In this document: piece by piece, positions 1-64,000 of the stretch
Layout: each line of letters begins with the position of its first letter
Numbering within the stretch: the first letter of the stretch is position 1
From: Diphasiastrum complanatum
Lineage: Eukaryota > Streptophyta > Lycopodiopsida > Lycopodiales > Lycopodiaceae
Direction: 5' to 3'
Assembly (NCBI GenBank): GCA_029204225.1
Contig: CM055097.1
Coordinates: 67,306,972 to 67,370,971, forward strand
Length of the DNA stretch: 64,000 nucleotides
The notes under the pieces: generated by a model
The model's input: only the letters and a program-made list of their open reading frames with translations
The model's database searches: none
What the model was told of the DNA's origin: nothing
Translations under genes and position numbers: made by a program

Positions 1-516
1 CTGAATTTTTGTGATCCCTAAGTGAAGACGATCTCTTTTGGTAGGGCGCCCTAAATCAAGCATAGAAGATCCATGGCTCTGATACCATGTAAGAAATCAA
101 AGTGCCAAGATCCTTCTAACATTCAATCTCCATATACAAGAAGAAGAGGGAGAGGGTTAGGCGCCTCAAGGAGAGAGAAAGTAGTAGCAATGCTTGAAAG
201 GGAATGAATTACAAATGAACAAAGATTACATATAAATATGCCTTCCAAGGGCCTAGACTCTTCCAAACTCTTCTAGAACTTTTCAAGACCCACTACTAAT
301 TATAGGGCACCCCCAAAAGTCAAGATAGGGTCCCTTAACATAATTAGACTTTACTTGGACCCACAAATTACTACTGGACCAAAATTGGGTCCAACTCAAC
401 TAAAACTGGCTTAACATGGTCTAAATAATAAACCTAACCCATGGTTACACAAGTCTTGACCTTTTGGGTCAAAGTAACCTATGGGAAACTAACATTATCA
501 TTTATTACTTCTAACA
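1..516 (-). mobile_element. 5' end of a copia LTR retrotransposon, antisense inside SSRP1
   Basis: The copy runs off the left edge. On the minus strand it shows a 5' LTR (88-516, 429 bp) that begins TGTTAGAA and ends TTACA. Directly inside is the 12-nt primer-binding site complementary to initiator tRNA-Met (76-87, reading gctctgatacca on the plus strand). This PBS is the hallmark of plant Ty1/copia elements. Positions 1-75 are the start of its leader. The element sits upstream of the first visible SSRP1 exon, so it must lie in an SSRP1 intron, in opposite orientation to that gene. Only one end is visible, so the target duplication cannot be tested. Sure of the class; element length unknown. 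Confidence 0.82.
88..516 (-). repeat. copia 5' LTR
   Basis: The repeat is bounded by TG and CA dinucleotides with short inverted termini (TGTTAGAA at the right end, read on the minus strand). It abuts the tRNA-Met PBS at 76-87. The partner LTR lies outside the window, so the right boundary rests on the inverted termini only. Confidence 0.7.
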
Positions 517-764
517 TTTTATTTCAAAGAGCATGCCTTGATTGTAGCATCTGTTTGCAAAGTTTTATGAATTCTTCATGATCCTAGCTTAGTACGTCCA
601 ACTGCCTTACAAATTACAATATTGTAGAGAATCAATATTGCAACTTTTGGATATTTTCTTAGACAAACTTCTTTTCACATGCAGACAAAATAATAGAGTT
701 ACATATTTTTTGATTTATCTTATGGTCTCTATTTGACATCTTGTACGCCTGACCTCTTTCACAG

Positions 765-3700
765 GATATATCAAATCTGAATAATTTTTTATCTTCAAAC
801 CTTGGATTGACACCTGAAGATAGGCCACTTGCAATAAGTGGTCGGAATTGGGGAGATGCTGAGCTAGAAGGTTCTCTTATCGCTACTTGCCTTTTACAAT
901 CTGGAATATTTCTTACTTAAAATCATCATTGTTCTAGAATCTTTATTTTGCAATGAGAACGATCATATTCCCTATGATTTCCTTTCATTATTCTTCTTTC
1001 TCCTAGTTCCTTTCTGAACTCCCAGAACGCTTCTGATATTTCATACTTCTTGCATGAAGTATGGTGGTTAGATTCACAATTGTTTGTATCCCAGCCCAGC
1101 TTAAATAAAGTTTGACCTGTCCTTTTTAGTGGGCTCAAAGTACTCTACTACTAACTACATTTGTGATGGTTTCATTTGTAGTTCTCCTTGATCTTCTTTC
1201 ATTGTGGGTACTAGTTCTGTTGTTAGTTAGGAATTATCTTTGCAATCCCGTCGGTAGCTTAAAGGGTGTATATGTAGAGTTCAGAACTACTACTGGTACC
1301 ATTCTTCTGCATCTCGAGGGATCTAAGTAGGTGCATTTTCATGTTTGGAAATTGAAAAAGTTATGTCAGCCCTTAGTTTAAACTTTTAAAGTGTTTTTTG
1401 ATTTGGTGTTTGTGATGCTCTACATTTTGTGCAATGACGGAAAGTTTCAGCTGATACTCATGGTTATGGTCCACCCCTTCATTTTCCTTTTTATTTGTGG
1501 AAAATGCCTCAATCCTTACTAGCGTGCGAAGTCCCATCAAAGAAATAGATATAATTACAGTGCCATTTTACCCAGTAATCGTAGCAAAAGTTAAATAGGT
1601 TGGACCAATTTTAGCCATGTATGCATGGGTGCTGATGAAATTGCAAGTTGTGTTGCACAAGATGGAGTTCTTTGAACTTAGCTTTGGGGATCCTACTTGC
1701 ATGCTGTCATGTTTCTCTAGTTAGAGTACTTAATGCTAAAAACAACCAGCCACTTACGTTATGATTCTTATGATAGAAAAAATATCTACATTCTCATGTG
1801 CTCCTGGTGACATGTTACTAGCTGTCTTTGGTGCACCCATCATATTTTGTAGTCTTCGTCTTTGTGAAAGAATCAACACAAGCCTGATAAGGGATTTTCT
1901 GAAAAGACATTTTTTATGGTTTTGGCAGGAAATATACTTTCATTCATGGTGGGAGGGAAGCAAGCTTTTGAAATTTCTGTAGCAGATGTATCACAGACGC
2001 AGCTGCAAGGAAAGAATGAGGTGGTAGTGGAATTTCATGTAGATGATACAACTAGCGCCAATGAGGTACAACTAGAGCTTAATCAGTAAGAATTTGAGGT
2101 GTCAGCATTACGGGTAGAATCCTCATTTAATTGTCAAGTATAAAGACTAATATAGTAATGATATAATGATATGTAAACTCCCCTTGAGATATGGACTACT
2201 GTCATGATCTATTCCACGTCTTGTTGGATGTCTTTTTTCCTCTCCATTCTTTGGCTTGTTTGCCATGTAGCTTTAGAGGTTAGACCTAATCAATGACAGC
2301 TTCGCTCGTAGTTTTTAATGACATAAAACCTTTTGGCTGATACCAGAAAGATACTTTAATGGAAATAAGTTTTCATATACCCAGTACAAATGCTACATTT
2401 GTTGGAGACGATGAACGCCCCTCAGCCCAGGTATTAAATAATGTCTAAGGCGTCTTTGTAATGCTCTACCACTCCCGTAAATGTCTTTCTTCTATTTGTT
2501 CTTTAAATATCGCTTTTGGTTCAAGTGCAACCAGGCTTGTAATGTCACTATTTGTTTTCAAGTGTGCAAGAAAATGTGCACTGGAAGGGAAATACAAGGA
2601 ATAAAAAGACAGAATACTTATTTGCAATGATTTTTATGTAAATTTCAGTGTTCCATTTCCTTTTCCAGATCTTCCGCGAGAAGATCCTTTCCATGGCAGA
2701 TGTGGGCCCATCGGGTGCAGAAGCGATTGCATTGTTTGAAGAAGTTCACATACTTACACCAAGGTCTGCAGTATAGGATTGTTTTCTTTGCAGTTCTGTC
2801 CTGTCTTCCCAAAATTTTGAAAAGATTATTCATAAGTCTTGACTTAATTTAAAAGTTGAGAGGCATCTGATTCATTCTTACTCAATTTTGCAGAGGCCGT
2901 TATAATGTGGAGCTTCATCTTTCATTTCTTCGACTGCAAGGCCAGGCCAATGATTTTAAGATCCAATACAATAGTGTTGTCCGTCTGTTTGTTTTACCGA
3001 AGGTAGCCCCATAATTCTGTGCAGTATTATCCTGGTTTTTGAAGGTTCCCTTGAAACTGTTCAACTTGTGAAATAGCTGCAATGGCTCTCATGAGACCTA
3101 TGAAATTAAAGAAAGGAGCAAAACTACCACCTCTTTCTTGTGCATTAGAAGCCTCATTTTCTTTGAGGGGTTTTTATGTTTAATGTGGCAAATAATAGCT
3201 GTTGGCTGAAATGATATATATTTGCCAGTCCAATCAGCCGCATACTTTTGTTGTCATTACCTTAGACCCACCCATTCGCAAGGGACAAACATTCTATCCA
3301 CATATCGTGTTACAGGTAAAGCTTTGATGCTCTTAAAATAACCAATTTTTTGCTTCTTCATAGCCTCATTCCTTTGTGATCTTCAGTTAGTGGCTCATCA
3401 GCTCTTATTCCCTGGCTAATTCACATGATTTTGTTTTATCATATGTTAACAGTTTCCTACAGAGGAGATAGCTGAGTGCGCCCTTTCAATAAATCCAGAG
3501 CTACTTAACACAAAATACAAGGACCGGCTTTTACCTATCTATAAAGTGAGTTCTTTTTTAAGATGATCAGAACAACAAAATAGCATTTCCCACAGTAGAC
3601 GTGAATTCTCCTTTTACAATTCCAGAAAGCTGGGGTTGTAGTTCAGTTAGCAGTATTTGGTTCTAATCCACTTGATTGTTCTGTTTCTAGGGTCTATCAC

Positions 3701-6242
3701 ATGATGTCTTTCCTCAAATTCTACGAGGCCTTTCGGAAGCTAAAGTGACTCGACCTGGGAAGTTTCGCAGCAGTCAAGATGGATATGCAGTCCGAGCATC
3801 GTTGAAGGCAGAAGAAGGGACCTTATATCCATTGGAGAAGAGTTTTTTCTTTTTACCAAAGCCACCAACTCTGATCCTCCACGATGAGGTTAGCACTTTG
3901 ATTATTAGGGTCCGGGGAGCTTTGTGTCAAGACTTTACGATGGAATTATGGAAGTTAAGGTTGCATGTTTCTTTTGATTTCAGAGCATTCTAATGTAAAT
4001 GAAATAGGCAAAAAAGTGAAGCTTTTAGAAAAAAGTTTTTAAGGTCTCTTTTAGGAAAACATAGTTCCTAGCAACATACCTATCCTAATCTCTTACATCT
4101 GACCGGTCGATTAATCAGTTTGTCATTTAGAGGCTATTCCATTTGACAAGGATGAAAGTTCTCCGATGCTGAATTAGACATTATCACAAATAGTGAAGAA
4201 GCATCTCATAGTGCAGCAGATATCCTTCCTGGTGGACTCCTAGATGCTGATCAGTGGGCTAATTGCCAATGAGGCCGCATCATGTTAGCTTGGATGTTCC
4301 ATGTTTGAGGGATGATAATACTTGGTGAACTTGTAGATGCTAATCTGTAGGCTAATTTCTGATAAGGCATTTTCAAGTCAGTGTCAATGTCGATAGTCCA
4401 CAATAGGATGATGATAATGAGCTATTGATAACTGCTATTCTGATGGCTGATGGGTCAGCCAATAGCAAGCACAGATTTTCTTCAAGAGATTGATGATGAT
4501 GGTCGCTGGGATTTCTGGTGCTTACTACTGATGAGGCAATGATGATAATGGCTGATGATGTGAAGTCAAGTGACCTACAGGAGGTGACATCTCCAAAAGG
4601 GGAACCAGCTATGATTGAAAAAAGTTCTCCTCTAGCCTTAGCCTGGAAAAATTGCTATAAATATTTAAAAAAACACAATTAACACAAAGCATCACATCTC
4701 AAAGAAATGGATGACTGCAACTAAGGACAACATTGAATACAAATTCACTGTGTAGATACAGTAATACAAAAGAACTGCAGTCAGAGTCCTCCACAAAGAC
4801 CTCAAGTCACCAAATCAACCAAATTTGAAGAGCATGTGAATCACTCTATTTATACTGTTCTTGAAAGTTGAAGCCCTTAGGGGAACTTTCTAGTAAGCTA
4901 CCAAATTATGTCATCGATATGGTTATTGATCCCAAGAAGGGCATACCCTGCCACCTAGTCCCTGGCCCATCAGCCTGAACTAATCCACCAAATAATAACA
5001 TGGGTTATGTACACCTTCATTTGTTGAGTTGCATCCATGGTCCTTATCTTTATTACTTGGCGGATAAGTTGAGGCTGATCGGCCTGGGACCAGGTGGGAG
5101 AGGGCAGATTCTCTTGGTCCCAATGACCATTGTGATTAGCGGCTTCATTCATAGCAGACAGTAAAATTAGGGTTTGAGTTTCTCCTTTGGAGAACCTTCC
5201 TTATCATCATTGTAAAAGGTATTCCTGTGCCCCTTTGTTTTCTATTGCAGATTGATTACATTGAGTTTGAAAGGCATGGTGCAGCTGGAAGCATGTCTTC
5301 ACACTATTTTGACCTAGTTATACATCTCAAGACAGTGCAAGAACATCAGTTTCGCAACATTCAGCGAAATGAATATCACAATCTTTTCAATTTTATCAGG
5401 TAGACTTTGTATCATGCTTATGAGATTTTTATGCACCTATTCTCATTGCTTTGGTCTATAGTCAGTGGTCAATTGATGGCAAGGCTATCTTCAACCATCA
5501 TGTTGCGGTGGTGGTGGATATCCACCCACGTATCCTTGTCAATAAAAACGCTTTGCTGATAAGGACACTGAATGGGAAGGCAATCATAAAGTTCAATGTC
5601 ATGCAGGGCAATGGGCTGTGTGCTGTCAATTTGTTTAATTTATCCCAAGTCATCAACAAATGGAACCAAACTACAAAAATGTTAGCACCTGACCATGACT
5701 TGTTTAGAATCCTTCTGCAATTTTAAACCCAGCAGTTTCTTAATGTATCTAGGAGTATACTGCATAGTCACAAAGAATTGTGAAACAAACCTCTTTGAAT
5801 TGATTTGGATAAATTTTTTTGCAGAATCTTATTTTTGAATATCTAGTTCCCCAATGTCATTGAGTTGCTGAAATTTTCTGCAATTGAATGTAACAGGTGA
5901 TTATATTCTTGACAGGTAAAAGCTATCAGTCGCTGTATCACCCATCTCCATTTGTATATCTATTTAGTCATATCAGTAATGTTTGAGTTTTTAACATGAT
6001 CTAACATCCTCATTCCCTAGAACCTCCTGAGACATGATTTTTTCCAAAAAATCTTGCAGCCCCTTTTCTCAAGAAAAAGAACTGCTCAATTTGAATCAAT
6101 TCAAATTTTCTGGTGACTATGGTATACCGAGCTGTACAAATGCTACAGTGACTTTGTCAACTTTTCTGCAATTATTATCCCAAAACTTTGTCAATATGTA
6201 TATGCTACTCATGGATTTTGAGGGTTAGAAAATGGGCCACAG

Positions 6243-6282
<40 letters not shown>

Positions 6283-8137
6283 GCAACTTCTCTCTCTCAC
6301 TTCTTTTGAAGAAGCGAGCAACTTCTTATTTGATGAGTTGAAGTATTGATGTAATCTTGATTTTGCCACTATGCCATAACTTAGACATTTCTCGACTGCT
6401 ATACTTTGCCTTACACACAAGAGTTAGAAATCTCGTGCTGTATATTCATTGTGCAATGTATCAAGTGCAGCTCCAAGAATCTCAAGATAATTAACCTGGC
6501 TGAAACACAAGCTGCAACTGGAGTTGCTGCTGCACTTGAAGGATCAGATGATGAAGGGGTTGATCCACATCTTAATCGTATAAGAAGTGCTCGTGAAAGT
6601 GGTGCAGCAGGCGATGGAGAGGACAGTGATGAGGAGGTGTGCTTCATCAATTGGCTTCCATCCTTAAATGCATCATACATTCCAAATCAAGCAAAATTGA
6701 CAATTGCAGCTGTGATAACTATCTGCATGCCCTGCTCTTTTTCTGCAATTTGGCATGATACTGCGTGCCATAACGAAATGCCATCATCTTATGTTGTTTA
6801 AGTGAGACCACTAGACATTTATTCAAGTCCCTAAATACGTACTGCTATATCAAACGGAAGCTTTCTTGTAAAGTTTTCAGAACTCGAATATAGCCCTAAT
6901 AAAACCAAGAGTTGAGAACCTGACTCATGTCTGTTGCACATCAAAAGACCAGCTACTGATCTAGTTTTCCTCATTTCACTTCCTGTTTATGTTTAGGATG
7001 AGGACTTCGTGGCAGAGAAAGATGATGCAGGATCTCCCACTGATGATTCTGAAGAGGAACCAGATGCTAGTGACAGTGGAGAGGATGAGGAGGTCAGAAC
7101 TTGTGTGCCTATTTTTTGAATGAGTAGCTTTATCTTTTATGCATCTGTTATGGCTCTTAACATTTGGTTTAATTGATCATAAACAAAATGAACTGGAGGC
7201 CCTCTCCTCTGTTGGTATATATGAGTTGATTTATGGAGCTATTTCTGTGTGAAAACCTACTGTAATAAAGCTTACTAGTGATAAAATCAATACAGAGACC
7301 AGCAAAGAAAGAGAAGAGACCAAAAGAGACTGCTCCAAAGCCCATGGTGAAAAAAAGTAAGAAGGATGATGGCGAAGATGGGGATAAGAAAAAAAAGAGA
7401 AAAAAGAAAGATCCCAATGCCCCAAAAAGGGCCTTATCTGGTTTTATGTACTTCTCACAAGCAGAAAGAGAGGTACCTTTACTTCAGATAAGCCTTGACA
7501 TCTTGATTGGATGCAGTTTTACGGTGTATGGGTAGCAACATCTAATAAAGGACATAATTTATATTTTTGCAATAATAACATATTATTTGTTTCGAGCAGA
7601 ACCTGAAGAAGAGCAATCCTGGAATGTCATTTCCAGACATGGCAAAAACTCTTGGAGAAAGATGGAAAAGAATGTCAGGTATCAAATAGGAAAATCAGGT
7701 CATGTACCTCTGAAGTGAAAATAAGTTAAGGCTTTTCTATATAATGAAGAGTTGAAAAGCTATGTAGATTCAGACATTATCTCAAGTTAATCAAATGAAT
7801 CATTTGATTCTTTTGCTGCCCCTAAAACTTTCCTCATTTCCATTTGAGCTTTTGAGACAAGTGCGGCAGGAATTAGTCTGCAATGAGTTGTCATTGAAAC
7901 TATAGCTAGTAAGAGCCGCATTATAGCCATTGATATTAGACACTTCTTAGTTTTGTTGTTTCTAGATGCTGGAGTTGATGTTTTTCTAATGAGGACCTGT
8001 AACTGCATTTAGGGGAGGAAAAAGAACCATATGAGGCAAAAGCACGAGTGGACAAAGAAAGGTACAAGGAACAGATGGCTGGTTACAAGAGTGGAATTCA
8101 TCCTGGAGATCCTGAAGATGATTCAGATGAAGACTAA
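765..8137 (+). CDS. SSRP1: SSRP1, small (HMG-box) subunit of the FACT histone chaperone; 5' exons off-window
   Basis: Fourteen exons: 765-870, 1929-2065, 2347-2430, 2669-2763, 2894-3002, 3229-3315, 3453-3545, 3691-3888, 5251-5399, 6471-6636, 6997-7092, 7296-7472, 7600-7678 and 8013-8137. All inferred introns start GT and end AG, and the exons join in one frame to a TAA at 8135 (566 residues). By recollection of the Arabidopsis protein (about 646 aa), roughly the first 80 residues are missing. The order is POB3/SSRP1 PH-like domain ([32 protein letters not shown]), Rtt106-like middle domain ([24 protein letters not shown]), acidic stretch (exons 10-11), basic linker and C-terminal HMG box ([18 protein letters not shown]). 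With SPT16 it forms nuclear FACT, which loosens and rebuilds nucleosomes during transcription and replication. No break is seen. An antisense copia element occupies an upstream intron. Confidence 0.95.
3889..5250 (+). other. Large SSRP1 intron with a GATGAT-rich relic
   Basis: This 1.36-kb intron lies between exons 8 and 9. From about 4180 to 4620 it is rich in gatgatgat and gatgctgat motifs and has short coding-like stretches, but no long open frame. It may be a decayed insertion. I recognise no family and see no splice signals for an extra exon. Confidence 0.4.
6246..6279. repeat. (CT)n microsatellite in SSRP1 intron
   Basis: About 17 CT dinucleotides lie in the intron between exons 9 and 10. 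It is an ordinary plant simple repeat and probably length-polymorphic. Confidence 0.9.
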
Positions 8138-8700
8138 TCTGATCAGGATTAAACATATCACCCTATTATCTGGTATTTTTATGAAATCAAGCCATCTTTT
8201 CATGTATCTTAGGGATATTGAAAAATGGATGCTTTGTCTCAATCAATTGTATACAGAACAAATCTGACACAAGAATGAATAGTGGATTTTGGGAATAGAG
8301 TATGATAAACCTTAAAATGATTACTGTAGAAGTATTTGACAGCAAATCTTTGTAACAGCACAATGGGCCTTCACATTTTGATGCACTCCATCCTTGAAAT
8401 CCGCATTCCAATTTTACATGGATCTTAGGAAAAGAAGAAAAATTGGATGTCTAGTTAAAGTATTTGAATTTTGAAGATTGACAATGTCAAAGAACCTTTT
8501 GATCTTGTTAAATCTAACCATGATTTGTATCTTGGCATATACACGTGGACATCAAGCAGTCTCAAAACTATAATTTCAAGAAAATATTTACTAGTGCTTT
8601 GTATTTATGTTTTAAGAGCATTTTGAAGAATATGTTTTCATATTGTATGTGCATGAAACCATTTTGAATAATATGTATTAAACAGTTTCTGTAGTATCCA
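8138..8700 (+). other. SSRP1 3' UTR and downstream flank
   Basis: AT-rich non-coding sequence follows the SSRP1 stop codon. No canonical AATAAA is obvious close to the stop. The transcript end probably falls in the first 250 bp or so, but the sequence does not fix it. Confidence 0.4.
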
Positions 8701-8711
8701 ATGGATCCAAT

Positions 8712-8860
8712 GAGGCTGGCGCACTTGGTTAGCTTGGCATCCAAAGTATCTTTCCCAAGTTTAAGCCACCTTGGAAACCAAATTGCATAGTATCCAATGC
8801 GGTTGGCTCAAATGGTCCAACGTTTCTTTGGTCCTAGGTTCAAGCCCATGCTGGCGTGCG
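8712..8860 (+). mobile_element. Two degenerate tRNA-like SINE heads in tandem
   Basis: Two successive tRNA-like segments. The first (about 8712-8775) has a degenerate A-box region reading tggcgcacttggttag, then gcttggcatccaaag and a decayed B-box. The second (8801-8850) has ggttggctcaaatgg, the shared core tttctttggtc and a B-box-like ggttcaagccc. The same core occurs at 62845-62928, where a 17-bp target duplication flanks it. These are best read as relics of one tRNA-derived SINE family. No target duplication is visible here, and a CG-rich simple repeat follows. Confidence 0.5.
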
Positions 8861-8869
8861 CGCGCGCAC

Positions 8870-10230
8870 ACAACACCCAAAAAAGAAGAAGTTGAAAAGC
8901 ATAATATATTAGTTGATGATCTCACCAATTGAAAATATTGAAAAATGTAGTAGATGTACATATCCCATGGGTTGATAATACCAAAAAGCATAGTAGATGT
9001 ACCTAAAAGCATGCTGAAGCGTATGTTTTCATATCAGGCGTAAATAAATACTGTTGCTGTCTCATTTGATTTGTCAAAAAAGAGTTTCATATGATGTTAT
9101 TAATGTTGTTCATCTCAATATCCATCTTTGTTAACTCTTGCATTCCATGTGAGGATCACATACTTGCACTTCAGAGAGACGATTGTTTGACATAATTTTT
9201 CTACCACCACATCTCTTTTTGAAAAACTACTCACATTTAGAACACCACCTAGTCCAAGAACCAATGAAATTTTCACATTGACCTACTTTGATACCATAGC
9301 TAATTTGCATTGGGTGCTAGTTTGGTGTTTGATTGATTTAAAGTGAAACCTCTTCTTGAAAGTGTGCCCTATTACAGTTTTTATGCTTCTATTCTTACAC
9401 GTTTGAAGTTGAGGTGGCATGGTGACGTGTTAGGCATCTCGGTACCTTGGTCTCCCTTCTTACTGTGCTTTATAGCAAACAATTTGGTGCACTGTAGCTC
9501 AAGTTATGGCCGTTTGAAATTTGGACAATTTTGTGAGTAAAATTGTTGAAATCGTATAATGTTTTGATGCATGCTTGCTTTTTCCCAATCTGGATGTACT
9601 TTATTTGTGGAGATTTGTTGCATGGTGATTTTGTAAGTGGTTTTGACGTGCATGATAGATTTATAATCGTTTTGAGTGGTCACACGACGGTTGGGTCATA
9701 AATCAGTGTGAATGGTTGACAGATTTCGTTAGAGTTGGATTTTACGTAAAAACAATTCCGTAATGATGTTATGCAGTTTATGTCGTGTGCTTCGCATGCT
9801 GGATTGACTTTATGATAGTGATACTAGGAATCAAATTGTATGTCTTTTTTTTGATTTCGAATGTCTTTGCACCAACTATACTTTTTGTCCAATTATTAAG
9901 TTGTGTAAAATTTTAAATAGAATGTTTTTTGAAAATTTGGTTTTTTTAGTTTTTTGAATTGTCTATAAAATGAACCAAGATCAGTGATTTGACCATACTG
10001 GAATTAGTTTTAGTCAGAATTGGTCGCAATATCTCGCTAAAGATTAAGAATAGACGTACTCGTTAATTATGGTCAGTTATTTCTGTTTTAGATAATTCAA
10101 GATGGCTGAAGAAGTCGCAAATCTTGTTGTACCCTCTTTCATGCAGATTTGCCAATAGTTGAGTACTGCACTCAATGATATGAATCATTGAAATAATTTA
10201 TGAGATCAATAGATGGAGGTTTTGTTGAAT
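8870..10230. other. Intergenic, no gene recognised
   Basis: AT-rich DNA with no long open frame and no RNA-gene motif. I see nothing supportable between the SINE relics and the gypsy-gag fragment. Confidence 0.5.
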
Positions 10231-10233
10231 TAG

Positions 10234-10655
10234 GTGAAACTATCGTCTTCTTTGAATCTCAAATTCCAGCTTGAAACTTGTTCAAAGAGAAAAAGTTGGA
10301 AGTTGTGGAGGACTGGCTCATTAAGTGGAGCAGTTATTTTAATTTACATGGTGTTCTTGAGGAGAAAAAGATCGAGAGCATCGTGTTGTTTCTATGCGTC
10401 AAGGCGGCGGTGTGGTGGCATGATTTGATAGTCAAGCCCAGGACCTGGGAAGCATGTGCAGATGCCTTTAAAAAAACTTTCGTGATTTTTGACGATGTCG
10501 ATTATTATCATAAGTTCATGAATTGCAAGATGGGTAGTAAGAGCTTAGACTCTTATATCTAAGAATTTATGGATCTCTAGAATCGAGTTCTATCATTCGA
10601 TCCTAAATTGGCACTTTGGCAGTTTGTCCTAGAGCTGTCTGTCGATTATCAGAAC
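10234..10655 (+). pseudogene. Ty3/gypsy-type gag fragment
   Basis: The readable frame at 10278-10562 continues past a TAA at about 10560. It contains EDWLIKWSSYFNLHGV, AAVWWHDL and a TWEACADAFKKTF segment. This matches the alpha-helical core of plant gypsy gag (retrotrans_gag family), with its conserved tryptophans before a W-x-x-F-x-x-x-F pattern. No zinc knuckle, protease or LTR accompanies it. It stops abruptly at about 10656, where copia sequence begins, so one element was broken against another. The residual gag is non-functional. Confidence 0.6.
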
Positions 10656-10656
10656 G

Positions 10657-13010
10657 ACTTTGTTAGAGCAGATGGCGGCAATAGGTTCAGTGATCGAAGA
10701 CTCTGATGCTGTAATGACCTTATTGTCCAGTCTGCCATCCTCATATGAAAACTGGGTGATGATGATTTTCACACACTCGAAAATTACATTGTCCAGCATC
10801 ATAATCATGCTGTTGTAGGAGGAGACAAGAATGAATGGAACATCCTTGTCCTCCATCAACGACTCGCAAGCATTATTCTCAAAGAAGAACACAGTATGTC
10901 CTGAACCTGACGACAAATTTGTTGTCGGCGGTCAGTCACAGACTTAGGATATAAGGTAGAGTTTCAGGTAGATTCCTGTCGGATTTTTGATAAAAGCAAG
11001 AGGATTCTTGCACTCGAAAAGAGACAAAGATATATTTATAGGCTTAGTCATTTTAACTCTATTATAACTGAATTCGCTTTAAGCAGTTCAGCATCTGTTA
11101 ATAAATGATTGATTTGGCATTATTGACTTGGTCACCTTAATCATATATCAATATGTAACATGTCTAGACGTTCTTTAGTTCATGATTTAGACTATCGAAT
11201 TGTCGACCCTCATGTTTGCCAAAGTTGTGTCATAGGAAAGTAGGCAAGAAGGCCCTTTAAGTCAAATTAAGAACACATATCTAAAGATTTGCTTGACATT
11301 GTACATACTGATATATGTGGCCCAATGCAAACACCATCACTACTTGGTGCTAAATTTTTTATTACTTTTATAAATGACTATTCCAAAAAAATTGCTATAT
11401 ATTTTTTGAAGCACAAATCTGAAGCTTTCTAGTTCTTCAAGAAATACAAAGAAAATGCTGAGTTGCAGACAAGAAAGAAGATCAAAGCTTTCAGGAGCGA
11501 CAACGGCGGCGAATACATCTCAAACGAGTTCAAAGACTGTTGCTCAGCCAATAGCATCAAGCAACAGTTTGCTGCTTCCTATCCTCCACAGTCGAATGGA
11601 CTGGCAGAAAGGAAGAACAGGACCTTAGTCGAGTCTGCCAAATGCATGATAACTCATGCTTCGTTGCCCAAATAGTTCTGGCAACATGTTGTTTCAACAA
11701 CAACCTACGTGCAGAACCGATGTATAACTAAAGGCTTCCTTGACAATTAAACTCCTCATGAAGTCTGGACAAGATCCAAGCCTTCATTGAAACATGTGAG
11801 AGTATTCGGATGTACTGCCCAACATAAAGAAATTAGATGAGCATTCATTCAAAACTATTTTTTGTTGGCTATTGTACTTCTAATAGAATGTTACAGTATA
11901 GACTGTACAATATAGAGACCTGTAAAGTTTTTACTAACAGGGATGTAACTTTTATTGATGATCAGTTTATTGATTTGAAGGGCAAGGACCAAATGCAGTC
12001 TACAAGTTCTGCCCCAACAACTGATACATATCGAAAGACCATTTCAATTTTTTCCAATAGTCACTATGTATAGTCAGACCCAGAAGAAGAGGAAGAACCT
12101 GCAACTCAGGAGCAGTCAACACAAAGTCGAATTTCGCAGCCAGAGACGTCAACCAGAAGATCAACAAGAACTCGAACTCAGCCTGTCTGATACATTGATG
12201 AGTTCGCTCACTATTCTATTTAGGAGCCAACCACAGTTGAGGAAGCTATGTCACAGGCCGATTCATATCTCTGAAAAGAAGCAATGGATAAGAAGTACAA
12301 CTCATTGTTGAGGAACAACACATGGACTATTACTAAGCTGTCAACAGACAGAAAGATAATCGACTGCAAATGTGATCAAATACAAAGCAGACAACAACAT
12401 CGACAGAAGGCTCGACGGGGATTCTCACAAATTTTCAGTATCGACTACTTCGAAACCTTTAGTCCGGTTTCAAACACACTTCTATTCGACTGCTACTATC
12501 ATATGCTGCTGTAGCGGATCTTGAGTACACCAGATGGATGTACAAACGACATTCCTCAATGGAGTTATCGAGGATGACATCTATATGATTCAGCTAATAG
12601 GCTATATCCTCAATAGTCGAGAAGATCAGATATGCAAACTCTATAAAGCTTTGTACGATCTAAAGCAATCATCGAGAGCATAGTTTCATTGAATCAACAC
12701 ATTCTTGATCGATCATGGATTTGAACCAAGCTTTGTAGATTGTAATGTATATTTCAAAGCTATCAATCAATTCTTTGTCATCATCACACTCTACGTGGAT
12801 GATACGTTGTTATTTAGCAACAATATCAAACTGATAAATGATACAAAGAGAATATTATTCCAAGAATTCGAAATGACAGATCTTGGAGAAGCACATTATT
12901 GTCTCGGAATCCAGATCCACATAGATAGGAACAAAAGACTTCTCTATATTATGCAGCAAAGGTACTTCTATAATTTGCTGACAAAATTCAATTTTATGAA
13001 TTGCAACAAC
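10657..13010 (+). pseudogene. Decayed copia gag-pol fragment
   Basis: The remnant runs in domain order on the plus strand. A gag (UBN2) tail contains MAAIGSVIEDSDAVMTLLSS near 10670. After a deletion come GAG-pre-integrase (about 10940-11250) and an integrase core with FINDYS, RSDNGGEY and NGLAERKNRT (11360-11670), which carry the three acidic catalytic positions. Reverse transcriptase follows (12280-13000) with LYVDDTLLFSNN at about 12810. RNase H and both LTRs are absent. Many stops and frameshifts interrupt every domain, so this is an old truncated copy. Confidence 0.85.
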
Positions 13011-15640
13011 GTTAGCTTTTTCTCAAGCCTACTCAATCTCTTTTCTTGGTTAAAAATAATATGCAATCAATATTTTCAATGGCATGCCACGTGCAATTCT
13101 TTTAGAAGGCAGAGTCAAAGAAAATTCATGAAACTTGCAAAACATTTACATGAAAAATGTCAAAACTCATGTATGAGGATCTTGTAACTTGCTACTTAAG
13201 CTTTCCAAAAGATTCTAAACTTCAAGGCACATATCATTGAACTATATTTTGATATAGTAGAGCCCATAAAGATATTCGTAAATCAAGTGACTATTATTGT
13301 GATAAAATCTCACCACTAAAAAAGAATTTTTACTCTTAATTTTATGGATCACATTAAGAACATTGGCCCATCTACCTTAATACTAGCACATTCTTTGGAA
13401 TCATTTCTATATTGTGCAAAATACTGCAAGAAATCAACACATTGTAATAATAATCTTGCATATCAAAAGTAGCTGGTCTTCTTATTCAAGTATTGAACCC
13501 ACTCCCAAAATCACCACTAATTGTTCTAATCTTGACAAGTTCACTAGGATCAATGTATTTGGAACTTTGTGAATTTAGACAATAAGATCTTGAGAATTTC
13601 AAATTTTTTTTTTTAATTCTTCATTCCATGAATACGCTTACCAATCCTAGTTTTCATCACTGGTAGATCACCATACTACAATAGTATCACTATAATCTAT
13701 AGTCTCAACTAGGTTTCTCAATTGACTTAGAAGCACACACTATCTCTTTCATGTAAATCCCAATGTAGATAAACCACAATTTCTCTTATATTGAGTTTCT
13801 CTTGCCACAAGACAACTTTGAAATGCTCATTCTTTTGATCGTTTCATAGACAAGTCAATTGTCTATATCACTACTAACACATCCAACCAAATAAACATTA
13901 CCAGACCTATCCCAGCATACTCTTCAAAAATTGAAATTTTCATCTTAAAAATAGAGTTGATTGAGTATGGTATATCCTTTAGCTATGATTGTGCTTTGAG
14001 ATATACTAGAATCCCAATTAGAATGCATGGAACACGTCTCAATGAAAGGAGATAATGGAGATTGAAAGTGAACTTTAGGTCCATTTCACATTACATGCCT
14101 CACGAGTCCAAAACTTAAAATAAAGTCCTCCTATTGGTCTCGGAGAAAAAACGGGACTCCCACCCTTTCACATTAACATCCACTTGCCACTTATGTGGTA
14201 GATGACATGGTAGGGACCCACTCCCACATAGGGGCAAGTCAAATCCATTTTTTGGGCCAGCCAATGTCCCTTGACACGATGAGCTGCCCCTGGCATGTTG
14301 GCTTGCATTTTGAAGTTTTTCTAACCCTTCATTATAAATATTCCTTTCAATGAAATGCATTTCGATTTTGACCTTTCCAAAAGAAAGGTGATTGCTTGAA
14401 AAAAAATCTTAGAGCACCCTTCAACCTTTTAACATGAAAATTTTCATACTCGTATTTCGAAACACAACACCTTAAATAAAATGGACCAATCATATGTCAA
14501 GATTCAAATGGGCCAATCATATTGTAGTCCTTCATTTCACACTTACCAACTAAATGTGAAATGGGGGTGGTCAATTGCCCATCAACTCACTTGCCAAGAT
14601 TCAAAAAATGGGTGGCAAGTGAAAGGGTCAGGCAAAGGGACTTGCCGGTAGTCTAAAACCAGCCTTAATCTCTTCTAGCACCAGCTTGGAGCAAGATTAC
14701 ACCTGAAGAAGATCAAATCTCAATGCTTCTCACAATTTATGACAGATTACTTCACAAAAGAATATACATTCATGCAATTGAAAGTGCCATCAAATTTGCA
14801 CCAAATGGCCATCATCAGGATAAATGTATTATTTGCTAAACGACAAGAGGCTAATAACCTGGGATATTTCGATAAAGACCTTCTTCCAATTTCTCACGTA
14901 TAGTTCAAAAAAATAGTCATAGAAATTAGAAATTAGAAGCTCTGATTGTGCATTGCTTCTGTGCATGGTCAGCTTGCAAGCAAATGTTGTGATGTTTCTT
15001 CAGACTCTTGAAATTCGATAGATAAATAACAACACTTAGTGTTTTCAACCTCAAAACGAACTGGTTCCAAAATAAGGGATAACATCCTTTTGGATCGACC
15101 ATAGGTTAAGGCTATAAAGTGCCAGTAAATGCATTGCTGAAGTGAACCTGAGAAGAAAACACAGCAATTTTATGCTGTTTTACATTTTCATTGACAAACC
15201 AACTGCTTCCAAATTTACCTATTTTATTGCAGTGTTATGTTGTCAAGATTGAAAGGTGAAAAAATGCCATGACATAATTCTGACCTGCATCCTTTGGCAG
15301 CTTGTTGTTCAGCCGATTACTCCTCATTAGCCACTGATAATTATAGAGTGTGCATACTCAGGAAGTGCAAGATTAAAAGTCACTGAAAATTGCAATATTA
15401 GAAAAGGATAAGGGTTATAATGTCTTTGTTCTGCTGTTTTGACGATCAGGAAGGCTAGAAATTCTAATGAGATCAAGGAACTAAGGAATAAAAGAATGAG
15501 CAGAGGTGCTTATATATCCAGTACATGTGCTCAGCTACCAAAAGATTTTTTATCCACTCCAATCCAAAAAACTGATCACGAGTGATTTAAAATGCAAAAT
15601 AGATTTGCATTTCAAGGAAAAGAAAAGATGAACCTGGCCA
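13011..15640. other. Intergenic, no gene recognised
   Basis: A 2.6-kb stretch between the copia relic and the 3' end of the glycosyltransferase gene. A short inverted pair (ccatttcacatt at 14081-14092 and aatgtgaaatgg at 14552-14563) brackets about 480 bp containing several ccaatcat motifs. This could be a decayed MITE, but no target duplication is clear. Otherwise I see nothing. Confidence 0.4.
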
Positions 15641-15655
15641 CCCTCTTATGAAAAA

Positions 15656-17200
15656 TTACGAGTATTTGGTCTTCTGCACAGGGCAATCTGTTGGCTGAGG
15701 ATAATGGCAGTATCTCTCATTCTTCATGCACAGAAATAGACGCTCATATGCAGTTCCCATTTTGGAGGCAGTGAACATGAGTGATGCGTAATCCAGGCAC
15801 TTCTCTCCTTTCTGTTTGAGTACTTTATTTCCATCCTTTATCACATTCTCCATTGTCCTCACCAGAGAACCAACATTCGGGGAAAATGTATACCCAACAT
15901 CTTTGCTCACAATGACGCTTCTGGTGATGCTGGAGAAGTGTGTGGCAAGAAGGGGCTTGCCACACTGCATCGCCTCCAGCAGGGTGTGATCTAAGCCTTG
16001 TGCTCTGAGCGTCGGATTGACAAAGATATCGATTGCATTGTAGAATTCCGCAAGCTCCAATGGTGTCATTGGGCCAAGCATCTTCGCAAATGGTTCCAGC
16101 TCTCGGTACTTATCCCCCCACGGGCCATCACCAGCTACTAGAAGGTAGATGCCTGTGTGCTTCAACAGAATCTCAGAGAAAGCTTCAAAGAGAATGGGAT
16201 GGCCTTTGTCTCTAACAAGCCGGCCCGCTGCTCCCATCACAAGCTTGGCGTTAGGAGGGATTCCATACTTCTCTCGGAAAGCTGCCCCTTTGATAGGGTC
16301 AGGACGGAACCTGGTCTCATCCACTCCGTTCACAATTATGTGCACATTCTCCAGCGGGATCTCATAAATTGTGCGAAGAACATCGCCCACATAGTCACTG
16401 GTTGCTACATGGTGCTTGTAACTGTGAAAGAATTTCACTTCGTCTGCCAATCTAAACAGATGCTCCGAAAGGGATTTTTGAAGATCGTCACTTCTCGCTT
16501 CTCCGGGCTTGCGGATGAGATCCTGGACAACAGTTGAATGAATGATCTCATACGCGATTCCATGCCATGATGCTGCCAGATTCGGAACATCGCGAGCTCT
16601 CCAATGTGGCAGAGCAACACTCTCACTATGAACTACATCAAATGGTAAGGTTTTGTTACGATCCAGAAATTTTTCCCAGGCGACATTGTAGTCAAAGCTG
16701 CCCCCTGAGTTGGGAGGCAGAAAATGCACATGTAAACCACCATCGTCTACATCTTTAGGCGGACTACCATCTGCAGGAATGGTGTACACATGCACTTCAT
16801 GGCCACGATTTGCCAAGACAGTATGAAGAGTCAAGGCATGGCGCTCTAGTCCGCCTGGCACGCCTCCCACAGGCCACTTTTTCACGAACAGCGCCATTGT
16901 AAGCTTCTCAGGAGGAGGACCAAAGCACAATCTGTTCCATGACGTCTCAAGCTCACGCAAATCACCTGACCATGGCTTACGATGCTCGTTCTGTCCCCTT
17001 TCCTGCTTGCTGCTTTCTGCTATTGATCCCACTCTGCGATCGGCATGACAGAAGGACTTATACAAATTTAGGGCGTAAAACAGCATCGATGCTGCAATGA
17101 GGATCAGCCAGACACAATGCCATGTGCACACAACACGTTTGGCCGCCCCGCGCCATCGCCCCAATCCTCCTGCCGTCACCTCCTTACTTCCCAATCCCAT
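15656..17200 (-). CDS. GT4-like (GT-B fold) glycosyltransferase, type II membrane protein
   Basis: A single 514-codon frame without introns, starting at the ATG at 17200-17198. A short basic N-terminus is followed by one hydrophobic helix (about residues 25-47), the layout of a Golgi type II enzyme. The lumenal part is a GT-B glycosyltransferase. The N-terminal Rossmann half has the glycine-rich PVGGVPGGLERHALTL acceptor-side motif. The C-terminal half has GAAGRLVRDKGH, LLVAGDGP and then NPTLRAQGLDHTLLEAMQCG, the donor-binding region of CAZy family GT4. The residue eight positions before the conserved Glu is Gln, so the usual E-x7-E pair reads Q-x7-E. From memory it resembles an uncharacterised Arabidopsis group (At1g19710/At1g75420). 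The sugar donor and acceptor are unknown. The frame is intact and the upstream side carries GA-rich tandem repeats. Confidence 0.9.
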   Translation of the reverse strand: MGLGSKEVTAGGLGRWRGAAKRVVCTWHCVWLILIAASMLFYALNLYKSFCHADRRVGSIAESSKQERGQNEHRKPWSGDLRELETSWNRLCFGPPPEKLTMALFVKKWPVGGVPGGLERHALTLHTVLANRGHEVHVYTIPADGSPPKDVDDGGLHVHFLPPNSGGSFDYNVAWEKFLDRNKTLPFDVVHSESVALPHWRARDVPNLAASWHGIAYEIIHSTVVQDLIRKPGEARSDDLQKSLSEHLFRLADEVKFFHSYKHHVATSDYVGDVLRTIYEIPLENVHIIVNGVDETRFRPDPIKGAAFREKYGIPPNAKLVMGAAGRLVRDKGHPILFEAFSEILLKHTGIYLLVAGDGPWGDKYRELEPFAKMLGPMTPLELAEFYNAIDIFVNPTLRAQGLDHTLLEAMQCGKPLLATHFSSITRSVIVSKDVGYTFSPNVGSLVRTMENVIKDGNKVLKQKGEKCLDYASLMFTASKMGTAYERLFLCMKNERYCHYPQPTDCPVQKTKYS

Positions 17201-17213
17201 ACTTCCAACCTTG

Positions 17214-17650
17214 TCTTCCTTCTTCTATGCCCTTAGTAACAAATCCTTGCTTCTCAAACACTCCCTCCCATATCTCATCCTTCCTCTCCTTTTGTTGCAC
17301 AATCAATCTTCCCTCCCTTTTCTATCTGACATTACATTCTCTCTAAAATGTTCCCTCTTCTTCTATATTCAGCTAATTTGTCCTCATTCTATGGCCTCGC
17401 TACCAAACCCTCCCCGCCATATCCATCCCTTACTCTGCTTCCGCTGCCCAATCAATCTTCCCTCTCTTTCTATTTGAACTCACACTCTCCAAAATGTTCC
17501 CTCTTCTTTTGATCTTGAAGTAACTTGTCCTCCTCCTATGGCCTTGCTTCCCAAACCCTCGCTGCCATATCCATCAAGACCTCTCTGTCCGCCGCACAAT
17601 CTATTCTTCAACTCTGTTCTATCTGACCTAGCACTTCCCCTACTGTTTTC
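17214..17650. repeat. Diverged tandem triplication upstream of the GT4 gene
   Basis: Three pyrimidine-rich units lie directly upstream of the start codon: 17214-17380 (167 bp), 17381-17527 (147 bp) and 17528 to about 17650 (partial). Each begins tcct..ttctatggcc or a close variant. Units 1 and 2 share caatcaatcttccctc, and the same core is decayed in unit 3. Units 1 and 2 also share aaaatgttccctcttctt. Seen from the gene, the leader or promoter is purine-rich. It is a local duplication, not a known element. Confidence 0.75.
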
Positions 17651-17871
17651 CACCCCAAGGCATTCACTCTGCCATCTCGCAAACCCCCCAATTCTGGTTC
17701 CCTTTCTTCTTCTAGCAAGCTGCATTTACATTCAAATACGCCTTCTTCTCTGCGGTGCCAGTTAGCAAGCACTCAGATGAAACTAGGAACAAGTCTCATT
17801 GACCAATCAACGAAAGAAATGAAGCATTGCCTCACAAAAACTGAGCTCTAGGCTTCCTCTCGTGCTTGTTT

Positions 17872-18266
17872 TGATCTTCATAACTGATGGATCGGAGGTA
17901 GGCATGGTCTATATCATAAAAAATAAAGTAAGCATCGAGACCCATTTGACCTTCAGTATTGATAGATCGACAAAAGCTGCAGGCACAGTGCATATTATAC
18001 AAAATAAAGTAAGGATCTGGACACATTTGATCATCACAATTGATGGATCGGCAACAGCTGCAGGCAAGATTTATATTATACAAAATAAAGTAAGGATCGG
18101 GACGCGGATGATCTTCATAAAATTGATGGATCAGCAACAGCTGCAGGCAAGGTTTATATCATATAAAATAAAGTAAGGATCGGGACACATTTGATGTTCA
18201 TAATTGATGGATGGGCAACAGCTGCAGGCAAGGTTTATATTATGCAAAATAAAGTAAGGATCGGGA
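17872..18266. repeat. Five-copy ~80-bp minisatellite
   Basis: The marker aaataaagtaag occurs at 17921, 18002, 18082, 18166 and 18247, giving spacings of 81, 80, 84 and 81 bp. Each unit also carries attgatggatcg, caacagctgcaggcaa and tttatattatac or close variants. The later units are more alike than the first. No coding potential is convincing; open frames through it reflect the repeat. Confidence 0.9.
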
Positions 18267-18269
18267 CAG

Positions 18270-19330
18270 AGGAGGCACAGAAGAGCAGGTGAGCTCAAAA
18301 GCTGACAGGGCAGGAGGCAAAGGCAAGACGGGAAAGAAGGTTTCCTACGACATCGCACAGCAGAGCTACCATGGCTTCGTATATCCAATCCCACCAGCAA
18401 GCATATTCAGTCTTACCGGTAGCTGCAAAATCTTGAGATCAAAACCCAAAAAACCCAAAAAAGATACGAAATCATCTTGAGATCAAACCCAAAAAAGATA
18501 CGAAATCACGAAGCAAAAACAGAAAAGAAGAAGACAAAATGGAGTGAAGAATAAAAGAAGAAGAAAAAATGCAGTAAAAATGCATGGATTTGGTGAGGAA
18601 TGAGGTTTATTTTGTATTATTGGGTGTGAGTTGTGGGGACATGACACCGACATGAGTCTTTTGGCATTAAATTAAAACAATTCATTATGGGGGATAGGGT
18701 GGTCTTTTCAAACACATGTGTTTCAACTTCCTTCCTCACCACGCCAATGGATTCACACTTGAGATGATATCACATCTACATGTGCTGGTGAAATATCAAA
18801 ATCTCTTGTCCCACAAACTCTATCTCAATGTGGGAGTGAAGTCATTGATTGGAGATGATATCATTTTCATGTGCGAGTGAGAGATTAGAATCTTCTTCTA
18901 CCAAAAACTCTCTCAATGTGGGAGTGAAGCCACATGTGGTGGTGAAAGATTAGAATCTTATTTTACCCGTAATGCCTTGTGCTCAGGTGTCCTTTGTATT
19001 TTGGGACCACCTCCATGAGCATAATGTCGATCCAATTTTCTCTCTCCAATGAATCTGTCATTCTATCTCCTCTCTTCAATGGAATTCACTTTCTTTCTTC
19101 TCTCTCCGCTGGAATGCACGTTCTCTCTCCGGTGCATTTGCACGTTCTCTCTCCTCTCTCCGGTGGAATGTGCATGTGCTATGTTGCAGCCCGTCATTGG
19201 CTGTCCACATCCACATTCCACCACAAACATAAAAAAATTTGCGAAAAAAAAAACGGCAATAAACCGAAATCGTACGGCCAAAAAACGAAAACGAAAAAAA
19301 AAAAAAAAAACTTTGCACAATGGCATTACG
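18270..19330. other. Intergenic with short repeated segments
   Basis: Purine-rich DNA (18300-18560) is followed by three copies of a short motif, ctcaatgtgggagtgaag, at about 18834, 18913 and 19460. There is a CT-rich block around 19040-19150 and an A-rich stretch at 19220-19310. It is probably a relic of a non-autonomous transposon. No gene is recognised. Confidence 0.4.
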
Positions 19331-19332
19331 TA

Positions 19333-19446
19333 GGGGAAGGCCCGAAGCCCTCGGGCCTTCCTTGCTGGTAGGGGCCTACCCTCGAGCTCCCGCCCTCGGG
19401 CAAGGGCCCTCCCAGCAAGGAAGGCCCTCAGGCAGGGCCTTCCCCC
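19333..19446. repeat. GC-rich imperfect hairpin (inverted repeat)
   Basis: Two ~35-nt arms, 19333-19367 and 19412-19446, are reverse complements with few mismatches; ccagcaaggaaggccc is perfectly paired. The spacer is about 44 bp. The GC content is far above that of the surroundings, and an A-rich run (19220-19310) lies just to the left. It could be a non-autonomous transposon core or a transcribed hairpin. I cannot assign a family. Confidence 0.75.
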
Positions 19447-19459
19447 CCACAAAAATATC

Positions 19460-20550
19460 TCAATGTGGGAGTGAAGTCAACCAAGTCAATGTGATATGGA
19501 CTATACAAAATCTTCATGTGGATAGCAATTGATTGGTTACCTAAATTATCACTCACGTATAAGTTGTTAAGGGCAATAACAAACACTTGGCATGTTATGG
19601 TTGTCAAGAGGAGCTTGATTTAGGCCATAACAAAGTTTCAAAAAAAGCATTTAATCTCAACCATACATTTGCAACTACTACATCAGGTATCCTTCATTTG
19701 ACAAAGGTATCCTTCATTTGACAACTGGCTACCCTCCTATCGTAGGTTTCGCCACTCCTGCTGCTCAATCTGCTACCGTCGGTAGCCAACCTCCTCATGA
19801 AGGATACCTCGTACATAGCTCATGTGGCAACCAATTTGTTTGTTATCCATGTGATCATGATCTTGAAAAACTCACACTATTACACAATAGAAGCCTAAGT
19901 ACCTCGAGTCTTCCACCTTCCATCTATGAATGTTCATAGCTTTGCTACGTCCATAATTAACTAAGGTTAATAAGCCCCTAACATTAGGCTAGGAAAACCT
20001 ACAAGAGGTTGGTGGATAACTTGAGAGCTCAAAAGTAGGCTCCAATTTGGTGCTTGAGCAGGACCTAGGCTTTAGTGTGTGCCACAAGCTGCACCCAAGC
20101 CTAGAGTTCAATAGTATAAAAGAAACATGCCTTGTAGGCCATTTTGGTGGCCCATTGTGGGCATAGTGTGGTATGAGTTTTTGTGTGGCCCTGTTAGGGG
20201 TATTCTCGTGTAAATAAATAAATTAGTCGGAAATAGTAGAAATATGTTGCGAGGGTCGTGGCTTCCTGTGTGTATAAGCCCATAACCCAATGAGCACTTG
20301 TAAATAAATCATTTTTTAATAAACTAGACTTTGGGCCATGTAAATAAAATAATATTAGAAGTTCAAAGTTTAAGTTAAACTTAAGTTCCTAAGTTTAAGT
20401 TAAACTTAAGTTCCTAAGTTTTGTGATTAGTCAAAAGTCAAATGGTGGTAGGTGGGGTGTGCTTCTTTGTGCACCATAAATTAATTTGTGTTTCTTTTGA
20501 AGGTTGTGGATTTCAATCCCACCTTCTTGGTGATGCCCTGGATGATTGTC
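19460..20550. other. Intergenic, small tandem duplications only
   Basis: A 20-bp unit (aggtatccttcatttgacaa type) is duplicated at about 19687-19725. A 25-bp unit containing the palindrome-like aagtttaagttaaacttaag is duplicated at about 20367-20415. No gene or RNA is recognised. Confidence 0.45.
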
Positions 20551-20553
20551 GAA

Positions 20554-21540
20554 TGCTCTAATACCACTGTTGCGGATCCTTCGACTTCGGATCTCCGAGC
20601 AGCTCTAATACCACTGATGTGGGATCGGTGACTTCGAACACTTCGAAGTCGTGCAATCGCGATTGACTGATATGAGCTCAGATGGAGCTGATCTGTCCGG
20701 GGAAACTACTACTTCATTCTGTGATCAGACATCCTCTGAACGACAGATAGCTATTGCTAATCTTATACTAAGTTATGAATAGTAGATAACGTCAAATGAC
20801 AACGAAAGTATATCCACTTATGAATTAAGCAAGCATCATAACATTCAGAGATTGCATAAATTGATGAGCAGAAGAACTGTTACTTGTCTATATTACCAAA
20901 ATCAAGTATACAACAATGATCTTTTGAGCGATGTCTGTTTTCCATATCAGCACGTTGCGCAAGAGAGGTATTCTCTCTCACGAATAGAAACTAGCTACTG
21001 CTAATTCTATGTAAGTGTGAGTATGGTGATGTGTGTCTGCTATTGCATGACTAACACCCATCCACTACTTCCACATACACTCTGTGTATGCTTCTCTCTG
21101 TATCTGTATCCGACCTCCAATACCTATAGCATGCTTGGTCTGATTAGAAGAACTAATTAGCTAACTATTACAAGATAGTTTAAGCTAAAACATCAGTTAA
21201 CTACGTCTTGCTACTTTGCTTAACTACAAGGACTTAACGATTGAGTCGTGACATTCAAACTGTCACGCTTGTCGAGCCTTGATCTCGAAGTCGACGTACT
21301 TGACGTTTGACGTGGTTGGTCTCGAAGTCGACGTGCTCGACTTTTGGCTTTGGCACTTTGCTGGGGTTGAGTTCTTGTCGGGGACGTCGGACATTTCTGC
21401 CGAGTCGGGGACTTCGACCTTTGGGGAATGGTTTGCCTTCGGGGACTTCTGCCACTTCGACCACTTTGGCTGATTCTTGACTTCGGCGTCGTCGATGACT
21501 TCGGTTGAGATTGGTGCCTTGGCAGTGCGTTGGCATCGAG
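20554..21540 (-). mobile_element. Partial copia LTR with duplicated degenerate tRNA-Met PBS
   Basis: Two close matches to the reverse complement of the tRNA-Met PBS (gctctaatacca) lie near 20555 and 20612. The second is followed, after a few bases, by tgtgggatcgg, a plausible LTR start for a minus-strand element. The stretch then shows repeated cttcgaagtcgacg and cttcggggacttc motifs (21240-21520). It ends where homology to the LTR of element X begins (about 21541). No internal coding region is attached, so this is a fragment joined to element X. Confidence 0.45.
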
Positions 21541-22816
21541 GGACTTAGATCGAATAGAGGAATGTCTGGTAGGTGTCAAAGACAACCATGAAGAGAGCAC
21601 AACAATTAGGCGTCTGAGACAACCATGCTACCTTCGAAATTAGACATTCCGAATTGAGTGAGCGTCATTGAGAAAGAAAATTATCAGAAAGCATTCGTAG
21701 TGGAATACACATAAGAAAATAGAGAATCTGAATTAAGCTTATTGTGAAGAATGGTTCACAATAGTGACGCACTATGTGCAGTGATCTTACTTAGCTATCC
21801 ACAGATTAAATAATTATCTCTATTTCTTGAATAGCTTTCACTCTCTCGGATATCTCTGATTCTGTGGAGTCAGATAGTTAAGACACAATGGAGTTCGCGC
21901 AGGAACTCTGATTCACTCTTCTCCACTTGCATGTGTGTTTATTACGTGAGTTGTTGTTATGTATACCTACATGGAACAGTTAAGAGACTGTGTGGGAAAT
22001 GAGCGTGAAACAACGCAGTTACTAAAAAGGTACTAAAGTGAACTATGACGTGGTCTGCGTCGGACGGGGCAATGTGGATGACGTGTATAAAGTCCTACAC
22101 ACAAGATACCATCTAAGCATATCAATTAAAGCAACAACACAAGGGAACGGGTGGTGGATAAGCCAATCCAACCAAACCTAGATCGTATGGATCTAGCCCC
22201 CAAGCTATGAATCAATCACGGTCATGGAAAGAGGAATCACACTAGCAGCATGTAGCTACCAATCACAAAATCAAGCATACACTAGTGAGAGCCCAATAGG
22301 TATACTTATACCCTCCAAGGCCCATGCACCACTAGCAATGCATTGTGACACCTCATTGGACACCTCTGCAGCCTATCTGGGCCATGTCATCCAGTTCTCT
22401 AATGACTCACTGATAGACCCATACCAACTCCACCACCATGTGTTTAGGCCTACAACCATTAATTATGACTATGTACACAGAAGGGCCTCAATTCCCTTAT
22501 TGTCACAATTAACTTACGAGTTGTTGGTCTACTGGTCCCAAGCATGGACATGCTACCCGAGACCAGACATGGGCATGACAACATGGACCTCAAACTCAAA
22601 GAGTTCGTCGTCGATCCTGCTTCTGCTCCAGTTGGTTGATTGCACAGACGTTCGACTTCAGAGAGTAAGGCTACGGTGTTGTTGTAGAGAGCGAGAGAGA
22701 GTGTATGTTTACATAGTGTACTGGTGTTCAGGACGAATTTGAATGATTTGAGTTCTAATTACCAGAATTCTGATGATTCGAATTCAAGTAAGTTGGAGTG
22801 ATGCTTAATTCCAACA
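21541..22816 (-). repeat. 3' LTR of element X with a ~490-bp insertion
   Basis: It aligns by eye to 25078-25877: aatgtctggtaggtgtcaaagacaa.. and gaccatgctacc-type segments are shared, as is the end gatgcttaattccaaca. The alignment breaks at about 22091-22588, where unrelated sequence with its own open frame interrupts what is continuous in the partner LTR (ggatgacgtgg|acctcaaac). The first ~90 bp of the partner LTR are also absent here. Confidence 0.75.
22091..22588. other. Unknown ~490-bp segment inserted in the X LTR
   Basis: It is absent from the partner LTR. It is part of a 172-codon plus-strand open frame (22224-22742) that runs on into the LTR, and I recognise no protein in it. Short related bases (gacgtg and caacatg) sit at the edges, but no clean target duplication is visible. 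It could be a small non-autonomous transposon or captured host DNA. Confidence 0.5.
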
Positions 22817-22888
22817 TTTTCCCTTAAGCTTAACTCCTAGGATCCTGAATGAAGTTGAGCAAGCTACATAATCAACATGCTTTTCTGT

Positions 22889-24253
22889 TTACATAGGCTT
22901 AGTCAAGATATCAGCCAACATACTAGCAGTAGGACAGTAACTTAATTCAACATCTTTATTCTGAACTTTCTCTCCAAGAAAATGAAATCGAACTTCAATG
23001 TGTTTAGTTTTGGAGTGAGTCCATGGGTTCAGAGATAGAGCAATGCAGCTCTGATTGTCACAATAGAGTATAGTTGGACTGATTTGAGAGATCATAAGAT
23101 CTTGAAGCAATCTTCTAAGCCAGATGATTTGCTTCACTGTAGAGGTAGTTGTAACATATTCTGATTCTATGGAGGACAAAGAAATGCATTTCTACTTTCG
23201 ACTATTCCAAGAAATGGGTCCTCCTGCTAGAAAGCAAAGATAGCCAAATGTGGATTTTCTTGTGTCCACATTACCAGCCCAATCAGAGTCACAATAAATA
23301 AGTAATGTCAAGGCATCCTCTGTATTTTCATTGTAACACAAAGCATAGTTCTTAGTGGCTTGAATGTATCTTAGTGCTCTGAGTAGAGCCTCCCAGTGAG
23401 GTAGGCTGAGATTTAACATAAACAGTGACAATGTGTTGACTGTAAATGCTAGACCAGGTCTGGTGCAGACCATGGCATACATGGTCTGGTGCAGACCATG
23501 ACATATATGATCGATCCGACTATCGATTAATAAGGGTAGTTGCACATCTGTTTCTTTTTTGCATTAGTTTTTGGGCACATATCCTTTGACAGTTGGAATC
23601 CTAGGTCCATAGGCAAGTCTATTGACTTGCAGTTTTCCATGCCATACCTGTAGAATACACTGGTTAGATACCTTTCTTGACTTAACATGATACTTCTCTT
23701 CGCTCTGTCTCTAGTTATCTTGATTCCCAGAAGGTAGTGCACAGGGCCTGAATCAGTCATTTTGAATTCCTTCGGCAAAAGTGTCTTTGTCTCATGAAGC
23801 AACTGATTCGAATTGTTGATGATTAGTCAGTCATCAACATATAGTGCTATTATGACATAGCTTGAGCCTCTATGTTTGAGATAAACATTAGAGTCAGCAG
23901 AGTTAGGAATGAAGTCGTGCTGCAACAAGAATCAATTGATTATATCAAATTAGGCCCTTGGAGCTTGCTTGCCCATAGAGAGCTTTCTGCAGCTTACATA
24001 CTTTGTGTTCTTGGCCTTGAAGGACGTAACCCTCAAGTTGATAGATTTAAATGTCTTCTTGTATATATCCATTCAGAAAGGTTGTCTGAACATCCATTTG
24101 GTGAACTTCCAGATCTTCGACAGCTGTGAAGGTGAATAAAGATGGAATTGACTGAAGTCTTACAACTGGACTATATGTCTCAGTGTAGTAAATCCCATAG
24201 GTTTGTTTGTAACCTTTGATGACTAGATGAACAGCTTTAAGTTGAAGATCCAC
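22889..24253 (-). pseudogene. Element X reverse transcriptase-RNase H
   Basis: In minus-strand order: RT N-terminal part (24253-24047, VHQMDVQTTFLNGYIQEDI), a LYVDD catalytic box at about 23850, RT C-terminal part (23802-23527, FKMTDSGPVHYLLGIKI) and the connection with the start of RNase H (23545-23192, CDSDWAGNVDTRKST). The rest of RNase H (23179-22889) has IESEYVT, LYCDNQSC and ADILTKPM. The acidic RNase H residues are present, but frameshifts and stops separate the blocks. It is not translatable as one polyprotein. Confidence 0.85.
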
Positions 24254-24559
24254 TTACTGTCGATGATCTTTGCATCTATAGGAGCTTTGACAAAATGCTA
24301 GGTCTTGTTCTTCATCAATGAATTGTACTCACATGCATGGCAGAACACTAGTTGTCTGCATTCAAACTCAACAATGCTTCTGTTACTGAAGTAGGTTCAT
24401 TGTTGTTGATGAATGCCTGAGGAGTAAAACGATCAGGTTCTTGTCAATGTCGTGCAGATCTCGACATAAGAGACAACATCTTCGTCTAATACTAGCGAAC
24501 CTACTACAGCTAATTGATTGAGTAGCTATTTGAATTTGTTTAGATGATTAGTGAATGAG

Positions 24560-24915
24560 GTCCCTTCAACTCATCTTGAGCGACATGAACTTCTTTCCCA
24601 AGAAGAGACGAGTCGATACATCTGTTGTTTCGTATAGACCAGTAAGAATGTCCCATGCCTCTTTGGAGCTGGAACAATTAGCTACATGAGCTATTTGTGA
24701 ATCTTTGAGATTCAGAGATATAATGGCAAGAGCTTTGCCATCCTTAGCTTCCCATGAGGTCAGCATGTCAGGTTTAGTCGACTTGGCTATTAAACCGTTG
24801 ACGTATTCTCATAGTTCTTTTTTTGTGAGTATCATCTTCATCTTGAAATTCCATATGTGGAAGTCATTACCGTTGAACTTGTTGATCAAGCAGATTTCTG
24901 AAGATGTTCGTTCCA
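24560..24915 (-). pseudogene. Element X gag (UBN2 type), truncated
   Basis: It starts at an ATG at 24915-24913. The reading contains FNGNDFHIWNFKMKMIL, one stop at about residue 36, then LTSWEAKDGKALAIISLNL and SKEAWDILTGLYE, the W-x-x-L/I pattern of copia gag. It ends without a zinc knuckle. The following ~300 bp (24254-24560) are unreadable remnants leading into RT. Confidence 0.75.
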
Positions 24916-24975
24916 TGATGAATGATCTAAATATAGTAAAACAGTTTTGAATACTAATAGTAGTTTGGAACAATG

Positions 24976-24987
24976 GCTCTGATACCA
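24976..24987 (-). promoter_or_regulatory. tRNA-Met primer-binding site of element X
   Basis: On the minus strand it reads TGGTATCAGAGC, complementary to the 3' end of initiator tRNA-Met. It lies three bases inside the 5' LTR (24991-25877). Confidence 0.9.
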
Positions 24988-24990
24988 CTC

Positions 24991-25877
24991 TGTTGGAGGG
25001 CTCTCGAAGATATTAGGTGCGAAATAGGAAACAGAGCTCACCGGAACTTCACCAAACTACAACATCAACATTGACTTAGATCAAATGGAAGAATGTCTGG
25101 TAGGTGTCAAAGACAACTATGAAGAGAGTGAAACAATTAGACATCTGAGACAACCATGCTACCTTGGAGATTAGACATTCCAAATTGAGTCAGCGTCATT
25201 GAGAAAGAAAATTATCAGAAAGCATTCGTAGTGGAATACACATAAGAAAATCGAGAATCTGAAATAAACTTATTGTGAATACAATGATCAAAAAATGATC
25301 TTGTGCCCAAGAATGGTTCACAATAGTGACACACTATGTTCAATGATCTTACTTAGCTAGCTATAGATTAAATAACTATCTCTATTCCTTGAATAGCTTT
25401 CACTCTCTCGGATATCTCTGATTCAGTGGAATCAGATAGTTAAGACACAATGGAATTCGTGCAGGAACTCTGATTTGCTCTTCTCCACTTGCATGTGTGT
25501 TTATTACGTGAGTTGTTGTTATGTATATATACATGGACCAGTTAAGAGAATGTGTGAGCAATGAGCGTGAAACAACATAGTTACTAAAAAGGAACTAAAG
25601 TGAACTGTGACATGGTCTGCGTCGGACGGGGTAGTGTGGATGACGTGGACCTCAAACTTGAAGAGTTTGTCGTCGATCTTGCTTCTGCTCCAATTGGTTG
25701 ATTGCACAGACGTTTGACTTTAGAGAGTAAGGCTGTAGTGTTGTTGTAGAGAGCGAGAGAAAGTGTATATTTACATATTGTACTGGTGCTTAGGACAAAA
25801 TCAAATGATCGGCTTCTGATGACCAGAATTCTGATGATTCGAATTCATGTGATTGGGAGTGATGCTTAATTTCAACA
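24991..25877 (-). repeat. 5' LTR of element X
   Basis: An 887-bp repeat beginning tgttgg and ending caaca (plus strand), homologous to 21541-22816. It abuts the PBS on its left and the RNase H relic of element O on its right. Confidence 0.88.
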
Positions 25878-26223
25878 AAACTGTCTACAACTCGTTTCTC
25901 TCAACCAGGTCCTTGATCAAATGATACTTAATAGCAATGTGTTTCATTCTTGAGTAAAACACATGATCCTTTGTCTGATGTATTGCAGATGTGTTGTCCA
26001 TGTATAAGATTAGTGGCCCGTTGATGCTCTCTCCCAAACCATCTAGAAATTGTCTGAGCCATGTTAGCTCATTAGCCATTTTGGCTGCAGCAACATATTC
26101 TGTCTCGCATGATAATTGAGCAGTTATGGTTTGCTTTCTGAGGATCCATATAACAGCTGCATTGGCTGCTATTGTGCATCCTCTCGAGACACTTTTGGGA
26201 TCATCTTTGATTGATGCCCAACT
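25878..26223 (-). pseudogene. Older copia relic O: RNase H part
   Basis: On the minus strand, 26210-25885 reads through the RNase H domain: SWASIKDDPKSVSRGCT, QLSCETEYVAAAKMANELTWL, LILYMDNTSAIH and HIAIKYHLIKDLVE. The acidic catalytic positions are readable. The reading frame is the continuation of 32347-32684 across element Y. The 3' end is lost where element X is inserted. Confidence 0.85.
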
Positions 26224-26497
26224 AGTTAGAATTAAAGTAGATTCATTGTGCTACTGTATTGTGGGTCCTATCAGTGGATAAGGATCAGTTGGCCTCGCCA
26301 CGAGGCAAGTCGACAGGACACGCGTCCCGCCAACGGCAACCTGGGTCATACATGGGTTGCCTGAGTGAACAACTATATGTACAGTGTAATTTCGTTTTGA
26401 GAAATACAGTTGCTATGTGAGCTTGCTGTGGAGAGTGTTTTCTGTTTGTGTTACTGTGTAGCATGATCTATGTTCCTGTGCAAAGCAAATTCTAAGT
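26224..26497 (+). repeat. 5' LTR of element Y
   Basis: 274 bp with inverted termini agttagaatt and aattctaagt, immediately followed by the PBS. Its partner is 32073-32346. Confidence 0.93.
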
Positions 26498-27879
<1,382 letters not shown>

Positions 27880-28436
27880 ATGACAAACATGGGAGAGTCC
27901 ATTTTGAATGAAAGTAGCAAATTGGACGAGATTTCCAACTATGCAGTGTGGAAATTCAAAATGAAAAACATACTAATGGAGAAAGACGTGTGGAAAGTCG
28001 TCACAGGTGATGAGAGAAGCCGCCAAATGAAGCGGATATCAAAGTGTTCGACAAAAAGATGAGGAAAGATTTGACCTTCATTAACTTGTCAGTGAAGGAT
28101 CACATCATTACCCACATATGTGATGCTGTGACACCCAGACAGGCATGGGATGTGCTAAAAAAGCAGTTCGAGATGTCAAATCCGTCAAGAATCATGTTTT
28201 TGAAGTCAAAGTTGAATAGTGCCCGCATGGAGCAAGGAGAGCACATTCAGACGTACATGACCAGAATCAAGACAATGAGGGATGAACTGCATTCTATTGG
28301 TGAGCGCATACGTGATGTGGAGCTGGTGCACAATGCATTGTGCGGCATTGCAGAACCCTATCAGATGTTTGTGAGCGGAATAGCATCAAGAGAAAGGTTG
28401 CCAACCTTTGACGAGCTCATAGGAATCTTGATGTAG
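27880..28436 (+). pseudogene. Element Y gag (UBN2)
   Basis: It begins at ATG 27880 (MTNMGESILNESSKL, then YAVWKFKMKNILMEKDVW). A frameshift near 28045 moves it into the next frame, which reads DLTFINLSVKDHIITHI and AWDVLKKQFEMSNPSRI. A TAG at 28434-28436 sits where the family usually has a Gln-rich continuation. It is the capsid-like protein of a copia element, with at least two disabling changes. Confidence 0.88.
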
Positions 28437-28454
28437 GAAGAGCAACGGCGAGAA

Positions 28455-31400
28455 ATGGTGAAAGCTAGACGTCAAAATATTGACAATCAGGCACTTGCGA
28501 CACGCCAAAACAAGGCAAGGGCAAGGGCAAGAAGAAGTCTAAGCAGCAATTTGCCAAACCTATCATGTGCCAAACCCAATCAAATAGCAAAAATAATGAA
28601 ATTCAAGGAGGATGAGGGATCTTCCAGTAAGACCAAAAAGAGAGGCAAGTGCTTCCATTGTGGTAAAAAGGGCCATTGGAAAAGTGAATGTCGCAAATTC
28701 TTGGCAGATCAAGGCAAGGGAAAACCAAAGCAAGCATGTAACCTTGTCGATGAGGGTGAGATTGATGACTCTAGCATCTTCATATCTTCATTGTCATCTA
28801 ATCAAGATGATCAAGCGTGGTATATTGACTCGGGAGTCACAAGACACATGACAGGTAACAAGAATTGGTTCAGTAGCATGAAAGTGTTGGATAATGGAAC
28901 GTCCGTTTCACAGGCAAATGGCGAGGTGTGCAAGATCAAGGGGATAGGCACTGTTTCAATCCAACTACTTGATGGAAAAAGCAAGATGATCAGGGAGGTA
29001 CTTTACGTACCAGGTTTGAAGAAAAATCTACTTTCTGTTGGAGTCATTACTGATCAAAAGTTGAAGGTAGAATTCGCCCATGATCGTTGCTTTGTAAAGG
29101 ATGTGAACCAAAAGTTCAAAGTTATTGCGGATGGAGTAAGGGAGCTCAATACAAAATTGTACAGGTTGAATGCTACAATCAAGGGGCAACATGGACTTGT
29201 ATCGTCCATTCCATCGCAAACTGAGTTGTGGCATAAGAGGCTTGGTCACTTGAACTTGGGAAGTCTCAGTTTGATGAGGAAATTGGAGATGGTAATAGGA
29301 TTTTCTACCATTGAAGACCACTTGAAATCGATGTGTGAATCATGTGTATATGAGAAGAAGCATCGAGAGAACTTCAATAAAGGGGATGTTGCAAGAGCAA
29401 AGAACATCCTGGATTTAATCCACACATATTTATGTGGGCCTATAAGGACCATGTCCTTAGGTAAAGCCTTCTATTTCATGACCTTTATTGATGATATGTC
29501 ACAAAAGACGTTGATCTACTTCTTGAAGAAGAAATCAGATGCATTTGACAACTTCAAGAGCTTCAAAGCATTGGTCGAAAATCAAACAGGTAGGAAGATC
29601 AAAGTCCTAAGATCAGATAGTGGAGGTGAGTACAAGTCTAATGACTTCAATGATCTTTGTGATCAATGCGGGATTAAAAGACAATTTACGCAAGCTCATA
29701 CTCCTGCTCTCAATGGTGTAGCTGAGCGCAAGAATCGTACGATTGTAGAAAGTGCCAGATCTATGCTAGCTGAGATGAAACTACCAAAGGATTTTTGGTC
29801 AGAAGCATGCAGTACGATAGTCTATCTTCAAAATAGAAGTCCTACCATTGCCATACCAAAGATAACACCCGAGGAAGCATTCACGAAGAAGAAGCCAAAG
29901 GTGAACCACTTGCGAATCTTTGGATGTAAGGCCTTTGTACACGTTCCTAAGGAAGAGAGACGTAAACTTGATGTGAAAGCTATCAAGTGCTATTCCTAGG
30001 ATATGATGATCGTGTGAAGGGCTATAGATGTTTTGATCCAGTGGAAAACAAAGTCCATCTAAGCCGTGATGTTATCTTTGATGAATCCAAGATGTATGAA
30101 GACGAGGATGCTGAGAAGATAGATACATCCAGTGGGAAAGATGGTATAGTGAGAATACCACCTGATGATGATCCATTCATTGACCTTCCGAGTGATGAAC
30201 ATGAGGATACATCTCAGGATACTACTACTCAACCTCAAGAGACAGGTTGGAGAGGTAGGGACAAACCTTTTGGTGCAAGAAGGATTGAAATTGCAGGTGA
30301 CAAACGCAAGGAGAAGGATATACCGTGGGATACATTTTCACCAGGAAGCCGATCACCTGACAGGAGGAATCTCTCTAAGTGGTTTGAGAGATTGTTGGAG
30401 AGTCGCGACATGGATGACTTTCCAGAATCATCTAGCCAGGGAGAGCTACGAAGATCAACAAGAGAGAAGACACAACTTGAGAGGTATGAAGCAAATTATG
30501 CTCTCTTATCTAGTATTATTCAAAGCAAAGAACCTTCGACTTTTGGTGAAGTGAAGGGTGATGACATTTGGGTCAAGGCCATGGGAGAGGAGATGGAGTC
30601 AATTGCTAAGCATAGCACATGAGACTTAGTAGAACCACCAGTTGGCAAGAAACCCATTGGTTGCAAATGGGTATACAGGACTAAGTACCATGCAGATGGA
30701 AGTATAGCAAAGCACAAGGCAAGATTGGTGATCAAAGGGTATGCACAAAGTAAAGGCATCGACTATGAGGAGACCTTTGCGCCGGTATGTAAGTGGAATA
30801 CTCTATGTCTACTTGTTGCTTTAGCTTCACATTTTGGTTGGCCTTTGCATCAGATGGATGTGAAATCTGCTTTTCTGAATGGTGAGTTGGAAGAAGAGGT
30901 GTTCATGGATCAACTTGAAGGCTTTGTAGTGAAGGGACAGGAAAATAAAGTATCTCACTTGCAGGAAGCACTTTATGGTCTTAAACAGGCACCACGTGCG
31001 TGGTAGAACACACTCTAATCCAAATTTATATGTCTTATGCTTTGATGGTATGGTTGCTTTGATTGCTCTTTATGTTGATGACTTGATTATTACGGGAAAT
31101 AATCAAGAGATGATAGACATGATCAAGAAAGACCTCATGGAACAATTCAAGATGATAGATCTCAGCCTGATGCATTATTGCCTGGAGTAGAGGTGTGGCA
31201 AAAAGGACACGAAGTGGGTTTAACATAGGTGAAGTATGTCAAAGAGTTGCTGTACAAGTTTAGGTTGCAGGACTGCAAACCAATGAATACTCCTATTGAA
31301 CCAGGTAAAAAGCTTTCTAAGCTTGATGAGTCACATTCATTTGATGCTACGCTGTATAGGCAATTAGTAGGGAGATTGATTTACCTTACCACGACTAGAC

Positions 31401-32018
31401 CAGATATATGCTATGTTGTTGGCATTGTAAGTCAGTTTATGACAGCACCTACGAAAACGCATTGGAAGGCAGCTAAACGCATTTTGCGTTATGTAAAACA
31501 CTTTAGAGTATGGCTTGATTTACAAGAAGCATGATGGTTTACCTGAGTTGTGTGGCTATGTGGATGCAGATTGGGGAGGTGACTATGATGATCGTAGATC
31601 CACCACAGGGTATGTATTCCAGTTTTGTGGTAGTTGCTTTTCCTGGTCTAGTAAGAAGCAAAGTACAATTGCTCTTTCAACCACAGAGGCAGAGTATAAG
31701 GCAATGTGTAGTGCAGCACAGGAAACTATATGGTTGAGACAAATCTTGGAAGAAGTTGGCATGATGCAGAAAAATCCCACGATATTACATAGCGATAGTC
31801 AGAGTGGCATTCAGCTAGCAAAGAATCCAGTGTTCCATGCGAGAACTAAACACATTGAGATTCAGTATCACTTTATACGTGAGAGGCTGCTGAGTCGTGA
31901 AATTCATGTTGTTCATTGTAGCACAGAAGAACAACTAGCTGATATTTTCACTAAGCCACTTGTTGGAGAAAAGTTTGATAAGTTTAGATCAAAGCTTTCT
32001 GTACTTAAAGTTTGTTGA
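28455..32018 (+). pseudogene. Element Y pol: zinc knuckle, protease, integrase, RT, RNase H
   Basis: 28455-29999 is one open frame with the knuckle CFHCGKKGHWKSEC (CX2CX4HX4C), protease YIDSGVTRHMTG, the GAG-pre-integrase LWHKRLGHLNLGSL, and integrase with FIDDMS, RSDSGGEY and NGVAERKNRT. A frameshift near 29990 leads to 29987-30622, ended by TGA at 30620 in place of a Trp. RT resumes with QMDVKSAFLNGELEEEVF and hits TAG at 31004. After a small deletion the LYVDDLIITGNN box follows at about 31070, then TAG at 31188. RNase H (31515-32018) has GYVDADWGGD, STTEAEY and HSDSQSG. The domain set is complete, but five or more lesions block expression. Confidence 0.93.
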
Positions 32019-32072
32019 CTTTAAAGCTATGTATATGACTGTATATAAACTAGACTCTACTTTATGGGAGAG

Positions 32073-32346
32073 AGTTAGAATTAAAGTAGAATCACTGTGC
32101 TACTGTACTGTGGGTCCTATCAGTGGATAAGGATCAGTTGGCCTCGCCACGAGGCAAGTCGACGGGACACGCATCCTACCAACGGCAACCTGGGTCATGC
32201 ATGGGTTGCCTGAGTGAACAACTATATGTACAGTGTAATTTCATTTTGAGAAATACAGTTGCTATGTGAGCTTTCTGTGGAGAGTGTTTTATGTTTGTGT
32301 TACTGTGTAGCATGATCTGTGTTCCTGTGCAAAGCAAATTCTAAGT
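32073..32346 (+). repeat. 3' LTR of element Y
   Basis: 274 bp, the same length as 26224-26497. It is preceded by the purine tract atgggagag and followed by cagct, one half of the target duplication. Confidence 0.93.
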
Positions 32347-32684
32347 CAGCTTGCATCACTGTAGGACTCTATTTGAAGTCTTGCATTTTGAGAATAGCAG
32401 AGTTCATAGTCCTTTGTGCTCTGCAGGTACTGTAGAATTCGTTTGGCAATCTTCCAGTGTGTCGGACCTGGATTGATATTTAATTGGCTCAATCTGAACA
32501 CTACATAGGCAAATGTGTGGCCTTGTATTGTCTGCCAAGTATACTTCAAAGAACCAATAAGCCTTATGTTAGGCTTACGTTGCATAGCTTCTCGGTCTAC
32601 ATTGTCTTTGGGACAGTCTTCACTTGTCAGTATTGTGCCAGGTACCATAGGAGTGTTCACTCTCTTCCAATTTATTTTTTTCAT
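32347..32684 (-). pseudogene. Older copia relic O: RT C-terminal part
   Basis: The minus strand reads NTPMVPGTILTSEDCP, then GSLKYTWQTIQGHTFAYVV, THWKIAKRILQYLQSTKDYEL and ESYSDAS. This is the RT-connection-RNase H start of a copia element. Its frame continues at 26223-25885 once element Y is removed. Upstream (right) it is cut off at about 32684, where an unrelated plus-strand reading frame begins. Confidence 0.85.
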
Positions 32685-32892
32685 GGCTTCTAATGTCTTT
32701 GAGGTTCCTGCTTATTATGATGCAATCATTAAGAGGGAGTCTTATGAAGGAAAGAGCAATGGAAGGTTGGTTCTTGGGAAGATCCAAGAAATGGATCTCA
32801 AATCTCTTCATCAACTCAAAGGATTCTATGATTATGAATTGATCACTCATGATCGAGATGGCAAAAGGTTGGTTGGAGAAGACTACATGGAA
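32685..32892 (+). pseudogene. Unknown protein-coding fragment, left part
   Basis: The open frame starts ATG at 32685 and reads MASNVFEVPAYYDAIIK.., GRLVLGKIQEMDLKSL, FYDYELITHDRDGKRLVG and DYME. The amino-acid make-up looks like a real soluble protein, but I do not recognise the family. It is interrupted after DYME by a CACTA-like element, and its continuation is at 35278-35460. The ATG may not be the native start, because the frame stays open upstream into relic O. Confidence 0.5.
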
Positions 32893-33609
32893 CATTAGGG
32901 GATATTAGAACTTAAAATGGGCCCTTTGTCAAGATGCTTTTTTTGACTTCGCACGCTTTCAACGCTTAAGTGGCCCAATCAATGGTGTCCGCCAGTAGTA
33001 CAAACGATTGTGATTGGACCACAATTACTGTCCAAATACTCTTTTGCTGTCCGTATTTGTACACTCGAGATTGAATGACGTAAATAGTTATAAACTGTAG
33101 TCAACTAATCCCTGTAGTTTAGGAACTTCTTGTCATTCTTAGGTATACCTCTCATTCTCTTTGTTCTCATTCATACTCAACTTCCATAAAGATATTTTGG
33201 ACTAATGGCGACACACAATCAGAGACCAAGAGGAACCATTGATGCGAGCCAGGATGAAGACGAGCAGTTTATTTGGTGCGGGCCATGCAATGTCCTAGTA
33301 TTGGATCAGCGCGCATGTGTACAGATCAACAGTGAGGCAGTACAGGAGGCACGCGAACCGATAACTCGAGTATAAAAGTCGGCAGTCGATAGCGGATCAA
33401 TGCGCAGGTGAGTATAGGCCATTGTTCGTTGTGTTAAATTTTTGGATCGAATCCGAGCCTTCATACTTTTCCCATGCTGATCTTTGTTGTTTGGACGATC
33501 ACACACTTTGAAATCTTTGTAGATTAGAAGCGGCCGCCTCCACGCCAAAGGGAGAATCTAGAATATCCCCTCTGAAAGTTAGAATGTTTCATTTAGTTCT
33601 CATTTAGTA

Positions 33610-34076
33610 CTAGAGGCCATTTGCAAACCTAGTATCGGATCAGCGCGCACGTAAAAAGTCAGCAGCTACAGAATGTAGGTCGGGCGCGTCGAACCGATAT
33701 CAGACAGAAAAGTCGAAAACTAGGCGATATCGCATGGGCGCGTGGGAGTCTGGAACAAGAATATCACAATTGGGTCGGGCACACTAAACCGATATTGCCT
33801 GTTGTTAAAAAAAAAAAATAGTAACTTTTGAAGGACAACTCAAATTGAGACGATTACAACGCCATTAGAAAGCCCTTGACTAGAGCTTTTCAATGGCACC
33901 CAACATGACCCAGTTTTGAGCTACGGTTAAAGAGCTATTCTTAGTCAAAGCTCTGGGCGGTCAACAATCAACGGTCAACCTAATATCGAATCAGTGCGCG
34001 GTTGACCAATTTGACCTTGTCAGACCCTAAGGGCGCACGCCGATCCAATATTAGGGTTTTCAATTTTTTTTTTTTT

Positions 34077-34126
<50 letters not shown>

Positions 34127-34760
34127 GAAAGAGCTCGACGAGAGCTTCGCAACAACACCAGAATGACCTGATTCCGAGTTACGGTTCAAAAGTTATAGGC
34201 AGTCAAAGTTTTGGGGCCTATAACTTTGACTGCCTATAACTTTTGAACTATAACTCGGAATTAGGTCATTCTAGTGCCGTTGCGAAGCTCTCGTTGAGCT
34301 CTTTCTTAAAAAGAACCAAAAAAAAAAAATGAAAACCCTAATATTGGATCGACGCACGCCCTTAGGGTTTGACCGAGTCAAATTGGTCAACCGCGTGCCG
34401 ATCCGATATTAGGTTGACCGTTGATTGTTGACCACCCAAAACTTTGACTGAGAATATCTCTTTAACCGTAGCTCGAAACTAGGTCATGTTGGGTGCCCTT
34501 GAAAAGCTCTCATCGAGGACTTTCTAATGGTGTTGTAATTGTCTCAATCCGAGCTGTCTTTCAAAAGTTACCATTTTTTAATATCAGTTCAGCGCGCCTG
34601 ACCCAGTCGTGATATTCCTATTCAAGACTCCCATGCGTCCATCTAATATCGCCTAGTTTTCGACTTTTCTGTCTAATATCGGTTCGGCACGCCCGACCTA
34701 CATTCTGCAGTTGCTGACTTTCTACGCGCGCGCTGATCCAATATTGGGTCCGCGAATGGC
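33610..34760. repeat. Giant imperfect palindrome (~550-600-bp arms)
   Basis: The symmetry centre is at about 34216. Paired landmarks are aaaagttataggcagtcaaagtt on the left with its complement right after the centre, ggttaaagagctattc (33925) with gagaatatctctttaacc (34450), and tagtatcggatcagcgcgc (33630) with gcgcgctgatccaatattg (34728). The left arm holds a T-run of over 40 bases (34080-34125) that is short in the right arm. Confidence 0.92.
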
Positions 34761-34881
34761 TCGCACGAAGCAAACAACACGTAGGTGTCCCAATGCAAGG
34801 AGGCCACACGGAAATCCACCACCACCTCGTCCTCCACCACCACCTCCTAGGCCAACGAGCACGCCACATGACCCGCCATGA
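34756..34881 (+). other. Short open frame beginning with the histone H3 tail sequence MARTKQT
   Basis: 41 codons: MARTKQTTRR, then a Pro/Arg-rich stretch and a TGA at 34879. The first seven residues equal the histone H3 N-terminus; the rest does not match H3. Some retroelement gag proteins begin in a similar basic, proline-rich way, so this could be a gag start rather than a captured histone fragment. No evidence of expression. Confidence 0.35.
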
Positions 34882-35277
34882 CTGAAGTATATCCGAATGA
34901 TCTGTGCGTGCATGATTGCCCTCGTAAGTTTCCGTGAACGTATCGTATCTCTATGTACGGAAATTCGGTGGCCATTATTCTTTACTGATGGACCATTCAT
35001 TACTTTAGGCGCAGGTACCATGCTGTAATAATATTATTGGTGGACGTTTACAGCCCCAGATTATATGACAAATGTATGGCTGTTATTACAAGCACGCTTA
35101 ACTAATTAATGCCTGAAGTTAGAGCTAGTTTTAACCATAGTAGTTAGAATGCGGGTAGTATCGAAAACTCAAAAAACGGCAACCAAACGGTACCGGTTTC
35201 CATTCTCTCTCTACCTAACCTCTCTCTAAAGGCAAATTTTTTAAAGGGCCCATTTTAAGCCCAAATTTCCCCTAGTG

Positions 35278-35460
35278 CAAATCGAGAGGCAATTTCTTCA
35301 AGGCAATGGAAATCTTATTGGTGAGCTTATTGAGGAAGGCTAGATTTATTAGGTTTGATGCTCATCTTCACCCACTCTACTTCATGTTGGACGGAAAGTT
35401 TGGAATCTATCTTTTGATTTATGATGGTGACATTGGTGACATCAAGCAATGGTTGGACTG
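35278..35460 (+). pseudogene. Unknown protein-coding fragment, right part
   Basis: After the CACTA-like element, in the frame set by 32685-32892 and counting the 3-bp duplication once, it reads IERQFLQGNGNLIGELIEE to a TAG. An overlapping frame continues ARFIRFDAHLHPLYFMLDG and YDGDIGDIKQWLD to a TGA at about 35459, so a frameshift after GELIEE is likely. Family unknown. Confidence 0.45.
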
Positions 35461-35463
35461 AAC

Positions 35464-36531
35464 CTAAATCACTTTAGGAGGTGTCCTCTACACCTTAGAA
35501 CAGCCTTGAAGAGTCCCCAAAACTCTGATCTTCCCTCTCCTTGAATGCTAGAAAGCCTCCTCTATGAAATCACCTCTAAAACTCGCTTAGAAATCAATGC
35601 TTGGAGCAAGCAAAGCTTGCTATCTTGGTAATGTCGATTGAATTCAACTTTGCCTCTGGTTTTAGACACCTAAATACCTGCAAATGAAGTCACACAACAC
35701 CAATCTCCGATGTATTTGACTCACTTTGAGTTCTAGAATCAATGCTAGATGCTAAGATCCAATCTACACAAGATTTAGATCAAAAATTGTGATCAAATTG
35801 AATGAAAACCAAGGATTTAGCTCATTTCAGCCTTTAGGCTCTGATACCATCTAAAAATTACAGCAAATAAGGATCCTAAAACACTTGAAATAATGAGGGA
35901 AACAATAGATTATGATCTCATAAGATTAGCACAAGTTGAACCATTCAAATCCATCAAAAATCTATGCTTGAACCTCACTAAATGGCCCAAACCCTTGAAT
36001 AAGCCTTCACATGTGTGAAAGTACGGCCTTCCACAGTCTGAGTACTGTACACCAAAACTACATTCAATCCTATAATCATTAGTAATCACAAGAACTCAAA
36101 CAATTATGAACATAGAGAGCAATTGCACCATTATGAGAGAAAAATCATGAAATTGCTTGATTGATTTTGGTGAGATATCATCACCTATATATACATGATC
36201 CATCACGGTTTTGGGCAGCTATGAGTAGCCCTAAACCTATCCCTGATGCTAATTTTGGTGGATCTTTCATCCCTACCAAGTTAGGTTTGAAATCTTGGAG
36301 ATCCCTCAATGATGCAAAAATTACCAAAAATAGCTCCTATTTTTTCTCTCTTGTATCTAAGCATAATTTGGACTCATTCCAAAGGTTCTAACACTTAGGT
36401 CTACTTGAGAACATCTTTATGAATGGAATCCTATGCTATTTGGCACGTATGACAAACCACATCATGACCACCTAACCATTTACAAGTCATATGACCAAAA
36501 CTAGTCAAGCTAGAATTGTGAATTTTTAACA
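35464..36531 (-). mobile_element. Antisense copia fragment: leader, PBS and 5' LTR
   Basis: The PBS complement gctctgatacca is at 35839-35850. The LTR follows at 35851-36531 (about 680 bp) and ends, read on the minus strand, TGTTAAAAATTCAC. Its first ~45 bp are nearly identical to the LTR start at 47278, so it belongs to the same family as element V. Leader sequence extends left to about 35464 and then stops; no coding region is attached. Confidence 0.7.
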
Positions 36532-36884
36532 TCTCCCACGCCAACGCACTGCGTGAATTTGCATGCAGTGCTTGAAGAAATCAGAGAAAGATCAATATAG
36601 ATGATTTTCTTGTTGTGTCTGATTTCGAATGCAAATGCGTCTGCTGTTTATTCGTGTGTCTAAGTTTCCTTGTTCATTTGAATTTCGCACCTTGGTTGAA
36701 ACTATGTTGAATGCTACATTAATTTTATAAACGTAGATCAAGAGTGCCTGACTACACTCTGGAGGACTGTAGGAGTGATTCAGCTGGCAGTGTCCAGCGA
36801 TCGCATCTAAACTCCATCCGAGGGTAAAGAGAGTCATGGTTCCTTCGCAAAAGCCTCGCGACTGCGATTCTGATTCATTCTCAT

Positions 36885-36931
36885 CTTCAGTGGTATCAGA
36901 GCATATCACACTCTTCAGTGGTATCAGAGCC
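36885..36931 (+). promoter_or_regulatory. Tandemly duplicated tRNA-Met PBS of element Z
   Basis: tggtatcagagc occurs at 36892-36903 and again at 36920-36931, each preceded by tcttcag, with a 28-bp period. The normal state is one PBS directly after the LTR. The second copy continues into the gag leader. Confidence 0.9.
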
Positions 36932-37032
36932 GATCATCCTGTCATATTCTAACATAGCCAAGAAGCTAGCAGATCCAGGAGGCCAAGCACTCAAACAAAC
37001 AACATCAACAAGGGAACAGACTCCAAGAAACA

Positions 37033-37920
37033 ATGGCTTCAATCAACAGCATGCAGAGCAAGATCTGCACAATACTTGATTCTTCAAGATCTAACTTTCT
37101 AGCCTGGAAAGTTAAGACATCACTGATACTCAAGGGCGAAGGACTATTTCCCTGGGTGGATGGCACAGAAGAAATACCTACGACAACATGCAAGGAGCTA
37201 CATGAATGGAGGGAGAAAAATGACAAGGCAGTAGCCTTGCTATCATCTTCCATCGCAGATAGTCTCACACTTGACCTGGCTACACTCTCCAAAGCTAAGG
37301 AGATGTGGGATGCATTGCTGACCATATTTCAGACAAAATCAAGAAGTCAAATCATGATGCTAGAAGATCAGTTGACGAATTTGCAGTGGGATGGAAAAGA
37401 CCTCACTTCTTTCGTAAGAAAGATGAAGGATCTATTTTTGTCACTACATAACTCTAGAGCAGAGAACGATGTGTCAACTGAGAAGTAGCTCATGTACCTA
37501 TTGAGAGCCTTACCCAGATCATTCCAGACGACAAGAACCATGCTCACGAAAGATCCCGCCATGAACCTCAAAAAGGCGATTGTCAAGATTTGAGAGGAAG
37601 TCGAGGCCATAGAACATCTTGATCACAAAGATGGTTCTGATCAGGCCCTCTACGGCAACAAAGAAAAATCCAAGAAGCAATTCAAGCCTAAGAGAGAGCC
37701 AAATCAGAGGCAAGATTGTGATCAGGCAGAGAGAACCAGCAAAGGCGACTGGAAGAGCAAAGGGAGGTCGAAACAACAAGGTGCAGACAAGAAGTCTTGC
37801 ATGAGACGCAGAAGAGACGAGCATACAGTAGATACATGCTGGCTCAATCCCAAGATTGAGTGTATCCATTGCCATAAGAAGGGTCACGCAGCCATGGATT
37901 GCCGCCAGAACCCGAGAAAC
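37033..37920 (+). pseudogene. Element Z gag with zinc knuckle
   Basis: It starts MASINSMQSKICTILDSS and shows NFLAWKVKTSLILKGEGLF, then AKEMWDALLTIFQTKSRSQI, typical of copia gag. A TAG at 37486 and a later stop interrupt it. The basic tail carries CIHCHKKGHAAMDC (CX2CX4HX4C) at about 37858-37900. It ends at the insertion site of element W. Confidence 0.85.
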
Positions 37921-37923
37921 AAA

Positions 37924-38535
37924 TGTCAAAATATTGGAAAAATCTATCTAATGTTGTAAGTAGGGGTCCTAAAAATGCCAAAGATGAATTGAGCTCTTTT
38001 GGCTTAGTAAAGACCCATCTTAGAATAAAATATTCAAGGTAGGTAGAAGTAAAAACTCGAGCTACCATAGGAATTGCCATTTGTACTTTGCATGCCACAT
38101 TTAATGCATGAAAAGACTAGGTGGCACAATTAGACATATTGAGGTGGCTTGAATAAGTCTAGATAGCTGAGAGGTGGATTCATAACTCCAATTCAACTCA
38201 AAGTAGGAGAAGAGTCCATGGATCTGTATATATGCTATGTACTCTCGTTGAGAATATGATGAAATTTGTGTGTAATGCAAATTTGGAGACTAAGCTCTTT
38301 GTGCCCTCTCTCTCAACTCGAGTTTTGTACATTCATATTCTCTCTCTAGTCGAGTTGAGGCATTTATTGCACTTAGTTTCATGTTTTGCTAACAAATCTT
38401 GCTTGTAACACAATAATATTTCTTGTATGATCAACTTTCCTATTGTCAATCAAGCTAGTCTGATCTTTATGGTATTATTGGGCTTAGGAGATCAAAAGTA
38501 CATGTGTAGGGCATCCCACACGTGTGAATTCATCG
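37924..38535 (+). repeat. 5' LTR of element W
   Basis: 612 bp, followed directly by the PBS at 38536-38548 and preceded by acaaa. Its last base differs from the canonical A (catcg against catca in the 3' copy). Confidence 0.95.
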
Positions 38536-39290
38536 TGGTATCAGAGCCTACCTAAGATTTATAGGCAAATCTAATCAGAAAGTTTGCAAATTTGATCAGA
38601 TTTCAAGCTAGGACTTGTCTAGATTTTACTTTCTAGCTAGTTTGTAGTTTTTTGGTGATTTAGAGCTTCAAACCACTTTGAATGGTCCAGATCAGGTACT
38701 GTACGGAATTTTAGGTGCAGGCACGTGTGAAATCCGCCCATTTTCAGTTTGGTGGTTCTCTCTCACCTCATATCCAAATTTCATGCAAATTAGCCCACTA
38801 GAAAGCTAGAAATGTGAAAATTTGATGCAATTTGAATCATGACAGTTGGATAAGCCAATCAAAAGTTATAAGCTTTTGAAGAGTCGTAGGTAGGACGCCT
38901 AGACCTGTGACAAATCATGAGTACATGTCATTTATTGCTTGAATGATCACAAAAATCATCCAGAAATTGACCAATCTCATCTATATCTGATTTAGACAAA
39001 ATTTATAGGTTCTAGGCAAATTTTTTCATACAAATAGATTGTATTTGAGTCAATTTGACATTTTTGGAGTATTTCACATGTGTGAAATTCAGAGAACCAT
39101 AACTTTTGCCATACTTCATTTTTTTTTATGATTCAAATCTTGTTTTAGAGAGATTGTCAAGCTAGTGAGATCTATCTCACAGTTTTTTGCTTTGTCTTAC
39201 ATAGGATTTGGTTTTTTGCCCTTGATTGGTTCCTATAGTGAGAAGATAAGCAATTTTTTCATCCATCTTTTTTTATTTCCATCATTCTTT

Positions 39291-40897
39291 ATGACTTCAA
39301 TGAGTGTCTTTCTATTAGAAGCAAGTGAAAGATTGCCAACCTCCAATTACTCAATTTGGAAGGTTAGGATGGAATCTGTCTTAATACTACAAGATGTGAT
39401 GGATATTGTACTTGGTATTGAAGAAGAACCACAAATTCCTCAAGAAATTCCAAAGTACAAAAAGAGAGCTAGGATGGCTCTGCATTATATTAAGATGAAT
39501 GTCTCAAATGACATCTTAAGAGAAATTGGTGCTTGTACTAATGCCAAAGATGCTTGGGATACTCTCAAGTCCATCTATGAGGCAAAGAATACTTCTAGAC
39601 TTCTAACACTAAGAAACCAAATTTTTCAAAGTGTACAAAGAAGTGATGAATGTGCTTCAGCTTATGTAATGAGAGTTAAAGAACTTCGTAGAGAATTGTC
39701 ATGCATAGGAGACTCCATCAACCAAAATGAACTTGTTCAAGTCATACTTAATGGGTTAAAGGAGGAATATGACAACCTTGTTCAGAGTTATGCCATTAAG
39801 GAGGAGCTACCAAGTTTGGAAGCACTCCAAAGTGTGCTCATTTCTAAAGAATCAAGACAAGAGTATAAACTCTTGAAAATGGAGAGATTGTCTCTCAACA
39901 TTGATGGTAAAGCTCTCTTTACCAAAGACAAGCACAAGACAAGAACTAAGAATCAACACCAACCCTCTTCAAGCAAGAACAATCTTATTTCCAAGGAGAA
40001 AGGAGAAGAGGATGAGTCCTCTCAAGCTTTCACATCCAAGAAGAAGAAGAAAAACATCAAGTGTTTCTTTTGTGGCAAGAAGGGGCATTATGCCACCAAT
40101 TGCTTCAAGAAGAAGAGTCAATTCAAGCAAGCCAACATTTTTAATGAAGAGAAGGAAGATGCTCATGCAAGTGATGGAGAGGGATCTCTTATGGTCTCGA
40201 ATTTTTCTTCATCACCTTTCAAGAAGGATGGTTTGAAGTATATTGATAGTGGAGCTTCCTCGCATATGTGTAGCTCCAAGCATGCTTTTTCATCCACGTC
40301 ACCTTATGAAGGAGCCAAGAAGTTCATCTACACAGCAAATGATCATGAGTGTGCCATTGAAGGCATAAGGACTATTTCCCTAAAGCTTTCTTCATCAAAA
40401 GTTCTTTCTCTGTCTAAAGTACTTTTTGTTCCTAAGTTAACAAAAAATCTTATTAGTGTTGGGCAATTGTTTGATAGTGGACTAGATGTGAATTTCAATG
40501 TTGATACATGTACAATCGAGAAGCATGATGAGATTCTTGCATTTGGGTTTAGATATGGTAGAATCTACAAGCTTGATCCCAAAGAGTATGCTAACTCTTG
40601 TGATGGTGCTTTTGCTTCTCATATTTCTTTGGAGAAACTATGGCATAGAAGGTTGGGACATCCTGACTATAGTTCTATGGTGTCTATGGTCAAGAAAGCC
40701 AAAGCTATTGGCTTGCCTAATCTTATCTCCAAGAATTTCAAAACATGTGAGGCTTGTGCCATATCTAAGTCTCATAAGAGGCCTTTTTCAAAGTCATCTT
40801 TCAAGACTACACTGTCCATTGGATCTCATACACTCGGATGTGCACTTCTCATCTTCAAAGAGCAAGGGTGGTGCTACTTGCTTTGTAACTTTCATTG
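39291..40897 (+). pseudogene. Element W gag, zinc knuckle, protease and integrase start
   Basis: The likely start is the ATG at 39291 (MTSMSVFLLEASERLPTSN); the frame is open upstream but that part is not gag-like. Order: gag core (SIWKVRMESVLILQDV, AKDAWDTLKSIYEAKN), a Lys-rich linker, the knuckle CFFCGKKGHYATNC, protease YIDSGASSHMCS, and the GAG-pre-integrase LWHRRLGHPDYSSM with CEACAISKSHKRPF. A frameshift near 40810 moves integrase into another frame. The open frame of over 500 codons shows recent decay. Confidence 0.93.
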
Positions 40898-43234
40898 ATG
40901 ATTTCACTAGATTTACTTGGTTATATCTTCTAGCTTCAAAGTCTATGGTGTTTGACTATTTCCTAAAGTTCAAAGCTCTAGTTGAAAAACAATTTTCATA
41001 CAAAATCAAGATTCTTAGAATTGATGGAGGTGGTGAGTACACTTTCAATAAATTTCATGATTATTGTGAGCTTGAAGGCATTAAAAGGGAGTTTTCTTGT
41101 GCATATACACCATCTCAAAATGGGGTGGCTGAAAGAAAGAATAGAACATTGTGTGAATGTGCCAAAACCATTAGAATTGAGGCATCCTTGCCAAAAGACT
41201 TTTGGGGTGAGGCCATCAATTGTTCAGACTATCTTTGCGATCGACTCCCTCATGTTGCACTTGGAGGAAAGTCACCATATGAAGCACTTTATTTGAAGAA
41301 ACCTAAGGTTGATCACGTTAGAGTATTTGGATGCATATGCTTTGTTTATATTCCCTTGGAAACGAGAAAGAAGGATGATCCTTGTGCAAGAGAAAGCCTA
41401 TCGAATCTACATGCTCTCTACTTCTAAAGTAATTGATAGTAGAGATGTAGTTTTTCATAAAGAAGAAAAGTCCAATCTTGGAGGGGCTGAGATCAAGCAA
41501 CCTCAAAATCTATCACCTTTTGTTATTGAAGACAATCAACATATGGAGGAGTTGAGATTTGAAGATGGAAGTCCTCGGATTTTCACTCCTAGAAGATCCA
41601 TGAGGGAGAGATCCGAGCCTAAGAGGCTCACTTATGATGACAAAGGAAAACAAGTGGATCTTGATTCCGCTTATGCTTATTTTGTTTCTCACGAGGAGTC
41701 CAAAGATGTCCAAGAAGCCCTCAATACCAAGGAGTGGTATGAGGCCATGAAGATTGAATATGATGCCTTAATCACCAACCACACATGGGAGCTAGTAGAT
41801 CCACCACCTAACATGCATATCATTGGATGCAACTGGGTGTTCAAGATCAAGTACAATCATGATGGCTCCATCAACAAGTACAAGGCAAGATTATGTGCTA
41901 AAGGCTTTGCACAAATATATGGCCTTGACTATGAAGAAACCTTTTCTCCTGTAGCAAAGATGGTGACAATAAGAATCATAATCTCTCTTGTCTTATTTTT
42001 TAAGTGAAAATTGTATCAACTTGACGTCTCCAACGCTTTTTTGAATGGCTATCTTGAGGAGGAGATATATATGGAACAACCTCAAGAATTTATCAAGGAT
42101 AAATCTAAGGTGTGTTTGCTATTTAAAAGTCTTTATGGCTTGAAGCAAGCACCTAGATCATGGTATTCAAGACTCAACAACTTTCTACTTTCATTAGGAT
42201 TTGTGCTTAGTGACTATGATCCTTCTATGTACTTAAAGTTTGATGGTAGTAATATTGTCATTCTTCTAATCTATGTAGATGACATTATTCTTAGTGGAAG
42301 TTGTTTGATGCTATTTCAAAAAACCAAAGATGCATTAGGAAGAGAATTTAAAATGCAAGATCTAGGAGAGATCCATTACATTTTAGGCGTTGAGATTGAT
42401 TTTCATGAAGAGTATGCTTTTATTTGTCAATCTAGATATGTCTTTTCTATGTTGAGAAAATTCAATATGCAAAATTGTAAAGGCATAGATACTCCCATGG
42501 AGCAACATGTAAAAGATCCTATTAAAGGTGATGAAAGATCCTTCGAGGACATCACACTTTATATGAGTCTTATAGGCTCTTTAATTTGGCTTACTATCAC
42601 TAGACCCGATTTGAGCTATTGTGTGCACAAATTGAGTCAATTTATGCAAGATCCTAAGATCCAACATTGGAAGATGGCCAAGAGAGTTCTAAGATATGTA
42701 TCTTCTACTCAAGATTATGGTTTATTGTACAAGAATGAAGATCTAACCATTGTTGGCTATTCGGATTCCGATTTTGCAAGTGATAAGATGGATCGAAAGT
42801 CCATTAATGCATATACTATCTTTCTTGGAGGCAATCTTGTGTCTTGGCTTTCAAAGAAGCAAGATACCATATCCCTATCTTCTTGTGAGGCCGAGTAGAA
42901 AGCACTCACAACAACAACTAAAGAGGTGCTTTGGATCAAGAGGTTAATCATGGAGCTAAAGTGCATCAAAGAGGATGATCTTCCCTTGATCAAGTGTGAC
43001 AACATATCGGCCCAAGCTCTTGCAAACACCTATTTTTCATGCAAGAAACAAGCATATAGAAGTGGCACACCATTTTGTAAGGAAAAAGCTCATTGAAGGT
43101 GAAATAAACTTGGAACATGTCGACATATCTTCATGTATTGCTGATCTTCTCACAAATCCACTTTGCAAAAGTGCCTTCTCAAAGCATAGATCTAATCTTG
43201 GTCTTATCTCATCGATGCTTGATCCACATTAGAT
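40820..43234 (+). pseudogene. Element W integrase, RT and RNase H
   Basis: The integrase core reads LDLIHSDVHF, FIDDFTRFTW, RIDGGGEY and NGVAERKNRT. A frameshift near 41390 leads to VIDSRDVVFH and the RT start WELVDPP. A stop lies at about 42005. RT continues with LDVSNAFLNGYLEEEIYM and the LIYVDDIILSGS box near 42270. RNase H has YSDSDFASD, SSCEAE followed by a TAG at 42896, then KCDNISAQ. A frameshift near 43020 precedes HARNKHIEVAHHFVRKKL. All catalytic boxes are present, so few lesions separate it from an intact copy. Confidence 0.93.
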
Positions 43235-43250
43235 ACATTTTTAGGAGGAG

Positions 43251-43866
43251 TGTCAAAATATTGGAAAAATCTATCTAATGTTGTAAATAGGGGTCCTAAA
43301 AATGCCAAAGATGAATTGAGCTCTTTTGGCTTAGTAAAGACCCATCTTAGAATAAAATATTCAAGGTAGGTAGAAGTAAACACTCGAGCTACCATAGGAA
43401 TTGTCATTTATGCTTTGCATGCCACATTTAATGCATGAAAAGACTAGGTGGCACAATTAGACATATTGAGGTGGCTTGAATAAGTCTAGATAGTTTGAGA
43501 GGTGGATTCATAACTCCAATTTAACTCAAAGTAGGAGAAGAGTCCATGGATCTATATATATATATGATGTACTCTCATTGAGAATATGATGAAATTTGTG
43601 TGTAATGCAAATTTGGAGACTAAGCTCTTTGTGCCCTCTCTCTCTACTCGAGTTTTGTACATTCATATTCTCTCTCTAGCCGAGTTGAGGCATTTATTGC
43701 ACTTAGTTTTATGTTTTGTTAACAAATCTTGCTTGTAACACAATAATATTTCTTGTATGATCAGCTTTCCTATTGTCAATCAATGCTAGTCTGATCTTTA
43801 TGGTATTATTGGGCTTCGGAGATCAAAAATACATGTGTAGGGCGTCCCACACGTGTGAATTCATCA
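43251..43866 (+). repeat. 3' LTR of element W
   Basis: 616 bp, preceded by the purine tract ttaggaggag and followed by acaaa. A short (ta)n expansion near 43553 explains most of the length difference from the 5' copy. Confidence 0.95.
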
Positions 43867-43871
43867 ACAAA

Positions 43872-44410
43872 TAAGCATAGAACAGACAGGAGAACAACAA
43901 TAGTTCATCCTATGTCGAGGAGCCTGAGAGCTAAAAAATGGGCAAAGAAAGAATGAACAGAAATTGTTCGACCGCCTATATCTGTGAAGACATGTGTGCA
44001 GCATCAACATCTACCACACATGAGGTGATTCTAGACTCAGGAGCCACCTCACACTTCGTGACATCAAGACGAATAATGTCTGCTTTCAGAAGTGCGAATC
44101 CCTCAAGATTCATAGTTCTTGGAGATGGATCTAGAGATCAAGTGAACGGTATTGGTCCACTATGGCTCAACACCAATGCCTAGTGTCCCTCACACGACAC
44201 CACATGAGCTATGGTGGGGTAGAAAGCCCAATTTGTCTCACGTCAGAATCTTTGGCTGTGCAGCTTATGCACATATTCCTAATAAGCTTCGAAAGAAGCT
44301 TGATGAGAAAGCCGAGTAGGGATTTTTGGTAGGTTATAACAACAATTCGTCATACTACAAAGTCTACATGCCAGACACGAACACTATGAAAACAGTAAGA
44401 GATGTCAGAT
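43872..44410 (+). pseudogene. Element Z, right part: protease and integrase tail
   Basis: It continues element Z after W. The protease box VILDSGATSHFV is near 44030. The sequence then jumps to an integrase C-terminal part (HELWWGRKPNLSHVRIFGC, IPNKLRKKLDEKAE, a TAG, then GFLVGYNN). The core of integrase is deleted between about 44185 and 44190. The remnant ends at about 44410, where element V begins. Confidence 0.8.
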
Positions 44411-44520
44411 AGAGAGGAAGACTCAACATAGAAGGTGTTTTATACATTCCTACAATAACAAAGAATCTACTAAGTGTTGGCCAAATGGTAGACAATGGTT
44501 TCAATGTTGACTTTGCCTCA

Positions 44521-46442
44521 GACCCTCTATGCCTAAGATGAAGCGAAGACACCCTAGATCTACCATCTTGAACTCTAAGGATAGATCTATCTTGATTATT
44601 TCAATACCATCAACACTATTTCCACTAATGATGATGTCATCTACATAAATGAGTAAAAGTACAATACCAACATCATCAAACTTAATTTAAAGAGTGGAAT
44701 CATATTCACTTGAACAAAAGAAAGTGAAATAAGATAGCAATGTAGTCTTGAATTCCAAGATCTCGAGGCTTGCTTCAAGCCATAGATGCTTCTTTGAAGA
44801 TGGCATACTTTTTTCTCCATTCCATGCTTGGTGAACCCTTGTGGCTGCTCCATATAGATATCCTCTTCCAAAAGATCATTCAAGAAAGCATTAGAGACAT
44901 CCATTTGACATAGGATCCGTCCAACATGTGATGCAAGTGCAATGATTAGCCTTATTGTAACCATCTTGGCCACGGGTGCAAAAGTTTCCTCATAGTCTAT
45001 CCCTCCCTCTTGAGCATAATCTTTTGCAACTAATCTTGCTTTATGTTTGTTAACACTCCCATTGCATTCAACTTAAGCTTGAAGACCCACTTGCATCCTA
45101 TTACATTCCTTTGAGGTCTATCAACAAGCGACCAAGTTTCATTCTCAATCAAGGCATTATACTCATTCAACATAGCTTTATATCATTCTTTGGAGTTCAA
45201 TGCATCTTCAACATTAGATGGTTCTTCAAAACTAGATAAAGCATAAGAAGTGGATGAGATACCCTCAACTTGCTACCCTTTGCCTTGATATGTGAGCCTT
45301 GATGGCTCCACTTTTTTCCTTGAAGATCTCCTTGGTGTGATAGGTGGGTTTGGTGCTTGCTCCTCCATGAGCTCGTCCTCAAAACCAAGATCTTGCTCCT
45401 CGGCCATCTTCTTCTTGATTGTTGGAGCACTTGAGCCTTCTTCAAACATATGCATATGATGTTCATCAAATATAACATCCCTTGAAACAACAAATTTGTT
45501 CAAGGATGGGAGATAGACTTTGTAGCCCTTGCTTGAGCTAGCATATCCAAGCATGATCCCTCTTGTGGAAGATGGATCCTCCTTGGTTCTTGTTTCCAAT
45601 GGCACATGCACATAACATATATACCCAAAAACTTTCAAGTGATTAAGATTGGGTTTCTTTCCATACAACATCTCATAAGGAGTTTTGCCTTCAATCGCTT
45701 TGCAAGGCACCCTATTCATCAAGTAGTTGCACATACAAGAGACTCACCCTATTTGGGAAAACAAGCATCTAATCTTAAAGCCTTAGAACATTCACATAAT
45801 GTTCTATTCCTTCTTTCAGCAACTCCATTTTGTTGAGGAGTGTAAGGACAAGAAGTCTCTTTCTTGATCCCTTCCTCCTCACAAAAGGCCTTGAACTCAT
45901 TGGAGATGAATTCTCCACCATTGTCACTTCTAAGAATCTTGATGCTATGATTATGATGCCTTTCCACAAACAACTTGAACTTTACAAAAGTATCAAATAC
46001 TTGAGACTTGAAGGAAAGTAAGAACACCCAACAATATCTTGAGTAGTCATCAATGAAGGTTAAAAACATGGATGGACCTCCATTAGATTTGGTGCTAGCA
46101 ATGTGCACATCCGAGTGTATGAGTTCAAGAGGATGAGATGACTTTGTGATGGAGTTAGGAAACACCTTCTTATGTGCCTTGGATAAAGCACAAGCTTCAC
46201 AAACCTTGTCTTTCTTCCCAATAGACCTTGGTAGGCCTAAAACATACTCCTCCTTGATCATAGCCTCCATGGAACCCGAGTTGACATGTCCAAGTCTTTT
46301 GTGCCAAAGTGAAGGTAGATATCTTGCGCTTCTCAGCCAACGTGACAACATTAGTATCCACAAATGCATCCAACTTATAAATTTTGCCAAGTCTAGTGCC
46401 CTTAACCACTATCTTACCCTTTTTCTTGATGAAACATTCATT
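44521..46442 (-). pseudogene. Inverted integrase-RT segment of element V
   Basis: Reading the minus strand from 46442: GAG-pre-integrase tail (GTRLGKIYKLDAFVDTN, LWHKRLGHVNSGSM), integrase (FIDDYSRYCW, RSDNGGEF, NGVAERRNRT), and the C-terminal part (VPCKAIEGKTPYEML, SRDVIFDEHHMH). RT N-terminus follows (MDVSNAFLNDLLEEDIYM, SIYGLKQASRSW), then LIYVDDIIISGN at about 44650, ending at the FILGIE motif at 44521. Stops near 45738 and frameshifts near 44700-44750 are present. Codons at both ends fit the plus-strand halves, which is why an inversion is inferred rather than a second element. Confidence 0.88.
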
Positions 46443-47200
46443 TGATAAGTCAAGTAAACTATGCTCAAAGTCTTTTGAAGAAGTTTAAGATGGAAGTATG
46501 CAAAAGTGTTGACACACCAATGGAGCAAGATGTAAAAGTGCCAAATGAAGATGATGAAAGTTCCTTCATGGACATCACTTTGTTTAGGCAACTTATAGGC
46601 TCCTTAATGTGGATCTCTATAACTAGACCAGATCTTAGCTTTAGTGTATGTAGGTTGAGCCAATCCATGCAAAAGCCATTGAATATCCATTGGAAAAAGA
46701 CTAAGAGGATTCTAAGATACATCTCGGATACATTGGATTTTGGGATTCTATATAGAGGAGATGTGATTAACCTTCATGCATTTAGTGATTTAGATTTTGC
46801 AGGGGACAAGAGGGATAGGAAATCAACAAGTGTCTATTCAACTTTCATTCATAGGAGAAGGTTTGGTTTCATGGCTTTCAAAAAAGCAAGAAACTATATC
46901 TCTATTTTCAACCGAGGCCGAGTACAAAGCTTTGACAACCACTACAAAGGAGGTACTTTGGATCAAGAGATTATTGGTGGAGCTAAAGATCATGGATTCA
47001 GAGGAGGCACCAATCATCTACAATGACAATATATCAGCCCAACACCTTGCATCTAACCCAATATCCCATGCAAGATCTAAGCACATTGAGATATGCCATC
47101 ACTTTGTGAGATAAATGGTGCAAGCCAAGGAGATTGCTTTGGAGCATGTTCCAAGCAATGAATGTGTAGCTGGCTACTTACTAAACCACTTCAAAAGACA
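46443..47200 (+). pseudogene. Element V RT C-terminus and RNase H
   Basis: It reads ISQVNYAQSLLKKFKMEVCK, ITRPDLSFSVCRLSQSM, then RNase H FSDLDFAGDKRDRKSTS. A frameshift at about 46840 follows, then FSTEAEYKALTTTTKEVLWI, IYNDNISAQHLAS and HARSKHIEICHHFV, with a TAA at about 47113 and a degraded tail. RNase H acidic residues remain, although the first is in a DLD context. Confidence 0.88.
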
Positions 47201-47277
47201 CCTTTTATGAAGTTTAGATCATCACTTGGAGTGATTAGTAAAGCAATGATTAAACCAAGCTAGATAGTGAGGAGGAG

Positions 47278-47328
47278 TGTTAAAAATTCACAATTCTAGC
47301 TTGACTAGTTTTGGTCATATGACATGTA
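47278..47328 (+). repeat. Truncated 3' LTR start of element V
   Basis: tgttaaaaattcac to catatgac, nearly identical to the reverse complement of the right end of 35851-36531. After about 47325 the similarity stops, so the rest of the LTR has been replaced or lost. Confidence 0.75.
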
Positions 47329-47985
47329 TTCTGTATTTTATCTTGATTGCTTACTTGCATCAAACTACTACATTACAATGTATGTGTACTATGTTGATCT
47401 ATATATCAAGTATCATCCAGTAAGTATAGTCGCTCATGTAAATCTAAGATTAGAGTGATTAAGCATCTACAACTAATCAAGGAAATACAAGAGTGGCAAA
47501 TTAGCCACGACCTAAAATGTATCTGTTGACGTCATGTCATCAGATCATATATCTGTACTTCTGGGTACTTGCATGATCTCGCTAGTACTCTTTGGAGCGT
47601 GGAGGGCAAGAGAAGGTTTTGTTTCCGTCATTGGTTTCATTTTGGTCGTTTGCCTTCTCTCGTACTGGACCGCAAAAGATTCTCGTGCCAGACTACAAAA
47701 GATTCTCATTCGTGAATCTTTTGTGTTTGCGAACCGTTCATCTTCGTTGCATTTGACTTTCGAGTTCACGAACCGTTCGTCTTTGTTTCCTTTGACTTTC
47801 GTGTTCGCGAAACTTTTCGTGCTTCGTGTCTCCCAACTTTCGTGTTCGTGAACATCTTCGTCAGGTTGAGGGTTGAAAGATAGCAAGGCTTTGTAGTTAG
47901 AAACATTTTGTTTTTTCAGAAATGAAGCCAATGGAGGTTCATTATATCACTCATCCATAATCAAGTTCTCAAATGTTGAGGTACT
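47329..47985. other. Unassigned segment with ~45-bp duplication
   Basis: It contains imperfect repeats of cgaaccgttc(a/g)tcttcgttgc..tttgactttcg at 47735-47830, which create a charged minus-strand open frame (47545-47931). I see no homology for that frame and regard it as repeat-driven. It lies between the truncated V LTR and element T. Confidence 0.4.
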
Positions 47986-47999
47986 TGGTGCCAATACTT

Positions 48000-49220
48000 A
48001 GAAATTGTCAATTTTTGGTGAATACATGTCATTTTCTTGTGTCAAGTAGATCTTGAAGATGGACTACTGCAACCTACTTGGTCTATGGACCCTATCCAGA
48101 CCTCATAAGGTGTCTTGCCATTCAGGGCCTTGGTGATGGATCGATTCTATAAGTAGGCAGCTGTAGTAACAGCTTCTATCCAGAACCTCTTTGGAAGAGA
48201 GGCATGGGCCATCATGCCCTTGGCACTTTTGATGAGTGTCCGGTTCTTCCACTCAGCTACACCATTGGACTGAGGTGAGTAGCTGGTTGTGTATTGTTGA
48301 AGTATCTCGTTGGCCTTGCAGAACTCCTTGAATTATGTGGAGATGTACTCTCCCCCTCCATATGTGCGTAGAGTCTTGATCTTCCTCTGGGTCTGATTTT
48401 CTATAGACACCTTGAACTGCTTAAAGAACTTGAATCCTTCGGATTTGTTCTTCATATAGTAGGTTATAGTCCTTCGAGAGAAGTCGTCGATGAAGGTTAA
48501 AAAATAGAGAGCTTTCCCTGTGGAAGCAATCTACATCGGGCCACAAATGTTCGTTGTGTACAAGGTCAAGCAAGCCCTTGGATGTATGAACTGAGTTTGA
48601 ATTGAAGGGACTTCTAGCATGCTTGCTGATAATACAACTTTCACATGGAGAAGTTGGCTTGCTGACTGAAGACAGGTCTTGTACTAGATTCTGAACTGAC
48701 ATTTGTTGAATATTGTTGTAGTTAAGATGGCCAAGTCTGAAATGCCACAACATATCAGTTGATTCAGAAGTGGCTGTGTGAAGAGCTTGATTGTTAGAAG
48801 AATAGCAATGGCTGAGTTTGTAAAGATAGCCACTTCTTCTTCCGTAGGCTAGAACCTTCCGGGATTTGTCAAGGATTGTGCAGCCTTCTGTATCGAATTC
48901 GACCCTCTGACCTGAATCGGTGATTCTGCTAATTGAGAGCAGATTCTTGGTCAGATTTGGAATATGGAGAACGTTGGACAACAACTTGACTTCACCCCTT
49001 TTGAATTCAACCCTGACTGTTCCTTCACCTTCGATTGAATGTGATGATTTGTCTCCAAGTTGCACAACTCAAGAGTGGGTGAACGACTTGTAGTCTTTGA
49101 ACCAGTCATGATGGTGAGTCATATGTTGTGTTGTTCTGGAGTCTAGATATCAGGAATTGATATCTTGTTGTTCTCCAACTTTGGTCATGAAAGCTGCTTC
49201 ATCTTCTTGTTGTTGTTTTT
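48000..49220 (-). pseudogene. Element T protease relic and integrase
   Basis: The protease signature is mutated (LDSRTTQHMT where DSGAT/S is expected). The 48421-49065 frame has NVLHIPNLTKNLLSISRI, DMLWHFRLGHLNYNNI and CESCIISKHARSPF. Integrase continues in other frames with GGGEYIS and SPQSNGVAEWKNRTL near 48250-48340, down to about 48000. Stops and frameshifts are frequent. Confidence 0.85.
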
Positions 49221-49246
49221 GCTGATTTGAGTGACTGGTTGTAGCA

Positions 49247-49630
49247 CTATGTGCTTGTTGTTGGAACTGCTTCTTCTTTTCGTTGTTGTACTTCAAAGTT
49301 TGGTAGTTTCCTTAAATGGAGCTTAGATGTAACGTCTCTAATGTCGTAGAAAGTTGCTAAGATGTCCCATGCATCCTTAGTTGTCTGAGTAGCACGTATG
49401 TGGTTGATCTGAGTGTCCTTGATGTTGAGGGTGGTCATGGCAAATGCTTTGCCATCTCTTAGTCTCCACTTGGTGATGACGGCTGCATCACCTTCTGGTT
49501 TGAGTTTTGTGCCATCAACGATGTCCCACAGTTCTTTGTCTAGAAGTATAACCTTCATCTTGAATTTCCAGAGATTATAGTTATCTCCATCAAGTTTGTC
49601 AATGAGAGATGAACTAGATGATGGATCCAT
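49247..49630 (-). pseudogene. Element T gag (UBN2)
   Basis: The ATG at 49630-49628 gives MDPSSSSSLIDKLDGDNYN, then LWKFKMKVILLDKELWDIVD, LRDGKAFAMTTLNIKDTQI and TKDAWDILATFYDIRDV. It closely resembles the gag of element X and of other copia elements. The frame ends without a zinc knuckle because a deletion joins it to the protease relic. Confidence 0.85.
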
Positions 49631-50228
49631 TCTGGTTGAACAAGATCGTTGATAGGAACAATGACTATCGGAAGTTGCGTGTTTGCTAGAAAGACGTCTT
49701 GATAGAAATAAGACTGATAATCCGTAGAAAAAATGCAGATTACTAAAATGCATGCTCTGATACCATGTCATAAATCGGTGGTCATGAGTGCAGCGGCTCA
49801 GTTGCTCAGAGCGTAGGCATGTAGGAACGGAAACACAACAGTTAGCAGCAGAAATATTTAAGTAGAAGAATTTATACAGTTTGCGCAAATGAACGATGCA
49901 GTAGTGAGACAAAAATTGCACTTTGATTAAAAATATCAACAATGAGTACAATGGCTTGAAGTAATAACTTCAGCTTGCTGAGCATGATAACGCTGGCTAC
50001 AGATAACTCTGATTGAAAAAAAGAAAATTTAAAAAATTAAATCTTACATAGCTTGATTCAACTAATATAGAGATTTACAAGAGAGGAAATATCTTACAAG
50101 CCTTTAAGGCTATTTATGCTAGTTTGTACAAAAGTTGGTAACCGCCAACTGCCTTTGGAATATTTTTTTGTCCAGCTATTTTTAGGGTTACTCATAAGTC
50201 GGTGAAGTCGGTCAGCCAAAAATGCGGG

Positions 50229-50470
50229 AAAAACAAAAAAGGCCGAAAAGGCAAAAGTGCGTTTAAAAATGATTTCTAAGGTATTCTGGCCACTTGGCCA
50301 GTGTGTCGCATTTTTCGCTGAGGAGCGAAAAAGGCGAAAAAGACGAAGGTGTCTTTAAAAATGATTTCGAAGGTATTCTGGCCACTTGGCCAGTGTGTCG
50401 CACTTTTCGCTAAGGAGGAAGAAGGCGAAAAAGACAAAGGTGCCTTAAACTGATTTCTAAGGCATAGAAA
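50229..50470. repeat. Three-copy ~90-bp tandem repeat, likely inside element T LTR
   Basis: tttaaaaatgatttc starts at 50262 and 50354, with a decayed third copy at about 50443. The first two are followed by aaggtattctggccacttggccagtgtgtcgca, of which ggccacttggcc is a palindrome. The third copy lacks that part. Confidence 0.85.
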
Positions 50471-50739
50471 ATCTCAAAGGAAAAAATGTGAAGGCCTAAA
50501 AATATGTTGTCGGCATTCAGTTTTTCAGGATGCTCATTACTTGAACGATTTGTTTAAGACTGAGCATAAGAAATCTAACAATGGAGACCTTAAGCAGCTA
50601 CTAAGGGCTTGGCATCCATTCACAACATTGAAACAAAGCATAAAAAAAATGCTCAAATTTGTCTTGGAGGGAAAAAGTGGCCAAAAACCACTTCAGACCT
50701 TATTTCTCAAAAACCAGTAAGAACTAACCTTTGCATGAC

Positions 50740-51480
50740 TGGCAACAGCTCCAAGGCATAGTCCCAAACCTACATAGAAGCCTACGAGAGTTACTTCCGA
50801 ACAGATTAAAACCCAATTTTTTTTTTTTCAGAAATCCCTTGTAAAAATCAAAAAAAATTCAAAACTTCAAACTAACATTCGTAGAGACTCCTGAAGCTGC
50901 ATTTCCTTATGAAAAGCACACAAAAAGCCTGTGAGAGTTAGCTTCCAGAAAAAGTGCCTTTTCTCTTCCCAAGTCAAAAAAGACGAAAAACGAAGGTAGA
51001 ACTCTCGCAGACAACAAAAAAAAATCAGTTTTTGTGGTAAGTAACCTTCGTAGAGAATTATGGAGCTCCATCTCATTGAGATAGTGACACATAAGAGCCT
51101 ACGAGAGTTAGCTTTATTCTAGTAAACTAAAAAGTGGGTTTAAGTGCTTAAAAATCAAGAAAATCATCAGATCCAGAGAACCCTTGCAGAAGTAACCTTC
51201 ATAGACCATCCCATTGTCTTCAAAATGTCATTTTCCATCAGTGATGAGCTCTACGAGAGTTAGATTTCAGTATTGATTGTCTGTAAGCAAAAAAGTGATT
51301 TTGAATCCTCACAGACATCAATAACTTCCTAATCTCTGAGAAAAAACAGAGCCAGATCCATATCAGATCCTAGCTCCAGACAAACCTACGAGAGTTAGTT
51401 CCCAGTAGATCTTGAGAAATCAGAGTTTTCACCTAAAAAATAGTGAAAATAACTCTCGCACAACCAACCCTCTCACTGAG
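50740..51480. repeat. Degenerate ~150-bp tandem array with a conserved ctacgagagtta motif
   Basis: The motif cctacgagagttag, or a close variant, occurs at 50781, 50928, 51098, 51250 and 51385 (spacing 147, 170, 152 and 135). A second motif, taaccttcgtagag or a variant, precedes it in each unit (for example at about 50873, 51045 and 51195). The units are strongly diverged. No coding frame is convincing. Confidence 0.75.
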
Positions 51481-51489
51481 TAGCTCTCG

Positions 51490-52140
51490 TAGATATAATC
51501 ATTAGCAAGATCTACATTAGATCAAGCTACTGTAAAAATCTCAGACCAATCAGAGCAAGGAGTAAAAAGTTGTAAAGGAAAAACCACCGTACCGGAGCTA
51601 AAATCACACTATTAGTCATTAAAATTGATTAATTCCTCACAGATCTAGACAAATTTTCGTAGATCCATCAAGATCCAGCTACCCTAGACTTTCTCGCCGA
51701 ATGAATCTGAGATCTAGACGATCAGCTACAGCGAGAGTAGGAAATCAAGCACCAAACCTTCCCAGAGTTGTAGTTGTGAGCAACATAGTAAAATCAGTAA
51801 AGCACCATGGCATGTGTATTGTAAGTCCATGCGTGAGTAAATACTTGTTAATAAACTTTTACCATGGCATGTGTTTTGTAAAGCTTAAATAAATAGAAAC
51901 TTAAGCTTAGAACTTGAACTTAAGAAAATTAAGCTTAGAAATAAAAGATTCTAAGTTATCTTAAGTTCCAAAGTTAGAAATCCTAAAGTTCTAAGTTCTA
52001 AGTTAGAAGTTGAGAAGCCTTAGAATGGCAAGTTTTGAAACTAATCCCATAAGTTAGTAGAAGCTTATGGAAGGCCCTTCTTGCTATAAGAAGATGGAAA
52101 TTTCCGTTGTAAATAACACTTTGAGATTATGCTAAATTGC
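51490..52140. other. Intergenic, no gene recognised
   Basis: AT-rich. 51890-52040 contains many variations of taagttctaag and aagcttagaa, a low-complexity patch similar in flavour to 20367-20415. Nothing else is supported. Confidence 0.45.
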
Positions 52141-52143
52141 TCT

Positions 52144-54340
52144 CTAGCCTAATGTTTTCACACTAGACTGGTCAGTAGTCGGATCGTAAAAGGAGCGCTC
52201 ACCATGTGAGTAAGTCCCGAGTCGAGATATAGCTTGGAGGAGATGATGTTCACTCTTGATCCTCCATCGACTATGGCCGATTCTCGTGGAACCCCAATGC
52301 GTGATAGGGATAGTTACGTGTTTGGCATCTTTTTCCCATCCTACCCCTACTTCCTGGACTGGTTGTGATCCATCCGCTTCTATATCCGACACCAAATTGG
52401 TAGGGTGCGCATTGGTTCTATCACTGCCTGGTCCATCTATGTATGTTTTCAATCCTTTCCAGAGCATCGGATGCGTTTTGAGTAGGGTGTCTAAGGGTAT
52501 TCAGACATCGCCTCTCATGAAAAGAAATCTCCATACTAGGATGCTCGTGCACATTCTGTCCTATCTCACAGATGAACTGCAACAACTTTGGATTTACAAG
52601 GGAGCTGGGAGAAGCGGTTGGTCATTGATCATTTTCACTCTCGGACTGACATTTGTCTTGCTCTCGGGCTGCCTCTTTGGCTTGATCTAAGTCTTGGGCT
52701 TATTTTACCCACTCCTTCATATGTCTAGTATTCCCTTGTTCAACTGTGGGATTTGGGTATTCACCTATGTATAGATAACCGGATGATTCACTAACAGGAC
52801 TGGTAGTGGCAGATTTGGTTAGTTCTTTCTCTATTCTCTTATGCGCTCTAGTCTGAATGAATACCGGCATCGTAGATGCATTGGGTTCTCCTACCACACT
52901 CATTAGGTGCAGCGGGATAGAAACCTGTCCTTGTTTCTCCTTTCTCAATGGACACATCAGATATGGGTGTCCGTACCCACAATCGCAGCAAAGTGGTATA
53001 AAATTGCCTTGCAGCTTGTTAGGGCACTTGACAATCATATGGTTCTCCCCACATCCATAACATTTTAATACTGAATCCGATGCTTCCTCCTCGAGATAGT
53101 AGGGTTCGTCAGTCACTTCGACCATGTTCAACTGCTGGGCATCAACTGCTAGGCATCAACTGCTAGGCAGCTGGTTGCGGGTTTCTCACTACTAATCCTT
53201 GGGTTATGGGGGGAATAGGTGGTAATGCCAATCTAGGTGGTGGTTGGGGTAAGGCACCTTGCTGTTGTGCCAATGGGACGTGATTTGGTGTTGGTAGCTG
53301 CTTGGTTTCTAAGGTTGTATCGACAGTCTGCGGTATTATGATTGCTCATGTTACAAATATGGCAATATCGCGCTAGTCACTCTAACCTCTGTCATAGATG
53401 CAGGCATTCATTTCTTGTGTGGCTTCTAGGACAATGTGGACACCATTCTCTCCTTGCATATGTGTGGGTAGGTCCTGGTTGTAAGCCTTTCAGCTTTTGG
53501 TCTATAGTCATGGTAATGTCGGTGGTGAGCTTTCTAAACTACTCATGGCTCTGGGTGTCCAACTTCTCTATGGCGGATACGATGGAATCAACACTATTGG
53601 CCATAGAGGTAGAGGCATAATTATGTAGCTTATCCTTACGTTTGGCTTTTCGTGCTTTTCTACGTCTTCTCTCTTGGTCAGAGTTATTAGAGTCCGAACT
53701 AGTGCTTTACTATCGTCGACTCTCTTGATGGCATTGGCGTAGGCTGCTTGAAAAGACACGTACTTGTCTCTTCATTTCATTTGCTGCCTGATTCCCTTGG
53801 GTAGTCCTGCCATGAACCATATTAGGACATTGTGGTCTAGGACACTATCAAGATTGCATTCACCTGGCAATCTCTTGATCCATTCGATATAATCACGCAA
53901 AGATTCGTTTTTCTTATCCATATGGATACATCCTAATTGCAGAAAGGGATCGGATAGAAAATGGATGATGAACTCAGCTCGTAAGATATTCCAATCGTCT
54001 CATTCATTTTGCTCAAGATTGAAGTACCAATCTTTCGCGGTATCAGTTAGGCACAGATTGAAGTATCTTAACAGCTCTTGTGGGATGTCGTCTCCATACG
54101 CCCTACACACCTAAGTATAGATTTGCAAGAATCGTCGCGGATCTCCCTTTCCATCAAACTTTGGGAGGTCGATTTTGGAGAATTGGACTACGTGAGATAC
54201 AAAGGGCCTTGGATTGTCCATCGGAGGTGGATCTACATCAATGTTTTCATGATGTATCTCGATAAGTACGTTGACAAACTCCTCAAGATCAGGAGGATCT
54301 AGAGTGAATAATATCCTACCAGATCTAAGATGCATACACT
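52144..54340 (-). pseudogene. Ty3/gypsy gag with two zinc knuckles
   Basis: Minus strand from about 54335: a HLRSGRILFTLDPPDLEEF leader, then the gag core LPKFDGKGDPRRFLQIY, and, past a stop, AKDWYFNLEQNE, ILRAEFIIHFLSDPF and ESLRDYIEWIKRLPGECN, which match the retrotrans_gag pattern. Further on (53131-52700) are two CX2CX3HX4C knuckles, CYGCGENHMIVKC and CCDCGYGHPYLMC. 52467-52144 may be the start of a protease linker. No RT or LTR is recognised. Several stops interrupt the frame, so it is a dead fragment. Confidence 0.78.
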
Positions 54341-54359
54341 AGAATGAGAGTTGAGGCTA

Positions 54360-54773
54360 TTTTTAGTCCTTTTTTTTCTTTTTCTCAGATAGTTTTGTAA
54401 ATATTGTCTATATTTGGGTGATCAGATGGTGGATCAAACCGAAATGAAAGTGAGCTCAGATCAAGATCAGATCGGGATCTAAACAAATTGGATGGATGAA
54501 AATTAACGTAAATACAAATCCAAGGCAAGAAAGAAGTTGTATTGAAAAATATTCACACTTACGAATGAGGCAGTGCCTCGACAATTTGTCAGGCTGCCTC
54601 CATAAAAAACTAATTTACTAGTAAAAGGCTGGGCCACAAAAAGAAAGGCACCTCAAAGGCCACGATTTATAATCAAATCGAGAACAAGTCACGCTTTCAA
54701 GCTTTCTCTATCTCTCATTCCATTTTCAAATTTCAAATTTCAAATTTGGATCGAGATCCTTTCATAATACCAG

Positions 54774-54816
<43 letters not shown>

Positions 54817-55694
54817 ACTTGCAAGCTACATTCCAAGTTCTTCTAAAGTTCTGCATCCTTCTCCCTCGTTTTACTTGTATTATTGGACAAGAATCTCCAG
54901 CGTTATTTCAGTCAAACACCCAGTCATTTCGTTTCATGCTGTTCATGATTAGTACTGTTCCTTGATAAATATTATGGTCGCTTTTCCTGATTGAGTTGAA
55001 TCATCTGTGAGGAGCAGATGCTCGAGCTCTCTGTCGAGCTGTATGATATATGGTTTCTGGTGTCAAGTAAGGTACGTCATACTAGCTAGATTGCTGGCTG
55101 CTTCCATGATTTATTCTTCTTGAAGTTCACTTGAATTTTGATTTCTGCCGCTCTGCTTTTTGGGTTATCCTCCAACAACGTAATTCTGAATTCTATACGT
55201 CTCTCTGCAGCATATTCAGCATTGAAGTTTGCCTATCGATCAATCAAGCTGCATACATTCCTTCAGTTTTATGCTTATTTTAGCAAGCATCATGTGCCCT
55301 CTGGAGTCTGTGGACATTTTCACCTGCAATTGTTTGATCGCCACTAAAACAACCACTCTGTAGCATATTCTATCTTTGCTTTCTGTGGTTTCGTCCTAGA
55401 TTGCCTATTGTATGTTTTCAACATTGTCTAAGGGTTGGGACGTGGTGCAATGCTCTTGTCTGCAGTGCCGTGGATTGATCATCTGCCAGACATTGTGTTT
55501 AGCGTCTTCTTGGAGCAGAACTTCTTTGCCGCCTTTCTAAAACATTCAAGGTATCAATGATCTCATGTTGATGCTGGTAGCTTAGTTAGTACTTGATATG
55601 AATTCATGTTCGTGTTTGATCCAAATGGCACATCGCATATCTTCTGAGTTTCTCCTCGAAATCTGTCACTAAGCTTAGTTTAGTGCTCTCACAG
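54360..55694 (+). other. Upstream region of the phytocyanin gene
   Basis: Non-coding apart from the (CT)n tract at 54776-54815. The phytocyanin leader may contain a 5' intron, but I could not define one. No core promoter element is convincing. Confidence 0.35.
54776..54815. repeat. (CT)20 microsatellite
   Basis: A perfect run of about 40 bp, about 0.9 kb upstream of the phytocyanin start codon. Confidence 0.95.
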
Positions 55695-57312
55695 ATGAAA
55701 ACGGCAACCGATGTACCTTTCTCACGTCGAATTCTGCCACCTATCTCGTTCTTGGTGGTTAGTGTGTTTTTCCTTTTGCCTTGGGTGAGAGGGAAGGTTG
55801 TCACAGTGGGTGGATCACAGGGATGGACTGACTTCGATGAAACCACATCAAACGCCCCAGATTATCAAGCCTGGGCTTCTTCTGAGAGCATATTTCCTGG
55901 AGACTCTGTAGGTGCGTGGATGGACTAATCTTAAACAATCAATTCGCATTTTTCTTTAAACCCCATCGTCTCTTATAGGGATTAGATGATATCATGCAGC
56001 GCGAAAAAATAGTACTAGCTCATGCTTCAGAAGTTAAGTAAGAAATCATAAGCTCTTATCAAGAAAAGATAGCTTTCTAACCTCTTTTTGATTTCGCTCT
56101 AGTGGAAGTCCTTCATTCATAACTATATATGAACTGTGTACTTTCTCTACAGTTTTCAGGTACACTCCTACCTTTCACACTGTTTACTCTCTTCCCACTA
56201 AGCTTGCGTTCGACAATTGCAACTTCGCGGTGGCAACCCTTCTAGACGATGGAGCATCCGGACATTTTACGGTAGTAATATAGTATTCGCCAATCTAAAT
56301 GGGATTTGAAAGATGTGCAAAAGATATACCTATCGTTGTTCATGGAAATTATTTACTACAGAAATATTCAGGTCACTTGTTCTATTTCTGCTTCAATATA
56401 TCCTGCTGTTGGAGCTAGCAGTTGCTCAGGTTTGATCGTAATTAGCAGAACAAGTTATTGATCTTGTGTCGAAGTTATGAACAAAATAGTTTGCTACAGA
56501 TATTTAATCTTCTGCTGTGATTTCTTTGAAGGTATGTTTCAAATAACGTTTCTGAATAACAGTAGCATGTTGCAGTGGGTGGCACCAATACAAGCTGGTC
56601 AGTATCGCTTTGCTTGTGCCAAAACTATTGAAGGCCAAGGGTCGCATTGCAATGCTGGGCAAAAAATCACCATCACTGTTTTATCGTCACGGAGTTCGAG
56701 CCCCGTAGCATCCCCCCCAGCACCAGAAGCTTTTCCCCCATCGCCACGACCTATGTCCCATTCTCCTCCGCATAATATCTCAGGCGCTCAACCTCCTGGA
56801 TCTCCAGCTCAAGGCCGGTCACATTCTGGTACTTCTGATTCGTCTCCAGCTTCATCAGTCACCAATTCCAGCAATACTCCAGTCCCAGGAATTCCTGCAA
56901 GTTTACCAGGTCTTCCACCATCACCTGCAACTAATCTTCCATCTCAACCAACTGCATCTCCAGAGCTGGCACCAGAACCAGTTGCTAGATCCCCAGCCCT
57001 TATCACAACCACTTCTGCTGCACCACCACGACCTGAAGCATCTCAAGCGAAGGTAATTCTACACTCTCACAGCAACAGATTTTTATAAATTCTTGGTAAT
57101 TTCTATTCATACCCTTTCACTGTGCTCTTCTTAGCTTTGAATCTTTTCTCTTCAGTCATTTTAATGCATACTTTTTAAGTTAACTCATCCACCATCCTCT
57201 GCAATCCTGTTCTTATGACTCTCAATTTGTTGGCATTGTGCAGAGCACAGGTTCTCAGATCACTCAACATTGGTTGTCTACTATGTTCTGGGCTTGGGTC
57301 ATCTTTTTTTGA
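55695..57312 (+). CDS. Phytocyanin (stellacyanin-type ligands) with Pro/Ser-rich tail, likely GPI-anchored
   Basis: Four exons: 55695-55911, 56153-56271, 56576-57052 and 57244-57312. All introns are GT-AG, and the exons join in one frame to a TGA at 57310-57312 (about 293 residues). The order is signal peptide (about residues 1-33), plastocyanin-like domain (about 34-137), a long Pro/Ser/Thr-rich arabinogalactan-like region, and a hydrophobic C-terminus ending WVIFF that suggests a GPI signal. The copper site looks complete: His in PTFHTVYSL, Cys in RFACAK, His in SHC and an axial Gln in AGQK, with DNC and SHC as the probable disulfide pair. The axial Gln is the stellacyanin choice; uclacyanins and plantacyanins use Met. 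It is expected at the plasma membrane or cell wall. The precise subclass name is uncertain. Confidence 0.92.
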
Positions 57313-58460
57313 TCCAATCAGCTACACCAGGGTTGTCATCAGACCGTACCCACTACCGAACTGAGATGGATCACTTACAGATGCATCAAATACCTGGAAC
57401 ATTTGAACTTTTCTGTTCAGATTTTTGGGTTTTCTTGCTGAATCACAGTCCAATTTTCTAGGGGATGTACATTCCTCGATATAGCAGATAGCTCCTACAG
57501 TTTTGTTGAATTAAGCATTTATCATTTGATGTTGTTCCCAAAAGTAGACCACAGTTGCATTGGGCATCCTCTTTTATTGATTCACCAAATTGAGTGAATT
57601 CATTACAAACTGCTTCTTGCTTTTAAAGCTTGAGCTAATTTTACATTTGTGCATATTGCTTATAAAAGAAGTTGCACCTTTATTTGCCTTGCAAAACTTA
57701 TTATTCACATGGATTCTAAGGACTAGGTAACGTCCATGGGCACAAGGTTATTGTGGAGCCTTCTCTCTTAAGCCCCCGCAGTGGGTAGAGAGAGAAAGGT
57801 GACCGCTACACAAAGTAAATGGATGTAATGCCATGTGTCATATGCTGGCATCACATAAGATGTTATAGCAAGTAATAACAAGGAGCCCCCATTATGGCTC
57901 AAAACGTTAGCCCTCTTCACCAATAAGATGTTAACACATCAACGAATATACTATTGTGTTGATTATGTATACACTGGAGTCATTCAAAATGCTCTTAGCT
58001 CTGAGAAGTGTTAGGATTTCAAGTCCAAGACTCATGAATATAGCGCTTTCATTAATGTGGACAATAAGAATGAATATATGCATCTGACAAATACTTGGAG
58101 TGTAGATAAAATATCCATACATACTAGAAAGTTATTTTTGTTTGGTTGTTTGGGATGGGGAGAGGGGTTAACGGTATTCCAAGTGAGGTGAATTGATAGA
58201 GGGTGGCATCCCTAGGCAATTCACCTCACAAGGGAAAAAGGCCCATAAGAAAGTAGGTCCCTCCACCACATAATGGCACTATTATGTTTTTTTTAAAGAC
58301 TTTTTTTATGAGATAAACTTTTGAAGGTCCAAAGAAAGTGCCCTTCCAATATGCTATGTCACTTCTCATGGGCCTTTAAACTTTAAGTGTGTTTAAGATG
58401 CATCCATGGAGTTTGAATTTATCTAAAGTTCCATCCCTCATCGATGATGCTTAAATATAT
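57313..58460. other. Phytocyanin 3' flank and intergenic DNA
   Basis: The 3' UTR is followed by AT-rich DNA. A perfect 13-bp stem (58183-58195 with 58217-58229) brackets a 21-nt loop and may be the core of a MITE. No gene is recognised. Confidence 0.45.
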
Positions 58461-58922
58461 TTTCAAACTACGGCGCATTTAATTTGGCTAATCACAAGTC
58501 GATACGTGTTCCTTTGCCAGTCCTCCACACGTGCAAAACTTTTTTTTATAAATATGTCTTTTTGGGCTCAGATTTTTACGCAAATTCACGATTGCTTTGC
58601 CGGATATCGATTTCAAGTGCGCCGCCTGCTCTCATTACATCTCGTTGGCTAATTTGCGCCTGGATCCGATACTGCATCGTCCGGTATCGCATTCGAGCGC
58701 ATCTCGCAAATCTTTTCTTTTCTGCTCATTTTTCTTGCGCTCAGATCCGATACTCCAACTTCAAATATCTCTCTCGAGCGCACGTTGATTTGACATGCTT
58801 GTCAGACCTGGGGTTTGCGCCTGAGAGCGATATTTGGAACGTCAGTTCTGTTATTTTTGTTTAAAATGTCTAATTTTGAATCCAGTTTGCTTTTTTTTTT
58901 AATGAATTTTCGCAAATTTTTG

Positions 58923-59070
58923 CACGTGTGAAAAGACGGCCTAGACACGTGTCGTCAGACGACTAGACCACGTGGAAATTCCGTACTGATAATGATGACC
59001 CAATTATGGGGACACGTGGGCTGAGACACGTGCGCGAATCCCTTATCGATGCGTGTCATTCTCGCACGTG
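58923..59070. promoter_or_regulatory. Cluster of six CACGTG (G-box/ABRE-core) palindromes
   Basis: CACGTG occurs at 58923-58928, 58946-58951, 58969-58974, 59013-59018, 59027-59032 and 59065-59070, that is six in 148 bp. CACGTG is the binding core of plant bZIP and bHLH factors such as ABF, HY5 and PIF. It lies directly before the unrecognised coding sequence at 59073. Confidence 0.75.
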
Positions 59071-59072
59071 AC

Positions 59073-59799
59073 AGATGTCAGATCAAAGATGATCTACCTT
59101 CTGAAGAGGAGTTTCTTAGAATCCAAAGTCAACTTGGTTTTCCACAGCCAACTATCTATTCACCAACAATATTGACATCGAAAGGTGGACATAATATTGA
59201 TGGAGAGACAGTGATCAGAGAAGACAAAGCCGAATGCGTAAGTTTTTGTCTCTTATCAAGTACTAGTAGATTTGTTATGTCAGATTATATATTGGAGCTT
59301 ACTTTGTTTTTTATCATTTTAGGAAACAATTTTCCTTGATGATTTCGCAATTCGTCGAGGAGGGCAGAGATCTTCTGCGGGAGAATTTTCAAGAGATCAT
59401 GCACTCGGACACTATCTAAAGTCCTTCAAGAATAATGAGATAAGTGTTGTCCATTCAAAGTTTCATCAACGTGGTGAAACTATGATTATGGCAATCAAGG
59501 CACTGTCTCATTTTCTTGGAGGACATAATTTTAATAAGGTGCATAAAATAGTTTTTGTAAAGAAAACTATTGCGGTTAAAATTTTAGAATATGGACCAGT
59601 GAATTCCATGGTCAGATCATCTCATTTTGCAGTGTATGCTACTTACGTTGATCTGAGTAAGCATGAAAACTATGAGCTATTGGATCCATACGAAAGAAGA
59701 AAATTGTTGCATGATTCTAAGTTGCAACTTTCATTGGAAAAAAATATAGGAAGCAGATTAGATATTGCTGAATTGTACTTTGTAAATATTTTTATTTAA
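59073..59799 (+). CDS. Unrecognised, apparently two-exon coding sequence
   Basis: Exon A ends at about 59238 (KDDLPSEEEFLRIQSQLGF, GGHNIDGETVIREDKAEC) at a gtaagt donor. Exon B starts after an AG at about 59322 (TIFLDDFAIRRGGQRSSAG, HALGHYLKSFKNN, VVHSKFHQRGETMIMAIKAL). It stays open through HNFNKVHKIV, MVRSSHFAVYATYVDLSKHE and LLDPYERRKLLHDSKL to a TAA at about 59797. The two parts join in frame. An ATG at 59049 is in frame, but an acceptor-like tcag near 59079 is an equally good start of an internal exon. Composition looks like a real soluble protein of 230-250 residues. I do not recognise the family, and it may be a gene fragment. Confidence 0.5.
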
Positions 59800-60608
59800 T
59801 ATACAAAATTTGCTTGTGTGTCTATAGCCTACTGGCTTGTATAAATTTGTATGCTTTTTGAAATTTTTTATAATCTGTCAATTTTGTATTATGACGAATT
59901 TGGATTCTTCTGTAAAACCATTGGAAAAGTTGCAGTATATAGCTGTTTTTTGTGCTAGTCGCGCCATGTTGTGTACTTTTATGATATGCCACTCTTGCTT
60001 GCCAATGAGATTTTTCCATTCCTTGCGATGACCATATGCTAAGACTTCCACTATTTCTTGCAAAGAATGTCGTAATATGTGCTGCATGTCATAAAAACAT
60101 AATCTAAATCAGTACCAAAAGTATCTAATTTAATTGCACATATTTGCCTATCGTAGTGTAAAATCAAAATCTTACCATATAATGCCCCATGATTTTTTGG
60201 TGTTTTTTGACGATTTTTTTGATGTTTTTAGAAATCTGCTGGAAATTAATCTTCGCCCTTCAGAAGGTTCTGTGATCAAAACAAAAGGTGTCTGCAACTC
60301 GACGAAGGTTTTCTAAAAGAGGGTAAAAAGTTATCAGCTCTGATGACGATTTTTTCCTCTTTTTGACCAAAATCTGGCAGATTTGACCGATTTTGTTGTT
60401 TTTTCTGATATCTCATATCCAAATGGATCTTAAGATTGGTGATCTGAATAGCTTTCTTTGTTTTATAATCAGATTAGATTTCAAACAAGCAAATCCACTC
60501 AAATCAAGCAAAATCACTCCCAAATTAATCCTAAATGCAGATCTAACACTATTCATGCCACGGTAAGATGCCTAATGCAAGCCAACCATCCAACAAACAT
60601 GTTGTATC
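59800..60608. other. Intergenic and retroelement leader, no gene recognised
   Basis: AT-rich. The right part (60340-60608) is probably leader sequence of the minus-strand gypsy element whose PBS is at 60609-60626. No gag is seen, so the element is truncated here. Confidence 0.4.
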
Positions 60609-61393
60609 TCCCCGGCAACGGCGCCAAAATTGTAGTGGGTTTCTTTCCTTGCCTAACTTGAATCCAAGATCTAGTCAATCTAGCATCAAAGAGACGAAGT
60701 TAGTTGTCACGTGTAGGTTCGTTCTCACGAGAGCGATAGTATAGTTCAGATTTCAATCATGAATGGAGGATTCACATCTAACTCTAACATCCATTAACCC
60801 TACAATCCATTAACACTACAATCCACAAATTACCTCATTAACACTACAATCCACAACAAAGATATTTACCTTTTCTCTCTCTTCCTTTCTCTCTCGTAAA
60901 AAGTATAATAACACACAATCCCAATAACATTCAGATCCAACAATTAGCAAAAACCAAAGAAAGCATGAGAGATGGAGGAAAAGTGATAGAGAGCAAGGAC
61001 ATTCATCAATCCATTCCTGAAGAGAACCAATCTGCTTTATTGAAATGAGGAAATGAACATGAGGAGCAACTTGAGTTGGTCCCTTTTTATACTAGAGAGG
61101 AGGACCCTGGCCTCTGAATCCTATTGGTCCATTTTTGCCTCTCTAATTATTCAAATTTAAAAAAGAGCAGGAATCATCCAATTTGGAGGGAAACCCAACT
61201 TGATTGACTAACTTGACATTTAGGCCCTGCGACATTAAAAGTTCCAAAAAAAGGCCTGAAGTCCTTTTATTGACTTGTAAATAATCAAATATCTATGTGA
61301 TCATCGGGTTGGACTTACACACGCAAGGTGCCAAATCCCTCTCACTTATTAACTAGGGTTAGGGTTGCCTTGGGATCCGCAAACCCTCCAACA
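60609..61393 (-). mobile_element. Ty3/gypsy 5' LTR with PBS (Athila/Tat-like)
   Basis: The PBS (60609-60626) reads TGGCGCCGTTGCCGGGGA on the minus strand, the site typical of plant Athila/Tat-type gypsy elements. It is four bases from the LTR (60631-61393, ending CACTACA and starting TGTTGGAGGG on the minus strand). The internal coding region is absent. The right LTR limit is inferred from the TG/CA rule. Confidence 0.72.
61084..61091 (-). promoter_or_regulatory. TATA box of the gypsy LTR
   Basis: TATAAAAA on the minus strand, about 45-50 bp upstream of an AATAAAG (61035-61041) that could serve as the poly(A) signal. This is the usual U3-R layout of a plant LTR promoter. Confidence 0.55.
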
Positions 61394-62827
61394 ACAGCAA
61401 CTATGCATGCAAGCCGTTGCAGAGGATTGAGTGACCCTGCAGAAGAGTTATGCAAGGAATATGAACTTGTTTTTAAACCTTAAGCTAGAAACTTAAACTC
61501 AAACCTCTGCTTGTTGTTACAAGTGTGTGGAAATGTCCATCTGTGAGCGGGTAAAGCGTTGTTTTGGGCTCAAAAATTTGGTGAAATAATGGTAAGACAA
61601 TGGCCTCTATTCTGATGTTGTTCGGACTACTCTGAGGATCCTTACAGAGTATCTCTGTTGGTGAAAGAGAGTAGTGGTCGCAGAAATTGTTCTGCCTCTG
61701 GTTTAACTGATGCAAAGCGCATTCAGAAGTTTATGAGCAATTAGGAATTTGAATCACGCGTTCAAAAGCGTTGGTTAAAACCTTGAATTTCTGCAAACCT
61801 TGGATTCCTACTTGTAGATGGACAAAAGGCTGATTCGAGCTGTGATAGGTAGCCGATGGTAGCCATGGTGTAAACCCGATCTATGGAGAGTGCCCATGAG
61901 TTGTGTGTGGAGCCAGTGAAGACGCGATCCAAGCCTCTAACCTGCACATTATTTTTCTTTCTCTCTTTTGGCAGCCTCTCTTGCCTCGATAGATGGCGGC
62001 TGGAGTATATCTATACCTAATTTCTTTTAAGATTATGAGAGGCCTTTTGGAATTTCTTTTCCTATATGATTTTTGGGTATTTTATAGTTGAGTTAGGACC
62101 GCAATTTTTGGAATTGCATGAGTAAGCATGCTGGACGAACGGCGTTTTCTTTAGGGCTTGACCAGTAGTAACTTCAAAGTTGGTTCCCGAAAGTGATTTT
62201 GGAAACTCATGAAATTTGAGTTACTAGTTACTTGTGTAAGGAATTTGGTTTTTTTGAGCACGAGTGTCAAAGCTGTAAACTCGGTTTTGAATATTGCTTC
62301 TGATAGTGGTAGAAGGAATTTTGTTTTCTCTTTTCCATGGGCAATATGCATGTATAAAGTCCTTATCAACTTGTCAATTACCTGTGAGCCTAGTATTTTG
62401 AGAACTTAATATTGTTGTTTTTGTGTCAAGTGGTACTAATCGGTTAAAATTTTATTAAACCGATCTTGAAAAAATAATGGTAGTGGTTTGGTTCTCTGGG
62501 CAAGTACCCAGTTAGTGGGGATTTTGGACCACTGATACTGTGCTTTTATCGATTTAACTCTGGAGTAAGATTACTCCTAGTAAATTGAGTTAAATGGTAT
62601 TTTTAGGGTTCTTCCTTTTCGACTTCGGTGTTGCACCGATAGGTTTATCCTAAAAGATTTTGATCTTTAGGATTGGGCAATTTAAGCTTTTCAGATACTT
62701 GTTAAAGTGAACAATGGAATAAGGTCGTAATTTTTGAGAAGTAGCTCTATATTCGGGTTTCGAATATTGTCAAAGAGTACCCAATAACCAAATTTTATGG
62801 ACTTTTCATTAAGTTCAAGCAACTTTA
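61394..62827. other. Intergenic, no gene recognised
   Basis: AT-rich DNA without long open frames or structural RNA motifs that I can support. Confidence 0.45.
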
Positions 62828-62945
62828 ACGAAGTAATGAAAATGCTTCTTGGTTTCCAAGGGGAGGCTCGAACCTGAGACCAAAGAAACTTTGGATGTCA
62901 AGCTAACCAACTGAGCCAACCCTGTTGGACGAAGTAATGAAAATG
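62828..62945 (-). mobile_element. Short tRNA-derived SINE with 17-bp target-site duplication
   Basis: The core 62845-62928 (84 bp), read on the minus strand, has an A-box-like tggctcagttggttag and a B-box-like ggttcgagcc about 35 bp apart, the internal Pol III promoter of a tRNA. It is flanked by acgaagtaatgaaaatg at 62828-62844 and again at 62929-62945, a perfect 17-bp duplication. Long duplications are typical of LINE-mobilised elements. It is too short for a full SINE and lacks a clear A-tail. Related heads occur at 8712-8860. Confidence 0.8.
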
Positions 62946-64000
62946 GAACTGGGGTGTCAGAAAGGAAGTAGCCTAGCATTTACTTGTGTCTAAGTAGTTT
63001 TCGGGAGCCTTCGCTAAAAGAATTTTCGCGTGATCGAAAAATCTAAGGGAGGAAGAAAATGAGACATCTGAGTAGGTAAATGTGATAGTGTTGTGTATTT
63101 GGATTGGTTAAGAATCCCTGTAAAAAATTGCATAACACCGGTATTTTGAATTCATTAAGTTGAAATTATTTTGAATATCTATACGACCATGAGTTGACCC
63201 TATTTATTAATGAAAATTGTGACAATGTATGAGAATGACATTTTGTTCACATTTGTATTGTAAAGGACCTTATTCCTAGGAGTTGTAACTCTCAGATGGT
63301 AGAAATTTGATAAAAGTTAATACCAACCAAGTGGGTTGTTTATGTGACGGTAAAGCCATGTGCAGATTCTTGTTAAATCACAATAAATATGGGGTTTCTC
63401 CGATATTTGCTGGAATAGATATGTGCATATCTGGTATTGGAAATCCAGTTGAAGTTTTGAGATCGTTAGATTATCAGATAATGTGGTTAATGATCTTCTT
63501 GAAGGAACTGAATTCCTTGTACCATTTCGGATATAGATATTGGATATCTATTGGTATTTACTTCAGCTATTTTGAGATTTTCCTTTTGGTTTTTGAAGAA
63601 TAAACTTAGGTCATTTTGACTGTATATGAACGAGGTTTCTCGTCCTGGTATTTTTAGATGAATTGTCTTCTACTGTAAAAACTTAAGGAAATGGAGAATT
63701 CAATAATTGGAAGTATCTTTCTAGAACTTGGTTGAAAATTGGACCCTATATTAGATATAGGATGGTTAGATAGTCTTTTTAATTTTCTGATGGTCAAATC
63801 TAAAAGCAAAGGGCTTTCTTGGAGAGAAAACTGGTGGTATGGGACATTAGTGATTTCAAAGAGGAGATTCTTGTGTGAGAATGATCTATAGGCCAATGGT
63901 TAGTATTTACATTATTTGCAAATTTAATAGCTGTAACCATTCGTAAAGCCTATTTAGGGTATTTGGAGAGGTAATGAGATATAGATCCAGATCCCTCAAT
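62946..64000. other. Right end of the window, no gene recognised
   Basis: AT-rich. One plus-strand open frame of 98 codons (63307-63603) lacks any recognisable motif. Nothing else is supported. Confidence 0.45.

What the first reader, a model, noticed from the sequence alone, without database searches (positions are those of the whole stretch)
44521..46442. In-place inversion of the integrase-RT core of a copia element
The sequence at first looks like two head-to-head elements. At both breakpoints (44520|44521 and 46442|46443) the inverted segment's codons complete the plus-strand halves. The FILGIE motif of RT ends at 44521 on the minus strand, and the next expected RT residues (ISQVNYA..) start at 46443 on the plus strand. 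The pre-integrase domain likewise splits between 44520 and 46442. A single internal inversion of about 1.92 kb explains this. Clean internal inversions of retrotransposons are rarely described.
Basis: partly seen in the sequence, partly recalled or inferred. Interest (0 to 1): 0.75.

Follow-up and report, generated by a model that had tools for sequence, protein, structure and literature searches.

The report
Copia element with flipped internal segment
One old, broken copy of an abundant plant jumping gene has a 1.9-kilobase piece of its interior flipped around in place, most likely by sloppy repair of DNA breaks; it is a real but isolated scar.

Summary
Window 44418-47328 is a fragment of one copy of a young, high-copy Ty1/copia family, and about 1.92 kb of it (44521-46442, ends ambiguous by 3 bp) is inverted in place. 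Natural copies from the same genome settle it: L015-L017 carry the same three blocks in order on one strand, contiguous apart from 23-25 nt at the RT site. On ruler copy L016 the window reads 2593-2694 (+), 2692-4622 (inverted), 4648-5531 (+). With up to 3 mismatches, the uninverted RT site has 2,779 places in the genome and each inverted junction one, here. None of 23 other copies shows an opposite-strand block (20 were chosen through an uninverted RT site).

The inversion is not perfectly clean: a 3-bp microhomology on the left, an 11-bp loss on the right, and a 10-bp loss nearby. Microhomology-assisted joining of two breaks is the best explanation (about 0.8). Sequence left of 44418 is not this family; it looks like a second copia element, with a third nested in it. 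No reads were available. A private scar in a dead copy: low to moderate interest.

The parts
44418..44520 (+). Protease C-terminal / pre-integrase part of the element (family B), uninverted; 5' truncation point at 44418
   Evidence: L016 ruler 2593-2694 at 97.1%; matches of L015-L017 stop at 44418; L016 differs left of it
44518..44520 (.). 3-bp microhomology at the left inversion junction; matches both the left flank and the end of the inverted segment
   Evidence: reading of natural copies beside the window
44521..46442 (-). Inverted segment: pre-integrase (46442 side), integrase core, SH3-like domain, RT up to its last part (44521 side)
   Evidence: L016 ruler 2692-4622, opposite strand, 96.7%; Pfam rve, gag_pre-integrs, SH3_retrovirus, RVT_2
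46443..47277 (+). RT C-terminal part, RNase H, purine-rich tract; uninverted; 11 bp lost at its left edge
   Evidence: L016 ruler 4648-5531 (with the LTR start) at 97.4%; domains by similarity to element A
47278..47328 (+). First 51 bp of the 3' LTR, then truncation
   Evidence: match to the family LTR stops at 47328
35442..36531 (-). 5' LTR and leader of another, separately truncated copy of the same family; primer-site-like motif beside the LTR
   Evidence: primer-site label recalled
36532..37923 (+). Second copia element (C): sequence before the primer site taken as LTR end (inferred from position), primer site, gag; interrupted by element A
37924..43866 (+). Third copia element (A) with two LTRs, nested in C gag; 5-bp target duplication ACAAA at 37919-37923 and 43867-43871; its frames are broken
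   Evidence: LTR pair 21 differences in 612
43872..44417 (+). Taken as element C continued (inference from position and frame): protease N-terminal part, then a fragment of integrase C-terminal region; ends where family B begins

Best explanation
A copy of a young, high-copy Ty1/copia retrotransposon family was broken at two places inside pol. The breaks lay in the pre-integrase region and in RT, about 1.92 kb apart. The freed segment was rejoined in the opposite orientation by microhomology-assisted end joining, leaving a 3-bp microhomology at one junction and an 11-bp loss at the other. The copy is also truncated at both ends and carries stops and frameshifts. Shown: the in-place inversion, the junction anatomy, and that each junction has a single match in the assembly. 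Inferred: that it happened in the chromosome after insertion, and that end joining did it.
For: Natural copies L015-L017 carry the three blocks uninverted (L015 and L017 also on ruler L016). The uninverted RT site has 2,779 genome matches, and each inverted junction has one (up to 3 mismatches). In 29 loci searched for exact junction motifs, neither inverted junction occurs. The junctions show a 3-bp microhomology and a small deletion. The best inverted match within about 40 bp of the two break sites is 7 bp; by my own estimate about 0.3 such matches are expected by chance. The three segments do not differ significantly in divergence from L016: 5/103, 56/1922 and 17/879 (P = 0.13). Other cut ends lie close by: 44418, 47328 and 35442.
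Against: No copy with the inversion and intact LTRs or target duplication is known, so the timing relative to insertion cannot be shown. The inverted segment is nominally more diverged than its right flank (2.9% against 1.9%; P = 0.16). A looser gapped comparison of 300 bp around each junction gave a scattered inverted alignment that I did not test against shuffles. No sequencing reads were seen.
Confidence: 0.8

Rival explanations
1. The inversion arose during reverse transcription or from joining of incomplete cDNA pieces, and the element inserted already inverted; its ends were lost later.
For: Microhomology and small losses also fit template switching. Sequence inversions are mentioned among defective HIV-1 proviruses (passages of PMC9238239).
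Against: Each junction has one match in the genome, so the inverted form did not spread. None of 23 other copies has an opposite-strand block (biased sample). The copy lacks complete LTRs and a target duplication, so nothing ties the inversion to the insertion.
Confidence: 0.13
2. Assembly artefact in a region of near-identical repeats.
For: The family has thousands of RT sites, which makes assembly hard; no reads were available.
Against: Misjoins usually happen inside identical repeats (general knowledge). Here the junctions show base loss and short microhomology, and the best inverted match near the breaks is 7 bp. The 10-bp short form next to its uninverted flank has no match in the genome at up to 2 mismatches, so no other copy is an obvious source. 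The window lies in a 75.6-Mb contig.
Confidence: 0.05
3. Two separate truncated copies of the family met head to head by chance.
For: The neighbourhood is full of truncated copia pieces.
Against: The blocks tile the ruler with a 3-bp overlap at one join and a 25-bp gap at the other. Independent truncations would have to coincide at both points.
Confidence: 0.01

Closest known systems
Ty1/copia LTR retrotransposons (Pseudoviridae) of plants
   Same: Domain order protease, integrase, RT, RNase H; LTRs of about 682 bp; exact 5-bp target duplications in 16 of 17 copies with two full LTRs; Pfam domains rve, RVT_2, gag_pre-integrs
   Different: This copy has its integrase-RT core inverted and lacks gag, the 5' LTR and most of the 3' LTR
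Rearrangements of retrotransposons attributed to double-strand-break repair in maize centromere 10 (PMC4806543; passages seen)
   Same: Partial, deleted and chimeric elements ascribed to break repair, in many cases with microhomology
   Different: The passages seen (12 of 14 places) describe chromosome-scale inversions near the centromere, not an inversion inside one element
Defective HIV-1 proviruses with sequence inversions (PMC9238239; passages seen)
   Same: Internal inversion of a reverse-transcribed, integrated element
   Different: The passages do not say how those inversions arise; host and element are unrelated
LINE-1 5' inversions (twin priming recalled; only search listings seen)
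   Same: Inverted part of a retroelement
   Different: Target-primed LINEs; here an LTR element with the inversion in the middle, flanked on both sides by uninverted sequence

Membership tests
Ty1/copia LTR retrotransposon | Integrase lies before RT in pol (copia order) | tested here: met
   Natural copies L015-L017 carry the pre-integrase/integrase/RT and RT/RNase H blocks in that order on one strand; domains
Ty1/copia LTR retrotransposon | Two near-identical LTRs and short target duplication | tested here: met
   In the family: 17 of 24 loci examined have two full LTRs, and 16 of these 17 show an exact 5-bp duplication, L016 one mismatch (my reading of the printed flanks). The window copy itself has neither
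Ty1/copia LTR retrotransposon | tRNA-Met-type primer site beside the 5' LTR | tested here: met
   Seen beside the LTR of the sister fragment F; the motif label is recalled. Absent from the truncated window copy
End-joining inversion | No long inverted repeats at the breakpoints | tested here: met
   Best inverted match near the two sites 7 bp; a looser gapped alignment was not tested for significance
End-joining inversion | Short microhomology and/or small deletions at junctions | tested here: met
   3-bp microhomology left, 11-bp loss with 1 shared bp right (my reading)
End-joining inversion | Event happened in chromosomal DNA after insertion | not testable with these tools
   Needs the same insertion in related genomes; none held (one search says the genome has no relatives here)
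Recombinase-driven invertible segment | Inverted recombination sites flanking the segment and repeated inversion | tested here: not met
   No inverted match beyond 7 bp near the breaks; inverted junctions at one place only
LINE twin priming | Target-primed LINE with 5' inversion next to a 5' truncation | tested here: not met
   LTR copia element; the inversion is internal and flanked by uninverted sequence on both sides

The most novel reading that the evidence does not exclude
The inversion was made inside a virus-like particle during reverse transcription, so that an LTR retrotransposon of the copia type can insert with an inverted pol core, as retroviral proviruses sometimes seem to do.
Probability: 0.13. 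Interest if true: 0.5.

Novelty: new member of a known kind. Interest (0 to 1): 0.3.

Why it matters
It is a well-resolved example of a small inversion inside one copy of an LTR retrotransposon, with break sites read to the base against uninverted sister copies. Such events confuse gene and repeat annotation, because one element looks like two head-to-head ones. They also record how break repair may erode repeats in a large plant-like genome. A family with about 2.8 thousand uninverted RT sites makes it possible to measure how often this happens.

Tried and rejected
Different lineages for the two halves: considered in earnest, because the + strand left of 44418 is a different copia sequence and because a 51-bp LTR match (36481-36531 against 47278-47328) looked contradictory. 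Protein comparisons with outgroup copias could not decide it; some favoured a different lineage (44422-44514 is 62% identical to L002 and 52% to element A, while several parts of the inverted core and its right flank are nearest A). The natural copies decided: 44418-44520 belongs with the inverted core, and the 36-kb LTR is part of a second copy of the same family.

External relatives: three viral-contig scans found none. One genome-contig scan gave six distant copia loci in bacterial assemblies, used only as outgroups.

Literature: ten searches listed no paper that by title or start of abstract describes an internal inversion of an LTR retrotransposon. Three listed papers hold the phrase 'internal inversion(s)' with LTR retrotransposon(s); I opened one, and its passage is about chromosomes (PMC9055855); PMC10794172 and PMC6070720 were not opened. 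Ten word searches are no proof of absence.

Not answered because the machine was busy: the count of uninverted pre-integrase sites, the left boundary of family B against the whole genome and the right flank.

Full report
WHAT IS THERE. The window is part of a 1.74-Gb assembly of 5,176 contigs, contig C6, very likely a plant from its copia load (inference). In 35-48 kb several copia elements overlap. Element A (37924-43866) has two LTRs and lies in the gag of element C with a 5-bp target duplication. Sequence taken as element C resumes at 43872 and ends at 44417, after a protease part and a piece of integrase C-terminal region. The subject of the finding, family B, occupies 44418-47328.

THE INVERSION. 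Mapped piece by piece on element A and on outgroup copias, 44418-44520 and 46443-47277 lie on the + strand, and the piece between them, carrying pre-integrase, integrase and most of RT, on the - strand. Pfam agrees for the pieces it recognises. In the window's own genome, L015, L016 and L017 have LTR sequence at both ends (L015 one complete and one partial) and carry all three blocks in order on one strand; the first two overlap by 3 bp, and 23-25 nt lie between the matches of the last two. With L016 as ruler the window reads 2593-2694 (+), 2692-4622 (-), 4648-5531 (+). This is an in-place inversion within one copy.

JUNCTIONS (my reading). The left junction shares 3 bp between the flank and the segment end. 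The right junction has lost 11 bp, with 1 bp shared. A further 10-bp loss between short direct repeats lies beside the segment's RT end; that short form next to its uninverted flank has no match in the genome at up to 2 mismatches. The net loss is 21 bp. The best inverted match within about 40 bp of the two break sites is 7 bp. A looser gapped alignment over 300 bp around each junction was printed but not tested against shuffles.

HOW COMMON. The uninverted RT-site pattern (up to 3 mismatches) has 2,779 places (1,393 + 1,386); the reversed-pattern control has 0. Each inverted-junction pattern has one place, this window, with controls 0. In 29 loci searched with exact motifs, neither inverted junction occurs; the uninverted RT motif is in 27 of 29, and the uninverted pre-integrase motif in 19 of the 24 long loci (of the five without it, L025, L029 and L036 have internal deletions there, L018 lacks that part, and L030 is colinear and lacks only the exact motif). 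None of 23 further copies (L015, L017, L018, L025-L044) has an opposite-strand block of at least 60 bp at 85% identity, while several have internal deletions or are cut short. Twenty of the 23 were picked from places with an uninverted RT site, which biases the sample against this kind of event; the upper 95% bound for 0 of 23 is 12%.

AGE. The family is young: 17 copies with two full LTRs have LTR distances of 0 to 0.0225. The window copy differs from L016 by 5/103, 56/1922 and 17/879 in its three segments, not significantly different, as expected of one copy. The nested element A has an LTR distance of 0.035.

MECHANISM. Two breaks and microhomology-assisted end joining in the chromosome fit the lack of long inverted repeats, the short microhomology, the small losses and the uniqueness. 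This is an inference of about 0.8. A reverse-transcription origin (about 0.13) and misassembly (about 0.05) are not excluded. Break repair acting on retrotransposons is described for maize centromere 10 (PMC4806543, passages), and inversions in defective HIV-1 proviruses are mentioned in PMC9238239 (passages).

VERDICT. It is a private scar in a dead copy: a tidy example, of limited general interest.

Noticed in passing
35442-36531: 5' LTR and leader of a second, separately truncated copy of the same family on the minus strand; it abuts sequence taken as the LTR of element C.
   Followed up: partly
44146-44417: In element C, protease sequence runs straight into an integrase C-terminal fragment, skipping roughly 0.9 kb on element A's coordinates; a deletion or other rearrangement inside C.
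   Followed up: partly
48096-49951: Another truncated copia element on the minus strand (gag, protease, integrase part) with a primer-site-like motif near 49755 (label recalled).
   Followed up: no
28044-32018: A further copia element on the plus strand with gag, protease, integrase, RT and RNase H pieces.
   Followed up: partly
L010 and L011 (contig C4102): A family member with a tandem duplication of 312 bp spacing around the RT site.
   Followed up: no
L001-L006: Six copia-bearing contigs filed under bacterial genomes, probably eukaryotic contamination (four in one Trichormus assembly).
   Followed up: partly
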